NCBI RefSeq assembly: GCF_000372065.1
Contig: NZ_AQVB01000003.1
Span: forward strand, 196 to 64,195
DNA: 64,000 nucleotides
Origin: Oligella urethralis DSM 7531
GTDB taxonomy: Bacteria > Pseudomonadota > Gammaproteobacteria > Burkholderiales > Burkholderiaceae_B
Direction: 5' to 3'
This document shows positions 1-64,000 of the stretch, one piece after another. Position 1 is the first letter of the stretch; each line of letters starts with the position of its first letter. The notes under the pieces are model-generated. The model did not search any database. It was not told the DNA's origin and saw only the letters and a program-made list of their open reading frames with translations. Both the position numbers and the translations under genes were made by a program.

Positions 1-3000
1 TGTTGGTAAAGACCCGCTCGGCCATGGCATCGGGACCTAAGCCGGTGAGCAATAATTGCGTATCAGAGTCTGTGATTAGGAGATTTTCTGTGTTGATACC
101 GCTAGCCGTGGTGCGCTCTTGACGATCTATGTCATTGCCAGACCCCATGCTACCACCCAGTGTGTGCGTGGTTTTCCCCTCGTCGCTTCGCGTTTGACCC
201 TGCCAGCCACCCTGAATATCAGCCGTGAGGTTAATGCCCACACTGCTCCCGTCATGCCCTGCGCGATTCACCAGTTTACTGGTCATTAAGGTACCCGTGA
301 TAAAGTGATTTTTGCCCTGTTGCTCTGCTTGGGCCGTCGAGGTCACCAGTCCGCCAATGAGTTCGGTATGATCGTTGACCACAATCTGATAGCCCCCGTC
401 ACCAGCATAAACGCCTGACGGCTGAATGACGCTTGCGTAATCGGCTTGGATCGTTGAGCGACTCAGGTTTGCACCCCCAGAAGCACCCACCCCCACCGTC
501 AGCTGACCACCTAGGCTCTGTTGTTTGCCCTCATAAGTCGCTGTGTCCTGTACGCTCTCGATGTGAAGTCGCTCAGTGGCGATCTGCACCGTCTCGCCCA
601 ACACCTGCGCACCGCGCAAGGTGGTCGTATCCCCTGCCTGTAATGTCGTCAGGCTGGTGCTATCACCAGTCTGTGTCTGGCGGTGCCTGACGCTGTCGGC
701 GTCGCCGTAACCTTTGCCTCGATTGGCACCCGCAGTGATACCCACGGTCGGTGCGCCTTCGCCTAAGCTCATCGCTACCCCAACGTTCCAGCCTGAGGTG
801 CTGTTCTGACTGCGACTGCGCTCGGTTTCTGTGGCCGGCAGCAAGATAATATCGTTCTCAGCCACAAGGTGCGTACCCCCTAAACCCAACACATCTGAAC
901 CGATGACACGCAGATGAGAGTCCTCGCCCGCACCGTGCGCGATCACGGTGGCTGTCTTACCCGCCAGCATCTGACTAGGCGCCACCGTATGGCCACTGTG
1001 TTGTTGCGATACGTGACTTTTTTGCGAACCAAGGGTTACCGACACACTGGCTTTTTTTGCGGCATCAAGACCAATCGGCTGCCCCTGTAACAGCTCCACG
1101 CCCTCATAGAGTCGCCAAGCACTATTCGCCACCGCCATGGCTTGAGTTCGATGGTTTTTACTCTCGCCAATCGACTCAATCGCATGCTGAATGTTCTTTG
1201 CCGCATCCACCACCGGTACACTCGCAGCCACGGTCAGACCACTTTGCTTATCCGTGCGTCGATAGTACTCAGAATACGGTTGCTCACCCGCAGTGATCGT
1301 GACAGCTTGGCCAGTGATCAGAACATCACCTTGGGGTGCTGAGACCGTACTGGCTTCCTGCCTATAACGACGGCCTGCCTGAATCACCGTATCACCAGCT
1401 AAACTCCCGACAAGGCTACCACGTAAGGTGCCATCACGTCGGTCATGCTCGATTTCTGTTGATTGTCGACCAATCGTAAAGCCGAGACCACCAGTACCAA
1501 AAACACCTGATTTCTTCGTTTTCTCATAGTAATCACTAAACGCATACTCCTTAGCCGCACTAAGGCTAATGTCACCCGCAGCGTGCAACTGCGTGCCGTA
1601 ATCCGAGATCAGGTCGCTACCCATAATCTGCATGTCTTTACCACTCTGTAGCACGACCTGAGCCGCGGTAAGCTCACTCGCCACGCTCTCATCTCGCTCA
1701 CTGAACCAATGTGTTTCTTTTGATTTACTGCCCAAGAAGCGACGGTGTTTTGTCACATGGCGCTCATCATGACGCGACTCAGCACGCCCAGCTTCAATCG
1801 TGAGGTTATCCTTGGCTGTCACATGCAAGAGACCATGCTCGCTCGTCAGCTCTGCTGCTCGCAGCGTCGCTTGCTCACCGGCGTGCAAATGGATATCTCC
1901 AACGGTCTGAATCGCAGTCCCCGTCTCTTGCCAACGTGCTTCTTTAGTGTAATTGCGTGCATCCGCCACGCTGTCTTGACGATACCCCGTCGTTACCGTC
2001 CCCAAGCTAAGATCACGGCCCGCAACCAGTTGCGTCTGCCCGTCCTGACCCGTATTGCTCACTAACGCCGCCGTTAAGGTGAGGTCCTGAGCCGCGTCAA
2101 GTAATAGCTGCGCTGCGTCGTTGGTTACCTGCACACTGGCTAATCGGTCAATGCCTTGACGCACCCCACTAAAATACGTGCCACGATCACCAGTCACTTC
2201 CGCTTCGGTGTGATAAGTGGCACTTTCTAGCATGAGGTCCCTACCCGCACGAAGACTCGCAACCTCAGTCGCATGAACGCTACTACCACTTAAGGTCATA
2301 TCCCGCTTCGCCGTCAGCCCCACGCGTTTTGCCTGCACTCGGGCCAAGGCCTGATCCATACGGCCCGCTTCAATCGTGACCAACTCTCGACCAGCCACCG
2401 TGCCACTGTTCACAAAGCCATCGGTCACGCTCAATTCAACGCGATGGCCTGCCAATAATGCACCGCTATGAGCTAGATCCCCTTGACGTGGTTTCACATA
2501 CACTCGTGGCACCAGCACCTCTTGCCTTGTCCCATCCGGTAACGTTACTGTCTGCGCCTCTAACCAAACGATATCACTGGTTAAGCGCGACACCTGTGCC
2601 GCGGTTAACGCAATCCCTGGCGTTAACTGATGCGCCTTGGCAAAGGTCACGCCCTGCTGCATCAATGCTTTAAACTGCGCTTCGTCATTTTCATAACCGT
2701 CTAAAAAGCGCTGACCCGTCAATTGCAGAATTTGTTCATTTAACAATCGCTGCTCGTAGTAACCGTCGCCTAAACGTTTCATCATTCGCGCAGGGTCCGT
2801 CGCCAATGCCTGTAACATGTAGTCACTGCTTAGCCATTGGCGATGGTTTGTAAAGGCGGGATCGGTTTCAACTAAATAACTGCCATGTTGAGCATTCACG
2901 CGATAAAGACTCGAGTTTGGCAAATGTACTCGTAGCATCTCGCTAAGCGTGCCACCGATGGTTTGAACTTCACCGAGCTCACCTTGGGAACTCAATCGAT

Positions 3001-6000
3001 CCTCCCAAGGCGCTTGATTCGCATCAGGCGCTGGCAGGCGCTCCAAGGAAGGTGCACCAATAGCCTCCGCATTACCCGCAACAACAGTCGATTGTTGCGC
3101 TCTCGTTACCACCTCAGCTTGCCTTGCTAAAGGAGTAGGGGTCTCTTTCTGCGTATCAACCCGAGTAAATGCCTGATAGACAGAAACGGGAAGATCAATG
3201 GTTTGTACTTCGATGGCTTCAAAAGGTACTATTGGGCCATACTCCCGTTGATGATAACGTCTGAAGCCTCCACGCCAGCGTTCCCAAGCATAACGACTGT
3301 TACCTTTATCCTCTATCGTCCGCAGCCCTTTTGCATCAATTTGCTCAATCTCACGCGCATTGACCTTTAAAGCCTGACCGGCCACAATGCGGCTTTTATC
3401 ATTGCTCAGACGATCGGCATTAATCGTTAAATTACCGCCTGCAATCAAATCCCCAGGCCGCGATGTCGCAACCTGGTCCTCAAACACCCTTCGCGTAATC
3501 CAGTATTCCGTATAGCGATGCCTAAATTGATGTTGGTACTGCTGATTATAGGAATTAAGTGCGTCATTTAAGGCATGCCAACGTTGACCATCAGTGGCCA
3601 TCCATGCCTGATAGGCCTGCTCATACTCGGCCTGCTTGTGCTCATGGGTAGACAGCGCTTCTCGGTAAGCATTCCAAGTCTGCTGCGCACTACGACACGC
3701 TCTGCGATCATCAGTATCAAAAATAAAAGCGCAACTTGTCGGTTCAGCAACGGTTGGTGCAGAGGGCACCTGTGGTGCGACCGGTTCAGGCACAATACCT
3801 GGGGTAATACCGAAATAAGTCCACGCTGGGTTATCGGGCCCATATTTATCAAAATTAGTGAGTTGTGTCGCTAAAAAGCAAGTCGCTCCAAAGCGTGGCA
3901 TGCACGTATTTTTTATCGACCACAACGGCGTCTCACCGGGTATCAACTGCTCATAATCTTCTGGGCCCTTGCTGACAAATTCCGACGCACGACGACTCCA
4001 TTTACGCTCTTTCAAATCCTTCTTATTCACACGTGTGTCATAGCTATTTGAATCATGCACAATAAAGTCCATGCGTTCAGGCGTAGCCACTTCGACTCTT
4101 TCCAATGCAAATTGAGGATTTTCATTTGCAATCGTCTGCGCATTCAGCTGCATGTCCCCCACCGACTCAATCGTGGCGCCACGATTGAGGAGAAGGCGAG
4201 CTTGACCTTCTGCCTGCTGTTGATCATTTAAACGGCGACCAATCGCTAACTCACCCCCACTAAATATCAACCCCTCTGCTTGGTTTTGAAGCGTTTGCAC
4301 ACCGATATCCACCCGCTCACGACCGGCAATCACCGCCGCCTTCGTGGTGCCATCAGTTTGTTTTTCTTCGCGGTTAACTAAGGTCGTTGCTTGTAGTGCC
4401 ACCATATCACCATAGAGGCGACCGCTACCAATATTATCGATAATGCCAGTGGCCGTCACTCGCGTTAGACCGTGGCTATTTATTAAGCCGCGATTGACCA
4501 CATCCCCGTCATTGGCAATCACGCTAACCGCCGTCTCACCCAGCAGCTCGCCACTCGCCGTATTATCAATGCGCGCTGCTTGAGCCGTTAAGGTCTGTGC
4601 GCTATACACCGTGTCGCGATTCGTAAATTGCCCTAGCGTAGTCAACGATAAATCACCACCCGCTTGTAGGCCACCCGTGTTCGTCAAACTCTCTACCACA
4701 TCCAAACGCAAGTCGCCCGGCGTCTCCAATCGCGCCTTACTTTGTAGATCACGCGCAACCAAGGTCGTTCCCACAGTCCCTTGAATGATGCCAGTCGCAT
4801 CTTGCGCGATCACTAAACGACGTTGTGTTGGGGTGTGTGCGGGGTCACGAATTGTCACTGTGTTGGCAGCCAAGATTTCACCGCCCTCATTCTTCAAGTG
4901 ACGACTGGCTTGAATCTGTACATCACGCTTGGCGTGAATCTGGCCCTGCTGATTGTCTACATGAGCCGTTGCCACATCAATCGTCTGTTTGGCAACCAAT
5001 ACGCCGTGTTGATTATTGAGTTGAGCATTATCCCTCAGTCGCAAATCGGCTCCTGCTGACACCTGACCACCCTGATTATTTACCGTGGTCGCCTGCAAAT
5101 GAACGTGCTCATCGGCGACAATCAGTCCCGATTGATTGTGAAGCCTTTGAGCTCCCTGCACGCTAAGACCATTTTGAGCAGATAAGGTACCCCCTTGATT
5201 ATCCACCAATGCGGAGCTCAACTGCAGCTGTTCCTCCGCTAACAGCGTGCCCTCTTGGTTTCGAATGGCCTCTCGCGCTGTCACCGTCAAATCCTCAGCC
5301 GCCACCACATGACTTGCTTGATTGTTCACCGTCTGCGCTTGGATCTGGACCGATTGCTCCCCCACCATCACACTGTCTCGATGATTAAAAGCTTGATTTG
5401 CGCTCACACGGATGGTGCCTGCCACAGAACTCGTCTCGGTTACGTCAATCGCTTTCGCCTTCAACGTCAAGCTCTCATCGACTAGCCATTCGCTATGCGT
5501 CGCCTCTAAACGCTCCCCGGCATGGAATTCCACGTTCTTAGCCTGCGCTTGAAGCCCATGGAGGCGTAACTGTGTCTCAGCATGATGCCTCAACTGCTCC
5601 CCCGCTTGGAGCTGGCTCGTTTCTAAGCTCAGACTGCCGTCCGACAGCAAATCAACCGTATCCTGTCCTGACACCACCGTGTCGTGTAAATTAAGCGCAC
5701 GATCAGCCGTCACACGCACCGACTTGCCAAGCAGCTGAGACTCTTGATGATGCATCTCCGTTGCGTCCATCACTAGGCGGTCTTCTGCTGAAAAAAGCGT
5801 GCCTTGCGTCTGTCCCGTCGTCGTCCGAACGGTCAGTGCCTGCCCTGCTGACCATACACCTTGTTTCGTCTCCAGCGCACCGTCAAGCGTTACCAGCGCA
5901 TCGCCTTTAGCACTGAGCGTGGCATTGCTCGCTGTCAACTGCCCAGCCTGCAAGCGCATGTCCTGATGACTCAGTAACTGCGCACCATCCGCCTGCACCG

Positions 6001-8179
6001 TTTGTGCCACCTGCAAATTCAAACTGCCCTGCGTTAAAAACAAGCCCTCTTGAGCCGCTAAAGAACCCGCCTCAACAGTAGCCGCCCCATCAGCCACTAA
6101 CCGTCCAGCCTGATGCTGCAAACCGCCAAGCGCCTTGACCACCAAATCCCCTTGGGAACCAAGTAGTCCACTGGTATTATCCAGTTCTGTTTCAATGTCG
6201 ACAGTCAACCCTCCTGCGCCTGCCGCTGAGATTATCCCTTGATTGGAATGTAAACGTTGCGCTGTCACGTGCATCGCTTGTTCTGCGAGTAACTGACCCT
6301 CACTATTATCCACATCGCCCGTCGTTGAAATACGTAAATCAGACGACGTGCTGATACTCCCTTGACGATTATCAAGTTTCTGAGCAGCAAGTGTGATTGT
6401 ATTAGGGGAGTAGAGACGCCCTTGACTGTTATCAATTTGACGACTTGTTAATTTTAAATTTTCAACCTCAATCTTGCCGCGGTTCTGCCAATGCGTTCCA
6501 GATGTCTGAAGCGAGGCGACCCGAATGTCGCCGTGATTACTAAAGTCCTGATTCACCGCCAGATGGATATCCCCATTCGCTAAAAGCTGCCCACTTTCAT
6601 TGCTCAGCATGCCTTTAATTTCGATCACACCGCTGGCTAAACTTGGTAGTTTCTTTTGTTCAAACTGAGATGTGCCCGCTGTCTTAGTGTCACTTGAGGG
6701 TGTAACGGCAACAGTTGAGCCGGTGTCAGAAACAGCGCCATGAGAAAGCGTTTGCTCGTCAGCAAGCTGTCTTGTCGTGCCTAACTCACCGCGTTGATTC
6801 AATTGCCCAGAGGAAATCGTCAGACCTTGTGTGCCACTTTGCTCGATGGACGATTGTCGATTAAATAGCTCTTGGGCTTGAATATCCAAACGCGCAGCAA
6901 CCACCTTGGCGTTATCAGTATTTGTCAATTGCTCAGTGTGCAGTCTTAGCTCATGACGCGCTGTGATTAAACCACTGTTATTTTTAATACGGCCCGCTTT
7001 TAAATTAACAGCCTGTGCCGCCATCGTGCCATGGTTTTCAATCGTTTGGCTCGCAACTTGTAACGCGGCAGATGGGTGACCCTCTGATCCAGCAGTGGCA
7101 ACCATCTCCCCGCGATTTGTTAATTGCCCATCCGCACTTAATTGCAATTTCCCTTGACCAGCAAATAACTGCCCTGAGTTATTAACCCCGACCCCCTTGT
7201 CATTACTCACTAATACAATTGAATTAGCATACATGCCGCCTAAATGGCCAACATCAATTGCAATGCTCGCCTTGTCGGCGGAGCGCACTTGCTGGTTTGC
7301 CTCATTGGTATTGAGTGATTGCTGGGCGCTGTTTACTTGATGTGCTAAGGTTACCGACTGATTAAGATCAGACCCACTAAAGCTTACCGTTTGTGTACCC
7401 GTTGAGACACTTAGGTCATTAGCCCAAATACCACCTTGTATATCAGCGGTCTTGGCAATGAGTTGCGTATAATTGGCGTCCTTGCTATTAAGCCCATCAG
7501 CGCCAATCTGTACCGTGCCCTGAGTAACTGACATCCCAGTCAATTGGCCTTGTGCGTTTAATTGCACTTGGCCTGTGGCTAGGGTGACGCCCTGTGCGTT
7601 AATAAAGCCTGCGCCATTGACTGCAATGCCTGCTGGGTTAGCAATCACCACCTCGGCGCGACGACCCGCCACCTCGGTAAACCCATGTAAGTGGCTCGGC
7701 TCTCGACTATTGACCTGATTCACAATCACCTTGGCTTCACCACGCGCCAAATGTGGGTTACCCTGAACCCAACCGGCCAACTGGGTTGATACCGCTTGGC
7801 GACTATTATTTAAAATAACCCCTTGGCGCGCAATATCAAACTGACTGTACTGGTTAACCGACACCCCGGCCTTCGTGGGGGTCTGAATATTGACTTGTGG
7901 CAGACCATTTGCTGTTTGCAAAATTGTCGCTTGCTGATGCTTTGCCGCTGACTTATCCGCACGAATCTGGGCTAGCGCCTCGTGACTCATTGAGACAGCA
8001 CTTAGGGCCAATAAGACACTAAATGTCAGTGCTCTAACCGGAACATACGTACAAATGGGTAACGTTGGCTTCGAACCTTGTTCTCTTGATGCCTTACCGT
8101 TGCGGCTGGCAATATCGCTCACCACCATTAATTGACCACGTGTTTTATTAAAAATAATGTGATAAAAAGACTGATTCAT
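1..8179 (-). CDS. CdiA/FhaB-family giant exoprotein (haemagglutinin/adhesin), 3' end beyond window
   Basis: This is the secreted partner of a two-partner secretion system. The frame is open from ATG 8179 to the left edge (2726 codons, no stop), so the protein is partial. The N-terminus has an extended signal peptide region (starts MNQSFYHIIFNKTRG) and a hydrophobic core near residues 50-65 ending ALAQ at about 70. A TPS domain follows with NPHL (N141) and NPAGI (N181). Degenerate FHA repeats run to about residue 1350. A Cys-containing segment (about 1360-1900) separates them from a second haemagglutinin repeat block, which carries the family motif IQADYASV...YAGDGG near residues 2570-2620. 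The transporter gene lies 63 bp upstream on the same strand. The toxin or tip domain and any immunity gene would lie to the left. Contact-dependent inhibition is likely from the architecture, but a pure adhesin cannot be excluded. Confidence 0.93.
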   Translation of the reverse strand, partial: MNQSFYHIIFNKTRGQLMVVSDIASRNGKASREQGSKPTLPICTYVPVRALTFSVLLALSAVSMSHEALAQIRADKSAAKHQQATILQTANGLPQVNIQTPTKAGVSVNQYSQFDIARQGVILNNSRQAVSTQLAGWVQGNPHLARGEAKVIVNQVNSREPSHLHGFTEVAGRRAEVVIANPAGIAVNGAGFINAQGVTLATGQVQLNAQGQLTGMSVTQGTVQIGADGLNSKDANYTQLIAKTADIQGGIWANDLSVSTGTQTVSFSGSDLNQSVTLAHQVNSAQQSLNTNEANQQVRSADKASIAIDVGHLGGMYANSIVLVSNDKGVGVNNSGQLFAGQGKLQLSADGQLTNRGEMVATAGSEGHPSAALQVASQTIENHGTMAAQAVNLKAGRIKNNSGLITARHELRLHTEQLTNTDNAKVVAARLDIQAQELFNRQSSIEQSGTQGLTISSGQLNQRGELGTTRQLADEQTLSHGAVSDTGSTVAVTPSSDTKTAGTSQFEQKKLPSLASGVIEIKGMLSNESGQLLANGDIHLAVNQDFSNHGDIRVASLQTSGTHWQNRGKIEVENLKLTSRQIDNSQGRLYSPNTITLAAQKLDNRQGSISTSSDLRISTTGDVDNSEGQLLAEQAMHVTAQRLHSNQGIISAAGAGGLTVDIETELDNTSGLLGSQGDLVVKALGGLQHQAGRLVADGAATVEAGSLAAQEGLFLTQGSLNLQVAQTVQADGAQLLSHQDMRLQAGQLTASNATLSAKGDALVTLDGALETKQGVWSAGQALTVRTTTGQTQGTLFSAEDRLVMDATEMHHQESQLLGKSVRVTADRALNLHDTVVSGQDTVDLLSDGSLSLETSQLQAGEQLRHHAETQLRLHGLQAQAKNVEFHAGERLEATHSEWLVDESLTLKAKAIDVTETSSVAGTIRVSANQAFNHRDSVMVGEQSVQIQAQTVNNQASHVVAAEDLTVTAREAIRNQEGTLLAEEQLQLSSALVDNQGGTLSAQNGLSVQGAQRLHNQSGLIVADEHVHLQATTVNNQGGQVSAGADLRLRDNAQLNNQHGVLVAKQTIDVATAHVDNQQGQIHAKRDVQIQASRHLKNEGGEILAANTVTIRDPAHTPTQRRLVIAQDATGIIQGTVGTTLVARDLQSKARLETPGDLRLDVVESLTNTGGLQAGGDLSLTTLGQFTNRDTVYSAQTLTAQAARIDNTASGELLGETAVSVIANDGDVVNRGLINSHGLTRVTATGIIDNIGSGRLYGDMVALQATTLVNREEKQTDGTTKAAVIAGRERVDIGVQTLQNQAEGLIFSGGELAIGRRLNDQQQAEGQARLLLNRGATIESVGDMQLNAQTIANENPQFALERVEVATPERMDFIVHDSNSYDTRVNKKDLKERKWSRRASEFVSKGPEDYEQLIPGETPLWSIKNTCMPRFGATCFLATQLTNFDKYGPDNPAWTYFGITPGIVPEPVAPQVPSAPTVAEPTSCAFIFDTDDRRACRSAQQTWNAYREALSTHEHKQAEYEQAYQAWMATDGQRWHALNDALNSYNQQYQHQFRHRYTEYWITRRVFEDQVATSRPGDLIAGGNLTINADRLSNDKSRIVAGQALKVNAREIEQIDAKGLRTIEDKGNSRYAWERWRGGFRRYHQREYGPIVPFEAIEVQTIDLPVSVYQAFTRVDTQKETPTPLARQAEVVTRAQQSTVVAGNAEAIGAPSLERLPAPDANQAPWEDRLSSQGELGEVQTIGGTLSEMLRVHLPNSSLYRVNAQHGSYLVETDPAFTNHRQWLSSDYMLQALATDPARMMKRLGDGYYEQRLLNEQILQLTGQRFLDGYENDEAQFKALMQQGVTFAKAHQLTPGIALTAAQVSRLTSDIVWLEAQTVTLPDGTRQEVLVPRVYVKPRQGDLAHSGALLAGHRVELSVTDGFVNSGTVAGRELVTIEAGRMDQALARVQAKRVGLTAKRDMTLSGSSVHATEVASLRAGRDLMLESATYHTEAEVTGDRGTYFSGVRQGIDRLASVQVTNDAAQLLLDAAQDLTLTAALVSNTGQDGQTQLVAGRDLSLGTVTTGYRQDSVADARNYTKEARWQETGTAIQTVGDIHLHAGEQATLRAAELTSEHGLLHVTAKDNLTIEAGRAESRHDERHVTKHRRFLGSKSKETHWFSERDESVASELTAAQVVLQSGKDMQIMGSDLISDYGTQLHAAGDISLSAAKEYAFSDYYEKTKKSGVFGTGGLGFTIGRQSTEIEHDRRDGTLRGSLVGSLAGDTVIQAGRRYRQEASTVSAPQGDVLITGQAVTITAGEQPYSEYYRRTDKQSGLTVAASVPVVDAAKNIQHAIESIGESKNHRTQAMAVANSAWRLYEGVELLQGQPIGLDAAKKASVSVTLGSQKSHVSQQHSGHTVAPSQMLAGKTATVIAHGAGEDSHLRVIGSDVLGLGGTHLVAENDIILLPATETERSRSQNSTSGWNVGVAMSLGEGAPTVGITAGANRGKGYGDADSVRHRQTQTGDSTSLTTLQAGDTTTLRGAQVLGETVQIATERLHIESVQDTATYEGKQQSLGGQLTVGVGASGGANLSRSTIQADYASVIQPSGVYAGDGGYQIVVNDHTELIGGLVTSTAQAEQQGKNHFITGTLMTSKLVNRAGHDGSSVGINLTADIQGGWQGQTRSDEGKTTHTLGGSMGSGNDIDRQERTTASGINTENLLITDSDTQLLLTGLGPDAMAERVFTN

Positions 8180-8242
8180 ATGTATCTTGTTACGCCGTCA
8201 ATTCAAACCGCGCCATTCTATTAAGTGAGATTAATACACTGT

Positions 8243-10066
8243 CTAATAAGAAAAATTTAAGCTAAATCCAATCACTACACGCTTCGTTTTAAAGCCTGAC
8301 GGTTTTTTAATCGGTGTACCGACAAAGAAGTCGTAGTACCCTTGCGGGTTGCTATGAGGTGATGAGCCAAAAGTCAGCTGCCCACGTAAACCAATCACTG
8401 CCCCTGCCAAGGTTTGTCCTAGTAAGTAAGATGATGATGGGCCACTTACTCGACCCACGTCGGCGCCCACATAGACTTGATGATTGGGTCGATATTGCCA
8501 AGCCACGTCATTACGCCAATACCAACCGCGCTCAGCCATCAAATACAGCTCTCCATCAAAGCCGCGTACGCTATAACGCCCCCCGATCGCCAATTGATCT
8601 TGAGTAACGAGTGGGCTCTTATGCCACTGCGCATGGACACGACTATCCCAGACTAAACTTTCTTGACCCAAAGTGAATGGCATAGACCAATTCACGTCGG
8701 CGGTTAGCACACGCATGCGTGAGGTGCCTTCACCAAACAAGTGCTCAGCAGGCTGCTCACTATTGAATATGCCCGTGCCTCGACGGTAGGACAAATCAAG
8801 CCCTAAGGTATTGGCTCCTATGAATTCCTTATGAGAAACCGATGCTTGCCACCCGCCCATTTTTTTGCGTTGCACATCAATTTCGGCATCCGCAATGTAA
8901 TTATTTGAACGACGTTGCCATAACTTAAAACTAGCTTGCGTTTTACGTCGTTGATCTCGGTATAAGGTGCGACTCACACCTAATTCACGATTTAAACTGC
9001 GTCCGTTATAGTCATAATGCTCATAAGCGCCAGCCACCGCCTGATGGTATCGATAGTAACTTTGATTATAAAAAAACTGCCAATAACCCCAAGGTATCGA
9101 GTAATGCAAAGAGTAACTGTCAGTTCGCCCTTTAGTTCGATGACCATCGTCATCACGAAGGCTCAACCTATCACCTAGGCTACGGTTATATGACACATAA
9201 AACAAATCACTTAAACCCAAGAGACCATCGCCTGAGAAAGTGGTGGTGCCTATATAACGTCCAGTCTGTCGACTACCCGAATTATCAAAGCCCATACTGA
9301 GTCGAAATGGCACATGACGCTGCTGCCAATCCACATGCACATCACTGTACTGCGCCCTGTCTGCCGCTTCGATCCGTATGGATGTTTGCGCTGTAGGTAG
9401 ACGTCGATAATTTTCTAGGCCTTGCTCAATATCGCGTAAATTAAACACCTCGCCGCGTCGGACTGGCATCTCATTTTGCAGCCATCGCATACGAGCATGT
9501 CCAAACCCTTGCGCACCGTCAGGACTAAGAATAACCTCCCCCACATAACCTGGGATAAGTGTTAGTCTTAGATGCCCCTGACTTAAGTCTTGCGCTTCAA
9601 GCACCACACGACTTGTGGTATAGCCACGATCAATTAAGGCATTTTGCGCATAGACACTTAAGAGCTCAATACCTTGAACGCCAACACATTGCCCCTCTTT
9701 AAACCCTGCGCGAGTTATTGCAGCCTCTAAAGCAAATTGAAAACGACTGGCCTCTTGGCCCTCCAAACTTAAGTTCTTGATCGGAAAGCATGGCGATTCC
9801 TCACCGATCGCTGCCAAGGTACGGAAAGACGGCTCCTCTAACTCAGGACCGACTAAACGCACATCGTCTTGGGATTGACGTGTTGCCTGCTGCAACGCCT
9901 CGCGTTGTTGCTGACGTTGCTCTTCAAATTGAGCCTCATTTGGGGAGGACACAACAGAACCAGATTGCGCCAAAGCGTTCGACATAAAAAAAGCCGACAG
10001 CCCAGCGACTATCGACCCACGTAAGAACAGAGAACTAACGACAACCAACGGATTTTCCTTATTCAC
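8243..10066 (-). CDS. Two-partner secretion outer-membrane transporter, CdiB/FhaC/ShlB family
   Basis: This Omp85-superfamily beta-barrel exports the adjacent CdiA/FhaB-like exoprotein across the outer membrane. It has 607 residues, usual for the family. Residues 1-34 look like a signal peptide ending ALAQ. A Gln/Glu-rich stretch (about 46-65) fits the plug/linker region. POTRA-type sequence spans about 93-175, with Cys93 and Cys127 positioned for a disulfide. The barrel starts around 255. The conserved loop-6 motif VRGFDGE is at 500-506, and the chain ends in an aromatic residue (FSLNFSY), as outer-membrane proteins do. The start codon is GTG (10064-10066) with no clear Shine-Dalgarno sequence; an in-frame stop lies four codons upstream and the next Met (28) would cut the signal peptide. 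Transporter-before-exoprotein matches the E. coli-type cdiBAI order. Confidence 0.95.
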   Translation of the reverse strand: MNKENPLVVVSSLFLRGSIVAGLSAFFMSNALAQSGSVVSSPNEAQFEEQRQQQREALQQATRQSQDDVRLVGPELEEPSFRTLAAIGEESPCFPIKNLSLEGQEASRFQFALEAAITRAGFKEGQCVGVQGIELLSVYAQNALIDRGYTTSRVVLEAQDLSQGHLRLTLIPGYVGEVILSPDGAQGFGHARMRWLQNEMPVRRGEVFNLRDIEQGLENYRRLPTAQTSIRIEAADRAQYSDVHVDWQQRHVPFRLSMGFDNSGSRQTGRYIGTTTFSGDGLLGLSDLFYVSYNRSLGDRLSLRDDDGHRTKGRTDSYSLHYSIPWGYWQFFYNQSYYRYHQAVAGAYEHYDYNGRSLNRELGVSRTLYRDQRRKTQASFKLWQRRSNNYIADAEIDVQRKKMGGWQASVSHKEFIGANTLGLDLSYRRGTGIFNSEQPAEHLFGEGTSRMRVLTADVNWSMPFTLGQESLVWDSRVHAQWHKSPLVTQDQLAIGGRYSVRGFDGELYLMAERGWYWRNDVAWQYRPNHQVYVGADVGRVSGPSSSYLLGQTLAGAVIGLRGQLTFGSSPHSNPQGYYDFFVGTPIKKPSGFKTKRVVIGFSLNFSY

Positions 10067-10403
10067 TTTACGGGCTTAAATTAAGCAAACATCATAGACA
10101 AGTAATATGTAAAACTTATTAAATGGCAAATGATAGCTGCGAAAACCAACTTAACTATTAAAAATGGCAAACTCAAGCCTTGCTCTCGCTCTAACCCTAA
10201 AGTATGAGTCAATAACATTGGTTTAAACACGCATTAATGGCGCATCTTTTACTTATGCAAATCAATAACTAAGCTATACCAAGGTTTAAATGCCATCTCT
10301 CATTTTATTGCCAACATGCAGCCTAAACCAATATTCTCTTTTTAATCTTATTATTGCTTACTGCAAAATGAGCACGTGCTTTATATGTTCAGTTCACTTA
10401 TAT
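10067..10403. other. AT-rich intergenic region between ctaG-like and cdiB-like genes
   Basis: Apart from the candidate promoter near 10102-10129, I see no gene, hairpin terminator or long repeat here. The region is AT-rich and could hold regulator sites for the secretion operon. The upstream ctaG-like gene reads in the same direction with no visible terminator, so read-through is possible. Confidence 0.5.
10102..10129 (-). promoter_or_regulatory. Candidate sigma-70 promoter for the two-partner secretion operon
   Basis: On the minus strand TTGCCA (10124-10129) is followed after 16 bp by TATTAC (10102-10107), about 35 bp upstream of the GTG start. The -35 matches consensus at 5 of 6 positions and the -10 at 4 of 6. 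This is a pattern match only. Confidence 0.35.
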
Positions 10404-11333
10404 TCAAGCCGTCTTAACCTGTCTCGCCACATAATTCGTCGGTCTATTTCCATGATAAATCCGACCCTGAGCATGCAAACGCCACCACGTCATAGCCGCC
10501 ACTAAAATACCAAAGGTTTCAACCGCCCCCGCTGGCACCCACATAATCAAACCACCCCAGCCCTGATCCTGTACTGCTGAGATCGGAATAGCACGACCAC
10601 AAATTTCAAACAAGGGATATAAATCGGTCGAGGTAAAAGCAATATAAGCACCTGCCACAATTTGCGGCGCCATGGTAAAAACAGGTGATAGCACACGCTC
10701 CAACGGTGACATCACCGCAGGACTACCAGGCAAGGTACGTTTTTGCCACCACCTACCCAAACTGCTTTTAGCCGTAATGACTGGTGGATGGTACGGCCGT
10801 CTATCCACAATCAAATTCCAATATAGAAGACCACTCACTACCACCGACCAGTTCATAAAACGATAGATATTGACATTTAACATCGAGTAAAACTGAATGG
10901 TCGGGAACAACCAAATAATCACTAAAAAGACAAACAAAGAAGGGATAAAGAGTTTATGGGTGAGCCAATAGATCAACGCCTGACCAAAGGCGGTTTGATT
11001 AAAACGCTGAAGCTGTTGACGCATACCACGCGTCATGCCAGCGCGCATAACTTGACCTGGATAAGACAGCATAATCATCAGCGGCGCCAAGTGGTGTAAT
11101 ACCAAATGCTGCGCACGGTGAATAAAAAACACGCGCTCAGCATAGTAATCCACATGAGTATGCATCGAAAGATACAATAACACCCATCCCGACCAAAATA
11201 AAATCTGGCGAGATGCATTGATGGGCTTCCTGCGGCTTCCTATAAAAAACAAATAAGCCGAAAGCAAAAAACAAATAATTAAGGTCGGAGAAAATTCCCA
11301 CGGCCTTAGCCAGTGAGCGAGTGTTAAGTTCAT
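10404..11333 (-). CDS. Cytochrome c oxidase assembly factor, caa3_CtaG family membrane protein
   Basis: Family members are polytopic inner-membrane proteins linked to copper/haem maturation of cytochrome oxidases. The 309-residue product has about seven hydrophobic segments, starting at residues 17-32. The family-like histidine cluster HRAQHLVLHHLAP lies near residue 75, followed by an MLSYPGQV segment; further His residues occur later. Length is usual. No oxidase subunit gene is adjacent, so the partner enzyme lies elsewhere. The family assignment is firm; the exact role is inferred. Confidence 0.85.
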   Translation of the reverse strand: MNLTLAHWLRPWEFSPTLIICFLLSAYLFFIGSRRKPINASRQILFWSGWVLLYLSMHTHVDYYAERVFFIHRAQHLVLHHLAPLMIMLSYPGQVMRAGMTRGMRQQLQRFNQTAFGQALIYWLTHKLFIPSLFVFLVIIWLFPTIQFYSMLNVNIYRFMNWSVVVSGLLYWNLIVDRRPYHPPVITAKSSLGRWWQKRTLPGSPAVMSPLERVLSPVFTMAPQIVAGAYIAFTSTDLYPLFEICGRAIPISAVQDQGWGGLIMWVPAGAVETFGILVAAMTWWRLHAQGRIYHGNRPTNYVARQVKTA

Positions 11334-11382
11334 ATTAAGAAGAAAAAGCGTTTACTACCATCTTTGTGATGTGAATGAGCGT

Positions 11383-11388
11383 TATAAT
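11383..11388 (+). promoter_or_regulatory. Candidate -10 box upstream of dusB
   Basis: A perfect TATAAT lies 53 bp before the dusB ATG. No convincing -35 element is present at 16-18 bp spacing. It would serve the dusB-fis transcript. Confidence 0.35.
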
Positions 11389-11441
11389 GCTCCATCGATT
11401 TTACAACAAAATACTAATTTCCGTAATATTATTAAGCAGTT

Positions 11442-12434
11442 ATGCAGATTGGTCCTTGGCAACTCCCCAATAATGTCTTTGTTGCACCGATGGCAGGTGT
11501 AACCGACAGACCTTTTAGGCGTCTTTGTAAACGCCTAGGGGCTGGTCATGCTGTGTCAGAAATGGCCGCGAGCAATCCCGAGTTGTGGAATACCATTAAA
11601 ACAGCCAGACGCTTAGATCACCGTGGCGAGGTCGATCCCATTGCAGTACAAATCCTCGGTGCTGATCCTGAGATGATGGCGCAAGCGGCAGTATTTAATA
11701 TTCAAAAAGGCGCTAAAATCATTGACATCAATATGGGCTGCCCCGCTAAAAAAGTCTGTAAGGTTGCCACCGGCTCTGCCCTATTACGTGACGAGGCACT
11801 GGTAGCACGCATACTTGAGGCCGTGCTGAGTGCCTGTCAACCCTATGAGGTACCGGTGACACTTAAGATCCGCACCGGTTGGGATGCTCAAAGCATTAAT
11901 GCGCCGACAATTGCCAAACTCGCCGAAAGCATCGGCATCAGCGCATTAACCATTCATGGTCGCACACGCTGTGACTTTTATCAAGGTCAAGCAGAGTATA
12001 AAACCATCGCTGCAGTGAAAAAAATTGTCAAAATACCTATAATAGCTAATGGTGATATTGATAGCCCTCAAAAGGCTAAGCAAGTGCTAGACTATACGGG
12101 AGCGGATGCCATTATGATTGGCCGCGCAGCCCAAGGCAACCCATGGATCTTCAGAGAGATTGCCCATTACTTAAGTAGCGGCAACTTGCTACCGCCCCCT
12201 ACGCTCAAGGAGATGAAGGAGGTGCTCTTAGCGCATCTTGAGGAGCATTATCATTTTTACGGCGCACATACCGGTGTGCGCACTGCACGTAAGCATATCG
12301 GCTGGTATTTAAGTCGTTTCTCCGGCAGTGACACCCTACGTCGCCATTTAAATACGATCGAGTCTTGTCAACAGCAGAGCCAGGTGTTGGCTGATTGGTT
12401 TGAGCAACAAGCTGAGCTTGAACTAAGTGCTTAA
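11442..12434 (+). CDS. dusB: tRNA-dihydrouridine synthase B
   Basis: This FMN-dependent enzyme reduces uridine to dihydrouridine in the tRNA D-loop. The 330-residue product begins with the Dus signature around MAGVTDRPFRRLC (residues 17-29). It has the catalytic-Cys motif NMGCPAKKV with Cys100, FMN-barrel motifs such as TIHGR, and NGDI followed by GADAIMIGRAAQGNPW. Length is normal for DusB. It is first in dusB-fis, a proteobacterial arrangement in which dusB and fis are co-transcribed; fis starts 59 bp downstream. Confidence 0.97.
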   Translation: MQIGPWQLPNNVFVAPMAGVTDRPFRRLCKRLGAGHAVSEMAASNPELWNTIKTARRLDHRGEVDPIAVQILGADPEMMAQAAVFNIQKGAKIIDINMGCPAKKVCKVATGSALLRDEALVARILEAVLSACQPYEVPVTLKIRTGWDAQSINAPTIAKLAESIGISALTIHGRTRCDFYQGQAEYKTIAAVKKIVKIPIIANGDIDSPQKAKQVLDYTGADAIMIGRAAQGNPWIFREIAHYLSSGNLLPPPTLKEMKEVLLAHLEEHYHFYGAHTGVRTARKHIGWYLSRFSGSDTLRRHLNTIESCQQQSQVLADWFEQQAELELSA

Positions 12435-12493
12435 GCCTCGATCACTCCAATGGTCATAACAAATAATCAGCTAATAACAATAGATTTTTCATC

Positions 12494-12745
12494 ATGAATA
12501 AGCAGACCCAGACCCCACCATTGCATGATTGCGTGCGCGCTCATTTGGAGGCTTATTTCAACACCTTAGGAGACGAGGCGGAAGCCAGTCAGATCTGGAA
12601 TATGGTCATGCAGTGCGTTGAAAAAGCCACGCTCGAAATGGTGATGGAAAAAAGCCAGTTTAACCAATCCAAAGCAGCGGAGATGTTAGGCATTACGCGC
12701 AACACCTTACGCAAAAAACTTCTTACCTACGACATTATTAATTAA
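12494..12745 (+). CDS. fis: DNA-binding protein Fis
   Basis: Fis is a nucleoid-associated protein that bends DNA and regulates rRNA promoters and recombination. The 83-residue product is slightly shorter than E. coli Fis (98). The C-terminal helix-turn-helix, NQSKAAEMLGITRNTLRKKL (about 55-75), is nearly canonical. The N-terminal half is predicted helical, fitting the dimerisation core. It lies between dusB and purH, with only 6 bp before purH, so the operon probably continues. Confidence 0.95.
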   Translation: MNKQTQTPPLHDCVRAHLEAYFNTLGDEAEASQIWNMVMQCVEKATLEMVMEKSQFNQSKAAEMLGITRNTLRKKLLTYDIIN

Positions 12746-12751
12746 ACGACT

Positions 12752-14344
12752 ATGAAACAAATCACTGCACTTCTTTCGGTATCCGACAAAACAGGTATTG
12801 TTGATTTCGCCAAAGCGTTGGCGGCACGTGGCGTAAAGCTTTTATCCACTGGCGGTACCGCCAAGCTCCTCAAGGACGAGGGACTACGCGTGACTGAAGT
12901 AGCCGAGTACACCAACTCGCCTGAGATATTGGACGGTCGCGTCAAGACTTTACACCCTAAGGTTCACGGCGGTTTATTGGCACGTCGTGATGATGAAAAT
13001 CATCTACGTACCATTGCCGAGCATGGGATTGATACCATCGATCTCTTGGTGGTAAATTTATATCCTTTCCAGCAGACCATTGCCAAAGCTGACTGCACCT
13101 TTGCTGATGCAGTGGAAAATATCGATATCGGTGGCCCCGCCATGCTACGTGCGGCAGCGAAGAACCACGGCACAGAAAAAGGCGGCGTCACAGTGATTAT
13201 CGATCCTAGTGACTATGCTGAGGTGTTGGAGGAATTAGACCAAAAGGGCGAGACTTCCTATGCTTTACGCTTACGCTTAGCGACCAAGGTTTATGCCCAT
13301 ACCGCTGCCTATGACGGCGCCATCGCAGCCTACCTTAGCAGCTTAGAAGCGGCTGAACCGGCACAACATGAGACGCCAGCGCAAAGCACATGGCCGGGTA
13401 TTATCACGGTGCAAATGAAGCAGCAACAAGCCATGCGCTACGGTGAGAATCCACATCAAAGCGCTGCTTTCTACATCGACACCAATACCCGCGCCGCCGG
13501 ACTACTGAGTACGTACAAGCAGCATCAGGGTAAAGAGCTTTCTTATAATAATATCGCCGATGCCGATGCGGCTTGGGAATGTGTACGCTCCTTTAAAGTA
13601 CCCGCTTGTGTGATTGTTAAGCACGCTAACCCTTGTGGTGTGGCAATGGCCGAAGGTCCTTTACAAGCCTATCAAAAAGCCTTTAAAACCGACCCGACTT
13701 CTGCCTTTGGCGGCATTATCGCCTTTAACCGTGAGGTTGATTTAGCGACGGCCCAAGCGGTGAGTGAGCAATTCTTGGAGGTTTTATTAGCGCCAGCATA
13801 TAGCAAGGATGCCTTAGCATTTTTAGCGAATAAGAAAAATGTGCGCGTCTTGGAAATCCCTGCCGGCGACGGTCGCAACGCCTTTGATGCAAAACGTGTG
13901 GGCGGTGGTTGGTTAATTCAAGATCCGGATTTAACCCCTCTAGATCCAACCCAAATTGAAGTGGTCACCAAAAAACAACCGACTGAGAAGCAGATGAAGG
14001 ATCTGTTATTTGCGTGGCAGGTGGCGCACTTTGTGAAGTCGAATGCCATTGTCTTCTGCGCTGATGGTATGACCATGGGCGTAGGTGCCGGTCAAATGAG
14101 CCGCTTAGACTCATCACGTATTGCAGCGATTAAAGCAGACGCTAATGGTTTAAGCTTAAAGGACACGGTGGTTGCGTCGGATGCTTTCTTCCCCTTCCGT
14201 GACGGTTTGGATGTGGTGGTTGAGGCCGGTGCCAATTGCGTGATTCAGCCGGGCGGTAGTATTCGTGATGATGAAGTCATTGCGGCCGCAGATGAGCATG
14301 GGATTGCCATGGTCTTTACCAAAATGCGCCACTTCCGCCACTAA
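12752..14344 (+). CDS. purH: Bifunctional AICAR formyltransferase / IMP cyclohydrolase
   Basis: PurH catalyses the last two steps of de novo IMP synthesis. The 530-residue product has an N-terminal MGS-like IMP cyclohydrolase domain (about 1-190), with STGGTAKLL near 30 and [15 protein letters not shown] near 60. The AICAR formyltransferase domain follows, with [23 protein letters not shown] and KHANPCGVA; the K-H pair is catalytic in the family. Length is standard. It starts 6 bp after fis and is followed after 29 bp by ruvC, placing it in the dusB-fis-purH-ruvCAB block. Confidence 0.98.
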
Positions 14345-14373
14345 GCAGCAGGGCAGAGGATGGTTAAAACTCA

Positions 14374-14919
14374 ATGAGAATTTTGGGCGTTGACCCGGGA
14401 CTTCGTAAAACCGGCTTTGGCATTATTGACTACCAGGATGCTAAGCTCAGTTATGTGGCTAGCGGCACCATTGTGGTGCCCACCGAAGCTGCACTTTACG
14501 AAAGACTGCGGGCTATTGGCGAGCACTTAGTTGAGGTGATTGACACTTACCAGCCCGATGTGGCGGTCATTGAAAAGGTCTTTCTCAACACCAATCCTCA
14601 ATCCACCCTCTTACTCGGACACGCTCGCGGTGCAGCCATGCTAAGCCTAGCGCAAAAAGGCTTAGCCGTGTCCGAGTACACCGCATTACAAATTAAAAAG
14701 GCCGTGGTCGGTCGTGGTCATGCTCACAAGGAGCAAGTTCAAGCCATGGTGCAGTATATTCTAAAACTATCGGCACAACCTGCACCCGACCCCGCTGATG
14801 CCCTAGCTTGTGCCATTTGCCACGCCCATGCGGGCGCACTCTCGCACACATTACAAGCACATAAAAAAAGCTCGTTAACCGTTAAACACCGTATTCGTCA
14901 CGGTCGTTTAATTGGTTAG
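14374..14919 (+). CDS. ruvC: Holliday junction resolvase RuvC
   Basis: RuvC cuts Holliday junctions moved by RuvAB. The 181-residue protein has the acidic metal-binding residues expected: Asp7 in [12 protein letters not shown], Glu67 in VIEKVF, and Asp139 and Asp142 in the [16 protein letters not shown] segment. The short basic C-terminal tail ([11 protein letters not shown]) is unremarkable. ruvA begins 20 bp downstream. Confidence 0.97.
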
Positions 14920-14939
14920 TTCGAGACTCGGAGTACGAT

Positions 14940-15515
14940 ATGATTGGTCGTTTACGCGGCAAAGTGATTGAAAAATCCCCTCCCCTGATTTGCGTTGATG
15001 TCAATGGCATTGGCTACGATGTCTTTGTGCCAATGAATAATCTTTACGATTTACCGGCGCTAGGCGAGGAGATTGAACTTTATACCCACTTTGTGGTGCG
15101 AGAAGATGCGCAACAACTGTATGGCTTTTTGCAGGACGCCGAGCGTCAAACCTTTAGAACCCTAATTAAAATTAGCGGTATTGGTCCACGCACGGGCTTA
15201 GCGATTTTATCTGGGATCAGTGCTGAGCAATTAGCGATTGCAGTGGCTGAGGACGATCTGTCTTTACTCTGTAAAATACCGGGTATCGGTAAAAAAACCG
15301 CTGAGCGCATGGTCTTGGAATTACGTGGTAAATTAGGTGCATTACCTTCAGCCACAGTGACTAATAGCCCAGCACAACAACGGCAGGACATTGCCAATGC
15401 CCTGATGGCACTGGGTTACTCCGAGCGCGAATTACACAAGGTGTTGCAAGCACTAGCGCCTGAGATTGAAGTTGCCGAAGGTATCCGACAAGCGCTAAAG
15501 CTTTTGTCCAAGTAA
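14940..15515 (+). CDS. ruvA: Holliday junction branch migration protein RuvA
   Basis: RuvA is the junction-binding subunit of the RuvAB branch migration motor. The 191-residue product has the N-terminal OB-fold (MIGRLRGKVIEK...), then two helix-hairpin-helix motifs around ISGIGPRTGLAILS and IPGIGKKTAERMVLELRGKL. The C-terminal domain that contacts RuvB begins at about residue 145. Its TAA stop directly abuts the downstream ruvB region. Confidence 0.97.
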   Translation: MIGRLRGKVIEKSPPLICVDVNGIGYDVFVPMNNLYDLPALGEEIELYTHFVVREDAQQLYGFLQDAERQTFRTLIKISGIGPRTGLAILSGISAEQLAIAVAEDDLSLLCKIPGIGKKTAERMVLELRGKLGALPSATVTNSPAQQRQDIANALMALGYSERELHKVLQALAPEIEVAEGIRQALKLLSK

Positions 15516-15533
15516 TTGATCGATAGGGTGATT

Positions 15534-16613
15534 ATGGCGATATTTTCCGATAATTTAAGCACGCAAACAGAGGCTGATACACGGCTAGTCTCAGGCCATG
15601 CCGCCTCCGGTGCAGAGGAATCGGTGGAGCGTGCCTTACGGCCTAAGCGCCTAGCCGATTACACTGGTCAGACTCGTGCCCGTGAACAGTTGGAAATCTT
15701 TATTGAAGCCACTAAGCGACGCGGTGAGTCACTTGATCACGTGCTACTATTTGGCCCGCCCGGCTTGGGAAAAACCACCTTAGCCCATATTATTGCGCAT
15801 GAGATGGGCTCGCAAATGCATCAGACCTCAGGGCCGGTGCTGGAGCGTGCTGGCGACCTTGCCGCCCTGCTGACCAATCTCAATAAAAACGATGTGCTGT
15901 TTATTGATGAAATTCATCGTCTTTCGCCAGTGGTTGAGGAGATTCTCTACCCGGCGATGGAGGACTTTCAGATTGATATTTTAATCGGTGAGGGTCCAGC
16001 GGCACGCAGTGTCAAAATCGATTTGCAGCCCTTTACCCTGGTCGGCGCCACCACACGAGCCGGCATGCTGACCAATCCGCTACGCGATCGTTTCGGTATT
16101 ACACAACGTTTGGAGTTTTATACCAGCCAGGAGCTGCAGCAGATTATCACGCGCAGTGCCCATTTACTCAATGCCGCCATCGCTCCTGAAGGGAGTTTGG
16201 AAATTGCCAAGCGGGCGCGGGGTACGCCACGTATTGCCAATCGTCTCTTAAGACGTATCCGTGATTATGCGGATATTCGCAATAACGGTCTCATTGATGC
16301 AGCCACCGCCAGCGCTGGCTTAGCTATGTTGGAAGTGGATCCCGAGGGTCTGGATCTGATGGATAGAAAGCTCCTAGAAACCATCATTCATAAGTTTAAC
16401 GGCGGTCCGGTCGGGGTGGATAACCTGGCGGCAGCCATTGGCGAAGAGCGCGATACCATTGAGGATGTGATTGAACCCTATTTAATTCAAAATGGCTATT
16501 TACAACGCACCACCCGCGGTCGTATTGCCACCGCCATTGCCTGGCAGCATTTGGGTTTAAAAGCACCAAGCACCCTCGGCGCAGCGGATGATGAGGCACC
16601 AAGCCTATTTTAA
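15534..16613 (+). CDS. ruvB: Holliday junction ATP-dependent helicase RuvB
   Basis: RuvB is the hexameric AAA+ motor of branch migration. Walker A is GPPGLGKT (residues 74-81 from this start), Walker B is LFIDEIHRL, sensor region GATTRAG, and a C-terminal winged helix contains [15 protein letters not shown] chose ATG 15534 (359 aa), preceded by AGGGTG (15525-15530) and giving an MAI start common in betaproteobacterial RuvB. An in-frame TTG at 15516 would add six residues. The 3' end overlaps the convergent recQ by 9 bp. Confidence 0.96.
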
Positions 16614-18431
16614 GAGGGCTAAAATTGCCTCACCGTACTGACTGATTTTCTTATCACCAATACCCTCAATTTGGGCTAAATCGGCTTGCGTTTGCGGCTG
16701 CTTCATCACGATCTGATAGAGGGTAATGTCTTTAAAGATCACGTAGGCCGGCACCCCATTATTTTTCGCTTCTTGTAAGCGCCATGTTTTTAATGCCTCA
16801 AATCGCTTTGTCTCAGCCGGCCCTAAATCAAATAGCGGTCTATTCTGAACCGGCATTTGATTATTGGAATATGCTTTACTGAGTGGCGGGATTTTTCTTA
16901 GCCAAATTTTCTTCTTGGCAAACAATAAATCCTCACTTTTTTTAGTTAAGCTATAGGTATTTCGAAAGCCTTCAGAGTGCATATCCAAATAGGCTGCAGC
17001 TAGCAACTGACGAATCAGCCCACGCCATTGAGCCTCATCCAATTCACGGCCAATGCCAAAGACAGTTAGGGCATCATGCCCCTGCTGCATCACACGAGCG
17101 GTCTTTTTACCATGCAGAATATCCACCAAATGCTTCGCCCCGCTATACTCCCCATACTCATGCTGCAATCGGTAAATGGTTGATAACAACTTTTGAGCAG
17201 CAACCGTCGCATCCCACAAGGCCGGTGGCTCTAAACAAATATCACAATTACCGCAAGCTTCAGCCGTCTCACCGAAATAGGCTAATAAACGCTGACGCCG
17301 ACAAGACGTGGCCTCACAAAAAGCCAACATAGCATTTAAGGCATCCATAGAACGCTGCTTAAACGCCGCATCCCCTTGAGAAGACTCAATTAATTTACGT
17401 TGCTGCATCACGTCTTGTAAGCCGTAGGCTAACCAAGCCGTTGCTGGCAAACCATCACGCCCAGCGCGCCCAGTTTCTTGATAATAGGCCTCAATCGAGC
17501 GGGGCATGTCGATATGCGCAACAAAACGCACATCCGGCTTATTAATCCCCATACCAAAGGCAATGGTTGACACCATCACCACGCCGTCTTCTTGTTGGAA
17601 GATGCGCTGATTTTCATAACGCACTTCAGCGCTCAGACCCGCATGATAAGGTAAGGCTCGGATACCAGCTTGCTTTAAAAATGCGGCCACTGCTTCACTT
17701 TTCTGGCGCGATAGGCAGTACACAATGCCCGATTCACCGGCATGCCGCTGATTGATAAAGCTGAGTAACTGCTGCCTTTCTTTCGTTTTTTCTACCAGCT
17801 CGTAGCGAATATTGGGGCGGTCAAAACTGCTAATAAACTGCTTCGCACCTTGTAATTGCAAGCGCTCAACAATTTCCTGACGCGTTAACTCCGTGGCGGT
17901 GGCTGTTAAAGCGACTCTCGGTGTGCTAGGCCAACGTGCAGGCAAAATCGACAAGTCCAAATATGCTGGTCGAAAATCATGGCCCCATTGCGATACGCAA
18001 TGCGCTTCATCAATCGCAAAGAGGGCGATTTGCAAACTATCGAGTAGACGTAAAAAACGTGGATTATCAAAACGCTCCGGGGCCACATATAAAAACTTAA
18101 CCTCACCTCGAGCAACGGCCGCTTCCGCAGCACGCATTTCATCCCAGTCCATCCCCGCATGTAAACTGAGGGCTGACAAACCAAGCGCCCGTAAGCCATC
18201 AATCTGATCGTGCATCAAGGCCACCAAGGGCGATACCACCACCGCAACGCCAGGTCGCAACAACGCAGGAATTTGGTAGCAAAGTGACTTACCAGCGCCA
18301 GTCGGCATTAAAATCAAGGCATCCTCACCCTGAGTTAGATGCGCTACAATCGCCTCTTGCTCACTACGAAATTCATCATAACCAAATACATGCCGCAACA
18401 CTTCTTTGGCTGATAGCAAATCACCCTGCAT
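16605..18431 (-). CDS. recQ: ATP-dependent DNA helicase RecQ
   Basis: This superfamily 2 3'-5' helicase acts in recombination and replication restart. In its 608 residues: Walker A PTGAGKS (43-49), DEAH box (141-144) followed by CVSQWGHDF, and motif [14 protein letters not shown]. The RQC zinc site has Cys residues in [15 protein letters not shown] and CGNCDIC. A winged helix and a C-terminal HRDC domain (about 530-608) follow. Full length and intact. It reads toward ruvB, sharing 9 bp of 3' sequence, with no terminator visible between them. Confidence 0.97.
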
Positions 18432-18549
18432 TAATCATCTTTGATCGTCGTTTAGAAACATAGTAGTGTACCATTTCGCTTCACGCCTCAAGCAACGCAA
18501 GCGCATTTGCGGTAGGATATAATAATTCTTTGCTTTCACTGGATGTCTT

Positions 18550-19620
18550 ATGCAAATTGGAATTGCCGGAGCCGGCTTAGCCGGACGTTTACTAGCCTAT
18601 GCCTTATCGACACATGGCTATCAGGTAGCGGTTTTTGATCCAGCGCCTGACGCTCACGCACGGGTCGCTGCCGGTTGGACCGCTGCTGGGATGCTATGCC
18701 CCTTAGCAGAAATGGATACGGGTGATGATGATGTGTATGCCTTAGGTCAGCGCGCCTTAGCGATTTGGGCTGCGCTTGCCGAGCGCATGGACAATCGCAT
18801 TGATCTACGTCTCAAAGGTAGTTTGATGCTTGCCCACCAGGGTGATGAGGGTGCCGCCGAGCAGATGATTCATTTATTACAGCGTAAGACGCCTAATCCA
18901 GAGGATACGCCCAGAGCCATCACGATCAAGGAGCTGAGGGACTTAGAGCCTGCCATTCAGGGTCCGGCACATGCGTGGCTGCTACCGCAAGAGGGTCAGG
19001 TTGACACGGGTCTAGCCATGCGTGCCTTATGCGCAGAGGCTAAGGACGTGAGCTGGCATTGGGGCGTGCAGGTGGATAGTTTACATCCGGGCGAGATAGT
19101 GATGGGTGATAAACGGCATCATTTTGATTGGGTCTTTGATTGTCGAGGCGTTGGTGCCAGACGCTTGAAATACCCACACCCCACCGAGCTTTCCTGTCAA
19201 AATGTACGTGGTGTGCGCGGTGAAATTTTTTGGGTGCAAGCGCCCGAGGTGGCGTTACATCGACCGCTGCGCCTATTGCATCCACGCTATCAGGTCTATA
19301 TCGTACCGCGGCAAAACAATATTTTTGTGATTGGTGCGAGCTCCATTGAAAGCGAGGATCGATCACCAGTTTCTTTACGAACCACCGTGGAGCTCCTAGC
19401 CGCGGCACATAGTGTGTTACCTGGCTTAGCCGAGGCACGATTAGTTCACACTGAAACTAATTTACGCCCAGCCTTGGTGGATAACTTCCCACGCATTGAA
19501 ACTGAGCAGGGTTTAAGTCGCATTAATGGTCTCTTCAGACATGGCTGGATGATTGCGCCCGCCATGATCGAGGATGCCCTCAATGCGGCTTTGGAGATAC
19601 CCGTTTTAGCAACGCTTTAA
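18550..19620 (+). CDS. thiO: Glycine oxidase ThiO (FAD-dependent oxidoreductase)
   Basis: ThiO oxidises glycine to the imine (dehydroglycine) used to build the thiamine thiazole ring. The 356-residue product opens with a dinucleotide-binding GIAGAGLAGRLLAYAL motif and ends in a DAO-family C-terminus (LRPALVDNFPRIE...LFRHGWMIAP). Its position in front of thiS (14 bp) and thiG supports ThiO over a generic DadA-like oxidase. No thi-box riboswitch is visible in the upstream 118 bp. Confidence 0.9.
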   Translation: MQIGIAGAGLAGRLLAYALSTHGYQVAVFDPAPDAHARVAAGWTAAGMLCPLAEMDTGDDDVYALGQRALAIWAALAERMDNRIDLRLKGSLMLAHQGDEGAAEQMIHLLQRKTPNPEDTPRAITIKELRDLEPAIQGPAHAWLLPQEGQVDTGLAMRALCAEAKDVSWHWGVQVDSLHPGEIVMGDKRHHFDWVFDCRGVGARRLKYPHPTELSCQNVRGVRGEIFWVQAPEVALHRPLRLLHPRYQVYIVPRQNNIFVIGASSIESEDRSPVSLRTTVELLAAAHSVLPGLAEARLVHTETNLRPALVDNFPRIETEQGLSRINGLFRHGWMIAPAMIEDALNAALEIPVLATL

Positions 19621-19633
19621 GGTAGAGTTAAGC

Positions 19634-19855
19634 ATGATTACGATAAAGATTAATGGAGAAGACAGACAGTTTCCAGCCGACATCACCTTGTCGCAAGTGG
19701 TCGAAGCATGGCAACGTGAGACGGCACAAGCGCTCGACCCCAGCTTAGTTGCGACCGCCGTCAATGAGGTGTTTGTACCGCGTCAGCAGCGCACTGACTA
19801 CATTTTAAAAGCAAACGATGAAGTGTTTACCTTTTCACCGATCACTGGGGGCTAA
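19634..19855 (+). CDS. thiS: Sulfur carrier protein ThiS
   Basis: ThiS is the ubiquitin-like protein whose C-terminal thiocarboxylate donates sulfur to thiazole. The 73-residue product has the beta-grasp pattern (MITIKINGEDRQF at the start) and the essential C-terminal Gly-Gly (FSPITGG). Slightly longer than E. coli ThiS (66). It lies between thiO and thiG, 6 bp before thiG. Confidence 0.95.
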   Translation: MITIKINGEDRQFPADITLSQVVEAWQRETAQALDPSLVATAVNEVFVPRQQRTDYILKANDEVFTFSPITGG

Positions 19856-19861
19856 GTCACG

Positions 19862-20677
19862 ATGTCAACTACTTTTAACATTGGTGGCGTCAGCCTCAAC
19901 AGTCGTTTTTTCTTAGGTACCGCACTCTACCCCTCGCCTGCTGTTTTAGCTCAGGCAATTGAGGCAGCCGAGACAGATGTAATTACCGTTGGACTTAAGC
20001 GTCAGTTACCAGCGGGTGCAAATCCTCTAACCCAAAGCACGACGGAGGGGGTGGATAATCCTTTTTTCCAGATTCTTAAGCAAAGCGGCAAGCACTTACT
20101 GCCAAATACCGCTGGCTGTAAAACTGCCCGTGAAGCCATTACCCTTGCCCATATGGCGCGTGAAATCTTTGAGACACATTGGATTAAGCTCGAAGTCATT
20201 GGTGACGACTACACCCTGCAGCCCGATCCGATTAACTTAATTGATGCGGCCGAGCAGCTAGTTAAGGACGGCTTTGAGGTCTTCCCCTACTGCACGGATG
20301 ATTTAGTCACCTGCCGCCGATTATTAGATGTGGGTTGTAAGTTATTGATGCCATGGGGTGCGCCTATCGGCTCGGGTCAGGGCTTGACCAATCCTCATGC
20401 CTTACGCATTTTGCGTAACCGCTTACCCGATGTCCCGTTGATTGTGGATGCCGGTATCGGCTCCCCAGCGGATGCCGCCATCGCCATGCAAATGGGCTTT
20501 GATGGAGTACTACTGAACTCAGCCGTGGCCAAGGCGCATGATCCCGTCAAGATGGCGGAAGCCTTTAAACTGGCTGTGCGCTCTGGCCGTCTAGCCTATG
20601 AGGCTGGCATCATGTCCAAGCAGGATATGGCCTCACCAAGCACACCGGTCACTGGCAGACCCTTTTTGTTAGACTAG
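19862..20677 (+). CDS. thiG: Thiazole synthase ThiG
   Basis: ThiG condenses DXP, dehydroglycine and ThiS thiocarboxylate into the thiazole phosphate. The 271-residue TIM-barrel protein contains the active-site lysine motif WIKLEV with Lys109, followed by the phosphate-binding DAGIGSPADAAIAMQMGFDG and LLNSAVAKA segments. It ends the thiO-thiS-thiG cluster; thiE and thiC are not in the window. A strong hairpin terminator begins 24 bp after the stop. Confidence 0.97.
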   Translation: MSTTFNIGGVSLNSRFFLGTALYPSPAVLAQAIEAAETDVITVGLKRQLPAGANPLTQSTTEGVDNPFFQILKQSGKHLLPNTAGCKTAREAITLAHMAREIFETHWIKLEVIGDDYTLQPDPINLIDAAEQLVKDGFEVFPYCTDDLVTCRRLLDVGCKLLMPWGAPIGSGQGLTNPHALRILRNRLPDVPLIVDAGIGSPADAAIAMQMGFDGVLLNSAVAKAHDPVKMAEAFKLAVRSGRLAYEAGIMSKQDMASPSTPVTGRPFLLD

Positions 20678-20700
20678 CGGATGCTAGCACATAAGTAAAT

Positions 20701-20735
20701 TTAAGGCCCGAGCGACTTAACGCTACGGGCCTTAA
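20701..20735. terminator. Bidirectional intrinsic terminator between thiG and peroxiredoxin gene
   Basis: A long hairpin: TTAAGGCCCG then AGCG, loop ACTTAA, then CGCT, bulged A, CGGGCCTTAA. The flanks are AT-rich. It sits between two convergent genes and can serve both. Confidence 0.75.
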
Positions 20736-20774
20736 TTAAATGAAGCAATGACGCTTTAAGCTGCGTGGCGCCAA

Positions 20775-21431
20775 TTACTTAGACGGGCACTTAGCAAAAC
20801 GTAGATAAGGCAGGACCTTATTGAGCTCACCAAATTTTGCTTCAGCTTGTGAATCATCAAGGCTTAAAGCCACAATCACATCCTCACCCGGCTGCCAGTC
20901 AGCAGGCGTAGCAAGGGCCACACCATCTGTCGCCTGAATAGCGTCTAAGGCACGTAAAATTTCGCTAAAGTTACGACCAACAGACATTGGGTAGGTTAAG
21001 CTTAAGCGAATCTTCTTATCAGGACCAATAATAAATACCGTACGTACGGTGGCACTATCTGCTGCCGTACGACCGTCAGGCAAATAAGCCTCAGCTGGCA
21101 GCATATCGTAAAGCTTTGCCACGTTTAGTGAGGTATCGTCAATAATCGGGAAGTTAGCAGGCACCTTGGCAAAGTGACTGATGTCATTTTTCCACTTCAC
21201 ATGCTCGTCAACACTATCCACCGACACACCGATCACCTTGGTGTTACGCTTTTCAAACTCAGCCGCTAATCTTGCAACAGCACCGAATTCAGTCGTACAT
21301 ACCGGGGTAAAATCCTTAGGGTGAGAGAAAATAATTGCGTAGCTGTCACCAATCCAATCGTGGAACTTAATTTCGCCCTCGGTTGTATCAGCAGTAAAAT
21401 CTGGTGCGATATCGTTAATACGTAATGACAT
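20775..21431 (-). CDS. Peroxiredoxin, Prx6-like (1-Cys type)
   Basis: This thiol peroxidase reduces H2O2 and organic peroxides. From the start chosen here it has 218 residues. The peroxidatic motif is PKDFTPVCTTEF with Cys45; the C-terminal Prx6-like extension has LTYPMSVGRNFSEILRALDA. The ATG at 21431 is preceded by AAGGAG at good spacing, which decides the start over an upstream ATG at 21461. A second cysteine lies four residues from the C-terminus (Cys215), unusual for a 1-Cys enzyme. The gene stands alone between a terminator and a divergent transporter gene. Confidence 0.92.
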   Translation of the reverse strand: MSLRINDIAPDFTADTTEGEIKFHDWIGDSYAIIFSHPKDFTPVCTTEFGAVARLAAEFEKRNTKVIGVSVDSVDEHVKWKNDISHFAKVPANFPIIDDTSLNVAKLYDMLPAEAYLPDGRTAADSATVRTVFIIGPDKKIRLSLTYPMSVGRNFSEILRALDAIQATDGVALATPADWQPGEDVIVALSLDDSQAEAKFGELNKVLPYLRFAKCPSK

Positions 21432-21663
21432 AAACACTCCTTCGTCTGGTAGATAATTCAATACAGCTTAAATAACATAACACATCAAGCCGTAAATAAT
21501 TAGAATCGCCGATAACTCTGATAGACTTAATCAGCGAAGCGATAATTAAGATACTAACATAGTCACTCATTATCGCTAAATAAAAATATCTACCATTTAT
21601 ATAACGCATAGCTATTACTGATATCTATATACTTTTGCTTTGTTATAACCTGGATTTATATCA

Positions 21664-22620
21664 ATGATCACGATTCTCAACATTACCCTGCCGCTTTTTC
21701 TACTGATCGGCGTAGGTTACGGTGCGGTTAAGTTAGGCTTTTTAAGCTTGGAAAATAATAAGGGGCTAGGCAGTTTTGTACTTAACTTTGCCTATCCTGC
21801 CTTGGTGTTTAATGCCATTTCTACCCTAGATATTAGCAGCGCCTTTTTATTTGACTATGTGTTTGTCTATGGTGGTATCACCATCTGCCTATACTGGGCC
21901 GGACTACTCATCAGTCTCAAAGTACTGGGTCGCACGGCGGTACAAGCTGCGCTCAATGGCTTAGGGCTCATCTTTTGTAATACCGCTTTTTTAGGCTATC
22001 CGGTATTAGCGCAGGTCATCGGCTTAGAACAAGCCGCTATTTTTCTCAGCATGAACCTGCTTTTTGAAAATTTGTTGGGCGTACTACCCACCATTTTGCT
22101 CTGCGAACTATCGTCTGGTAAAAAGAAAAACCTCTTTAAATTATTTCTCACCGCACTTAGAAAAATCGTCAGCAGTCCACCCATTGTTGCCATTCTAAGT
22201 GGGATCATTTTCTCCCTCCTAGGTCTGGGCGTGGTGGAACCCGTCAGAAAAACACTTACGATGCTGAGTATTGCGGCAGCGCCTGTCGCACTTTTTGCCA
22301 TTGGTGCCAATCTTAACGCCATTCGTTTCCGCTCCAGTATCAAAGCGGCGATTCCAATTTGCCTGGGCAAATTAGTGCTTTTCCCAGCGCTTATTTTTGC
22401 TGGCTTTACGCTTTATGGCGTCACCGATCATATCACCGTGATGTCAGGCGTATTGCTGGCCTCCGCGCCCGCTGCTACGCTCTATGCACTGATTGGGATG
22501 CAATACGGTGAGAGCCATACCTCGGGCCATTTGATCGTCATGACCTTTGCCTCATTCTTTAGCCTCAGTACGGTCTTAGTGCTGTGGAATTACTTCTACG
22601 GTTTCCCTAATGCACTCTAG
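21664..22620 (+). CDS. AEC-family transporter (auxin efflux carrier / malonate permease-like)
   Basis: The 318-residue integral membrane protein has about ten hydrophobic segments and a cytoplasmic loop near residue 155-165 (SSGKKKNLFK). The family-typical half-site pattern includes FCNTAFLGYPV near 105-115 and LASAPAATLYAL in the second half. AEC proteins export or import small organic anions; substrate cannot be told from sequence. It is monocistronic, followed by the groE promoter. Confidence 0.85.
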   Translation: MITILNITLPLFLLIGVGYGAVKLGFLSLENNKGLGSFVLNFAYPALVFNAISTLDISSAFLFDYVFVYGGITICLYWAGLLISLKVLGRTAVQAALNGLGLIFCNTAFLGYPVLAQVIGLEQAAIFLSMNLLFENLLGVLPTILLCELSSGKKKNLFKLFLTALRKIVSSPPIVAILSGIIFSLLGLGVVEPVRKTLTMLSIAAAPVALFAIGANLNAIRFRSSIKAAIPICLGKLVLFPALIFAGFTLYGVTDHITVMSGVLLASAPAATLYALIGMQYGESHTSGHLIVMTFASFFSLSTVLVLWNYFYGFPNAL

Positions 22621-22671
22621 TAGGCTCAGGCGTCCGTTCCTGGCTAAATTGTAACAAAAGGTTAACCCAGC

Positions 22672-22700
22672 CTTGAAAGAACAAAATTCGCCCATATAAT
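22672..22700 (+). promoter_or_regulatory. Heat-shock (sigma-32-like) / sigma-70 promoter of groESL
   Basis: CTTGAAA (22672-22678) is followed after 12 bp by CCCATAT (22691-22697), close to the RpoH consensus. The same stretch contains TTGAAA and TATAAT (22695-22700) at 16-bp spacing, so a housekeeping holoenzyme could also use it. Confidence 0.75.
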
Positions 22701-22726
22701 TAGCACTCATTGGGGCAGAGTGCTAA
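22700..22726 (+). promoter_or_regulatory. CIRCE operator (HrcA binding site)
   Basis: A perfect CIRCE inverted repeat, TTAGCACTC - N9 - GAGTGCTAA, immediately follows and partly overlaps the -10 box of the groESL promoter. CIRCE is the target of the HrcA heat-shock repressor. hrcA itself is not in the window. Confidence 0.95.
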
Positions 22727-22785
22727 AACTCTCCCGTTTTCATGAGTTTTATAATTAGTTATTTAAATTCTTTAAGGAGTTTCAC

Positions 22786-23073
22786 ATGGCATTACGTCCT
22801 TTACAAGACCGCGTAATCATCAAGCGTTTAGATAATGAGCGCACTACAGCCTCAGGTATTGTGATCCCTGAAACTGCCGCTGAAAAGCCTGATCAAGGTG
22901 AAGTGATTGCAGTTGGTGCTGGTAAAAAAGCTGATAACGGCTCCATTATCCCGATGGAAGTAAAAGTTGGCGATAAAGTACTTTTCAGCAAGTACACCGG
23001 TCAAACAGTGAAAGTTGATGGTGAAGATTTATTAGTCGTTCAAGAATCCGATATCTTGGCAATTATTGACTAA
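22786..23073 (+). CDS. groES: Co-chaperonin GroES
   Basis: GroES is the heptameric lid of the GroEL folding chamber. The 95-residue product has canonical features: [16 protein letters not shown] at the start, a mobile loop about residues 17-33, and a [11 protein letters not shown] segment. An AAGGAG ribosome site lies 6 nt before the ATG. groEL follows after 108 bp. Confidence 0.98.
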
Positions 23074-23106
23074 TCACCGACGACAGATACTCTGACGCTG
23101 GGTTAA

Positions 23107-24828
<1,722 letters not shown>

Positions 24829-24865
24829 GCTAGCCACTATCACACAGCATCGCTGCTTATAGCAT

Positions 24866-24905
24866 AAAACGGCGCCTCAATCTACGAGGTGCCGTTTTTT
24901 ATTTT
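24866..24905 (+). terminator. Intrinsic terminator of groESL
   Basis: Stem AAAACGGCGCCTC / GAGGTGCCGTTTT (one G-T wobble) with a 7-nt loop, then a long T-rich tract. It lies 38 bp after the groEL stop. Confidence 0.9.
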
Positions 24906-25005
24906 TTATTTTTATTTTGCGCCTATCGCAAGCGTTAAAGAGCGGTTAGCCCTACAATAGGGGCAGCTGATTTGATTTAATGACTGCTCTTCTCTAATTG
25001 ATTGT

Positions 25006-25851
25006 ATGTATAAGTTTACTGATAAATTACAAAACGCTTGGGATAAACAAAACTCTTTACTGGTCGTAGGCTTAGATCCAGATCAGCAACGCATGCCAGA
25101 GTCCATTTTACAAAGCAAGACCCCCATCTTTGACTTTTGTAAGGGCATTATCGATGCGACCGCTCCATATGCCTGCGCCTTTAAACCGCAAATTGCCTAT
25201 TTTGCCTCGCAGGGTGCAGAGATGGCCTTAACTCAGCTATGTCACTACATCAGCACCACCTACCCGGATCTGCCCATTCTCTTAGATTCCAAACGTGGTG
25301 ATATCGGTACCACCGCTGATCATTACGCCAAGGAGGCGTTTGAGCGCTATCGCGCTGATGCGATTACGGTCAACCCCTACTTAGGCTTCGATTCAATTGA
25401 GCCCTATTTAGCATGGGAAGATAAGGGGGTGATTATTCTATGTCGTACATCCAATCAAGGTGGCTCGGATTTCCAGTTTTTTGAATCAGCAGACGGCACC
25501 CCGCTTTATCTTGAAGTGGCTAAAACGGTTGCTGACAAATGGAATTATTCTGGTCAGTGTGCGCTGGTGGTGGGCGCCACCTTCCCTGAGGAAATTGCCA
25601 AGGTACGTCAAGTGGTCGGCGATGAGATGCCACTCTTAGTGCCAGGTATTGGTGCTCAGGGTGGTGATATTGAAGCCACGGTGATGGCGGGCGCCAACAA
25701 TAAGGGTCAAGGGCTACTAATCAACTCCGCCCGTGCAATTCTCTATGCTAGCTCAGATATTGATTGGCAAGAAGCGGCAGCAGCAGAAGCAAAGGCCACA
25801 CGTGATGCGATTAATGCCGCCCGCGAGCAGTTTTTAGCGCAACAAGACTAA
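25006..25851 (+). CDS. pyrF: Orotidine 5'-phosphate decarboxylase (type 2)
   Basis: Last step of de novo UMP synthesis. The 281-residue length and motifs fit the longer type-2 subfamily: LVVGLDPD near residue 20, [17 protein letters not shown] with the catalytic Lys/Asp set, and C-terminal [11 protein letters not shown]. Monocistronic by position; it converges on pncC. Confidence 0.95.
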
Positions 25852-25866
25852 AACCGATAGCGCGTC

Positions 25867-25900
25867 AAGCCGTCAGCCATTAACTGGCGCTAGACGGCTT
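25867..25900. terminator. Possible shared hairpin terminator between pyrF and pncC
   Basis: AAGCCGTC-A-GCCA-TTAAC-TGGC-GCTA-GACGGCTT forms a stable stem between convergent genes. There is no clear T-tract on either strand, and it overlaps the pncC 3' end. Confidence 0.4.
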
Positions 25901-26401
25901 AAGTACATTAATCAACTGATCAATAATAAAATAGCAACTTTGTAAGCGCACCTCAGTACGATCACCCTCAAAATAACGGGTATAAGGCAGGGTCACAATG
26001 CCCTCACTCGTGCGCTTAGCCAACGCAAAGCACACCATCCCCACGGGCTTCGCCTCGGTCCCCCCACCCGGTCCAGCAACCCCAGTCACACTCACCGCAA
26101 GGGCGGAAGTGGGTACATTAAATAAGACGCCTTCAGCCATTTGTATTGCCACTTCTTCACTCACAGCGCCATGCTTTTCAAGGGTATTAGCAGCCACATC
26201 TAACATCGCCATTTTTGCGTCATTACTATAGGTCACAAAACCACGATCAAACCACTGGCTTGAACCTGGGGTCATGGTAATAATGCCACTGAGCAGACCG
26301 CCGGTACACGACTCCGCAGTACTTAATAAAACGCCATGATGCTGCAAATACTCACCTAAACGCGCAGACTGCTCGGCAAACTCATAAAATACATCCTTCA
26401 T
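25880..26401 (-). CDS. pncC: Nicotinamide-nucleotide amidohydrolase, CinA C-terminal domain
   Basis: PncC deamidates NMN to nicotinate mononucleotide in pyridine nucleotide salvage. The 173-residue protein consists only of the CinA C-terminal domain, with the active-site segment STAESCTGGLLSGIIT (about 28-43) and VSVTGVAGPGGG near 105. Its ATG overlaps the pgpA stop by one base (TAATG), showing translational coupling at the end of the rib-nusB-thiL-pgpA operon. Confidence 0.92.
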   Translation of the reverse strand: MKDVFYEFAEQSARLGEYLQHHGVLLSTAESCTGGLLSGIITMTPGSSQWFDRGFVTYSNDAKMAMLDVAANTLEKHGAVSEEVAIQMAEGVLFNVPTSALAVSVTGVAGPGGGTEAKPVGMVCFALAKRTSEGIVTLPYTRYFEGDRTEVRLQSCYFIIDQLINVLKPSSAS

Positions 26402-26937
26402 TAGCCTATTATCACTCCCATCAAACGGACTATCACCGCCACAGAAAACAGCACATAGAGGGAAGCGACGATATCATCCCACATGACGCCGAAACCATTT
26501 TGTAAACGCTCATCAAAGTACTTAATTGGCCAAGGTTTTAATATATCAAACACCCTAAATAGTACGAAATAAATCAAATACCATGAAGGTGAGTCGGCAA
26601 TGGGTGTGGTGATAAAAAGCACCAACCAAAAAGCCACCCATTCATCCCACACAATCCCGCTATGGTCGACCACACCCAATTCAGCGCAAACCTTTTGAGT
26701 GCAGTAAATACCATATAAAAAGCAAAGTAATAAAAAGCCACCCATCAGCCAATCATTACTCAATACATGGGATAAAGGTAACCATAAAAATAAAGCTAAT
26801 ACCGTGCCCCACGTCCCCGGTGCAGGTCGAATCAATCCAGAACCAAAGCCAAAGGCTAAAAAACGGTGTGGACTCTTAAAGATCCAAGAAAGACTCGGCT
26901 GAATTGCCTTATCTGGCGAAATACTTTGATCGTTCAT
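26401..26937 (-). CDS. pgpA: Phosphatidylglycerophosphatase A
   Basis: This membrane phosphatase makes phosphatidylglycerol from PGP. The 178-residue product contains the family signatures IRPAPGTWGT (near 37-46), VWDEWVAFW and DDIVASLYVL, with several hydrophobic segments. It follows thiL after 11 bp, a common order in proteobacteria. Confidence 0.94.
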   Translation of the reverse strand: MNDQSISPDKAIQPSLSWIFKSPHRFLAFGFGSGLIRPAPGTWGTVLALFLWLPLSHVLSNDWLMGGFLLLCFLYGIYCTQKVCAELGVVDHSGIVWDEWVAFWLVLFITTPIADSPSWYLIYFVLFRVFDILKPWPIKYFDERLQNGFGVMWDDIVASLYVLFSVAVIVRLMGVIIG

Positions 26938-26948
26938 AAAAAATTAGG

Positions 26949-27929
26949 TTATGGAAAGTGATTAAAGCCCTGAGGCAAATTTTCTACCACTTGCCCTGCC
27001 GCGTCAAGCAATATCAACTCCCTCGCTGCAGTAATTTGTCCTATTCGCTGCACTGCGGTACCAGCTTGCAAAGCACATTGCTCAATCTGCTTGCGATAAT
27101 CGGGCGCAGCGCTAAAGCATAGCTGATACTCATCGCCCCCAGCCAACACAGCCTCCAGAGCATGCTTTGCCTCTACCGCCTGCAAGGCTGGATGCATCGG
27201 CAACTGTTCAGCATAGACAATGGCCCCAAGCTGAGAGGCTGTCAATAGATGTGATAAATCCTGCAATACACCATCAGAAATATCGATCATGGCATGCACA
27301 TAAGGCCTTAATAATTGGCCTAAGTGGACTTGTGGCTCTGGCTGCTCTAAACGCAGCCGCGTGGCAGCCAGCAGTGCCAGCTCCTGCTCGCTAAGACTTG
27401 CTTGCTGCTGCTTTAATAATAGCCCTAGGGCGATGTTAGGCGAGCCCAAGTCGCCACTCACCCAGAGATCATCACCGATCTGGGCATTGGCGCGTAAAGG
27501 TAAGGGTTGCTGCGCCAAGCCAAGCGCTGTCACACTGATAAATATGCCGGCGTCACTACGGGTGGTATCACCGCCCACTAAAGCGCAATCATAACGCTCG
27601 GCAAGACGGTTAAAACCTCGGCTAAAGGCCTCTAACCACGCCTCATCTGCCCGCGGCAAGGCCAAGCCTAATAGACAAGCAATGGGCTTAGCAGCCATGG
27701 CAGCAATATCGGAAAGATTAACCGCTAGGGCTTTGTGACCCAATAAAAAAGGGTCTACATCTGAAAAAAAATGTCTACCCTCAATTAACACATCCTTGCA
27801 GATAACCAGTTCGCCCTGCGGTGGCTGCAACGCCGCACAATCATCGCCAACACCCACATAGGAGGCACTCTTCGCGATCGAGGCCGTGCTATGGCTAAAG
27901 TATTGGCGAATTAAGGCGAACTCATCCAC
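26949..27929 (-). CDS. thiL: Thiamine-monophosphate kinase
   Basis: ThiL phosphorylates thiamine phosphate to the active pyrophosphate. The 326-residue protein has GVGDDCAAL near residue 26, an LVGGDTTRSDAGIFISVTALG segment, DISDGVLQDL and GGDEYQLCF. The start is GTG, whose G is also the last base of the nusB stop (TAGTG), so translation is coupled. No nearer ATG would keep the conserved N-terminus. Confidence 0.95.
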   Translation of the reverse strand: MDEFALIRQYFSHSTASIAKSASYVGVGDDCAALQPPQGELVICKDVLIEGRHFFSDVDPFLLGHKALAVNLSDIAAMAAKPIACLLGLALPRADEAWLEAFSRGFNRLAERYDCALVGGDTTRSDAGIFISVTALGLAQQPLPLRANAQIGDDLWVSGDLGSPNIALGLLLKQQQASLSEQELALLAATRLRLEQPEPQVHLGQLLRPYVHAMIDISDGVLQDLSHLLTASQLGAIVYAEQLPMHPALQAVEAKHALEAVLAGGDEYQLCFSAAPDYRKQIEQCALQAGTAVQRIGQITAARELILLDAAGQVVENLPQGFNHFP

Positions 27930-28372
27930 TAGCGACCGCCCTCTACCTCAACCGCACGCAACACCGCTGCTAATTTGTCTAGCACCCCGTTAACGAACTT
28001 AAAGCCGTCAGTGCCGCCAAACTCCTTGGTCATCTCTACCGCTTCATTAATCACGACGCGGTATGGCACATCCAAGCAATTCTTAAACTCATAAGTGGCA
28101 ATCATTAACACACTATACTCAATCGGCGAGAGATCCTTGAGCGGGCGATCTAGATACGGTTCAATATCCGCCTGCAAGGCACTGTGCTCTTGCACGACAC
28201 CATGCAATAAGCGCTCGAGTAATTCCTGATCGGCCTTTTCATAGCCCTCTAGATCTCTAAGATTGGCCTCAATAAGACCAATCTCAGCACCATCGCCAGC
28301 AATAAAATAACCGTACAAGCCCTGCAAGGCTAACTCTCGCGCACGACGCCGTGCGCTTTTTTTAATACTCAA
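27929..28372 (-). CDS. nusB: Transcription antitermination factor NusB
   Basis: NusB binds boxA with NusE during rRNA antitermination. The 147-residue all-helical protein starts with a basic segment (SARRRARELALQGLY) and has the conserved LDRPLKDLSPIEYSVLMIATYEF region (described here in part) and VINEAVEMTKEFGG. It follows ribH by 11 bp, the usual ribH-nusB pairing. Confidence 0.95.
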   Translation of the reverse strand: MSIKKSARRRARELALQGLYGYFIAGDGAEIGLIEANLRDLEGYEKADQELLERLLHGVVQEHSALQADIEPYLDRPLKDLSPIEYSVLMIATYEFKNCLDVPYRVVINEAVEMTKEFGGTDGFKFVNGVLDKLAAVLRAVEVEGGR

Positions 28373-28383
28373 CTTGATCCCTT

Positions 28384-28923
28384 CTACTTGTTATCGTCTT
28401 CGTCCGCCTCATCGTCGTCGAAGTCTTCATCCTCAAAATCATCCTCATCGTCGGCCTCTACCTCGGGCGCTAAATAACCGACAAGATTTGCCATTTCAAT
28501 CGCCACTACCGCACAATCGATACCCTTTTGCGCAGCACGCTCTTGAGCTTGCTCCTCATCTTCCGTGGTCAGAATGCCGTTAGCAATCGGAATACCCGTA
28601 TCTAAAGCCACCCGAGTAATGGCAGCAGCAGATTCATTACTAACCACCTCGAAGTGATAAGTCTCACCACGAATCACTGCACCTAAAGCAATTAAGGCAT
28701 CAAACTCGTCTGTTTGGGCCATCTCATGCAGCGCAAAACCGACTTCTAAGGCACCGGGCACCGTGACGACCATGATATTTTCCTCTTGCACCCCTAAATC
28801 ACCTAGCTCAGCCAAGCACGCTTCTAATTCCATATTGGTAATCGACTCGGTAAATCGAGCGCAAACAATACCAATGTGCAGATCCTCACCATTTAAATCA
28901 GGTGCTATTTTATAAGGTTTCAT
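28384..28923 (-). CDS. ribH: 6,7-dimethyl-8-ribityllumazine synthase with acidic C-terminal tail
   Basis: RibH joins the ribB product with the pyrimidine intermediate to form lumazine, the riboflavin precursor. Residues 13-150 are a typical subunit, with [11 protein letters not shown] (55-65) and the catalytic His90 in GETYHFEVV. The 179-residue product is longer than the usual 150-160. The last 26 residues (154-179) are extremely acidic, 19 of 26 being Asp or Glu, which is not part of the enzyme core. It lies between the ribB-type gene (44 bp) and nusB (11 bp). Confidence 0.95.
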
Positions 28924-28967
28924 ATAAAGTCCTTTATCGATAAATCATGCTTAAGCTCGATGAGCCG

Positions 28968-30158
28968 CTAGGCATCATGAGATTGCTCTTGATAAAAACC
29001 GGTTATGGTCAAACCGAAACCAGCCATACTTGGCATTTTAACTGGTGTCGCCATTAAACGCATTTGAGAAACATTCAAATCCTTTAAAATTTGTGCGCCC
29101 ACACCATAGGTACGTAAACTATAGCGATCATGCTTACGTCCTTTAGGCGCTTCTGGCACCGGCTCAGCCCCCCAAGTCGAGACCTGATTAGCCACCTCGG
29201 CACTGCTATGGCTTTGATCACAATTTAACATCACCATCACCCCGCTCTCGGCATCACTAATCGCCTTTAGGGAAGCCGCTACGCCCCAGCTGTGTGACTT
29301 ATCCTCACAATCAAGAATATCCAACATCGTCACCGGTTCATGCACTCGTACCAAGACCTCACGCTCAGGATGAATCTCACCATGCACTAAGGCAATATGG
29401 GTCGCACCGCTGGTTTTATCCTGATAAGAGACCGCTTGGAAGCTACCCCAAGGAGTCATCATCTGCTTGGAGCCCAGGCGTTTGATCATGGATTCATGCT
29501 CACTACGGTACTGAATCAAATCCTCAATAGTACCGATTTTGATGCCGAACTCCTTTGAAAACTCGATCAAATCCGGCAAACGCGCCATCTCCCCATCGGG
29601 TTTTAGAATCTCACAAATCACCGCTGCCGGCGTCAAGCCCGCCATCGCCGTCAGATCACAACCTGCCTCGGTATGACCAGCACGAATCAAGACACCACCC
29701 GGCACCGCCCGCACCGGGAAAATATGACCCGGCGACACCACATCCTCCGGCGTCGCATCCGGTGCTACCGCGGCCTTAATGGTGGTTGCTCGATCAGCGG
29801 CAGAAATTCCGGTGGTCACCCCCTCTGCGGCCTCAATGGAAATGGTAAAGTTTGTTTCAAAGCCACTCTGATTATTGCTTGTCATCAAACCTAAACCGAG
29901 CTGATCGCTACGCTCACCGGTTAGGGTCAAACAGACTAAACCACGAGCATGGGTGACCATAAAATTAATCGCTTCAGGGGTCACAAAATCCGCCGCCATC
30001 AGCAGATCGCCCTCGTTTTCGCGATCCTCTTCGTCAACCAGAATCACCATCCGCCCCTGACGTAACTCCTCAATAATCTCAGTGACAGAGGAGATAACGG
30101 AGGCACTTTCACCGCTTTCAACAAGGTCATTAGAAAGACTGTGTGCAGAACTCATCAT
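28968..30158 (-). CDS. ribB: 3,4-dihydroxy-2-butanone-4-phosphate synthase with degenerate GTP cyclohydrolase II domain (RibBX type)
   Basis: Residues about 22-225 form a complete RibB domain: [20 protein letters not shown], the HARGLVCLT motif, and [11 protein letters not shown] with [11 protein letters not shown]. The C-terminal half (about 228-396) resembles RibA but lacks its zinc site: the Cys-rich CLTGDVFGSLRCDCG-type stretch is replaced by a segment around [14 protein letters not shown]. The end ([21 protein letters not shown]) is RibA-like. This matches the RibBX variant reported from Proteobacteria; a separate ribA is expected elsewhere. No FMN riboswitch is visible upstream. Confidence 0.93.
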
Positions 30159-30359
30159 GTATCATTCCAACAATTAAAAAAGATATTGCTATTGTACCCC
30201 TTAGCGCATAGCGATAGAACTAAAGCGCATTTATTTTTAGGACTTGCAACGCCATCCAAGGCACGATAATCTGTCCGGCTAATTAAATTTAAATCCACCC
30301 TTACTACTCTTCATTTTTACTTCGATGTTCAACTTCATGCCTCGCTCAGCGGCACTGTT

Positions 30360-30380
30360 AATGTAAGAATAGTTTACATT
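30360..30380. promoter_or_regulatory. Inverted repeat, candidate MarR-type operator
   Basis: AATGTAA - N7 - TTACATT, perfect 7-bp arms, 135 bp upstream of the marR-family start. Size and symmetry fit a dimeric winged-helix regulator. Confidence 0.4.
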
Positions 30381-30397
30381 TAAGCTATCGCTATCCA

Positions 30398-30419
30398 ATG
30401 ATTTTTATGCAAAAATCAT
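30398..30419. promoter_or_regulatory. Perfect 9-bp-arm inverted repeat upstream of marR
   Basis: ATGATTTTT - ATGC - AAAAATCAT. Arms are perfect and AT-rich; the spacing makes either an operator or a weak hairpin possible. It lies 18 bp downstream of the first inverted repeat. Confidence 0.4.
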
Positions 30420-30514
30420 ATAAGACAATCTAGTTAGGCGTTACTGCCGCAGGCCAACATTTTTTACTGGCTTGTTGAGATATACAAAACAAAATCAGCC
30501 ATTAAGGAATCCCC

Positions 30515-31006
30515 ATGAACATTGATTTAGAGACTCGAATCAACGATTCAAGTAGCGATGATCTACGCTTAGTACTGAGACTCGCTGCCTTTAACAGCTT
30601 AATTCAAAATGAGCTACGTAATCGTTTGCGTCTACATTTCAATATGACCACACCGCGTTACGATTTACTGGCTCAACTCGCGAGTGAGCCTCAGGGTCTA
30701 AAAATGGGTGAACTATCAGAGCGTTTAATGGTAAGTAACGGTAACATTACCGCCATCAGTCTCCAGCTAGAAAAAGCAGGACTTATCAGCCGCAACACAA
30801 ATCGTCAAGACCGTCGTAGCACCTTTATTAAAATGACGACCAAAGGTAAAAAGGCCTTTGCCAAGATGGAAACCGCCTATAACCAATGGCTTAGTGAGTT
30901 GTTGGCACAACTACCTGAGAGCGCTAAAACTAGGCTTTACCAAAGCCTAGCCGAGGGTAAAGAAGCCGTGACCAAGGCTGTAGAAGAAAGCAAGGTAGAC
31001 GCTTAG
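30515..31006 (+). CDS. MarR-family transcriptional regulator
   Basis: A winged-helix dimeric regulator of 163 residues. The wHTH spans about residues 45-115: MTTPRYDLLAQLASEP, LSERLMVSNGNITAISLQLEKAG as helix-turn-helix, and the wing NRQDRRSTFIKMT with the family DxRS pattern. It is 4 bp upstream of the CYTH gene, suggesting co-transcription. Ligand and targets are unknown; two inverted repeats upstream suggest autoregulation. Confidence 0.88.
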   Translation: MNIDLETRINDSSSDDLRLVLRLAAFNSLIQNELRNRLRLHFNMTTPRYDLLAQLASEPQGLKMGELSERLMVSNGNITAISLQLEKAGLISRNTNRQDRRSTFIKMTTKGKKAFAKMETAYNQWLSELLAQLPESAKTRLYQSLAEGKEAVTKAVEESKVDA

Positions 31007-31010
31007 TCCT

Positions 31011-32144
31011 ATGTCAATTGAGCAAGAGCTTAAACTCCATATCCTGACTTCCTCGCGCTCAGCCGTCGAGCAGTTACTGCGCACGCCAGACGCCGAAACC
31101 ATTCATTTGCATGCGATTTATTTTGACACCGATGATAGAGCCTTAGCTTGTGCTGGCATCGCCTTACGTCTGCGCAAAGAGGCAGATACATGGGTACAAA
31201 CCATCAAATTACCCGGTACGGATGCGCTTAGCAAGATTGAGTATAATCACGTGCGCCCTGATGCCACCTTGGATCTCAGCGTTTATCAAGGCACCCCTGC
31301 AGAGGAAACCTTTAATCAGCTTAAGCACGTAGGTACTGAATTAACAGCGCGCTTTGAGACCGATGTTCAGCGTCACTTAAGCTGCCAGCGCAGCCAACAT
31401 GGTCTGGTTGAGCTGGCTTATGATGTGGGCGTGATTCGCGCTGCGAGTTTAGAACTACCCGTTTATGAGTTGGAATTAGAGCTTAAAACAGGTCAATCCA
31501 GGGCGATTTTTGAATTAGCAGCCTCTTGGCAGCATGAACTGCAATTTATCTTAGATTTTAGAAGTAAGGCTGAACGTGGCGATAGCTTAGCGGCTCAGGT
31601 GGTGGCGTTAAAGGCTCGTGGTCTCACCCCTAATCACCATGAGTTAAGGCAGAGCTTTCAAGATTTTAAGCTCTGGCAGCCGGCCGTCGCTCCTCAGCAG
31701 GGCAATCGCACTGATGTGGTAGTGAGCAGTGCACAACTTAAAAAAGACACGCAGCTGTACTTGGAGCTGATTGCCCGCAATGCAGCGGTAATAGCTGCCA
31801 TTGACCGCAACGATATGGCAACCCGCATTGATTTGGATTGTGCTGCCCACCTAGTTGCACTGTGTCAGGCCATAGAGCAATTACAAAGACTTTGGTCACA
31901 TTTTATGGAGCTTAATTCGGCGACGGATGTGACCTCATCTAGCGATGCTCGATTCCATCAACTACATCAGCAGCTTAGCGCCTACCAACAACGCTTAGCA
32001 CAAGGTAGCCCTGCCACAACGGAACTCAGCCACCCTAGTGAGCAGCAAGCTCAAAGCGAGGCATTTGCGCTAGCAGCAAGTCATGAGTTACAGCAATGGT
32101 TACTCAAGGCCTTGGCGTGGAGCATGGTAGAACTAACCGTCTAA
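31011..32144 (+). CDS. CYTH domain protein (triphosphate tunnel metalloenzyme), probable inorganic triphosphatase, CHAD-like C-terminus
   Basis: The N-terminus carries the CYTH ExExK signature (Glu4-x-Glu6-x-Lys8), and later strands fit the tunnel fold: YFDTDDRALA, ALRLRKEADTWVQTIKLPG, and YELELELKTG. Residues about 1-205 form the CYTH domain; the rest is helical, with a His/Asp-rich character like CHAD domains. Members such as E. coli YgiF hydrolyse tripolyphosphate. The 377-residue length is shorter than YgiF (433). It is paired with the upstream marR gene. Confidence 0.85.
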   Translation: MSIEQELKLHILTSSRSAVEQLLRTPDAETIHLHAIYFDTDDRALACAGIALRLRKEADTWVQTIKLPGTDALSKIEYNHVRPDATLDLSVYQGTPAEETFNQLKHVGTELTARFETDVQRHLSCQRSQHGLVELAYDVGVIRAASLELPVYELELELKTGQSRAIFELAASWQHELQFILDFRSKAERGDSLAAQVVALKARGLTPNHHELRQSFQDFKLWQPAVAPQQGNRTDVVVSSAQLKKDTQLYLELIARNAAVIAAIDRNDMATRIDLDCAAHLVALCQAIEQLQRLWSHFMELNSATDVTSSSDARFHQLHQQLSAYQQRLAQGSPATTELSHPSEQQAQSEAFALAASHELQQWLLKALAWSMVELTV

Positions 32145-32188
32145 GCGCCTGCGCCCGGCCATGCTGCCCTCAGTCCAGTAGTATGCAT

Positions 32189-33472
32189 TTAGCCAAGCAA
32201 GGCATTGGCAAACTCAGCCGCAGAAAAAGGCTGAAGATCGTGCAATGACTCACCAACCCCAATCCAATAGACCGGAATCGGTCGCACGCCTTGGCTACCT
32301 GCTGCCACAGCGGCTAAGGTACCGCCCTTGGCCGTGCCGTCTAACTTGGTCACTACTAAACCGGTTAAGCCCAAGGCCGCATCAAAGGCCTTAATTTGAG
32401 TAATCACGTTTTGGCCCGTATTACCATCAACCACTAATAACACCTCATGCGGCGCTTCGCTATCAGCCTTATTAATCACCCGCTTAATCTTTTTAAGCTC
32501 TTCCATCAAGTGTAATTGAGTCGGCAAACGTCCAGCCGTATCGACCATCACAACATTAGCCTTGCGGGCTTTACCGGCATTGACCGCATCAAAGGCAACG
32601 GCGGCTGGATCACCGCCGTCTTGCGCTATCACCGCCACCTGATTGCGCTTACCCCATTCGACCAATTGCTCCCGTGCCGCTGCTCGGAAAGTATCCCCGG
32701 CGGCTAACAACACACTCGCACCAGCGGCTTGGAAATGATGTGCTAACTTACCGATGGAGGTGGTTTTACCCGCACCATTAACGCCAGCAATCATAACGAC
32801 TGAGGTGCCATCCAACGGCAACATAAAGTCTTTTTCTAAGGGCTTCAAATGCTCGCTTAATAAGGCTTTAAGCGCTTCCTTAACCTCTGCAGCATCCTCG
32901 ATACGCTGTTGCTTAACCTTGGTTCTGAGCTTAGCTAACAAGGACTCGGTCGCCTCAATGCCGGCATCCGCCATCAGCAATGCCATTTCTAGCTCTTCAA
33001 ATAAGGCCTCGTCAACCTTGACGCCCACAAATAGTGAACCAATGCTGGAGCCTGTACGAGAAAGGCCCTGACGCAAGCGCTGCATCCAAGAGCTCTTGGC
33101 TGGCGCTACCTCAGTCACCACTGGACTTGGCGCCACCTCAGCGTCAGCGACTGGCGCCGGAGAGCTTGCCTCAGCCTCCGCTTCAACCTCAGTCACAATC
33201 ACTTCGGGCTGCGGTTCAAGGGGCGCGGGGGTGGCACTCGCCTCAGCTACCGGCGTAGCTGTTGGGGCCACCGTCTCAACCGGTGCTATCGCGACAGCAG
33301 ACTCCTCCACGGATTCCGCCGGCACCGTGGCAGTACTGGTGGTGACGGGCTTGTCCGATACTATCGCTTCTGAAGCTGCAGGCTCCTCCTGCTCATGCGC
33401 TTGCGCAACTTCAGCTTCTTGACTCGCTTGATTTTCTTCTTTTGCTTTTTTACGCTTAAAAAATCTAAACAT
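32189..33472 (-). CDS. ftsY: Signal recognition particle receptor FtsY
   Basis: FtsY is the SRP receptor GTPase that delivers ribosomes to the membrane. The 427-residue product has an acidic, Ala/Pro/Val-rich A domain (about 15-125) after a basic start (MFRFFKRKKAKEE). The N domain begins near 130. The G domain has GVNGAGKTTSIGKLA, DTAGRLPTQ and TKLDGTAKGG. Full length. It diverges from rsmD, as is common in proteobacteria. Confidence 0.97.
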   Translation of the reverse strand: MFRFFKRKKAKEENQASQEAEVAQAHEQEEPAASEAIVSDKPVTTSTATVPAESVEESAVAIAPVETVAPTATPVAEASATPAPLEPQPEVIVTEVEAEAEASSPAPVADAEVAPSPVVTEVAPAKSSWMQRLRQGLSRTGSSIGSLFVGVKVDEALFEELEMALLMADAGIEATESLLAKLRTKVKQQRIEDAAEVKEALKALLSEHLKPLEKDFMLPLDGTSVVMIAGVNGAGKTTSIGKLAHHFQAAGASVLLAAGDTFRAAAREQLVEWGKRNQVAVIAQDGGDPAAVAFDAVNAGKARKANVVMVDTAGRLPTQLHLMEELKKIKRVINKADSEAPHEVLLVVDGNTGQNVITQIKAFDAALGLTGLVVTKLDGTAKGGTLAAVAAGSQGVRPIPVYWIGVGESLHDLQPFSAAEFANALLG

Positions 33473-33587
33473 ACACTCTCACTAAACAATAACCCCATTT
33501 TGGTTCATATTATACTGGCTTATGCAGGGCAGATAGATTAATATAAAAGCATCAGCCATGAGTGGAGTATAGGATACGATTCTATCG

Positions 33588-34184
33588 ATGAAAAAAGCAG
33601 CTAACACACGCTCGATGCCACAAAAAATTCGCATTATCGGTGGCACCTTAAAGCGTAGCAACCTACCCGTCGTTAGCGTTGAGGGTTTACGCCCCACGCC
33701 AGATCGTGTGCGTGAGACACTTTTTAACTGGTTAAACTACTTTTGGGACGGCGATTTTTCCGATAAATCGGTGCTTGACTTATTTGCTGGTAGCGGTGCT
33801 TTAGGCTTTGAAGCAGCATCACGTGGGGCACAGCATGTACAGATGGTGGAAAGTCACCCTAAGGCCGTTGCTGCACTACGTCAATTCCGCGACAAGCATC
33901 AACTGCATCAGGTGCGCATTAATGATCACGATGCTCGCTTAGTGCTTAAACGTATGGACAACAGCCGCTTTCATCTGATTTTAATAGACCCACCCTTTGC
34001 TGATGAAGAGCTGCTGCAGCAAAGCATCGCTGCCCTGCCCTCGATTTGTAAAAATGGCACCTTGGTGTATCTCGAAAGTGCGACGCCAGTGCTACTACCC
34101 GCTGATTTTGAACTACTGCGACAGGACCAAGCGGGTGCCAGTCACTTTTATTTGTATCATTATATTTCTGAAACAGCTAGCTAA
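33588..34184 (+). CDS. rsmD: 16S rRNA (guanine966-N2)-methyltransferase
   Basis: RsmD methylates G966 of 16S rRNA. The 198-residue Rossmann methyltransferase has IRIIGGTLKRSNLPV, RPTPDRVRETLFNWL, the SAM-binding VLDLFAGSGALGFEAASRG, and the catalytic motif LIDPPF. An internal Met (residue 10, position 33615) could be the true start, since homologues often begin just before RIIGG. coaD follows 42 bp later. Confidence 0.95.
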   Translation: MKKAANTRSMPQKIRIIGGTLKRSNLPVVSVEGLRPTPDRVRETLFNWLNYFWDGDFSDKSVLDLFAGSGALGFEAASRGAQHVQMVESHPKAVAALRQFRDKHQLHQVRINDHDARLVLKRMDNSRFHLILIDPPFADEELLQQSIAALPSICKNGTLVYLESATPVLLPADFELLRQDQAGASHFYLYHYISETAS

Positions 34185-34769
<585 letters not shown>

Positions 34770-34804
34770 CGGTCCAGACTAAGCTTTTTTGTTTAAGGTA
34801 AATT

Positions 34805-35068
34805 ATGGCTCTCTATATTGATCACGAATGCATCAATTGTGATGTATGCGAACCCCAATGCCCAAATGAAGCGATTTATATGGGCCCGGAGGTCTATGTG
34901 ATCGACCCTAGTAAATGCACAGAGTGTAAAGGCCATCATGACGAGCCTCAGTGCCAAGTGATTTGTCCTATTGATTGCATTCATCCCGACCCTGAATGGC
35001 GAGAGTCCGAAGAGGAATTGATGGAGAAATTCCGTCGCCTCACCGCCAATAGCAAGCTACCGATTTAG
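34805..35068 (+). CDS. YfhL-type ferredoxin with two [4Fe-4S] clusters
   Basis: A small electron carrier of 87 residues. The first cluster motif is CINCDVCEPQCP; the second is CTECKGHHDEPQCQVICP, whose long gap between second and third Cys is typical of the Allochromatium vinosum/YfhL class. It lies 35 bp behind coaD, a conserved neighbour in betaproteobacteria. Redox partner unknown. Confidence 0.95.
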   Translation: MALYIDHECINCDVCEPQCPNEAIYMGPEVYVIDPSKCTECKGHHDEPQCQVICPIDCIHPDPEWRESEEELMEKFRRLTANSKLPI

Positions 35069-35079
35069 CAGATGACCTA

Positions 35080-35130
35080 CGCAAGGTCTTGCCATGATGT
35101 GCCACTTGCCTTATCAAGGCAGACCTTGCG
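35080..35130. terminator. Possible hairpin terminator between convergent ferredoxin and AsmA genes
   Basis: CGCAAGGTCTTGCC and GGCAGACCTTGCG pair with one bulged T around a 24-nt loop. No strong T-tract flanks it, so function as terminator is uncertain. Confidence 0.4.
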
Positions 35131-35141
35131 CCAAGCAACGG

Positions 35142-37571
35142 CTATAGCTCCTGTAGCGCTGTCTCTACCTGAATCAGCTCTGCATCATTCCACAAGCGAA
35201 TGGGAATACTAAAGCCTTTAACCTGCACGTTAACGCCTTGACGGCTCACGCTAACAGGCTGCTTTGCGTTTAATTGCAGATTGAAATCGAAGTGCCCATC
35301 AAGCATATTGTATTGACTGGACTCATCCTTATTTACTAGGGAAAAATCACTACTATCCGCATGTAACTTGCTAAAGTGCATAATGCCATTATTCACATCA
35401 GCAGCAAAGCGTAAGCGCTTAAAGGGGGTGGTTTCACTCTGCTCAAAGCGCAACTGCTGAGAACCGGTGTCAATCATATGAGTCACATCATCCAACACTC
35501 GCTTCATGGAAAAACCATGCCACTTGCCCTCAGCACTATCAAGGCTTAATTGACCGTTTAAGTTTTGCAGTAATTCCTTTTCACTAAGGCCTTGTGTTGC
35601 TAGCGCCAAATCAATATCAGCGCAACTACTCAATAAAGCACGTGCTTTAAAGCCCTGTAGCAAGGATGCCATATCGACATCCTTGAGCTTTAAATCCACC
35701 TTGAGTGAACCATCATCTAAGGACATTTGACTATTAGCGGCAAGCTCACCACCAAAGAACTTAGCACGCAAGGCGTCGATTTTAATATCACTAGATGAGT
35801 CGAAAAATAAAGTCGCACTCAAGTCCTGAAAATCCAGACCACGATAGCTCATCTTGGCAATATCAAATACACCCACGCCACTTAAACGTGCCAAAAGTTC
35901 TTGTTTTAAACTTAAACTTCTTGATTTGTTAGGCTTAGCGCTAGGAGCCGCTTCAACTGCTGCCGCTGTGCTAGTTTGATTCGCCGCTGCAGCCGCCTGA
36001 GACTTATCCTTCGCATCCGATTCAAGCATCAACGAGGCTAAGGGCAAATCAGAATCCACCCCGAGGATGTGATCTAATGCCAGTGATTCTGCACTTAATT
36101 TAAAATCGATGGAAGGCTTGGAAAAACTTTTTAGGGTGCCAGATAAATTCATGCGCTCCGCATCCATCACCGCATCCACATTAAAGTCCATCGAACTACT
36201 TCTTAAATCACCACGAATTGAGGCGATCACCGGCGCTTCTTGGAGCAAGTCCCCATCACTTAAGCGGAGTAAACCACGTAAGGCAGGATAACTAAACTCC
36301 CCACTCAGTAAATTAATGCTTAAAGGTGAACTTAAATCAATATCAATGGCTCGATTAGCCGACGTCAAATACCGTCCCTTAAGCGTGTTTTCTCGTATCT
36401 TGAGATTGGAGGCAAGACCGCTAAAACCATCTAGCGAGACATTCACGTCCATGCTCTCCTCCCCCCTAAACTGCACGGTACCCGTCAATGGCTCAGCAGC
36501 CGCATCAAAGCCGGAGAGATTAAGATTAGGACTATTTAGCTCCCATGCCAAGCTGCGTTTCTGATGGTCGGCGGTACTTCCCTTAATACTTAAATTTTTA
36601 GCCAATAACTGAGTGTCGATACGATTTAAACCAACCTCATCCGCACGCACATCGAGATCAATATGGGACAGCCGCTTCGATTCGTCTAAGGCATTTAAAT
36701 TAAGCAACAAACGCAAGGCTTTGCCATGGGCATCACCAGCAAAATTATCCACACTGAAGCGACCGTTTAAGGCAGCTTCAGCTACGCGGTAGCCCTTAAT
36801 CTGCCCCTGTAACGTCGCATCAATCTGCTCCACCTGATATATCGAAGCCGCAGGTTCAAAACGCAAGCGACTGCGTACATTTAGGGTGGCATCATCCGTC
36901 GGGTGTCGAGCATCCAGCTTGGCATTTAAAGCCAGGGAAAAAGGCTCACCAAAGGTGATACGGCCAGTATGAATACTCATATTATCCAGGCTAAATTGAC
37001 GCTTGCTGGCTTGATCCTCGACTAGCACCGTGCCATTTTCCAAGTCCAAACCGGCAATATCGATTTTGAACTCATTAGCCGCCATACGTGCGGCACGCTC
37101 GGCGATAGGCAACTCCTCTGCGGCGGCCTGCTGACGACGACGCGCCATATGCTCTTTATCAAAGTCGAGGGGCAGTGCATAAAAATCATCAATATTTAAA
37201 CTGCCATCCGCATAGCGTACAATATGCGATTTAAAGCCATTGACCTTCACATGATCGACTAAAAAGCGATCAAATAAGAGAGGCCACAGCGCCACGGCAA
37301 AGCGCACCTCCTGCATGGAACTGAATTCAGTCTCAGCGTTTTTATTGGACAAGCTGACATCAGTCACACGCAGACCGATACGAGGAAATAGCGAGAGCTC
37401 TATCTCGCCGTTAATTTTTAAATCCCGCTCATAGCGCAGCTTAATCTCCTTAACCAGACGATCCTGATACACCTTAGGGTCAAAATTAAGTAAGAAAATC
37501 GCCCCACCCACAACTGCGGTCAATATCAGTAGCACCAGTACGATACCACTGCGCTTAAGCCATTTATTCAT
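35142..37571 (-). CDS. AsmA-family protein
   Basis: AsmA-like proteins are inner-membrane-anchored, largely periplasmic beta-rich proteins linked to lipid transport and outer-membrane biogenesis. The 809-residue product has one N-terminal membrane segment (about 9-29) followed by FDPKVYQDRLVKEIKLRYER and GEIELSLFPRIGLRVTDVSL, the AsmA signature. A low-complexity Ala/Lys/Ser linker lies near 520-550. The AsmA C-terminal region with LNGQLSLDSAEGKWHGFSM follows. It ends just before ychF on the same strand (6 bp). Confidence 0.9.
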   Translation of the reverse strand: MNKWLKRSGIVLVLLILTAVVGGAIFLLNFDPKVYQDRLVKEIKLRYERDLKINGEIELSLFPRIGLRVTDVSLSNKNAETEFSSMQEVRFAVALWPLLFDRFLVDHVKVNGFKSHIVRYADGSLNIDDFYALPLDFDKEHMARRRQQAAAEELPIAERAARMAANEFKIDIAGLDLENGTVLVEDQASKRQFSLDNMSIHTGRITFGEPFSLALNAKLDARHPTDDATLNVRSRLRFEPAASIYQVEQIDATLQGQIKGYRVAEAALNGRFSVDNFAGDAHGKALRLLLNLNALDESKRLSHIDLDVRADEVGLNRIDTQLLAKNLSIKGSTADHQKRSLAWELNSPNLNLSGFDAAAEPLTGTVQFRGEESMDVNVSLDGFSGLASNLKIRENTLKGRYLTSANRAIDIDLSSPLSINLLSGEFSYPALRGLLRLSDGDLLQEAPVIASIRGDLRSSSMDFNVDAVMDAERMNLSGTLKSFSKPSIDFKLSAESLALDHILGVDSDLPLASLMLESDAKDKSQAAAAANQTSTAAAVEAAPSAKPNKSRSLSLKQELLARLSGVGVFDIAKMSYRGLDFQDLSATLFFDSSSDIKIDALRAKFFGGELAANSQMSLDDGSLKVDLKLKDVDMASLLQGFKARALLSSCADIDLALATQGLSEKELLQNLNGQLSLDSAEGKWHGFSMKRVLDDVTHMIDTGSQQLRFEQSETTPFKRLRFAADVNNGIMHFSKLHADSSDFSLVNKDESSQYNMLDGHFDFNLQLNAKQPVSVSRQGVNVQVKGFSIPIRLWNDAELIQVETALQEL

Positions 37572-37577
37572 GAGTCA

Positions 37578-38669
37578 TTAGACATTAAATAAGAAGTTAA
37601 TCACGTCGCCATCATGCACCACGTAATCCTTGCCCTCGGCACGCATTTTACCCGCTTCCTTGGCGCCGCTCTCACCCTTGAACTGAATAAAATCATCAAA
37701 GGCAATGGTTTGGGCCCGGATAAAGCCACGCTCAAAATCGGTATGGATCACGCCGGCCGCCTGCGGAGCAGTATCGCCAATACGAATCGTCCACGCTCTC
37801 ACCTCCTTGACACCAGCAGTAAAGTAAGTTTGTAGACCTAAGAGCTTATAGGCTGCGCGTATCACACGATTCAGACCCGGTTCAGCCATCCCCATATCCT
37901 CTAAGAATACAGCTTTGTCTTCATCATCTAGATCAGCGATTTCCGCCTCCACCGCCGCACACACAGCGACCACCTCCGCATTTTCCGCCGCAGCGTATTC
38001 CTGCACTGCTTGCAGATGTGGATTATCGCTAAAGCCGTCTTCGCGTACATTTGCCACGTAAAGCACTGGCTTCGCTGTGATAAAGCTAAAGCCCTTAAGC
38101 ATGGCCAAATCATCCTCATCCAGATTCATACTGCGGATCGTTTTTGCCTCGTTTAATACGGGCACAATGCGTTCTAATAAGGCACAAAGCTTTTGCGCCT
38201 CCTTGTCGCCTGAGCGAGCGGTGCGTTGAGCGCGATCCAAAGCACGCTCAACTGAGGCCAAGTCAGCTAAGGCCAACTCGGTATTAATCACTTCAATATC
38301 GCCAATGGGGTCGACCCGACCGGAAACGTGAACCACATTATCATCTTCAAAGCAACGCACCACATGCGCAATGGCATGGGTCTCACGGATATTTGCTAAG
38401 AACTGATTACCCAGTCCCTCACCCTTAGAGGCACCGGCTACTAAACCGGCAATATCAACAAATTCAACGGTGGCGGGTAAAATACGTTGCGGCTTAACAA
38501 TCTCAGCGAGTTGATTTAAACGCTGATCGGGCACTTCGACAATACCCACATTAGGCTCAATCGTACAGAAAGGATAGTTTTCTGCGGCAATACCCGCTTT
38601 GGTTAATGCATTAAATAAGGTTGATTTACCGACATTAGGTAAACCGACGATACCACATTGAAGTGCCAT
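37578..38669 (-). CDS. ychF: Ribosome-binding ATPase YchF
   Basis: YchF is an Obg-family P-loop protein that prefers ATP and binds ribosomes. The 363-residue product has [18 protein letters not shown] (residues 8-25), [20 protein letters not shown], a replaced G4 motif, and a C-terminal TGS domain (about 280-363) with [12 protein letters not shown]. Length and order are standard. It sits downstream of pth and the CPBP gene on the same strand. Confidence 0.97.
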
Positions 38670-38793
38670 AGTAATCCTGAAAATTCATTAGATAACGATA
38701 AAGAATAATCCGCTATTTTAACCCTTAATACGCTTGGACACAGCGAAATCACGCCTTGTTCCTTTTAGAAAAAAGTGCTTTAAAAACTTCTAC

Positions 38794-39618
38794 TTAGCTG
38801 AGCGGAATACCAGCTAGCTTGACCCCAAGTAGCAATAAAACCGGTCCACCATTAAAAATCGCATGTAAATAAATCGCATTAGCAATGCCATAGCGGATAC
38901 GCATCCACATCAGCACGAGCCCAGAAAACCACTGCGGCAATACCATCGCCAACACAGCAACGACACTAATGTGCTCAAACTCATAATTGTAAATATGCAT
39001 ATAGGCAAAGCCAAAGACCAATAAATGCATCAGCCACACAAAAACGTGGCGATACAGCTTTAACACCTTAAAAGGTAAGCGTAGGCGCGCCTCAGCAGAG
39101 GTGAGACCGAGCCTTGGATACAGTTGCATAATAATGGCTAGCACCAAGATTAAGCCTAAGGTGCCAATCACCGTACCCTGCCGCAACAGCACAAAGAACA
39201 TCAGTGGCACCAACCAAATCGCCACGACTGGTCTGCGTGCACTGTAGCGAAAGAGTATTTCCTCCACAATCGGTGCCCAAATCACCGCCAAAGGCACCAT
39301 ACTATAAGAAAATTCTAGCCGATGGGTCGCCCCAGCACCATCCGCTGCGACTAAGGCAATGGGTGCAAGTACTAAAATATTCACCGCCCACATAAAGGCC
39401 GCCCACTGTAATAAGCGCCGCCAAGGCAGATTTAGCTGCCAATCCTTAAACCAGCCGTCACCGCTACCCCGTCCATGACCGCGCCGGAAATCTGGCTTCA
39501 CAATAAAGCGAAAAAAATCACGCATTTGCTCACGGAAACGCTCGGCTTGATGCGGTGCAGGGGGTCTTTTACGCCCCTGCGGTACTTGTGGTTGAGTAAA
39601 TAAGGAATTCTGACTCAT
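38794..39618 (-). CDS. CPBP-family intramembrane protease-like protein
   Basis: The 274-residue product has a basic, Pro/Arg-rich cytoplasmic N-terminus (about 1-65) and then six or more hydrophobic helices. The CPBP signature EEILFR (Glu119-Glu120...Arg124) and a late HAIFNG motif (about residue 256) supply the glutamate, arginine, histidine and asparagine set of intramembrane glutamic proteases. Substrate unknown. It lies 8 bp after pth, so co-expression with pth is likely. Confidence 0.82.
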   Translation of the reverse strand: MSQNSLFTQPQVPQGRKRPPAPHQAERFREQMRDFFRFIVKPDFRRGHGRGSGDGWFKDWQLNLPWRRLLQWAAFMWAVNILVLAPIALVAADGAGATHRLEFSYSMVPLAVIWAPIVEEILFRYSARRPVVAIWLVPLMFFVLLRQGTVIGTLGLILVLAIIMQLYPRLGLTSAEARLRLPFKVLKLYRHVFVWLMHLLVFGFAYMHIYNYEFEHISVVAVLAMVLPQWFSGLVLMWMRIRYGIANAIYLHAIFNGGPVLLLLGVKLAGIPLS

Positions 39619-39626
39619 GCTAATCC

Positions 39627-40220
39627 CTATGCTTTAGGCTCTGCCAACAGCCGATTGGCCCGATCCCTGTCGCCATCTAATAAGGCAGGGATTGCCTGTC
39701 GCGCACGGTACAAACACGCCACAATATGCTCATGATCCACCTTTGAGGGCGTATGCAAGACAAAGTCAGCTACCCCTTGACTAAGATTTAAACTACGCGG
39801 ATGACCAATACCGACGCGCAAACGCCAGTAATCGTTACTACCTAGCTTGGATTGAATATCACGTAAGCCATTATGACCTGCATGACCACCGCCGCGTTTT
39901 AATTTAATCTGTCCTGGCATTAAATCCAGCTCATCGTGCACCACCAACATACTTTGCACTGGTATTTTATAAAAATGGCTAAGCGCCTGTACTGCCTTAC
40001 CAGACAGATTCATATAGGTGGCAGGCTTTAACAGGTAAATCGTCTCCCCGCCTCGTCTAAACTTCGCTACTTCACCGAAAAAGTTATGTTCTAGCTTAAA
40101 ATCCGCATGAAAATCCTCGGCTAATAAATCCAGCATCCAAAATCCGGCATTATGCCGAGTCGCCTCATACTTAGCGCCTGGATTACCTAAACCCACAATT
40201 AAACGAATTGCTTCAGTCAT
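39627..40220 (-). CDS. pth: Peptidyl-tRNA hydrolase
   Basis: Pth recycles peptidyl-tRNA released by stalled ribosomes. The 197-residue protein has [20 protein letters not shown] with the catalytic His, a [12 protein letters not shown] motif with its Asn, VVHDELDL with the catalytic Asp, and [13 protein letters not shown]. It lies downstream of rplY, but a strong terminator separates them, so it probably also has its own promoter. Confidence 0.97.
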
Positions 40221-40236
40221 TTACTTAAAACCACAT

Positions 40237-40274
40237 AAAAAAACCCTTGCATGCAAGTTTAACGCATGCAAGGG
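40237..40274 (-). terminator. Intrinsic terminator of rplY
   Basis: A perfect 11-bp stem, CCCTTGCATGC / GCATGCAAGGG with a 9-nt loop (40244-40274), is followed on the minus strand by a run of seven T residues. It sits 23 bp after the rplY stop and just before pth. Confidence 0.92.
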
Positions 40275-40297
40275 CTAAGCACTATGGCCTGTCGAAA

Positions 40298-40930
40298 TTA
40301 TTCTTCGCTAGGCTTCTCAGCGTCAGCTTCTTCGCCTTCGGCGGCGTCTTCAGCCGTATCCTCTTCCTCAACCTGAGCGGCAACGATATGAGCCGTTGCA
40401 ACCGTCTCAGTTTCAGGCGTTAGGAACTCAACGCCTTCAGGCGCTGTGATATTAACCACATCCAACACATCGCCATTTTTCATTTCGCCCAGATCAACAA
40501 CGATTTCGGCTGGTAAATCACCTGGCAAGCAACTAACCTCAATATCGTTAAGTACGATGTTGATATTAGCACCGTCAATCTTAACCGCAGGAGATTCATC
40601 TGCATTAATAAAGCTAAGTGGTACACGAGTCACAATCGCAACGTCCGCACGAACGCGCTGGAAGTCAACGTGTAACACGATAGGCTTATATGGGTGCCAT
40701 TGAACAGCACGTAATAATACCTTTTGAGTTTTACCATCTAAGTTCATATCCAGTACAGAAGAACCGAAACCTGGTTTACGTAATGAGTGGTAAATCTCGT
40801 TGTGCTCTAACTCAATGCTCTGGGCCTCACCCTTACCACCATAAACGATGGCAGGTACACGGCCGGCGCGGCGCAGGCGGCGGCTCGCACTCGAACCCTG
40901 AACGCTACGCGAAGTGGCTGAAAATTTCAT
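40298..40930 (-). CDS. rplY: 50S ribosomal protein L25/general stress protein Ctc
   Basis: L25 binds 5S rRNA. The product from the chosen start is 210 residues, the long Ctc/TL5 form: an L25 domain (about 1-90, FSATSRSVQGSSASRRLRR at the start) and a beta-rich TL5 C-domain, ending in an acidic tail (EEEDTAEDAAEGEEADAEK). ATG 40930 has GGAG 6 nt upstream, which decides it over an ATG four codons earlier. Follows prs in the conserved prs-rplY-pth order. Confidence 0.96.
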   Translation of the reverse strand: MKFSATSRSVQGSSASRRLRRAGRVPAIVYGGKGEAQSIELEHNEIYHSLRKPGFGSSVLDMNLDGKTQKVLLRAVQWHPYKPIVLHVDFQRVRADVAIVTRVPLSFINADESPAVKIDGANINIVLNDIEVSCLPGDLPAEIVVDLGEMKNGDVLDVVNITAPEGVEFLTPETETVATAHIVAAQVEEEDTAEDAAEGEEADAEKPSEE

Positions 40931-41081
40931 AACAAACTCCAAAAAAAAATACCTGATCAGTATCAGGCCTAATTAACGCCTATCGTCATCACTGACAATA
41001 AACGCTCGCTTAGCGCCGCGACCAGCGCCTAAGCTAAAAACCTTAAAATCACTTGCTGCTAAAATCGACTCACTGATGAGC

Positions 41082-42065
41082 TTAGTCCACAAATAAGGAG
41101 CTCACAGACTCAGCAGAGGCAATGCGCTCAATGGTTTCACCTAAAAGCGCAGCGGTAGAGAGCTGACGAATCTTAGCACATGCTTTGGCATCATCACGCA
41201 ATGGAATCGTATCGGTCACAACTAAACCATCCAGCGCGGAATCCGCCACACGCTCAACCGCACCACCTGATAGCACAGGGTGTGTACAGTATGCATACAC
41301 TGCCTTGGCGCCACGATCCTTAAGTGCGGCGGCAGCCTTACAAAGCGTACCTGCGGTGTCGACCATATCATCCATCAATAAGCAGGTACGACCCTCAACA
41401 TCACCGATAATATTCATCACCTCGGAGACGTTAGCGCGCGGACGACGCTTATCAATAATCGCTAAATCCGCTTCCAATTGCTTAGCTAGGGCACGGGCAC
41501 GCACCACACCACCGATATCTGGTGACACCACTAAGAGATTTTCATAATTTTGCTTTGCAATATCTGCTAATAGCACCGGGCCCGCGTAGATATTATCCAC
41601 GGGGATATCAAAGAAGCCCTGAATCTGGTCGGCGTGTAAATCCATGGTTAATACCCGATCCACACCAACACGCTGCAGCATATTGGCCACCACCTTGGCA
41701 GTAATTGCTACTCGCGCTGAACGCGGACGACGATCCTGGCGCGCATATCCGAAATAAGGGATAGCCGCTGTGATACGACCCGCCGAAGCACGTCGTAGGG
41801 CATCCACCATCACCATAATCTCCATGAGATTATCATTGGTCGGCGCGCAGGTTGGTTGCAATACAAAGACATCGCGACCACGGACATTTTCAAGAATTTC
41901 GACCATCACCTCCCCATCAGAGAAGCGACCTACTGTCATCTGTCCTAAGGACATATTTAAGTGATTGACAACATCAACGGCGAGACGAGGATTAGCGGTC
42001 CCCGTAAAAATCATAAAATGAGGGTGCTCGCTGGCTTGCTCGTGCAAATTAGGGTTATAGGTCAT
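41082..42065 (-). CDS. prs: Ribose-phosphate pyrophosphokinase
   Basis: Prs makes PRPP for nucleotides, histidine, tryptophan and NAD. I chose ATG 42065 (327 aa), since the upstream extension to 42140 (25 residues) is not conserved in the family. Motifs: [44 protein letters not shown], the PRPP loop [16 protein letters not shown]. It lies between tRNA-Gln and rplY, the known betaproteobacterial neighbourhood. Confidence 0.97.
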
Positions 42066-42197
42066 GACAATACCTGAGATTGTGTCCGCTAGAAAATTTT
42101 GGCACAAAAAAACCGTACTAGCTACAACCAAGAAAGGCACATAATCTGTGTTGAACTAGTCGTAAGCGTACGGTCAATCAAAAAAGCATAATCAGTG

Positions 42198-42274
42198 TGG
42201 CTGGGCTGGAAGGATTCGAACCTTCGCATGCCGGAATCAAAATCCGGTGCCTTAACCAGCTTGGCTACAGCCCA
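42198..42274 (-). tRNA. tRNA-Gln (anticodon TTG)
   Basis: The minus strand folds into a full cloverleaf of 77 nt: acceptor TGGGCTG pairing with CAGCCCA, a discriminator G and an encoded CCA end (42198-42200). The anticodon stem is CCGGA/TCCGG around loop TTTTGAT, giving anticodon TTG. The T-loop is TTCGAAT. It lies between ispE and prs, as in many Burkholderiales. Confidence 0.98.
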
Positions 42275-42407
42275 ACACCTGAAAGATAAAATTATACATC
42301 GTTTTAAGATAAAGACAAGTGCTTTAAGGCTTTTTATCTAAAAGAACAAGGTATTTGTTTCAAAAGTGCAACATAAAGACGACATACCCTTGTCCTACGG
42401 CTATCAA

Positions 42408-43325
42408 CTAGATCGCCGCTACGGCTACACAACGCAATGCCAAGCTACGCAATAGCTCGGCCACAGCATCTGTGCGCTGTAGCAATTCAGTATAGGCTTG
42501 TCTTACTTGCGCTACCATCTCCTCAGCCTGCTGTGACGTCTGACACACCGCAAAAAACACTGAACCGGCCCCACTCATCCGCACCTCAATCCCTAAATCA
42601 CGCAACCATTGCACCATCGCCTCTAAGGCAGGGTGCTGCGTACGCGCTACAGACTCCAGATCATTATGCCCATAACGCCAAAGTGGCTCGGTTTCAGCCA
42701 GCGCCTTTTCAAGTTGCGCCACGCTCAGTTGCGACGTATCTCTTTTTAAGCGGGGATCGCGAAAAATACTGACCGTGGGAATAGCTAGTTTAGGCACCAA
42801 CAATACATAATGCGCCCCCGCCAAGCGCTCCCTTAAGTCCTGCCGTAGCGGTGTAATACGCTCACCAATCCCCTCAACCAACGCTGCTTCTTGATACAGA
42901 AAAAAAGGCACATCGGCCCCTAATTGCAAAGCCAAAGGCAACAACTCATCACGCCTTAGCTGCAAATCCCAAAGCTGATTAAGCGCCATTAAGGTCGCTG
43001 CCGCATCGCTTGAGCCACCACCCAAGCCTGCGCCGCTAGGGATGTTTTTCTGTAATGCTATCGCCACGCCCAAATCAGTGCGTCCCACCAGTTTTTTTAA
43101 GCCATGTGCCGCTTTAATCACCAAGTCATCGGCTTCCGCAATGCCGGCATTGTCCGTGAGACGACGAATTTGCCCATGCACATTAAGCGTGAAGCTTAAA
43201 TAATCGTAGCATGCAATAGGCACAAAAAGACTTTGCAGCAGATGATAACCATCCTCACGTCTGCCCGTCACATGCAAAAAAAGATTTAGCTTGGCGGGGG
43301 TCTTCATCGTTAATGCACTCATCAT
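42408..43325 (-). CDS. ispE: 4-diphosphocytidyl-2-C-methyl-D-erythritol kinase
   Basis: This GHMP kinase acts in the MEP isoprenoid pathway. The 305-residue protein has PAKLNLFLHVTGRREDGYH at the start and the ATP loop PSGAGLGGGSSDAAA. A late SGAGSVFFAV motif is GHMP-typical. The start region offers ATGs at 43325, 43322 and 43307; all keep the conserved lysine. It begins 3 bp after lolB, so the two are translationally linked. Confidence 0.96.
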   Translation of the reverse strand: MMSALTMKTPAKLNLFLHVTGRREDGYHLLQSLFVPIACYDYLSFTLNVHGQIRRLTDNAGIAEADDLVIKAAHGLKKLVGRTDLGVAIALQKNIPSGAGLGGGSSDAAATLMALNQLWDLQLRRDELLPLALQLGADVPFFLYQEAALVEGIGERITPLRQDLRERLAGAHYVLLVPKLAIPTVSIFRDPRLKRDTSQLSVAQLEKALAETEPLWRYGHNDLESVARTQHPALEAMVQWLRDLGIEVRMSGAGSVFFAVCQTSQQAEEMVAQVRQAYTELLQRTDAVAELLRSLALRCVAVAAI

Positions 43326-43328
43326 GCC

Positions 43329-43913
43329 CTAGCGATCGACACTCAAACGCACACTAATACGCTCGGCTGGCTCATTGCGTAGCAAATGCATTCGCGTAGG
43401 GCCCTTGGCATCATACTCACTTAAGCTAATCTGCCAACCATTTTGTTCGGCCGTGAGTAAGCGCCCTTGCTCATCGTGCGTTACCCCCAGCGCTTGGGCC
43501 GTCGGCATTAACTCCCCTTTGACCCAATAGCGTATACCACTCACCGGCAAAGGGCGACCGTCTAAGACTCGTGCCAACAAATCATCTGGACTCGGTGCCA
43601 CCATGCGCTGCCCAGCACTATTAATTAAGACCGATTGAAAATCACTGACCTCCACCCGGGCTAAGGTACTACCCAAGGGATTGGTCAGATCCAATACTAG
43701 ATTGGTGCCAAGATCACGCCATACAAAGCCGCCTTGCACAGCGTCCTTATTGACTCCTTCGCGCTTATCAAAGGCCAATACCGCAAAGCGACCAATGCGT
43801 GTTTGCTCTGTTATCTGCTGTTGGTCCACGCTTGGCGTCACACTACACGCCGCTAACAGCGCCGTGGCAACTAAGCATAAACTAATAAACGCCTTCCTTA
43901 GGATAAACTGCAT
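43329..43913 (-). CDS. lolB: Outer-membrane lipoprotein LolB
   Basis: LolB receives lipoproteins from LolA and inserts them into the outer membrane. The 194-residue product has a lipoprotein signal with lipobox LAAC (Cys23) and the family region RIGRFAVLAFDKREGV followed by LGSTLARVEVSD. It is placed between the TPR gene and ispE, the standard lolB-ispE pairing, which supports the name despite modest sequence conservation. Confidence 0.93.
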   Translation of the reverse strand: MQFILRKAFISLCLVATALLAACSVTPSVDQQQITEQTRIGRFAVLAFDKREGVNKDAVQGGFVWRDLGTNLVLDLTNPLGSTLARVEVSDFQSVLINSAGQRMVAPSPDDLLARVLDGRPLPVSGIRYWVKGELMPTAQALGVTHDEQGRLLTAEQNGWQISLSEYDAKGPTRMHLLRNEPAERISVRLSVDR

Positions 43914-43928
43914 AATATTCCTTTGTAA

Positions 43929-45827
43929 TTAATCAGGTGTTGTTGATGAGCTCGCTTCCTGCGGGGCGCCATCCGTCTCAACTGAGACAGCCGGCGCTGG
44001 CGGCTCGCTAGGGGTATAGCCCAAACGCTCAATCGTATCGATTAGTGTAAGATCCTCGGCATTGAGCTCATAACCCTTTTGTAAATACTCAAAAGCCTGG
44101 CCTTTATCACCCATTTGATAATAAACATCGGCCAAATGCGCTGCCACTTCGGCCATCGGCTCTTTAGCCCAAACCATTTCCAAATAGCTCTGCGCCAAAG
44201 CGAAATGCCCTAAGCGAAAATTCAGCCAACCGTAACTATCCTGAATATGTACACTATCCGGTGCCATCGCTAAGGCGCGCTCAATCAATTCCGTCGCCTC
44301 CGCTAAGCGGAGATCATTATCCGCTAACACATAACCAAGGCCATTATACGATTCGGAATCAAAAGGATCCTCCTGCAAAATCTGCTCTAATAAGGCAATG
44401 GCCTTATCCACCTCACCCATCTGCTCAAACAGCATCGCTTGGCTATAGCGTATAAAGAGATTATTAGGATAGTACTTTAGGGCTCGCTCAATGTATTCCA
44501 AACCCATCGTGTACTCGCCCCGATCCCGACTAAGCGCAGCGTTCATCAATAAGGCACGCACATAGCTCTGCTCATCATCTTCGGGTTGAATTTGCTCTAA
44601 TAAGGCATGCGCTTGGGTATAGCGTTTTAACTTAATGTAGAGGGCAGCCTGCTCAATTAAGGCATCATGCTGCGCTGCTGGCTCATCAATCAGTGTCAAC
44701 TGCTCAATCGCCTTTTGATATTCACCTAAATCCTCATAGATTTTTGCCATTAAAAAATAGGCATCGGTCGCCGAGGCTTGAGCATTTGTCCGATCATCGG
44801 GCAAGGACTCACGGCGCTGCTCCTGCACTGCCAAGTACTGCCCTAAATACAGTAACGCATCCTGCAGATTTCCTGCTTGATAATCAACCTGGGCACGATA
44901 GTACAGTAAATCAAAGTCTTCAGGATTAAGCTCATTCATCTTAGCCAACTCTTCTAAGGCTAAATCGAACTTTTTATCCCGCGTCAACACATGCGCATAC
45001 AATAAGCGTACCGCACGCTGCTCAGGATGGGCCTCAATGTATTGACTCACTAGGTGCAAGGCCTGTAAATTACGCGGTCCCTCAGAGAGCTGCAGGATAC
45101 GCCTAGCCGCCATTGCGCTCACCTCGGGCGAGAGCGTTTTATCATGCAGCGCCCGTAATGCTTCATTCCATGCCATTTCCTCATCGTTAGCATACATCGC
45201 AAAATCCGATAAGAACACACTGATAAGACCAGGTGCGACCGCTAAAGGCTCAGCAATCAACTCCTGAAATATCTCCAAGGCCTTTTGCGGCTGATTAAGA
45301 CGACCTAAAAACTCCGCCACCTCAGCTAAGGCCACGTCTGGTGCAGCCACATTTAGGGCTAAGCGACGTTTTAACTCCTTGGTCAAGCCCTCATACTCAC
45401 CCGTTTGGGCTGCAACAATTAAATAATTCAGATGAGCCTCTTCACTTTCATCATCCAAGCCACGCCATAAAGCCGCCGCTTCTAAGGCACGCTCAGGCTC
45501 TTCTAGCATGGCATAAATGGCACTCGCCATCTTGGCTAGCTCTTTAGAACCCTTGGATTTTGCGAGCTCTAAGGCAATCGGTCCAGCAATATCATAGTAC
45601 TCGTCCTCGATCGCCAAATGCATAATGGTGAGCTGATAAATATCCTCTACGCTCACATAGGGCTTTAATACAATCTCCCCCATCTCCTTTGGCGTTTTGA
45701 ATAAGAGATTGGAATGACGTGCAGCAAAGGGAGCAGTATCAAGCGCTTGGGCGTAAAAAGGCGTCGCCAGACTACCTGCCTGAACAGAAAGTGATAGAGT
45801 AAGAAGCGTTAGTATTTTTTTAAGCAA
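43929..45827 (-). CDS. Tetratricopeptide repeat protein, exported
   Basis: The 632-residue product begins with a signal peptide (MLKKILTLLTLSLSVQAG..., cleavage near ALA at about 29) and is otherwise almost entirely TPR helices, for example YYRAQVDYQAGNLQDALLYL and SYNGLGYVLADNDLRLAEA. The C-terminus is Pro/Ala/Ser-rich and may be disordered. It lies 15 bp upstream of lolB; a TPR protein in this position is common in betaproteobacteria. Likely periplasmic scaffold; function unknown. Confidence 0.88.
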   Translation of the reverse strand: MLKKILTLLTLSLSVQAGSLATPFYAQALDTAPFAARHSNLLFKTPKEMGEIVLKPYVSVEDIYQLTIMHLAIEDEYYDIAGPIALELAKSKGSKELAKMASAIYAMLEEPERALEAAALWRGLDDESEEAHLNYLIVAAQTGEYEGLTKELKRRLALNVAAPDVALAEVAEFLGRLNQPQKALEIFQELIAEPLAVAPGLISVFLSDFAMYANDEEMAWNEALRALHDKTLSPEVSAMAARRILQLSEGPRNLQALHLVSQYIEAHPEQRAVRLLYAHVLTRDKKFDLALEELAKMNELNPEDFDLLYYRAQVDYQAGNLQDALLYLGQYLAVQEQRRESLPDDRTNAQASATDAYFLMAKIYEDLGEYQKAIEQLTLIDEPAAQHDALIEQAALYIKLKRYTQAHALLEQIQPEDDEQSYVRALLMNAALSRDRGEYTMGLEYIERALKYYPNNLFIRYSQAMLFEQMGEVDKAIALLEQILQEDPFDSESYNGLGYVLADNDLRLAEATELIERALAMAPDSVHIQDSYGWLNFRLGHFALAQSYLEMVWAKEPMAEVAAHLADVYYQMGDKGQAFEYLQKGYELNAEDLTLIDTIERLGYTPSEPPAPAVSVETDGAPQEASSSTTPD

Positions 45828-45869
45828 AATCGAGTTGCTCCAACAAATAAACTAGTTTAATCACACATT

Positions 45870-46697
45870 ATGCCAGAATTACCTGAAGTCGAAACCACAC
45901 GTCGCGGACTTGCACCGGCCATTGAGGGTCAACGCCTACATAAGCTCAGCATTTATCAAACACAGCTCCGTTGGCCCATTTTACCTGAGTTGGCAGAGAT
46001 TTTGAGTGGTCAATTATTAATAAAATGTGAACGTCGTGGCAAGTACCTGCTCTTACACTTTGAAAGCGGTGTGTTATTAGTGCATTTGGGCATGTCCGGC
46101 TCCATGCGTCTATGCCACGCCGAAGAGTTACTGCGAAAGCATGATCATGTGATTTGGGATTTCGGTCATATTACCGTACGACTCAATGATCCACGCCGTT
46201 TCGGGGCAGTGGTCTGGCATCCTCATGGCGATGGACCCGTGTTAGCGCACCCCTTATTAAAGCAGCTAGGGGTGGAGCCTTTGAGTGATGATTTTACGAT
46301 CGCGCATTTATACCAAGGCTTAAAGCGCAAGAAAAAAGCCATTAAAACGGCGCTGTTAGACGGCGATATCGTAGTAGGCGTAGGCAATATTTACGCCTCC
46401 GAAAGTCTTTTTTTAGCCAAGATCAACCCAAAGGTGAGTGCCCAATCGCTCTCCAAAGCTCGGGTTGAGCGCTTGCACGCTGCCATTTTAAGCACTTTGA
46501 ATGCAGCGCTAGCCAGTGGTGGCAGCACCCTCAGGGACTTTTTAAACGCCAACGGTGAGCCTGGCAACTATTTTGAAATTCATGCCAATGTCTATGATCG
46601 GGAAAATCAGCCCTGCCATGTCTGTGGCACGCCAATTAGAAAAATCGTCCAGGGTCAACGCGCCACCTACTATTGCGTGAAATGTCAACGCTACTAA
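45870..46697 (+). CDS. mutM: Formamidopyrimidine-DNA glycosylase
   Basis: MutM (Fpg) excises 8-oxoguanine. The 275-residue enzyme has the catalytic N-terminus PELPEVETTRRGL (Pro after Met, Glu next), a GKYLLLHF lysine region, GVGNIYASESLF, and a C-terminal zinc finger CHVCGTPIRK...CVKC. Full length. It diverges from the TPR gene and converges on the FAD-oxidase gene. Confidence 0.98.
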   Translation: MPELPEVETTRRGLAPAIEGQRLHKLSIYQTQLRWPILPELAEILSGQLLIKCERRGKYLLLHFESGVLLVHLGMSGSMRLCHAEELLRKHDHVIWDFGHITVRLNDPRRFGAVVWHPHGDGPVLAHPLLKQLGVEPLSDDFTIAHLYQGLKRKKKAIKTALLDGDIVVGVGNIYASESLFLAKINPKVSAQSLSKARVERLHAAILSTLNAALASGGSTLRDFLNANGEPGNYFEIHANVYDRENQPCHVCGTPIRKIVQGQRATYYCVKCQRY

Positions 46698-46711
46698 AAC
46701 GTTCAACACAC

Positions 46712-46741
46712 AAAAAACCCGGTAAAACTCGCTTACCGGGT
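46712..46741 (-). terminator. Intrinsic terminator of the FAD-linked oxidase gene
   Basis: Perfect stem ACCCGGTAA / TTACCGGGT with a 7-nt loop (46717-46741), followed on the minus strand by a T-run. It also lies just after mutM on the plus strand but has no T-run in that direction. Confidence 0.85.
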
Positions 46742-46769
46742 CTGCTATGAGATTAGGCCTTGGACTCAA

Positions 46770-48188
46770 TTAATAATCAAAATCCACGCTATCAATGACT
46801 TTACCTGGGTTCATCAAACCTAGGGGGTCAAGTGCGCGCTTAATTTTGCGCATCACAGCGATCTCAACCTCGTCTTTGTAGTCAGGTAACATATCCTTTT
46901 TGAGCTGACCGATACCATGCTCAGCACTGATTGAACCATCGTAGTCAACCACACTATCAAAAACGATTTTAAAGGCCTCTTCCTGCTTCGATAAAAAGCC
47001 CTCTTCTTCGCCAACCGGGGCACCGATATTATAGTGTAAATTACCGTCACCTAAATGACCGAAAATAATGTGTCGCACGCCTGGGTACCATGACTGTAAG
47101 GCTGTATTGGTATCATCCACAAAAGGCGCAATTCTGGAGATAGGTACTGAAATATCGTTTTTAATCCCTTGACCTACCATGGCTTCAGCCAAAGGAATAC
47201 TCTCACGCAAATGCCACAAATCATGCGCCTGCTGTAAGGACTCGGCTAAAACTGCATCCTGAATAATATCGTCCTCTAAGGCTTGCTCTAACACACGGTG
47301 GAAAATCTCGCGTGCCTGCTCCTCACTATCGCTGTCGGCAATATGAATTAAAGCATACCAAGGATAATCCAAACTCAATGGCAAGGACTGCTCAGGGAAG
47401 CACTCATTCACAATTTTCAGACAATAGTCCGACATCAACTCAAAGCCTTCCAAGCGTGAGGCAAAGCCTTTGCGTGAATAGTTCAGCATATATAAGGCAT
47501 CATCCAAGGACTCAAAGGCAACTAAGGCAGTGCACTCGGCAGCCGGCTGTGGATACAGCTTTAAGGTCGCCGCCGTAATAATACCTAAGGTACCCTCGCT
47601 CCCGATGTATAAATTGCGTAAGTCGTAACCGGTATTATCCTTGCGTAAGCCCTTAAGACCATTCAAAATATCGCCTTCGGGTGTCACCACCTCAAGACCT
47701 AAGGCTAAATCGCGGGCATTACCATAGCGTAGCACCTGGGTGCCACCAGCATTGGTAGCAAGATTACCACCGATAGTGCAACTCCCCTCGGCGGCTAAGC
47801 TTAACGGGAATAAACGCTCATGCTTAGCGGCGGCCTCCTGCACCTGTTGCAAAATACAACCCGCCTGTACCGTGATGGTATCGTTAACCGTGTCGACGTT
47901 TAGAATATGGTTTAGACGAGTCATCAAAATCAGCACCGCATCGCCTTTGTTACTCGGGGTGGCACCGCCGCAAAGGCCGGTATTACCACCCTGTGTCACC
48001 ATCGGCACTTCATAACGAGCGCATAGCTTAACAACATCAGCCACTTCCTGCGTATTAGCCGGACGAACCACCGCTTGGGCACGACCCTTGTAGCGATTAC
48101 GCCAATCGCTTAAATATGGCGCCGCTTCCTCACCCTCTAATACGTGCTCGGCGCCGACGATACTAACTAAATCATTGATTAAACTCAT
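46770..48188 (-). CDS. FAD-linked 2-hydroxyacid oxidase/dehydrogenase (GlcD/D-lactate/D-2-hydroxyglutarate dehydrogenase-like)
   Basis: A 472-residue vanillyl-alcohol-oxidase-fold flavoenzyme. The FAD domain has VTQGGNTGLCGGATP (about 61-75), EGSCTIGGNLATNAGGT and GSEGTLGIITAATLKLYP. The C-terminal substrate domain has FGHLGDGNLHYNIG and SAEHGIGQLK with metal-binding histidines, and it ends MNPGKVID. Substrate could be D-lactate, glycolate or D-2-hydroxyglutarate; absence of glcE/glcF neighbours argues against glycolate oxidase. Confidence 0.9.
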   Translation of the reverse strand: MSLINDLVSIVGAEHVLEGEEAAPYLSDWRNRYKGRAQAVVRPANTQEVADVVKLCARYEVPMVTQGGNTGLCGGATPSNKGDAVLILMTRLNHILNVDTVNDTITVQAGCILQQVQEAAAKHERLFPLSLAAEGSCTIGGNLATNAGGTQVLRYGNARDLALGLEVVTPEGDILNGLKGLRKDNTGYDLRNLYIGSEGTLGIITAATLKLYPQPAAECTALVAFESLDDALYMLNYSRKGFASRLEGFELMSDYCLKIVNECFPEQSLPLSLDYPWYALIHIADSDSEEQAREIFHRVLEQALEDDIIQDAVLAESLQQAHDLWHLRESIPLAEAMVGQGIKNDISVPISRIAPFVDDTNTALQSWYPGVRHIIFGHLGDGNLHYNIGAPVGEEEGFLSKQEEAFKIVFDSVVDYDGSISAEHGIGQLKKDMLPDYKDEVEIAVMRKIKRALDPLGLMNPGKVIDSVDFDY

Positions 48189-48290
48189 TATGAAACCTAA
48201 ATAATAGATGAAATGCGGACATATCCTAATGTACTGGTATTATACTTCTTTAACTGTTTAATGTACTGTACTTCATGCAAAGGTGATTTT

Positions 48291-49700
48291 GTGACACAAT
48301 TTCTCGAGCTCCCGCCACAAGTCTATAAAGCCTATGATATTCGTGGCATTGTGCCCAGCGAATTAAATGCCCCGTTTGCGCAGTTACTAGGGCGCGCCTT
48401 GGCACGACGCGCACTGACACTGGGTATTCATGAGGCCGTGGTGGGCTATGATGGCCGGCACAGCAGTCCCGAACTCGCAGCGGCACTCACGGCAGGCATG
48501 CGTGCTGAGGGTATCAATACGCTGGATATCGGTATGGTGCCTACGCCAATGGTTTATTATCAAGCAGCTGAGCATGCCATCGGCCTAGCGGTTGCCATTA
48601 CCGGCAGTCATAATCCGCCCGCCTACAATGGTTTTAAAATCATGCTAGACGGCAAGGCCATTTACGGCAAAGACATTTCCTCACTGCATAGAGAGATGCA
48701 GGCCTTAAGCGGTACAGCAAGTGCAGCGGAGCGTACACCCGAGGCGCAGGGCCAAGCCACTGCAGAGAATGTGATCGAAGCGTATATTGCCCGTATTAGC
48801 CGTGATATCAAATTAGCCCGCCCCATGAAAATCGTTATTGATTGTGGTAATGGCGTAGGTGCGGTGGCAGCCACCAAGCTTTTTCAAGCCTTGGGCTGTG
48901 AGGTTGATGAACTCTATTGTGAGGTCGATGGTAGCTTTCCTAATCACCACCCCGATCCAGCCGATCCAAACAACTTACAAGCGATTATCAAGCATCTACA
49001 AAATACCGATTGTGAGCTTGGCTTAGCCTTTGACGGGGATGCCGACCGCTTGGGTGTGGTCACTAAAAGCGGTGAGATTATCTGGCCCGATCGCCAATTA
49101 ATTCTCTTTTTAAGAGATGTGTTAAAGCGGGTTCCGGGTAGCACCATTATTTATGATGTGAAATGCAGTCGCCATGTGGGTGAAGCGATTAAAGCTGCTG
49201 GCGGTAAGCCTTTAATGTGGAAGACCGGTCACTCGTTGGTCAAAGCAAAAATGGCCGAAATCGGCAGCCCCTTAGCCGGTGAAATGAGTGGTCATATCTT
49301 CTTTAAAGAGCGTTGGTACGGCTTTGATGACGGTCTATATGCGGGCGCTCGTTTATTAGAAATTCTCTCCCAAGTCGAGGATCCGAATGGCACCCTAACA
49401 GCACTACCGCAGGATCTTTCCACACCGGAACTAAAGCTAGCCATGCAAGAAGGCGAGCCACATGCCTTGATTGAACGACTACAGCGTGAGGGCCAATTCC
49501 CTAGCGCACTCAGTACCAATCAAATCGATGGCGTACGCGCAGAATATGCTGATGGCTTTGGCTTAGCACGTGCTTCCAATACTACCCCGGTGGTGGTACT
49601 ACGCTTTGAGGCACAGAATGAGGAGGCGTTAAGACGTATTAAAGCAGAGTTTAGAGCAGCTATTTTAGCAATTAGACCGCAGAGTGAATTACCATTCTAA
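48291..49700 (+). CDS. Phosphomannomutase/phosphoglucomutase (AlgC/ManB type)
   Basis: It interconverts hexose 6- and 1-phosphates for surface polysaccharide and LPS precursors. I chose GTG 48291 (469 aa): AAGGTGA lies about 5 nt upstream and the product begins near the conserved YKAYDIRG. ATG codons at 48213 and 48261 would add a non-conserved extension. Motifs: catalytic-serine loop AITGSHNPPAYNGFK, metal loop FDGDADRLG, sugar loop GEMSGHIFF. It converges on the polysaccharide cluster (9 bp gap to its last gene), fitting a supply role. Confidence 0.93.
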   Translation: MTQFLELPPQVYKAYDIRGIVPSELNAPFAQLLGRALARRALTLGIHEAVVGYDGRHSSPELAAALTAGMRAEGINTLDIGMVPTPMVYYQAAEHAIGLAVAITGSHNPPAYNGFKIMLDGKAIYGKDISSLHREMQALSGTASAAERTPEAQGQATAENVIEAYIARISRDIKLARPMKIVIDCGNGVGAVAATKLFQALGCEVDELYCEVDGSFPNHHPDPADPNNLQAIIKHLQNTDCELGLAFDGDADRLGVVTKSGEIIWPDRQLILFLRDVLKRVPGSTIIYDVKCSRHVGEAIKAAGGKPLMWKTGHSLVKAKMAEIGSPLAGEMSGHIFFKERWYGFDDGLYAGARLLEILSQVEDPNGTLTALPQDLSTPELKLAMQEGEPHALIERLQREGQFPSALSTNQIDGVRAEYADGFGLARASNTTPVVVLRFEAQNEEALRRIKAEFRAAILAIRPQSELPF

Positions 49701-49709
49701 GCCAATAGA

Positions 49710-50831
49710 TTAAGCAAGTAGTGCCTGATAAAGGGCTACTTGCTTATTTGCGATCAGCTTTTCGTCAAACTCCTCCAAAGCCAGTTGATGACCAGCACGC
49801 CCCATGGATTGACGTAATTCCGCATCATCTGCCAATTTCAACACCGCCTCATAGAGCGCTTCAGCATCACACACTTCCACTAAAAAACCGGTGACGCCGC
49901 TCTCGATGGCATCTCGGCAACCTGGCACATCAGTCGTCACCACCGCCCTACCACAGGCAGCAGCTTCAACTAAGGACTTTGGTAGGCCCTCGCGATAGGA
50001 GGGCAAGGTCACAATGTGAGATTGACTATATAGCTCAGCGATATCCTCCACCTCACCTAAATAGCGAATCTCACGCTGCCATTGGGCCAGTTCCTGCTCG
50101 CTAATAGAGGCAGGATTACCAGGATCGGGACTCCCCGCTAATTGCCAAATAATATCATCACGCCCTTGGGCCTTAGCAAGACACGCTGCACTCACAAACT
50201 CCCTAACCCCCTTATCTCGTAGTAAGCGTGCTGCCATCGTCACCACGATAGGTGGGGCCGGGGGTTCCGGCAAGTATTGATAATGATTTAAATCCGCCCC
50301 CGAACCACGGATTAATACTAATTGCTCATCCTTAAGCTGTGTCATCGATTGCAAGGTGGCTTTATCCGTTGTATTTTGCACAATAATGCGACTATTCGGG
50401 TGCGCTAGCGCTAAACGATAGAGTTGACGTGTAATCAAGCTAACCACATTCAATTGGCTGCGCTCACCGGTAAATAAAAAACCCATGCCGGAGACCGCAT
50501 AGACCACCGCCTTGATGCCAGCTAAACGAGCGGCAATGCCACCGTAAAGCAGCGGCTTAATCGTTACCAAATGCACTAAATCCGGTTGTACCCGCTTAAA
50601 CATTCGATAAAGCGCCCAGATACTCGCTAATTCAATCACGGGGTTCATGCCACTACGACGCATTGGGAATACCACATGCTCAAAGCCATGCGCTTTAATC
50701 GTGGCTACTGCCGGACCATCCATGGTGGCAATCACCACCTGGTAACCTTGCGCCTTAGCTGCTAGTGCAACATTTAAACGGTGGGAGAGAAAAAATGCTG
50801 GGTTATTGACCACCATAAGTATTTTTTGCAT
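49710..50831 (-). CDS. Glycosyltransferase family 4
   Basis: A GT-B fold retaining glycosyltransferase of 373 residues, cytoplasmic. N-terminal Rossmann half starts MQKILMVVNNPAFFLSHRLNV; the C-terminal nucleotide-sugar half has LPSYREGLPKSLVEAAACGR with the family Glu-x7-Glu pattern, then TTDVPGCRDAIESGVTGFLV. The N-terminal half resembles enzymes that add GalNAc or Fuc/QuiNAc derivatives to Und-PP-linked sugar, but the donor is not decidable here. It is the last gene of the minus-strand polysaccharide cluster. Confidence 0.9.
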   Translation of the reverse strand: MQKILMVVNNPAFFLSHRLNVALAAKAQGYQVVIATMDGPAVATIKAHGFEHVVFPMRRSGMNPVIELASIWALYRMFKRVQPDLVHLVTIKPLLYGGIAARLAGIKAVVYAVSGMGFLFTGERSQLNVVSLITRQLYRLALAHPNSRIIVQNTTDKATLQSMTQLKDEQLVLIRGSGADLNHYQYLPEPPAPPIVVTMAARLLRDKGVREFVSAACLAKAQGRDDIIWQLAGSPDPGNPASISEQELAQWQREIRYLGEVEDIAELYSQSHIVTLPSYREGLPKSLVEAAACGRAVVTTDVPGCRDAIESGVTGFLVEVCDAEALYEAVLKLADDAELRQSMGRAGHQLALEEFDEKLIANKQVALYQALLA

Positions 50832-50844
50832 ACGTACCGTTCCC

Positions 50845-53205
50845 TTATTTGTCTAAGGCTTCGCGCCAAACTGCTTCATAGGCTTGAACCATTTTGGGCA
50901 GACTGAAATTATCCAATACCCGTTGACGGCATTGCCGCTTAAACTGAGCGGCTTCAGCACCGGTTAAAAACGTCAGTGCTTGATCAATGCCTTGCGCTAG
51001 GGCAGCCGCATCCTGTGGTGGCACGACCCAACCTACCTCACCCACAATAAAGGCGGCATCGCCTACATTGGTGACCACATTTGGCACTTCACAAGCCATG
51101 GCTTCGGCCACCACATTGGGAAAGCCCTCGGCCAAGCTCGCTAATACATGCAGATCTAAAATAGGCATTAAGGCAGGCACATCGTCCCGCCGCCCGAGTA
51201 GCAACACCTGCTGCCCCACCACTAATTGGGCCTCGGCCAAGAGCGCCATAAGCTCTGCATTACTGCTATCCAAGCCCTCACCGATAAGCAATAATTTAAG
51301 ACCTGGGCGCTGTGCTTGCAAGCGTGCCATCGCTTGAATCAAATTGGCATGATTTTTTAATGGATTCCAACGAGCCACAAAGCCGATCACCTCATCCTCA
51401 ATGGCCAGACCCAACTGCTCTCGCATCGCCTTTGTATGCGCAGGGCTTGCGGGCTGCCAACGACTAAGATCATAGCCATTAGGAATCACACGAATTTTAG
51501 CAGCTTGGTAACCCCAGGCACGATGCCGCTGTGCTGCCAACTCGGCACAGAACACAATCAAACGGGGAATCAAATACGAAGTCCAAGCAAAATAGCGGGC
51601 TAAAATATAGGAGGAACGGCTACTGCTGGCTAGATTATCGCCGGAGTTACGCACCCCCCAAAGCACCGTCCTAATACCGGCCAAACGCGCTGCCAAACCG
51701 CCCACCATATCGGCATGGTACATCCAGCATTGCACCACATCGGGGGCTAATTGCTTTAAGGTCTTGCGTAGGCGCATAAAATCGCCGATGGACATTTTGC
51801 CGGGTGGCATGTTTAAGCAATGCAATTCAATACCCGCTGCCCGCAGTGCCGGACCAATCACCCCCTCATCCTGCATACTAAGCACACAATGCTGGTCTTT
51901 TTTAGCATGAGTCACCAAGCGCTGCAGCACCGTTTCTGCGCCACCATGGCCTAAACCACTGATTAAATGCAACACCTTTAAACCGTTAGGCGCTGAGCTT
52001 TGGGCAGTCACACTGGACTTAATCCCTAAGGTTTGAAACAAGGCCTCCCAATGCTGCAAAATGCGTTCGGTGGCGTATTCTTTGAGCACATAGGCTTGAC
52101 CCTCTGCCGCCAAACGTTGCCTAAGCGCATCATTGGCCAGCAACTGTCTTAAGGCATCAATAAATGCCGCCTGCGTGCTGTGATCATAGTGCCCTGCACT
52201 GTTCTTGGAGAATGGCACTAATAGGGCCAAGTTACCCCCTTGGCTAACTTCGGCTGGACCATAGGGGCAATCAATGGCAATCGAGGCTAAGCCATTCGCC
52301 ATGGCCTCTAATAACACATTAGGAAAGCCTTCACGCTCAGAAGTCATCACAAAGGCATCAGCAGCACGCATACATTGCCAAGGCGTGTTGGTCGCTCCCT
52401 TTAATAGCACTTGATTTGATAAGCCTAGCTCATCAATCTGTGCTTGCAAGGATTCCGCTAAGGGACCTGAGCCATAAATATGTAATTGCCAATCGGTGAA
52501 ATCCTTGGCCACTGCCGCAAAGCAATTGATTAAAAAAGCGTATTGCTTAATGGGCACCAAGCGCCCCATCGCCAATAATACCTTAGGCGGCGACTGACTT
52601 GCTTCTGGCCTTGCTTGAGTGCTCGCGCTTGTACGTAATTCCGCCACCAAAGCATCAGATAGCGGATTAGCAATGGTCGGCACCTGCTTAATAGCGGGAT
52701 TTAACGCTGCATAATCGCTAGCGGCAGCCTGCGTTTGTAGCATCACCGCAGCCGCTTTGGGATAAAGCACTTTTCTAAGCTTTCTCAATATCAGTGGCAA
52801 ATGGCTTTCTGATAAGGGATCGGTGCGCTCACAAACAATGACCGGCTGTGTTAGGCCGAGCGTTGCTAGCAGCGCCGTGACATTGACATTTGTTAAAAAA
52901 GAAACGACCACATCCGCTTGCCATTGTTTAAGTAAACGACGCAGCACCAAGGGTTTAAACAGACGAGCCAAAAGTTTGGATCGAGGTAGGTCTTGGGCCA
53001 GCCAATGCAAATCAATACGCTCATCAAGGGGGTAAAAAGACTGACCGGTGCCTTGCGCAAAACAAGGCACAATTCGTACCTCATGACCTAGACGCACCCA
53101 ATTATTCGCCAAGGTGGCCACCACCCGTTCGGCACCACCGGCATTCATTGAGCTGATCAGTATAAGGATTTTTCTGCCGCTTGCTGCGGCCTCAAGTGGC
53201 TGCAT
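50845..53205 (-). CDS. Fused double GT4 glycosyltransferase
   Basis: 786 residues hold two complete GT4 enzymes in tandem. The first (about 10-390) starts ISSMNAGGAERVVATLANNW and has TSEREGFPNVLLEAMANG. The second (about 407-786) starts SGLGHGGAETVLQRL and has LASLAEGFPNVVAEAMACEVP. The joint is a short Ser/Ala-rich stretch (IKSSVTAQSSAPNG, about 394-407). Both halves keep their donor-binding motifs, so two sequential linkages may come from one polypeptide. It is the middle of three transferase genes in the cluster, 12-13 bp from its neighbours. Confidence 0.93.
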   Translation of the reverse strand: MQPLEAAASGRKILILISSMNAGGAERVVATLANNWVRLGHEVRIVPCFAQGTGQSFYPLDERIDLHWLAQDLPRSKLLARLFKPLVLRRLLKQWQADVVVSFLTNVNVTALLATLGLTQPVIVCERTDPLSESHLPLILRKLRKVLYPKAAAVMLQTQAAASDYAALNPAIKQVPTIANPLSDALVAELRTSASTQARPEASQSPPKVLLAMGRLVPIKQYAFLINCFAAVAKDFTDWQLHIYGSGPLAESLQAQIDELGLSNQVLLKGATNTPWQCMRAADAFVMTSEREGFPNVLLEAMANGLASIAIDCPYGPAEVSQGGNLALLVPFSKNSAGHYDHSTQAAFIDALRQLLANDALRQRLAAEGQAYVLKEYATERILQHWEALFQTLGIKSSVTAQSSAPNGLKVLHLISGLGHGGAETVLQRLVTHAKKDQHCVLSMQDEGVIGPALRAAGIELHCLNMPPGKMSIGDFMRLRKTLKQLAPDVVQCWMYHADMVGGLAARLAGIRTVLWGVRNSGDNLASSSRSSYILARYFAWTSYLIPRLIVFCAELAAQRHRAWGYQAAKIRVIPNGYDLSRWQPASPAHTKAMREQLGLAIEDEVIGFVARWNPLKNHANLIQAMARLQAQRPGLKLLLIGEGLDSSNAELMALLAEAQLVVGQQVLLLGRRDDVPALMPILDLHVLASLAEGFPNVVAEAMACEVPNVVTNVGDAAFIVGEVGWVVPPQDAAALAQGIDQALTFLTGAEAAQFKRQCRQRVLDNFSLPKMVQAYEAVWREALDK

Positions 53206-53216
53206 TGGATGGCCTT

Positions 53217-54341
53217 TTAGCGTTTATTTTGTAAAACGTCTTGGAAGAGCTTATGCCACATACCGCTAATGCGGCGCATACTATAGCGGTCACGCATATC
53301 TACCGCACGCCGAGCATAATCCTCCATGCGTTGAGGGTCTCGAATCAAGCTGACAATGCTGTCTTTTAGTGCATCAACGGACTCAGTTTGCGACACCAAA
53401 TAGCCGTCAATATCATGCCGAATTAACTCGCGTGGGCCAACATCACAATCATAAGCCACGCAAGGCAAACCACAGGACATCGCCTCTTGTAGACTATTTG
53501 ATAAACCCTCGGAGCGCGAGCTCAGCACAAATAAATCAGCTTGACTATACCACCACTGCATATTACCAACACGCCCTACTAAAAAGACACGTTGTTGCAG
53601 ACCAGCACGCTCAATTTGTTGCGCTAAACTATCACGCTCTGGCCCCTCTCCTAAAATCAATAAATCCCACTGAGGATAGGCATCGGCAAACTTAGCAAAG
53701 CTTTTAATCAATAAATCAAAGCCTTTGACGGGCTGCAGCCTACCGACGGCTAAGAGCCATTTTTTACCCTCCCCCTTGGGTATTTGCACTCTAGGCTCAT
53801 GCTGCTCCAGAGGCCATTGCACCGCATTTGGAATTACGCAAAAGGAGGCTTTGGGAATCTCTTTTTTTAAATAATCGGCAGTCGCTTGGGTTAAGGTAAC
53901 AACGCGCGCAGCTTTAGGATAAAAAAATCGTCTGAGACGCTGCCAATGCTTTGACAGCTTTTGAAAAGGTGGATAAGCATGCTCCGTCACAATCACCTGA
54001 CAAGGTAAGCCCATCGCTGCTATCACCGAAAAAATCGATGCGGATGTCATAAAAGACACCAACAGATCTGGACGATAACGCTTAAGCTCACGACGTAAGC
54101 GTCGAATCTGCGTCAAATGCGCAAACAAACCAGTCCTACCGAAAGTATCTAAACTGACGCGCTGCACGCGCGCATCCAATGGGTAAACATCGGTGGCGGG
54201 ATCTGCTTGCGTCAATACAATCACTTCATAGCCATCGTACGCCCAACGCCTAGCCAACTCAACAGCGACACGCTCCGCTCCCCCACCACGCAACGAGGGA
54301 ATATATAGAAGAATGCGACTATGTAATTGATTCCTTAACAT
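53217..54341 (-). CDS. Glycosyltransferase family 4
   Basis: 374 residues, GT-B fold. It begins LLYIPSLRGGGAERVAVELARR, resembling the first half of the downstream fused transferase, which suggests common origin. Donor-site motif LSSRSEGLSNSLQEAMSCGLPC is followed by DCDVGPRELIRHDIDGYLV. Donor and acceptor unknown. It lies between the flippase gene and the fused transferase gene. Confidence 0.92.
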   Translation of the reverse strand: MLRNQLHSRILLYIPSLRGGGAERVAVELARRWAYDGYEVIVLTQADPATDVYPLDARVQRVSLDTFGRTGLFAHLTQIRRLRRELKRYRPDLLVSFMTSASIFSVIAAMGLPCQVIVTEHAYPPFQKLSKHWQRLRRFFYPKAARVVTLTQATADYLKKEIPKASFCVIPNAVQWPLEQHEPRVQIPKGEGKKWLLAVGRLQPVKGFDLLIKSFAKFADAYPQWDLLILGEGPERDSLAQQIERAGLQQRVFLVGRVGNMQWWYSQADLFVLSSRSEGLSNSLQEAMSCGLPCVAYDCDVGPRELIRHDIDGYLVSQTESVDALKDSIVSLIRDPQRMEDYARRAVDMRDRYSMRRISGMWHKLFQDVLQNKR

Positions 54342-54421
54342 ACAACCTATTGAAACTTAAGCACGCTCATCGTAATTTTAAGAAATTTGTCCCAGCTTGG
54401 CTATCACAATACCGATCCGTT

Positions 54422-55768
54422 TCAGATTTTCACAAATCCGGGCTTAATCACCGTCACTGCCACAAAATAACAGCAAAAAGATAGTAAATACATCATGGCT
54501 GTGGCTAACATAATACCCTCAGCACCCATGATAGGCGCTAAGTAGAAACTTAATACCGCTTTAAGTGCGAAATTTGCCACGGCGATGGCTGCCATCAAGG
54601 TATAGCGATTTTGACTGGCCATCAATTGAACTAAAATCAACACACCAAAATAAAACGGGAGTTGTAATAAGCCATAACGCATGACGGAAGTGACTGTAGC
54701 AGTATTGTCCGCACTAAAGGCGCCACGTTGAAAGAGTAATTGCACCAAGTAAGGACTCAATAACCACAGCACTAGCACCGCCAACACGCCAAGCCCCATC
54801 ATCCCTAAGGCCCATTTTAGGGCCATTGAACGCGCTTTGGCATACTCACCTTGTGCCTGTACATCGGCCAACACCGGCAAGGCGGCACGCCCCACAGAAG
54901 CTGCCCCCAAGCCAATAATTAACGATAGCACCCGTGCCGCATAACCCAAAGTGGCATTCGCATTATCACCGAGTTTTGCCGCAATCATTTGATCCAAGGG
55001 TCCCACAAAGCTCATGGCGACCTGCCCGATTAACATCACACCGGCAGCACTGATCACCGCCGCCCAATACGGTGACGATAGACTAATCGAGGGCTTAAAC
55101 CAAGCGCGATGCGGTTCAGCCCGCGCGGCTAATATTTGTAAAACGAATGCCTGCACCAGATAGCCTAATAAGGTGCCCCATAACAGAGGCACCACTGAGG
55201 TATCACCTGGACTCAGTAAAATCCACAATAAAATAAAGAGCGCAGGCAAACTATCTAACAAGGTATTAATATGTTTTTCACGCGCTCTTAAGCGGGACAT
55301 ACTGAGACCAATCAGCAGAATCAGAATCACCGTGGGGGCAAAGCCATAAATCATACGTTGACTCAAGGCCTTGGTCTCCGCACTAAAGCCCTCGGCCGCG
55401 TGCGTTAGCACCCATGGCCATAAGTAAAAGGTCAAGCCGCTTAGCAACACCCCGAGCAGCAATAAGATGCCCTCACATTGGGAAATAAAGCGATGCTGCT
55501 CTGCTTCAACATCATGCCGCAACTTCACAAAGCTAGGAATTAGCACCATCGAAAAAACGCCCACCAAGGTGCTCGGCAACCAGGTACTCATGGTCATGGT
55601 GAACTGGTAGGCATCGACCACATCACTCACCCCATAGCGATTTGCCACCGCCATTTCTTTGAGCGCACCCGCTATTTTCCCGATAAACAAGAAAAAAGCC
55701 ACCCGCAAAGCGCCTTTGGCAATTCGCAGGTGGTCTCCGTCCAGAGCTTTAAGACGCTTAGACAACAC
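54422..55768 (-). CDS. MurJ/Wzx-like lipid-linked oligosaccharide flippase
   Basis: 448 residues with about 12-14 hydrophobic helices. The N-terminal half (FIGKIAGALKEMAVANRYGV, MSTWLPSTLVGVFSMVLIPSF) is MurJ/MviN-like; members of the MOP superfamily flip undecaprenyl-diphosphate-linked glycans. Its place within a wecA-type, sugar-synthesis and transferase cluster suggests it exports this cluster's repeat unit rather than lipid II, so I read it as a Wzx-role protein. It starts 3 bp after the epimerase stop. Confidence 0.87.
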   Translation of the reverse strand: MLSKRLKALDGDHLRIAKGALRVAFFLFIGKIAGALKEMAVANRYGVSDVVDAYQFTMTMSTWLPSTLVGVFSMVLIPSFVKLRHDVEAEQHRFISQCEGILLLLGVLLSGLTFYLWPWVLTHAAEGFSAETKALSQRMIYGFAPTVILILLIGLSMSRLRAREKHINTLLDSLPALFILLWILLSPGDTSVVPLLWGTLLGYLVQAFVLQILAARAEPHRAWFKPSISLSSPYWAAVISAAGVMLIGQVAMSFVGPLDQMIAAKLGDNANATLGYAARVLSLIIGLGAASVGRAALPVLADVQAQGEYAKARSMALKWALGMMGLGVLAVLVLWLLSPYLVQLLFQRGAFSADNTATVTSVMRYGLLQLPFYFGVLILVQLMASQNRYTLMAAIAVANFALKAVLSFYLAPIMGAEGIMLATAMMYLLSFCCYFVAVTVIKPGFVKI

Positions 55769-55771
55769 GAC

Positions 55772-56797
55772 TTACTTCAGAAAATTGATATACCACGGCA
55801 TAGCCTCAGCCAAGCCCTCTCGAATACTATGCGTTGGCTGATAACCCAGTTGCTGAGTGATTTTAGAGATATCGGCTTGGGAATGTCGCACATCACCTGC
55901 TCTAAAGTCCTGGTGAATAGGCGCTTGCTCATAAGCAATGCCATTTTCCTGCAACAGCTCCTGTAAAAAGCCAAAAAGCTCATTGAGTGAGGTACGGTGA
56001 TTTAGGGCCACGTTATACACTTCAAAACCAGAGTCTGGCATCTGCAAGGAGCTGAGAATATTTGCCTGCACCGTATTATCGATATAGCAAAAGTCGCGAC
56101 TGGTTTCGCCATCGCCATTAATCACCACTGGCTCACCGTGGATCATCGCCGCCGTCCACTTAGGAATCACGGCCGCATATGCGCCGTCCGGCGTTTGACG
56201 CTTACCAAAGACGTTAAAATAACGCAAACCAATGGATTTAAAACCATAACTCATGGCAAAAACACGGGCGTATAATTCATTGACATACTTAGTCACCGCA
56301 TAAGGCGACAAGGGATTACCAATGATCGGCTCCTGCTTAGGGAGCGCCGGATGATCACCATAGGTCGAGCTAGAGGCTGCAAAAACAAAGGACTGTACCC
56401 CCTCATCACGCGCCGCCACCATCATATTTAAGGCACCGTCAATATTGACCGCATTGCTTGTGAGCGGGTCATTTAAGGAGCGCGGCACCGAGCCTAAGGC
56501 TGCCTGATGAGAGACATAATCCACGCCCTTGACCGCTTCACGACACCTCGCTAAATCACGTATATCGCCCTCAATAAAGCGAAAACCCGCCCACTGTTCA
56601 GGCGTCACCTGAGCTTGCACTTCATCAAGATTATGCTGAAAGCCGGTGGAAAAATTATCCAGACCCACGACTTTTTGCTGATGCTTTAATAAAAACTCCA
56701 ATAGATTGGAGCCGATAAAACCAGCACAACCCGTAACCAACCATGTTTTGGGTTGGGCTAGGAGTTGTTGCTTGACTGCTTCAAATTTAGTACTCAT
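55772..56797 (-). CDS. NAD-dependent UDP-sugar 4-epimerase, WbpP/TviC-like
   Basis: Extended SDR enzyme of 341 residues. It has the NAD motif [15 protein letters not shown] (about 23-37), [15 protein letters not shown], the [16 protein letters not shown] serine region, and catalytic Tyr/Lys in [13 protein letters not shown]. These segments closely match the UDP-GlcNAc(A) C4-epimerases of Vi antigen and Pseudomonas O6 loci. Together with the upstream dehydrogenase it would make UDP-GalNAcA. Confidence 0.92.
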
Positions 56798-56834
56798 AAC
56801 GATGTTAAAAATAAATTAAGCAAACCCACAAAGA

Positions 56835-58109
56835 CTACAGACGCAAATCAGTCTCAGACTCATCAAAGAGATATTTGAGATCGTACAGTACATGCTCAGG
56901 TTTACCAGTAGCGTGGATTTTAGCTGCCCCCATCGCTTTAAATTGATGATGCCCCACCGCCAGTATGATCGCATCATACACGCCCTCTGCTAGGCTTTGA
57001 ATGGGTTTAATACCGTATTCACGCTCACACTCTTCTGGATCTACCCATGGATCATAGACATCAACGTTAATATTGTATTCGGCCAGTTCATGAATAATAT
57101 CCACTACCCGTGTGTTACGCAGATCCGGGCAATTTTCCTTAAAAGTCAAACCCATGACTAAGACGCGAGAATCTTGCACCTGAATTCGCTTTTTTGTCAT
57201 GGCTTTAATCAGCTGAGCCACAACATAGGTACCCATGCTGTCATTTAAACGACGACCCGCCAACACAATCTCGGGATGATAACCAATAGACTGCGCTTTA
57301 TGGGTTAAATAATAGGGGTCCACACCAATACAATGACCACCCACCAAACCCGGACGGAATGGCAAGAAGTTCCACTTGGTGCCGGCAGCTTTTAGCACGG
57401 CTTCCGTATCAATGCCCATACGATTAAAAATGATCGCTAATTCATTAATTAAGGCAATATTGACATCACGTTGTGTGTTCTCAATCACTTTGGCCGCTTC
57501 AGCCACCTTAATACTCGGTGCCTGATGCGTACCGGCGGTGATAATTTGCTGATACAACTGATCAACTAAGGCTGCCACCTCGGGCGTAGAGCCTGAAGTC
57601 ACCTTCACAATATTGCTAACGCGACGCTCCTTATCACCTGGATTAATACGCTCTGGACTATAGCCGGCAAAAAAATCCTGATTAAACTTAAGACCAGAAA
57701 ACTGCTCTAGCACTGGCACACAATCATCCTCAGTCGCCCCGGGGTAAACCGTGGATTCATAAATCACAATATCACCCCGCTGCAAGACCTTAGCCAACAT
57801 CTCCGAGGCCTTAATTAAGGGGGTCAAATCAGGACGCTTATACGCATCAATCGGTGTTGGTACCGTCACAATATATACATTGGCCTCGCGTAATTCCTCA
57901 GGATCGTGGGCATAACGCAAATGCGTTGCTGCTGCCAAATCCTCGGACCCGACTTCAAGCGTATGATCATGACCGCCTTGTAATTCCTCAACGCGCTGAC
58001 GGTTAATATCAAAACCAATCACCGAACGCTTTTTACCAAACTCCACGGCCAGTGGCAAACCCACATAGCCTAGACCAATCACTGCAAGTTTAATATCTTC
58101 CAACTTCAA
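56835..58109 (-). CDS. Nucleotide-sugar 6-dehydrogenase, WbpO/TviB-like
   Basis: 424 residues, UDP-glucose/GDP-mannose dehydrogenase family. The NAD motif is [17 protein letters not shown], followed by [19 protein letters not shown], a feature of the WbpO/TviB/VipA subgroup. The catalytic cysteine is in [17 protein letters not shown], and [14 protein letters not shown] marks the C-terminal domain. It oxidises a UDP-N-acetylhexosamine to its uronic acid. Paired with the epimerase gene (37 bp). Confidence 0.93.
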
Positions 58110-58143
58110 GGCAAACTCCTAACAACACAATAATACATATCAT

Positions 58144-59262
58144 TTATCTGCGACTAAACACAGAGGGTAATAACAACCAACGCGGACAACGCCAGTTCAC
58201 TAAACGCGAGTACAGCCACAAATATAGCACTGAGAACACAAACATAGACAAGCATAGGAACCATGCCTGATCCCAGAAAATCGTGGCGGGTACTAAACCA
58301 ATCAAACACAGTACCCACAAATAAGGTGAGGTTAAGGCATTACATAAGGCCGGTACACTGTCGCGACTATCACGACTGAAGGTCACTCTCACTAAGCGGC
58401 GGAAAATTAATTGATGTAAATGCAAGGCATCCGGCTGATCTACCCGCACTTTACGGATAAAGCGACGACGCCAAATCGAAAACATGGTTTCAAAAACCGG
58501 ATAAAACAGCACCGCAATGGCATAAAAAGGTGATACCGAAGGATTGCGCGCTACTAATTGCACCGCCAACTCAGCCAACATAAAGCCGATAAAATAAGCG
58601 CCACCATCGCCTAAAAACACGCGCCCGAAGGGAAAATTCCACACCAAAAAGCCCATCACCGCAGAAGCCATGGCTAAAGCGATGACAAAAATTGCCGTGT
58701 CATTGACCTGATAGGCTACTAAGGCCAGTGAAATGGCAATTAAGCAAGAGACCATGCCGGCAAGACCATTCATCCCATCAATTAAATTCATGGCATGGGT
58801 ACAGCCACCGACCGCTACCATAGTAAAGAGTAAAGATACCGGCCAAAAACTAAGCACCCAATCAAGCCATTCAAAGCCTACACGGGAGACGCCACCAAAA
58901 AACCACCAGGCAATGGCAGCCGATGCAAAGGCTGCTAATAAACGCTTACCCGCACCGATGTCCTTGGTAATATCCTCTAAAATGCCTGCCACAAACACCG
59001 GCATGGCAGCCACAAATAGCGCTGGCCAAAACCAATTGAGCGTAGTATTGTCCGGCCTCCCTAAAACCAACAAGCCCGCCAAGGTCCCCGCGAACACGGC
59101 TAAGCCACCAATACGCGGCGTGGACCGTACATGCGAGGCCTGTGGCTTATTCAGATCAGAGTCACCAGTAAAGCGCCCATGCCAACGCTCGGAGGCGATA
59201 ATCAAACCGCCCACCGAAAAAGCCACAATACAAATCAAAAGATATTGCCAAGCTTCTGTCAC
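58144..59262 (-). CDS. Undecaprenyl-phosphate N-acetylhexosamine-1-phosphate transferase, WecA/MraY family
   Basis: An integral membrane enzyme of 372 residues with about ten helices that starts a glycan on undecaprenyl phosphate. It carries the PNPT family's Asp-rich and downstream motifs: HVRSTPRIGGLAVFAG (near 43-58), AMNLIDGMNGLAGM, FLVWNFPFGRVFLGDGGAYFIG, and DALHLHQLIFRRL with the HxH set. Donor is probably UDP-GlcNAc or UDP-GalNAc. As the first gene of the cluster it fixes the reducing-end sugar. Confidence 0.9.
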   Translation of the reverse strand: MTEAWQYLLICIVAFSVGGLIIASERWHGRFTGDSDLNKPQASHVRSTPRIGGLAVFAGTLAGLLVLGRPDNTTLNWFWPALFVAAMPVFVAGILEDITKDIGAGKRLLAAFASAAIAWWFFGGVSRVGFEWLDWVLSFWPVSLLFTMVAVGGCTHAMNLIDGMNGLAGMVSCLIAISLALVAYQVNDTAIFVIALAMASAVMGFLVWNFPFGRVFLGDGGAYFIGFMLAELAVQLVARNPSVSPFYAIAVLFYPVFETMFSIWRRRFIRKVRVDQPDALHLHQLIFRRLVRVTFSRDSRDSVPALCNALTSPYLWVLCLIGLVPATIFWDQAWFLCLSMFVFSVLYLWLYSRLVNWRCPRWLLLPSVFSRR

Positions 59263-59520
59263 TACGTTCTACTATAAAAAGAATGAATTAGTTGAAAAAG
59301 GCACTTAAGTAAGTCATTTGCACTGACGCCCACTTAATGCCTCTACCCTGTGTGCTGCAAGTCTAACAGCTGAGGGAGTATTAAGGTATTAAAAGATATT
59401 GTAATTTGCAACAACGATGAATTGTTATTTATTGGACATGTTCAGCCATTGTTGATAAAAACAGACGTTTGGTCAGCCGTCCTTACATCGACTGAGCATT
59501 AGGGCAGCAAATTTTTTGCA
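59263..59520. other. Upstream region of the polysaccharide cluster
   Basis: About 260 bp between the wecA-type start and the candidate sRNA terminator. I see no gene. A weak minus-strand TTGTTG/TAATAC pair at 17 bp spacing could be a promoter. Nothing else is recognisable. Confidence 0.4.
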
Positions 59521-59549
59521 AAAAAAACCCGGAATCAAAAGATTCCGGG
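59521..59549 (-). terminator. Intrinsic terminator of the candidate small RNA
   Basis: Perfect 9-bp stem CCCGGAATC / GATTCCGGG with a 4-nt loop, followed on the minus strand by a run of at least seven T residues. It belongs to no protein gene. Confidence 0.9.
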
Positions 59550-59680
59550 CAAATCCACCAAAGGAGGAGGGTGGAGGAGACATCTGCATAAACTAAAGTC
59601 TGAGTTAGTAAGGAGAAAACTAATCAAACTCCAGTTTAAATCACTGCGAGCTATAGGACAAACCCTAATAACCCGACAAC
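59521..59680 (-). ncRNA. Candidate small RNA with two anti-Shine-Dalgarno hairpin loops
   Basis: The minus strand shows an orphan transcription unit of about 160 nt. A promoter-like pair lies directly upstream. Within it, stem TTAGT/ACTAA (59605-59623) exposes loop TTTCTCCTT, and stem TCCACC/GGTGGA (59554-59575) exposes loop CTCCTCCTTT, which includes the 16S rRNA anti-SD string CCTCCTTT. A strong intrinsic terminator closes it. No conserved-looking ORF is present. The pattern recalls CU-rich-loop sRNAs that pair with ribosome binding sites, such as the cuckoo RNAs of Alphaproteobacteria; I know of no named homologue here. Confidence 0.6.
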
Positions 59681-59686
59681 AATTAA

Positions 59687-59715
59687 ATATTAACAAAGTT
59701 TTTGTTGCGTTGCAA
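59687..59715 (-). promoter_or_regulatory. Candidate promoter of the small RNA
   Basis: On the minus strand TTGCAA (59710-59715) and TAATAT (59687-59692) are separated by exactly 17 bp. Each matches the consensus at 4 of 6 positions. Predicted transcript start near 59680. Confidence 0.45.
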
Positions 59716-59923
59716 GAAAAAACTAATGAAAACCCTAGGTGCACGATGTGATTGTTGTATTTTTGACATTTTTCAAAAAAACTTCAATACACTAACATGC
59801 CCATACACTGTGGCCACTAATTTTTAGCCCTGTTTTAGCCATCAAATAACCCATTAGCGCTACTAAAACGGCATAATGTTAGATACGATTGAATCTTAAG
59901 AATAGCTATAAGGAAATCAGATT

Positions 59924-60346
59924 ATGCAATGCTCTGTCGAATGGAATGGTCCCGAGGGTATGTTATTTGTTTGCCAAACCGGTAGTGGTCATACCTTAAC
60001 CGTGGATGGACCGCCCGAGGGTGGCGGTAATAATCTGGCCCCTCGTCCCATGGAAACCTTGCTAAGCGGCGCTGGTGCCTGCTCAGCTTATGATGTGGTG
60101 ATGATTTTACAACGCAGCCGCAAGGATATTCGCCGTTGTCGTTTAAATATCACCTCGGAACGTGCTGAAACAGACCCCAAGGTATTTACCAAAATTCACT
60201 TCGAATTTATCGTCAGCGGTCGCGACTTACAAGACAAAGTAGTCGAACGCGCCATTAACCTAAGCCATGAAAAGTATTGTTCCGCCGTGGCCATGCTAAA
60301 TAAAACCGCTGAAATTACACATTCCTATCGGATTGAGGAAGTTTAA
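59924..60346 (+). CDS. OsmC/Ohr-family protein
   Basis: 140-residue peroxide-reducing family protein. The two conserved cysteines are present: Cys53 in SGAGACSAYDVVMIL and Cys119 in SHEKYCSAVAML. Most like the YhfA/OsmC branch rather than Ohr. Its stop is 3 bp before thyA, so it heads the osmC-thyA-folA group. Substrate unknown. Confidence 0.92.
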   Translation: MQCSVEWNGPEGMLFVCQTGSGHTLTVDGPPEGGGNNLAPRPMETLLSGAGACSAYDVVMILQRSRKDIRRCRLNITSERAETDPKVFTKIHFEFIVSGRDLQDKVVERAINLSHEKYCSAVAMLNKTAEITHSYRIEEV

Positions 60347-60349
60347 GTA

Positions 60350-61186
60350 ATGAGTTCACAGGATATTTTCACTAGCAATCAGGCAGCTCGCTCTGATCAG
60401 TATGAGCAAATGATGCGCTTTGTCTTTGACCATGGTGTTGACAAGTCGGATCGCACAGGCACCGGCACACGCTCACATTTTGGCTATCAGATGCGCTTTG
60501 ATTTACAACAGGGCTTTCCGCTCGTTACTACAAAAAAAATCCACTTGCGCAGCGTGATTTATGAATTACTATGGTTTTTACGTGGTGATTCTAATATTCG
60601 TTGGTTACAGGAGCATGGGGTAACGATTTGGGATGAATGGGCTGATGCAGCGGGGGAATTGGGTCCCGTTTATGGAGTCCAATGGCGCAGTTGGCCAACA
60701 CCAGACGGTGGCAGCATCGATCAAATTGCACAGTTAATGGCGCAGCTCAAAAGCAATCCTGACTCACGCCGTCATATTGTGGCGGCATGGAACGTGGCAA
60801 ATATCGATGAGATGAAGTTACCGCCCTGTCACTGCTTATTTCAATTCTATGTGGCAGAAGGCAAGCTGTCTTGTCAACTGTATCAACGCAGCGCCGATAT
60901 TTTCCTAGGCGTGCCTTTTAATATTGCGAGCTACTCACTACTCACCCATATGATTGCTCAGCAATGTGGCTTAGAGGTCGGTGAATTTATCTGGACTGGG
61001 GGCGATACCCATATTTACTCCAACCATTTTGAGCAGGTCAAGGAGCAATTATCGCGTGAACCCTACCCCTACCCTCAATTAAAGATTTTGCGCAAACCTG
61101 ACTCAATTTTCGAGTATCGCTTTGAAGATTTTGAGTTTGAAAACTATCAGCACCATCCACATATCAAGGCGCCAGTGGCGGTATAA
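60350..61186 (+). CDS. thyA: Thymidylate synthase
   Basis: ThyA methylates dUMP to dTMP with methylene-THF. The 278-residue product includes [22 protein letters not shown], the dUMP arginines in [11 protein letters not shown], and the catalytic Cys160 in [12 protein letters not shown]. Aligned on the DRTGTGT motif, it has 14 extra N-terminal residues compared with E. coli ThyA. folA, which regenerates THF, follows in 27 bp. Confidence 0.98.
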
Positions 61187-61212
61187 AATAGCGCTTTACA
61201 AAGGAATTAAGC

Positions 61213-61710
61213 ATGTCAAGTATTAATATTATTGTGGCTTATTCAAAAAATAATATCATTGGTCTGCAGGGACAAATGCCTTGGCACATCCCTGCGGATT
61301 TAGCCTATTTTAAAAAGACCACCATGGGTGCGCCGATTATTATGGGCCGCATCACCTGGGAGTCCTTAGGGCGCCCCCTTCCAGGGCGTTTGAATATTGT
61401 GATTAGCCGTGATGCCAGCTATATCGCCGAAGGCGCTGAACTCGTTGCTGATCTCGACGCTGCCATTGCCCTAGCCAAAGAAAAAGCACCAGCGCAGGAT
61501 ATTTTTATTATCGGCGGTGGGCAGATTTATGCCGAAGCGCTGGCAGCTGATGTGGTCAATAAAGTCTATGCCACTGAAATTCACAATAAGATTGAGGGTG
61601 ATACCGTCTTTCCAGCACTAGATAAAAACACCTGGAAGGAAGTTAGCCGTAGCCCCCAACCTATTGACAATAATTATGATTTTGATTTTGTGGTGTATGA
61701 GCGTGTGTGA
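61213..61710 (+). CDS. folA: Dihydrofolate reductase
   Basis: Regenerates tetrahydrofolate after the ThyA reaction. The 165-residue enzyme has IIVAYSKNNIIGLQGQMPWH, catalytic Asp29 in IPADLAYFKK, the NADPH loop IMGRITWESLGRPLPGR, and IFIIGGGQIYAEAL. Standard length. Clustered with thyA; trimethoprim target in the family. Confidence 0.97.
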   Translation: MSSINIIVAYSKNNIIGLQGQMPWHIPADLAYFKKTTMGAPIIMGRITWESLGRPLPGRLNIVISRDASYIAEGAELVADLDAAIALAKEKAPAQDIFIIGGGQIYAEALAADVVNKVYATEIHNKIEGDTVFPALDKNTWKEVSRSPQPIDNNYDFDFVVYERV

Positions 61711-61735
61711 TTTTAATTAGGAGGGATGGTTAAAA

Positions 61736-63328
61736 ATGAGCAGATTTTCTTGGCAAATACCTGAGTATTACAATATTGCTGTCGACACGTGTGATAAATG
61801 GGCCGACGGTAGTGGACGATTAGCACTAATAGAAGAAGTTGCTGGTGAGACCAAGCACTACAGTTTTGATCAACTGCGTGATTTTTCTAATCAATTTGCC
61901 AATGCACTTAAAGCGGCTGGCGTAAAAAAAGGCGATCGTGTTGGTATTTTATTAACTCAGGGTTTGGCAACCGGCATTGCTCATTTAGCGACTTATAAGT
62001 TAGGTGCTATTGCCGTTCCGCTATTTGCTTTGTTCGGCTTGGATGCGCTTAGTTTTAGAATCGCTCATGCCGGAATTACTACCCTAATTACCGATCAGGG
62101 CGGCTTAGATAAAATCAATACGATACGTAGTGAAATTCCTTGTTTAAAAAATATTTTTAATATCAATCAAGAGTATAGCGATGAAAAGGCTCTTTCGTTC
62201 TGGTCTGAGCTTAATGCTCAACCACTAACTTTTGAAGTCGCAAATACCCTCGCCGAAGATCCTGCTATCATTATTTTCACTTCAGGCACTACCGGTAAAC
62301 CAAAGGGTGCCTGCCATGCACACAGGGTGTTACTCGGTCATTTACCTGGCGTTGAAACTTCCCACAACAATGAGATGGATAGTGATGATACCATTTTCTG
62401 GACACCCGCAGACTGGGCTTGGATTGGTGGACTATTAGATTTGCTTTTGCCGGCATGGCATCACGGACGCCCTGTAGTTGCCTCTCGCGCCTCTAAATTC
62501 AACGCAGAAGATGCTTTTAGTTTAATGAACAAACATCAAATCACCCATACTTTTTTACCACCAACTGCGCTTAAAATGCTGCGATTTTTAGAAAAACCAC
62601 AGCAAAGGTGGTCACAATTAAAGTTACGTTCAATCGCTAGTGGTGGTGAAACACTCGGGAAAGAACTACTTGACTGGGGCCGAGACAATTTAAATCTCAT
62701 AATCAATGAGTTTTATGGTCAAACCGAGTGCAATATGATTGTTTCTAGTTGTGCGAAAAAGTTTGCCCCTAAGTCCGGCAGTATGGGTAAAGCTGTACCC
62801 GGCCATCATGTTACGATTATCAACTCCGCAGGTGAGCCCGTCGCTGCGGGTGAAGAAGGTGATATTGCTGTCTTAAAACCTGACCCAGTGATGTTCCTCT
62901 ACTATTGGAACGACCCTGAAGCCACTAAGCAAAAATTTAATGGTGAATATCTACTCACCGGCGATCGTGGCGTGATGGATGAAGACTCTTATTTCTTTTT
63001 TATAGGGCGCGATGATGATGTAATTACTAGCGCTGGATACCGTATCGGCCCTGGTCCAATTGAAGACGGACTACTAAGTCACCCTGCTATCAGTATGGCG
63101 GCGGTTATCGGTATCCCGGATCCAGATCGCACAGAGATTGTCACAGCATTTGTTGTACTAAAAGAAGGCTATGTAGCAAGCGAGCAGCTTAAAAAGGATT
63201 TACAGGACCACGTACGTACTCGGGTCGCAGCACACGAATATCCGCGACAAATTCATTTTTTGGATGAACTGCCAATGACGACTACGGGCAAAATCATCCG
63301 TAAAGAATTACGTAATTTAAAAGCATAG
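61736..63328 (+). CDS. AMP-forming acyl-CoA synthetase (acetyl/medium-chain type)
   Basis: An ANL-superfamily ligase of 530 residues. P-loop-like motif IIFTSGTTGKPKGACHAH, adenylate motif EFYGQTECNMIVSS, hinge YLLTGDRGVMDEDSYFFFIGR, and C-terminal catalytic Lys in TTGKIIRKELR. The fold resembles medium-chain and acetyl-CoA synthetases of the MACS type. Substrate is not decidable. A GGAGGG ribosome site lies about 8 nt before the ATG. The IclR gene converges 2 bp after the stop, so an aromatic or organic-acid catabolic role is possible. Confidence 0.9.
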   Translation: MSRFSWQIPEYYNIAVDTCDKWADGSGRLALIEEVAGETKHYSFDQLRDFSNQFANALKAAGVKKGDRVGILLTQGLATGIAHLATYKLGAIAVPLFALFGLDALSFRIAHAGITTLITDQGGLDKINTIRSEIPCLKNIFNINQEYSDEKALSFWSELNAQPLTFEVANTLAEDPAIIIFTSGTTGKPKGACHAHRVLLGHLPGVETSHNNEMDSDDTIFWTPADWAWIGGLLDLLLPAWHHGRPVVASRASKFNAEDAFSLMNKHQITHTFLPPTALKMLRFLEKPQQRWSQLKLRSIASGGETLGKELLDWGRDNLNLIINEFYGQTECNMIVSSCAKKFAPKSGSMGKAVPGHHVTIINSAGEPVAAGEEGDIAVLKPDPVMFLYYWNDPEATKQKFNGEYLLTGDRGVMDEDSYFFFIGRDDDVITSAGYRIGPGPIEDGLLSHPAISMAAVIGIPDPDRTEIVTAFVVLKEGYVASEQLKKDLQDHVRTRVAAHEYPRQIHFLDELPMTTTGKIIRKELRNLKA

Positions 63329-63330
63329 TC

Positions 63331-64000
63331 CTAACTATCTTTTTCTAATCTGGCAAAAATAGCGGCGAGCTCAGCCGCAGCTAAATGCATATCATCTAAA
63401 TAGCTGAGCAGTTCATCCATTGATTTTCTGACAGTGGGTGCATGAGTAAAAATCGTTGCGAAGGGTGTTTTATCACCATTAGGTACAGGTACAGAGCATG
63501 CCACCATACCAGGGATAAACTCTTCATTATCCACCCCATAGCCATTTTTATTCGTGTGTTTCAGACAGTTAATCAGTTCATCCTTATCGATAATTGTGTT
63601 TTTTGTCAAAACACGTATTGGCATACTATCAATAATTTTTTTTTGCTGTGCTACCGACATATAGGACAAAAGCAGCTTACCACTAGCACTAGCCCATATT
63701 GGTATTCGATGACCCTCAGGTATATTAATTTGCAAAGGCCAATTGGATAACACCCTATCCATATAAACAATCTCTAAATCCTGGATAAATGCAATCCCCA
63801 CCGTTTCCTGAATTTTATTGCTGAGTTTTTGCAAAACAGCTTGACGCTCTGTTTTATAAATAAAATTACTTTTTAGTAAACTCATCATCAACTTATGAGT
63901 TCGATGACCACAAATCACCCCACCTTGCACATCTAAGGTTAAAAAACCTTCTTCTTGTAATTGATTGACAAGGCGGTGAATACTGGGTTTAGGAATATCC
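63331..64000 (-). CDS. IclR-family transcriptional regulator, 5' end beyond window
   Basis: The frame stays open through the right edge: upstream of position 63930 it reads IPKPSIHRLVNQLQEEGFL, the recognition part of an IclR helix-turn-helix. The effector domain follows, with FIQDLEIVYMDRVLSN, IWASASGKLLLSYM, and a C-terminal YGVDNEEFIPGMVACSVPV typical of the family. Only the first N-terminal residues are missing. It converges on the acyl-CoA synthetase gene and may control a neighbouring catabolic operon. Ligand unknown. Confidence 0.92.
   Translation of the reverse strand, partial: DIPKPSIHRLVNQLQEEGFLTLDVQGGVICGHRTHKLMMSLLKSNFIYKTERQAVLQKLSNKIQETVGIAFIQDLEIVYMDRVLSNWPLQINIPEGHRIPIWASASGKLLLSYMSVAQQKKIIDSMPIRVLTKNTIIDKDELINCLKHTNKNGYGVDNEEFIPGMVACSVPVPNGDKTPFATIFTHAPTVRKSMDELLSYLDDMHLAAAELAAIFARLEKDS

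Follow-up and report, generated by a model that had tools for sequence, protein, structure and literature searches.

We found that the DNA at 59521-59715 on the minus strand of the window (the whole stretch that was analysed, 64,000 nt of contig NZ_AQVB01000003.1 from Oligella urethralis DSM 7531) holds a real small RNA (sRNA) of a known family, RF02278 in Rfam (Betaproteobacteria toxic sRNA). It is very probably the Oligella orthologue of S17, an sRNA of Bordetella pertussis, and as such would repress mRNAs for nutrient uptake and catabolism by pairing with their extended Shine-Dalgarno (SD) sequences. An earlier note on this DNA, made from the letters alone, had described an orphan for which no family could be named; the sRNA is not an orphan, because it matches RF02278 over the full length of the model with a score of 66.5 bits, the cut-off being 50. 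Computation established the family and locus of the sRNA, its structure, the covariation of its leader, the conserved promoter and a predicted set of targets. The predicted parts of the unit and the genes on either side are:

59710..59715, minus strand: -35 box TTGCAA, by motif; the form TTGCnn-17-TAnnnT is kept in relatives
59687..59692, minus strand: -10 box TAATAT, 17 bp from the -35 box
59703..59714, minus strand: candidate PhaR-operator-like element TGCAACGCAACA, agreeing with TGCRNYGCASMA at 11 of 12 positions and overlapping the -35 box
59521..59680, minus strand: predicted long sRNA of ~160 nt, its start placed 7 nt past the -10 box by analogy with S17
59644..59679, minus strand: leader hairpin 1, with a counterpart in the same position in the predicted folds of five other Oligella sequences
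59589..59638, minus strand: leader hairpin 2, with the Oligella-specific extra seed loop TTTCTCCTT at 59610-59618
59572..59582, minus strand: seed (Site 1), TGTCTCCTCCA, the predicted 5' end of a processed short form if processing follows S17
59554..59575, minus strand: core hairpin, with the anti-SD loop CTCCTCCTTT at 59560-59569 (Site 2)
59520..59550, minus strand: intrinsic terminator, a 10-pair stem and then a T-run
59520..59582, minus strand: RF02278 match, model positions 1-64 of 64
58144..59262, minus strand: glycosyltransferase family 4 gene, a conserved neighbour
59924..60346, plus strand: OsmC-like gene, a conserved divergent neighbour

The layout of the unit was much as the earlier note had read it. 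The TTGCAA and TAATAT boxes (59715-59710 and 59692-59687) are spaced by 17 bp, the strong terminator consists of a 10-pair stem and T residues at 59550-59520, and the two CU loops are exactly placed, with TTTCTCCTT (59618-59610) and CTCCTCCTTT (59569-59560) occupying hairpin-loop positions in the predicted folds. The mean unpaired probability was 0.82 for the TTTCTCCTT loop, with one flanking letter per side included, and 0.99 for the CTCCTCCTTT loop. There is also a third exposed CU stretch, TGTCTCCTCCA at 59582-59572, which had not been listed, and the unpaired UGUCUCCUCCA directly precedes the second CU hairpin. A 155-nt fold of the RNA had an energy of -57 kcal/mol (z -7.3) and the fold of the 62-nt 3' part had a z of -6.4; each was equalled by none of 200 shuffles. 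The unit had further been said to contain no protein gene, which agrees with what we found: an ORF running across the sRNA, of 69 aa with a GTG start upstream of the promoter, has no Pfam match, and a protein-coding reading was dropped. The letters of the anti-SD loop are, we presume, those of the 3' end of the host 16S rRNA; a query with GGATCACCTCCTTT for this end matched in none of eight genus genomes, and the rRNA is probably missing from those assemblies.

The promoter is conserved, with TTGCnn-17-TAnnnT found upstream of 25 of 28 family loci (0.4 in shuffles) and 5 of 7 Oligella loci (0.2 in shuffles). A stock promoter scan left the TTGCAA/TAATAT pair unlisted (8 of 12 matches by hand count, with a threshold of 9), and the region held no excess of promoter-like sites (2 vs 3.5 in shuffles) or of terminator-like sites (3 vs 3.4).

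RF02278 describes a hairpin followed by a terminator hairpin, with a CU-rich linker and loop, in Betaproteobacteria; the sRNA has this architecture and Oligella belongs to the Alcaligenaceae within that group. The covariance search of related genomes that the earlier note had proposed placed RF02278 above its cut-off in 186 of the 200 genomes searched from the family; of the 14 that lack it, eight are 0.7-0.8 Mb genomes from a single genus. Within the genus it was above the cut-off in seven of eight genomes, the eighth being an assembly 84% complete. In a sample of the phylum, 16 of 299 genomes were above the cut-off, all 16 from the window's own order, and 11 more had matches under it with E up to 0.001. 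The note had placed similar designs in other proteobacterial classes; RF02278 is known in the same class, and S17 has been studied in Bordetella. The closest named relative of the OsmC-like protein is that of Oligella ureolytica (91%), and the sRNA region is identical over 320 nt between the O. ureolytica locus and another genus member, G106. All sequence counts given here are raw and ignore kinship.

One copy of RF02278 above the cut-off was found in the window's genome. Four other hits scored at most 16.1 bits, and 13 of 14 control genomes were also hit at the same loose E limit; the idea of further copies was dropped. NmsRb (RF02877) was rejected at 32.1 bits against a cut-off of 52, as were seven more Rfam families matched with E up to 1 and under their own cut-offs: anti-hemB, BSnc119, ncS16, Pseudomon-1, VrrA, SorX and ylbH, the last on the opposite strand. 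Three Pigmentiphaga loci (L055, L070 and L106) carry two tandem sRNA copies upstream of OsmC.

The position of the sRNA also links it to S17, which in B. pertussis is described as lying between a glycosyltransferase gene and coq7 (PMC11722255). The relative L043 carries, in this order, UDP-glucose dehydrogenase, glycosyltransferase, the sRNA, coq7, OsmC, ThyA and DHFR; COQ7 was named there by Pfam and the five other proteins are 50-77% identical to those of the window. The window has the order of L043 minus coq7, and a profile search of its genome with E up to 0.001 found no COQ7. The interval at 59263-59923 has no coq7, which in L043 is present between the sRNA and OsmC. A divergent sRNA was found upstream of OsmC in 51 of 80 OsmC loci by a strict pattern. 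From this matching place between the glycosyltransferase and the coq7/OsmC side, together with family and architecture, the sRNA is therefore most likely the orthologue of S17, as we know S17 from its description.

That the RNA acts in trans by exposing anti-SD letters, as the earlier note had suggested, is well supported, whereas its view that many ribosome binding sites would be blocked at once is too broad. Under such a general brake on translation, the CU loops would imitate the 3' end of the 16S rRNA, so that fewer ribosomes load on most GGAGG leaders and growth is arrested in a toxin-like manner. The family is described as toxic, with clones that harm E. coli, overexpression of its member ncS27 is described as slowing B. 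cenocepacia, and, of 91 copies collected with a pattern that does not constrain the second loop, 60 have CTCCTCCTTT there, all of which is consistent with a brake. However, the conservation of the unpaired seed extends beyond the anti-SD core, with TGTCTCCTCCAC in 35 of 35 loci picked by the Rfam model, although the model itself favours those letters. A separate count in the 91 copies (88 with TGTCTCCTCCAC and 3 with CGTCTCCTCCAC) came from a pattern which presupposes GTCTCCTCCA, so the case for seed conservation is made on the 35 model-picked loci. Because the conserved unpaired seed UGUCUCCUCCA points to GGAGACA-type leaders, and the set of genes behind such leaders is skewed to uptake and catabolism, we consider a general brake quite improbable and the sRNA most likely to repress uptake and catabolic genes by extended SD pairing.

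The seed is complementary to TGGAGGAGACA. We found GGAGACA-N2-9-ATG at 26 places in the window's genome, compared to 16 for the reversed pattern. At 19 of these places an ORF of 100 aa or more begins, preceded by an in-frame stop no more than 90 nt upstream; the other seven were left out for want of a 100-aa ORF. The other seven GGAGMMM classes served as controls, with 85 sister places among the first 100 of 182 GGAGMMM matches listed; among these, 27 of 85 gave such an ORF, compared to 19 of 26 for GGAGACA (P = 0.0002). Transport is represented among the 19 by four DctP (TRAP) binding proteins, a Peripla_BP_6 protein and an MFS transporter. They also include a DUF485 protein, an acyl-CoA-ligase type, two enoyl-CoA hydratases, a short-chain dehydrogenase, a ring-hydroxylating dioxygenase subunit, a catechol dioxygenase, a 3-hydroxyanthranilate dioxygenase, a class III aminotransferase and a gamma-glutamyltranspeptidase. 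Three of the 19 do not fit: a metallo-beta-lactamase-fold protein, ATP sulfurylase and a radical-SAM/BATS protein. The 27 listed controls are mixed, with a tRNA synthetase, NDK, an FtsW/RodA type, an Fe-S protein, type VI secretion, transposase parts and others.

By functional classes which were assigned by hand from Pfam names, unblinded, 16 of the 19 GGAGACA ORFs serve uptake or catabolism, compared to 5 (P = 1e-5) or 7 (P = 2e-4) of the 27 controls among the matches listed, and solute-binding proteins by family name make up 5 of 19 vs 0 of 27 (P = 0.008, among the matches listed). Restricted to the matched part of the genome, the difference in ORF yield was not significant among the matches listed (8 of 15 vs 27 of 85, P = 0.14); function gave 6 of 8 vs 5 of 27 (P = 0.006) or 7 of 27 (P = 0.03), and binding proteins 3 of 8 vs 0 of 27 (P = 0.009), both among the matches listed. 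It should be noted that 34 of the 85 listed sister places open an ORF of at least 100 aa, seven of which had been left out as they have no in-frame stop within 90 nt; four of these were scanned with Pfam and three were not, and they include a DctP and an AMP-binding fragment. With these seven restored, the comparisons among the matches listed were 16 of 19 vs 9 of 34 for function (P = 1e-4) and 5 of 19 vs 1 of 34 for binding proteins (P = 0.02), and in the matched part 6 of 8 vs 9 of 34 (P = 0.016) and 3 of 8 vs 1 of 34 (P = 0.018). Going by their sequences, the GGAGACA leaders of the window's genome thus appear to precede mostly uptake and catabolic genes.

Two relatives gave comparable lists, for which the reversed pattern was the only control. 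In genus member G022, 25 GGAGACA places (11 for the reversed pattern) yielded 18 ORFs, including both CoA-transferase subunits, an acyl-CoA dehydrogenase, an enoyl-CoA hydratase and malate synthase; less in keeping with uptake or catabolism, citrate synthase and a glutathione S-transferase are on the list too, as is an unrelated class-II glutamine amidotransferase. In G106, with 40 places (22 for the reversed pattern), the 30 places whose loci were covered gave 22 ORFs, one of them a duplicate; these include five DctP proteins, a TctC receptor, an aldehyde dehydrogenase, an acyl-CoA dehydrogenase and a 3-hydroxyisobutyrate-dehydrogenase-type gene, and also unrelated genes such as PhoH and part of MurJ. 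The targets described for S17 are transporters, a fatty acid ligase and mmsB, which was tested with a reporter (PMC11722255) and is of the same type as the 3-hydroxyisobutyrate-dehydrogenase-type gene. The predicted lists from the relatives are in agreement with these targets and with what has been predicted for the Burkholderia RNAs. Next to DHFR lies an AMP-ligase gene whose leader is GGAGACA in G106 (L224) and GGAGGGA in the window (61720-61738). Within the literature searched, the Oligella target list appears to be new.

S17 is described as a 190-nt transcript which is bound by Hfq, is cut by RNase E to 67 nt and represses mRNAs through unpaired sites, the short form having a conserved 5' part of 27 nt (PMC11722255). 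For the window's organism, whose genome contains an hfq gene, we infer transcription, Hfq binding, cleavage and repression along the same lines. A sigma-70 promoter would give an RNA of ~160 nt; Hfq would bind it and RNase E would cut before the core, leaving a stable form of ~62 nt. The seed UGUCUCCUCCA and the loop CUCCUCCUUU would then pair with extended SD sequences, of the GGAGACA and GGAGGAG types, in selected mRNAs and block the initiation of translation. These mRNAs would mainly encode the transporters of secondary carbon sources and the enzymes that break them down, and the outcome would be a shutdown of nutrient uptake and breakdown.

The leader contains a further hairpin, leader hairpin 2, which covaries and whose loop repeats the seed in six of the seven sRNA-bearing Oligella genomes, the repeat being degenerate in the window. 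Stems of the leader were paired inward from their outer ends by script. Over the 12 bp of the stem in six Oligella sequences, 71 of 72 cells are paired and 5 pairs are changed on both sides, in line with the earlier note's expectation that stems would be preserved by compensatory changes. Pairing of as many cells was reached by 5 of 10000 shuffles, and slid partners gave 34, 21 and 15 of 72; the double changes were reached by 684 of 10000 shuffles, and there was no excess of pair types (7929 of 10000). The loop is TGTCTCCTCA or TGTCTCCTTA (TGTCTCCTYA) in five of the sequences and TTTTCTCCTTA in the window, and in five of the six it matches the seed over eight or nine letters. Outside Oligella, GTCTCCT occurs in 1 of 83 leaders compared to 0.66 expected by chance. 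Leader hairpin 2 is absent from G022. It is, as far as these sequences indicate, a local addition in which the seed is repeated in a loop, and this loop, the first one singled out by the earlier note (TTTCTCCTT in the window), is an Oligella speciality. The leader seed loop seems to be new within the literature searched.

Leader hairpin 2 could be a second working part, a separable anti-SD hairpin which is freed by cleavage so that each transcript yields two regulators. The pairing that so few shuffles equal and the seed repeat, near chance frequency elsewhere, speak for this, but it is an unlikely reading, as the stem is known from only six sequences of one genus, shuffles often reach its pair types and sometimes its double changes, and the hairpin is absent in G022 and degenerate in the window. 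The departures of the window's copy, namely its leader loop TTTTCTCCTTA where the other five have TGTCTCCTYA and a PhaR-like element at 11 of 12 positions, might instead suggest that the copy in this species has decayed or fallen silent. We give this very little credence: the seed, core stem and loop are identical to those of five other Oligella sequences, the promoter and terminator are present, and every one of the 12 pairs counted in the leader stem is formed there.

The -35 box of the sRNA overlaps an element resembling the operator of PhaR, for which TGCRNYGCASMA has been derived in Bradyrhizobium from footprints and promoter comparison; the sites described there include some ending GCAACA (PMC6201568). 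The core TTGCnnnGCA was found upstream of the sRNA in 4 of 7 Oligella sequences (0.04 expected), 27 of 29 family sequences (0.28 expected) and 38 of 54 other OsmC-locus copies (0.7 expected); the Herbaspirillum locus L079 is one that has it. It was at the -35 position, 16-18 bp before TAnnnT, in 4 Oligella, 27 family and 37 other copies, and the middle was RNY in 59 of 66 distinct upstream regions with TTGCnnnGCA. The strict TGCRNYGCASMA, an alphaproteobacterial consensus, was present in 23 of 29 family and 33 of 54 other copies (0.04 in shuffles for each) and was weaker in Oligella, with 1 of 7 and TGCAACGCAACA of the window differing at one of the twelve letters. A relaxed PhaR-like pattern has three more matches in the window, at 28727-28738 (plus strand), 39548-39559 (minus strand) and 8863-8874 (minus strand).

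PhaR is described as being sequestered by PHB and, in Sinorhizobium, as repressing the sRNA mmgR, and the authors of S17 speculate that its promoter is held down by an unnamed repressor (PMC11722255). The element hints that stored PHB might control the sRNA. A possible, still tentative, extension is that many Burkholderiales have a carbon-storage switch whose output is the S17/RF02278 RNA of the OsmC locus. PhaR would sit on the -35 box until a build-up of PHB releases it, whereupon the RNA would be made and carbon uptake and breakdown would be shut off; PhaR would be the repressor postulated for S17, and Oligella would have gained a third seed loop while its operator was drifting. By pattern, TTGCnnnGCA is absent in 16 of the 54 OsmC-locus copies, including three Cupriavidus, one Ralstonia and three Burkholderia loci (L071, L076, L077, L073, L087, L090 and L109). 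The element-free Cupriavidus loci count against a role for PhaR, because PhaR control of PHB genes is described in Cupriavidus necator. An open-access search found no literature linking PhaR to RF02278, the main texts of PMC11722255 and PMC5688073 mention neither PhaR nor PHB, and a PhaR-type element on the promoter of this sRNA seems to be new within the literature searched.

With these results an apparent orphan becomes a member of a family with a predicted target set, and a widespread but poorly understood anti-SD sRNA gains a candidate signal. For the repressor imagined by the authors of S17, the conserved PhaR-type operator at the -35 box offers a concrete candidate that can be tested, and PhaR control, if true, would tie carbon storage to the global control of nutrient uptake.

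Compared to known systems (further sources PMC5688073, PMC4603805, PMC12542648, PMC5362039, PMC9049629 and PMC11332829), the Oligella sRNA is closest to S17, with which it shares the locus order, a TTGCA-type -35 box with 17-bp spacing, a predicted long form with a leader, a short core with Sites 1 and 2 and similar predicted targets; it differs in that the window has no coq7 between the sRNA and OsmC. Leaders vary from genus to genus, and that of Oligella is unlike those of the other genera inspected. The sRNA resembles the double-hairpin RF02278 RNAs of Burkholderia (ncS03, ncS05, ncS27 and ncS62) in its two hairpins, CU-rich linker and loop, and terminator. However, the window's genome has one above-cut-off copy compared to three to five in Burkholderia, and its sRNA has a long leader with an extra seed loop. 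Anti-SD motifs are also shared with the sibling sRNAs of Neisseria (NmsR and NgncR_162-163), which repress metabolic genes, although the Oligella sRNA scores under the cut-off of the NmsRb family (RF02877). Finally, it resembles MmgR, the PhaR-repressed sRNA of Sinorhizobium, in having a PhaR site at its promoter, which in Oligella is a predicted one.
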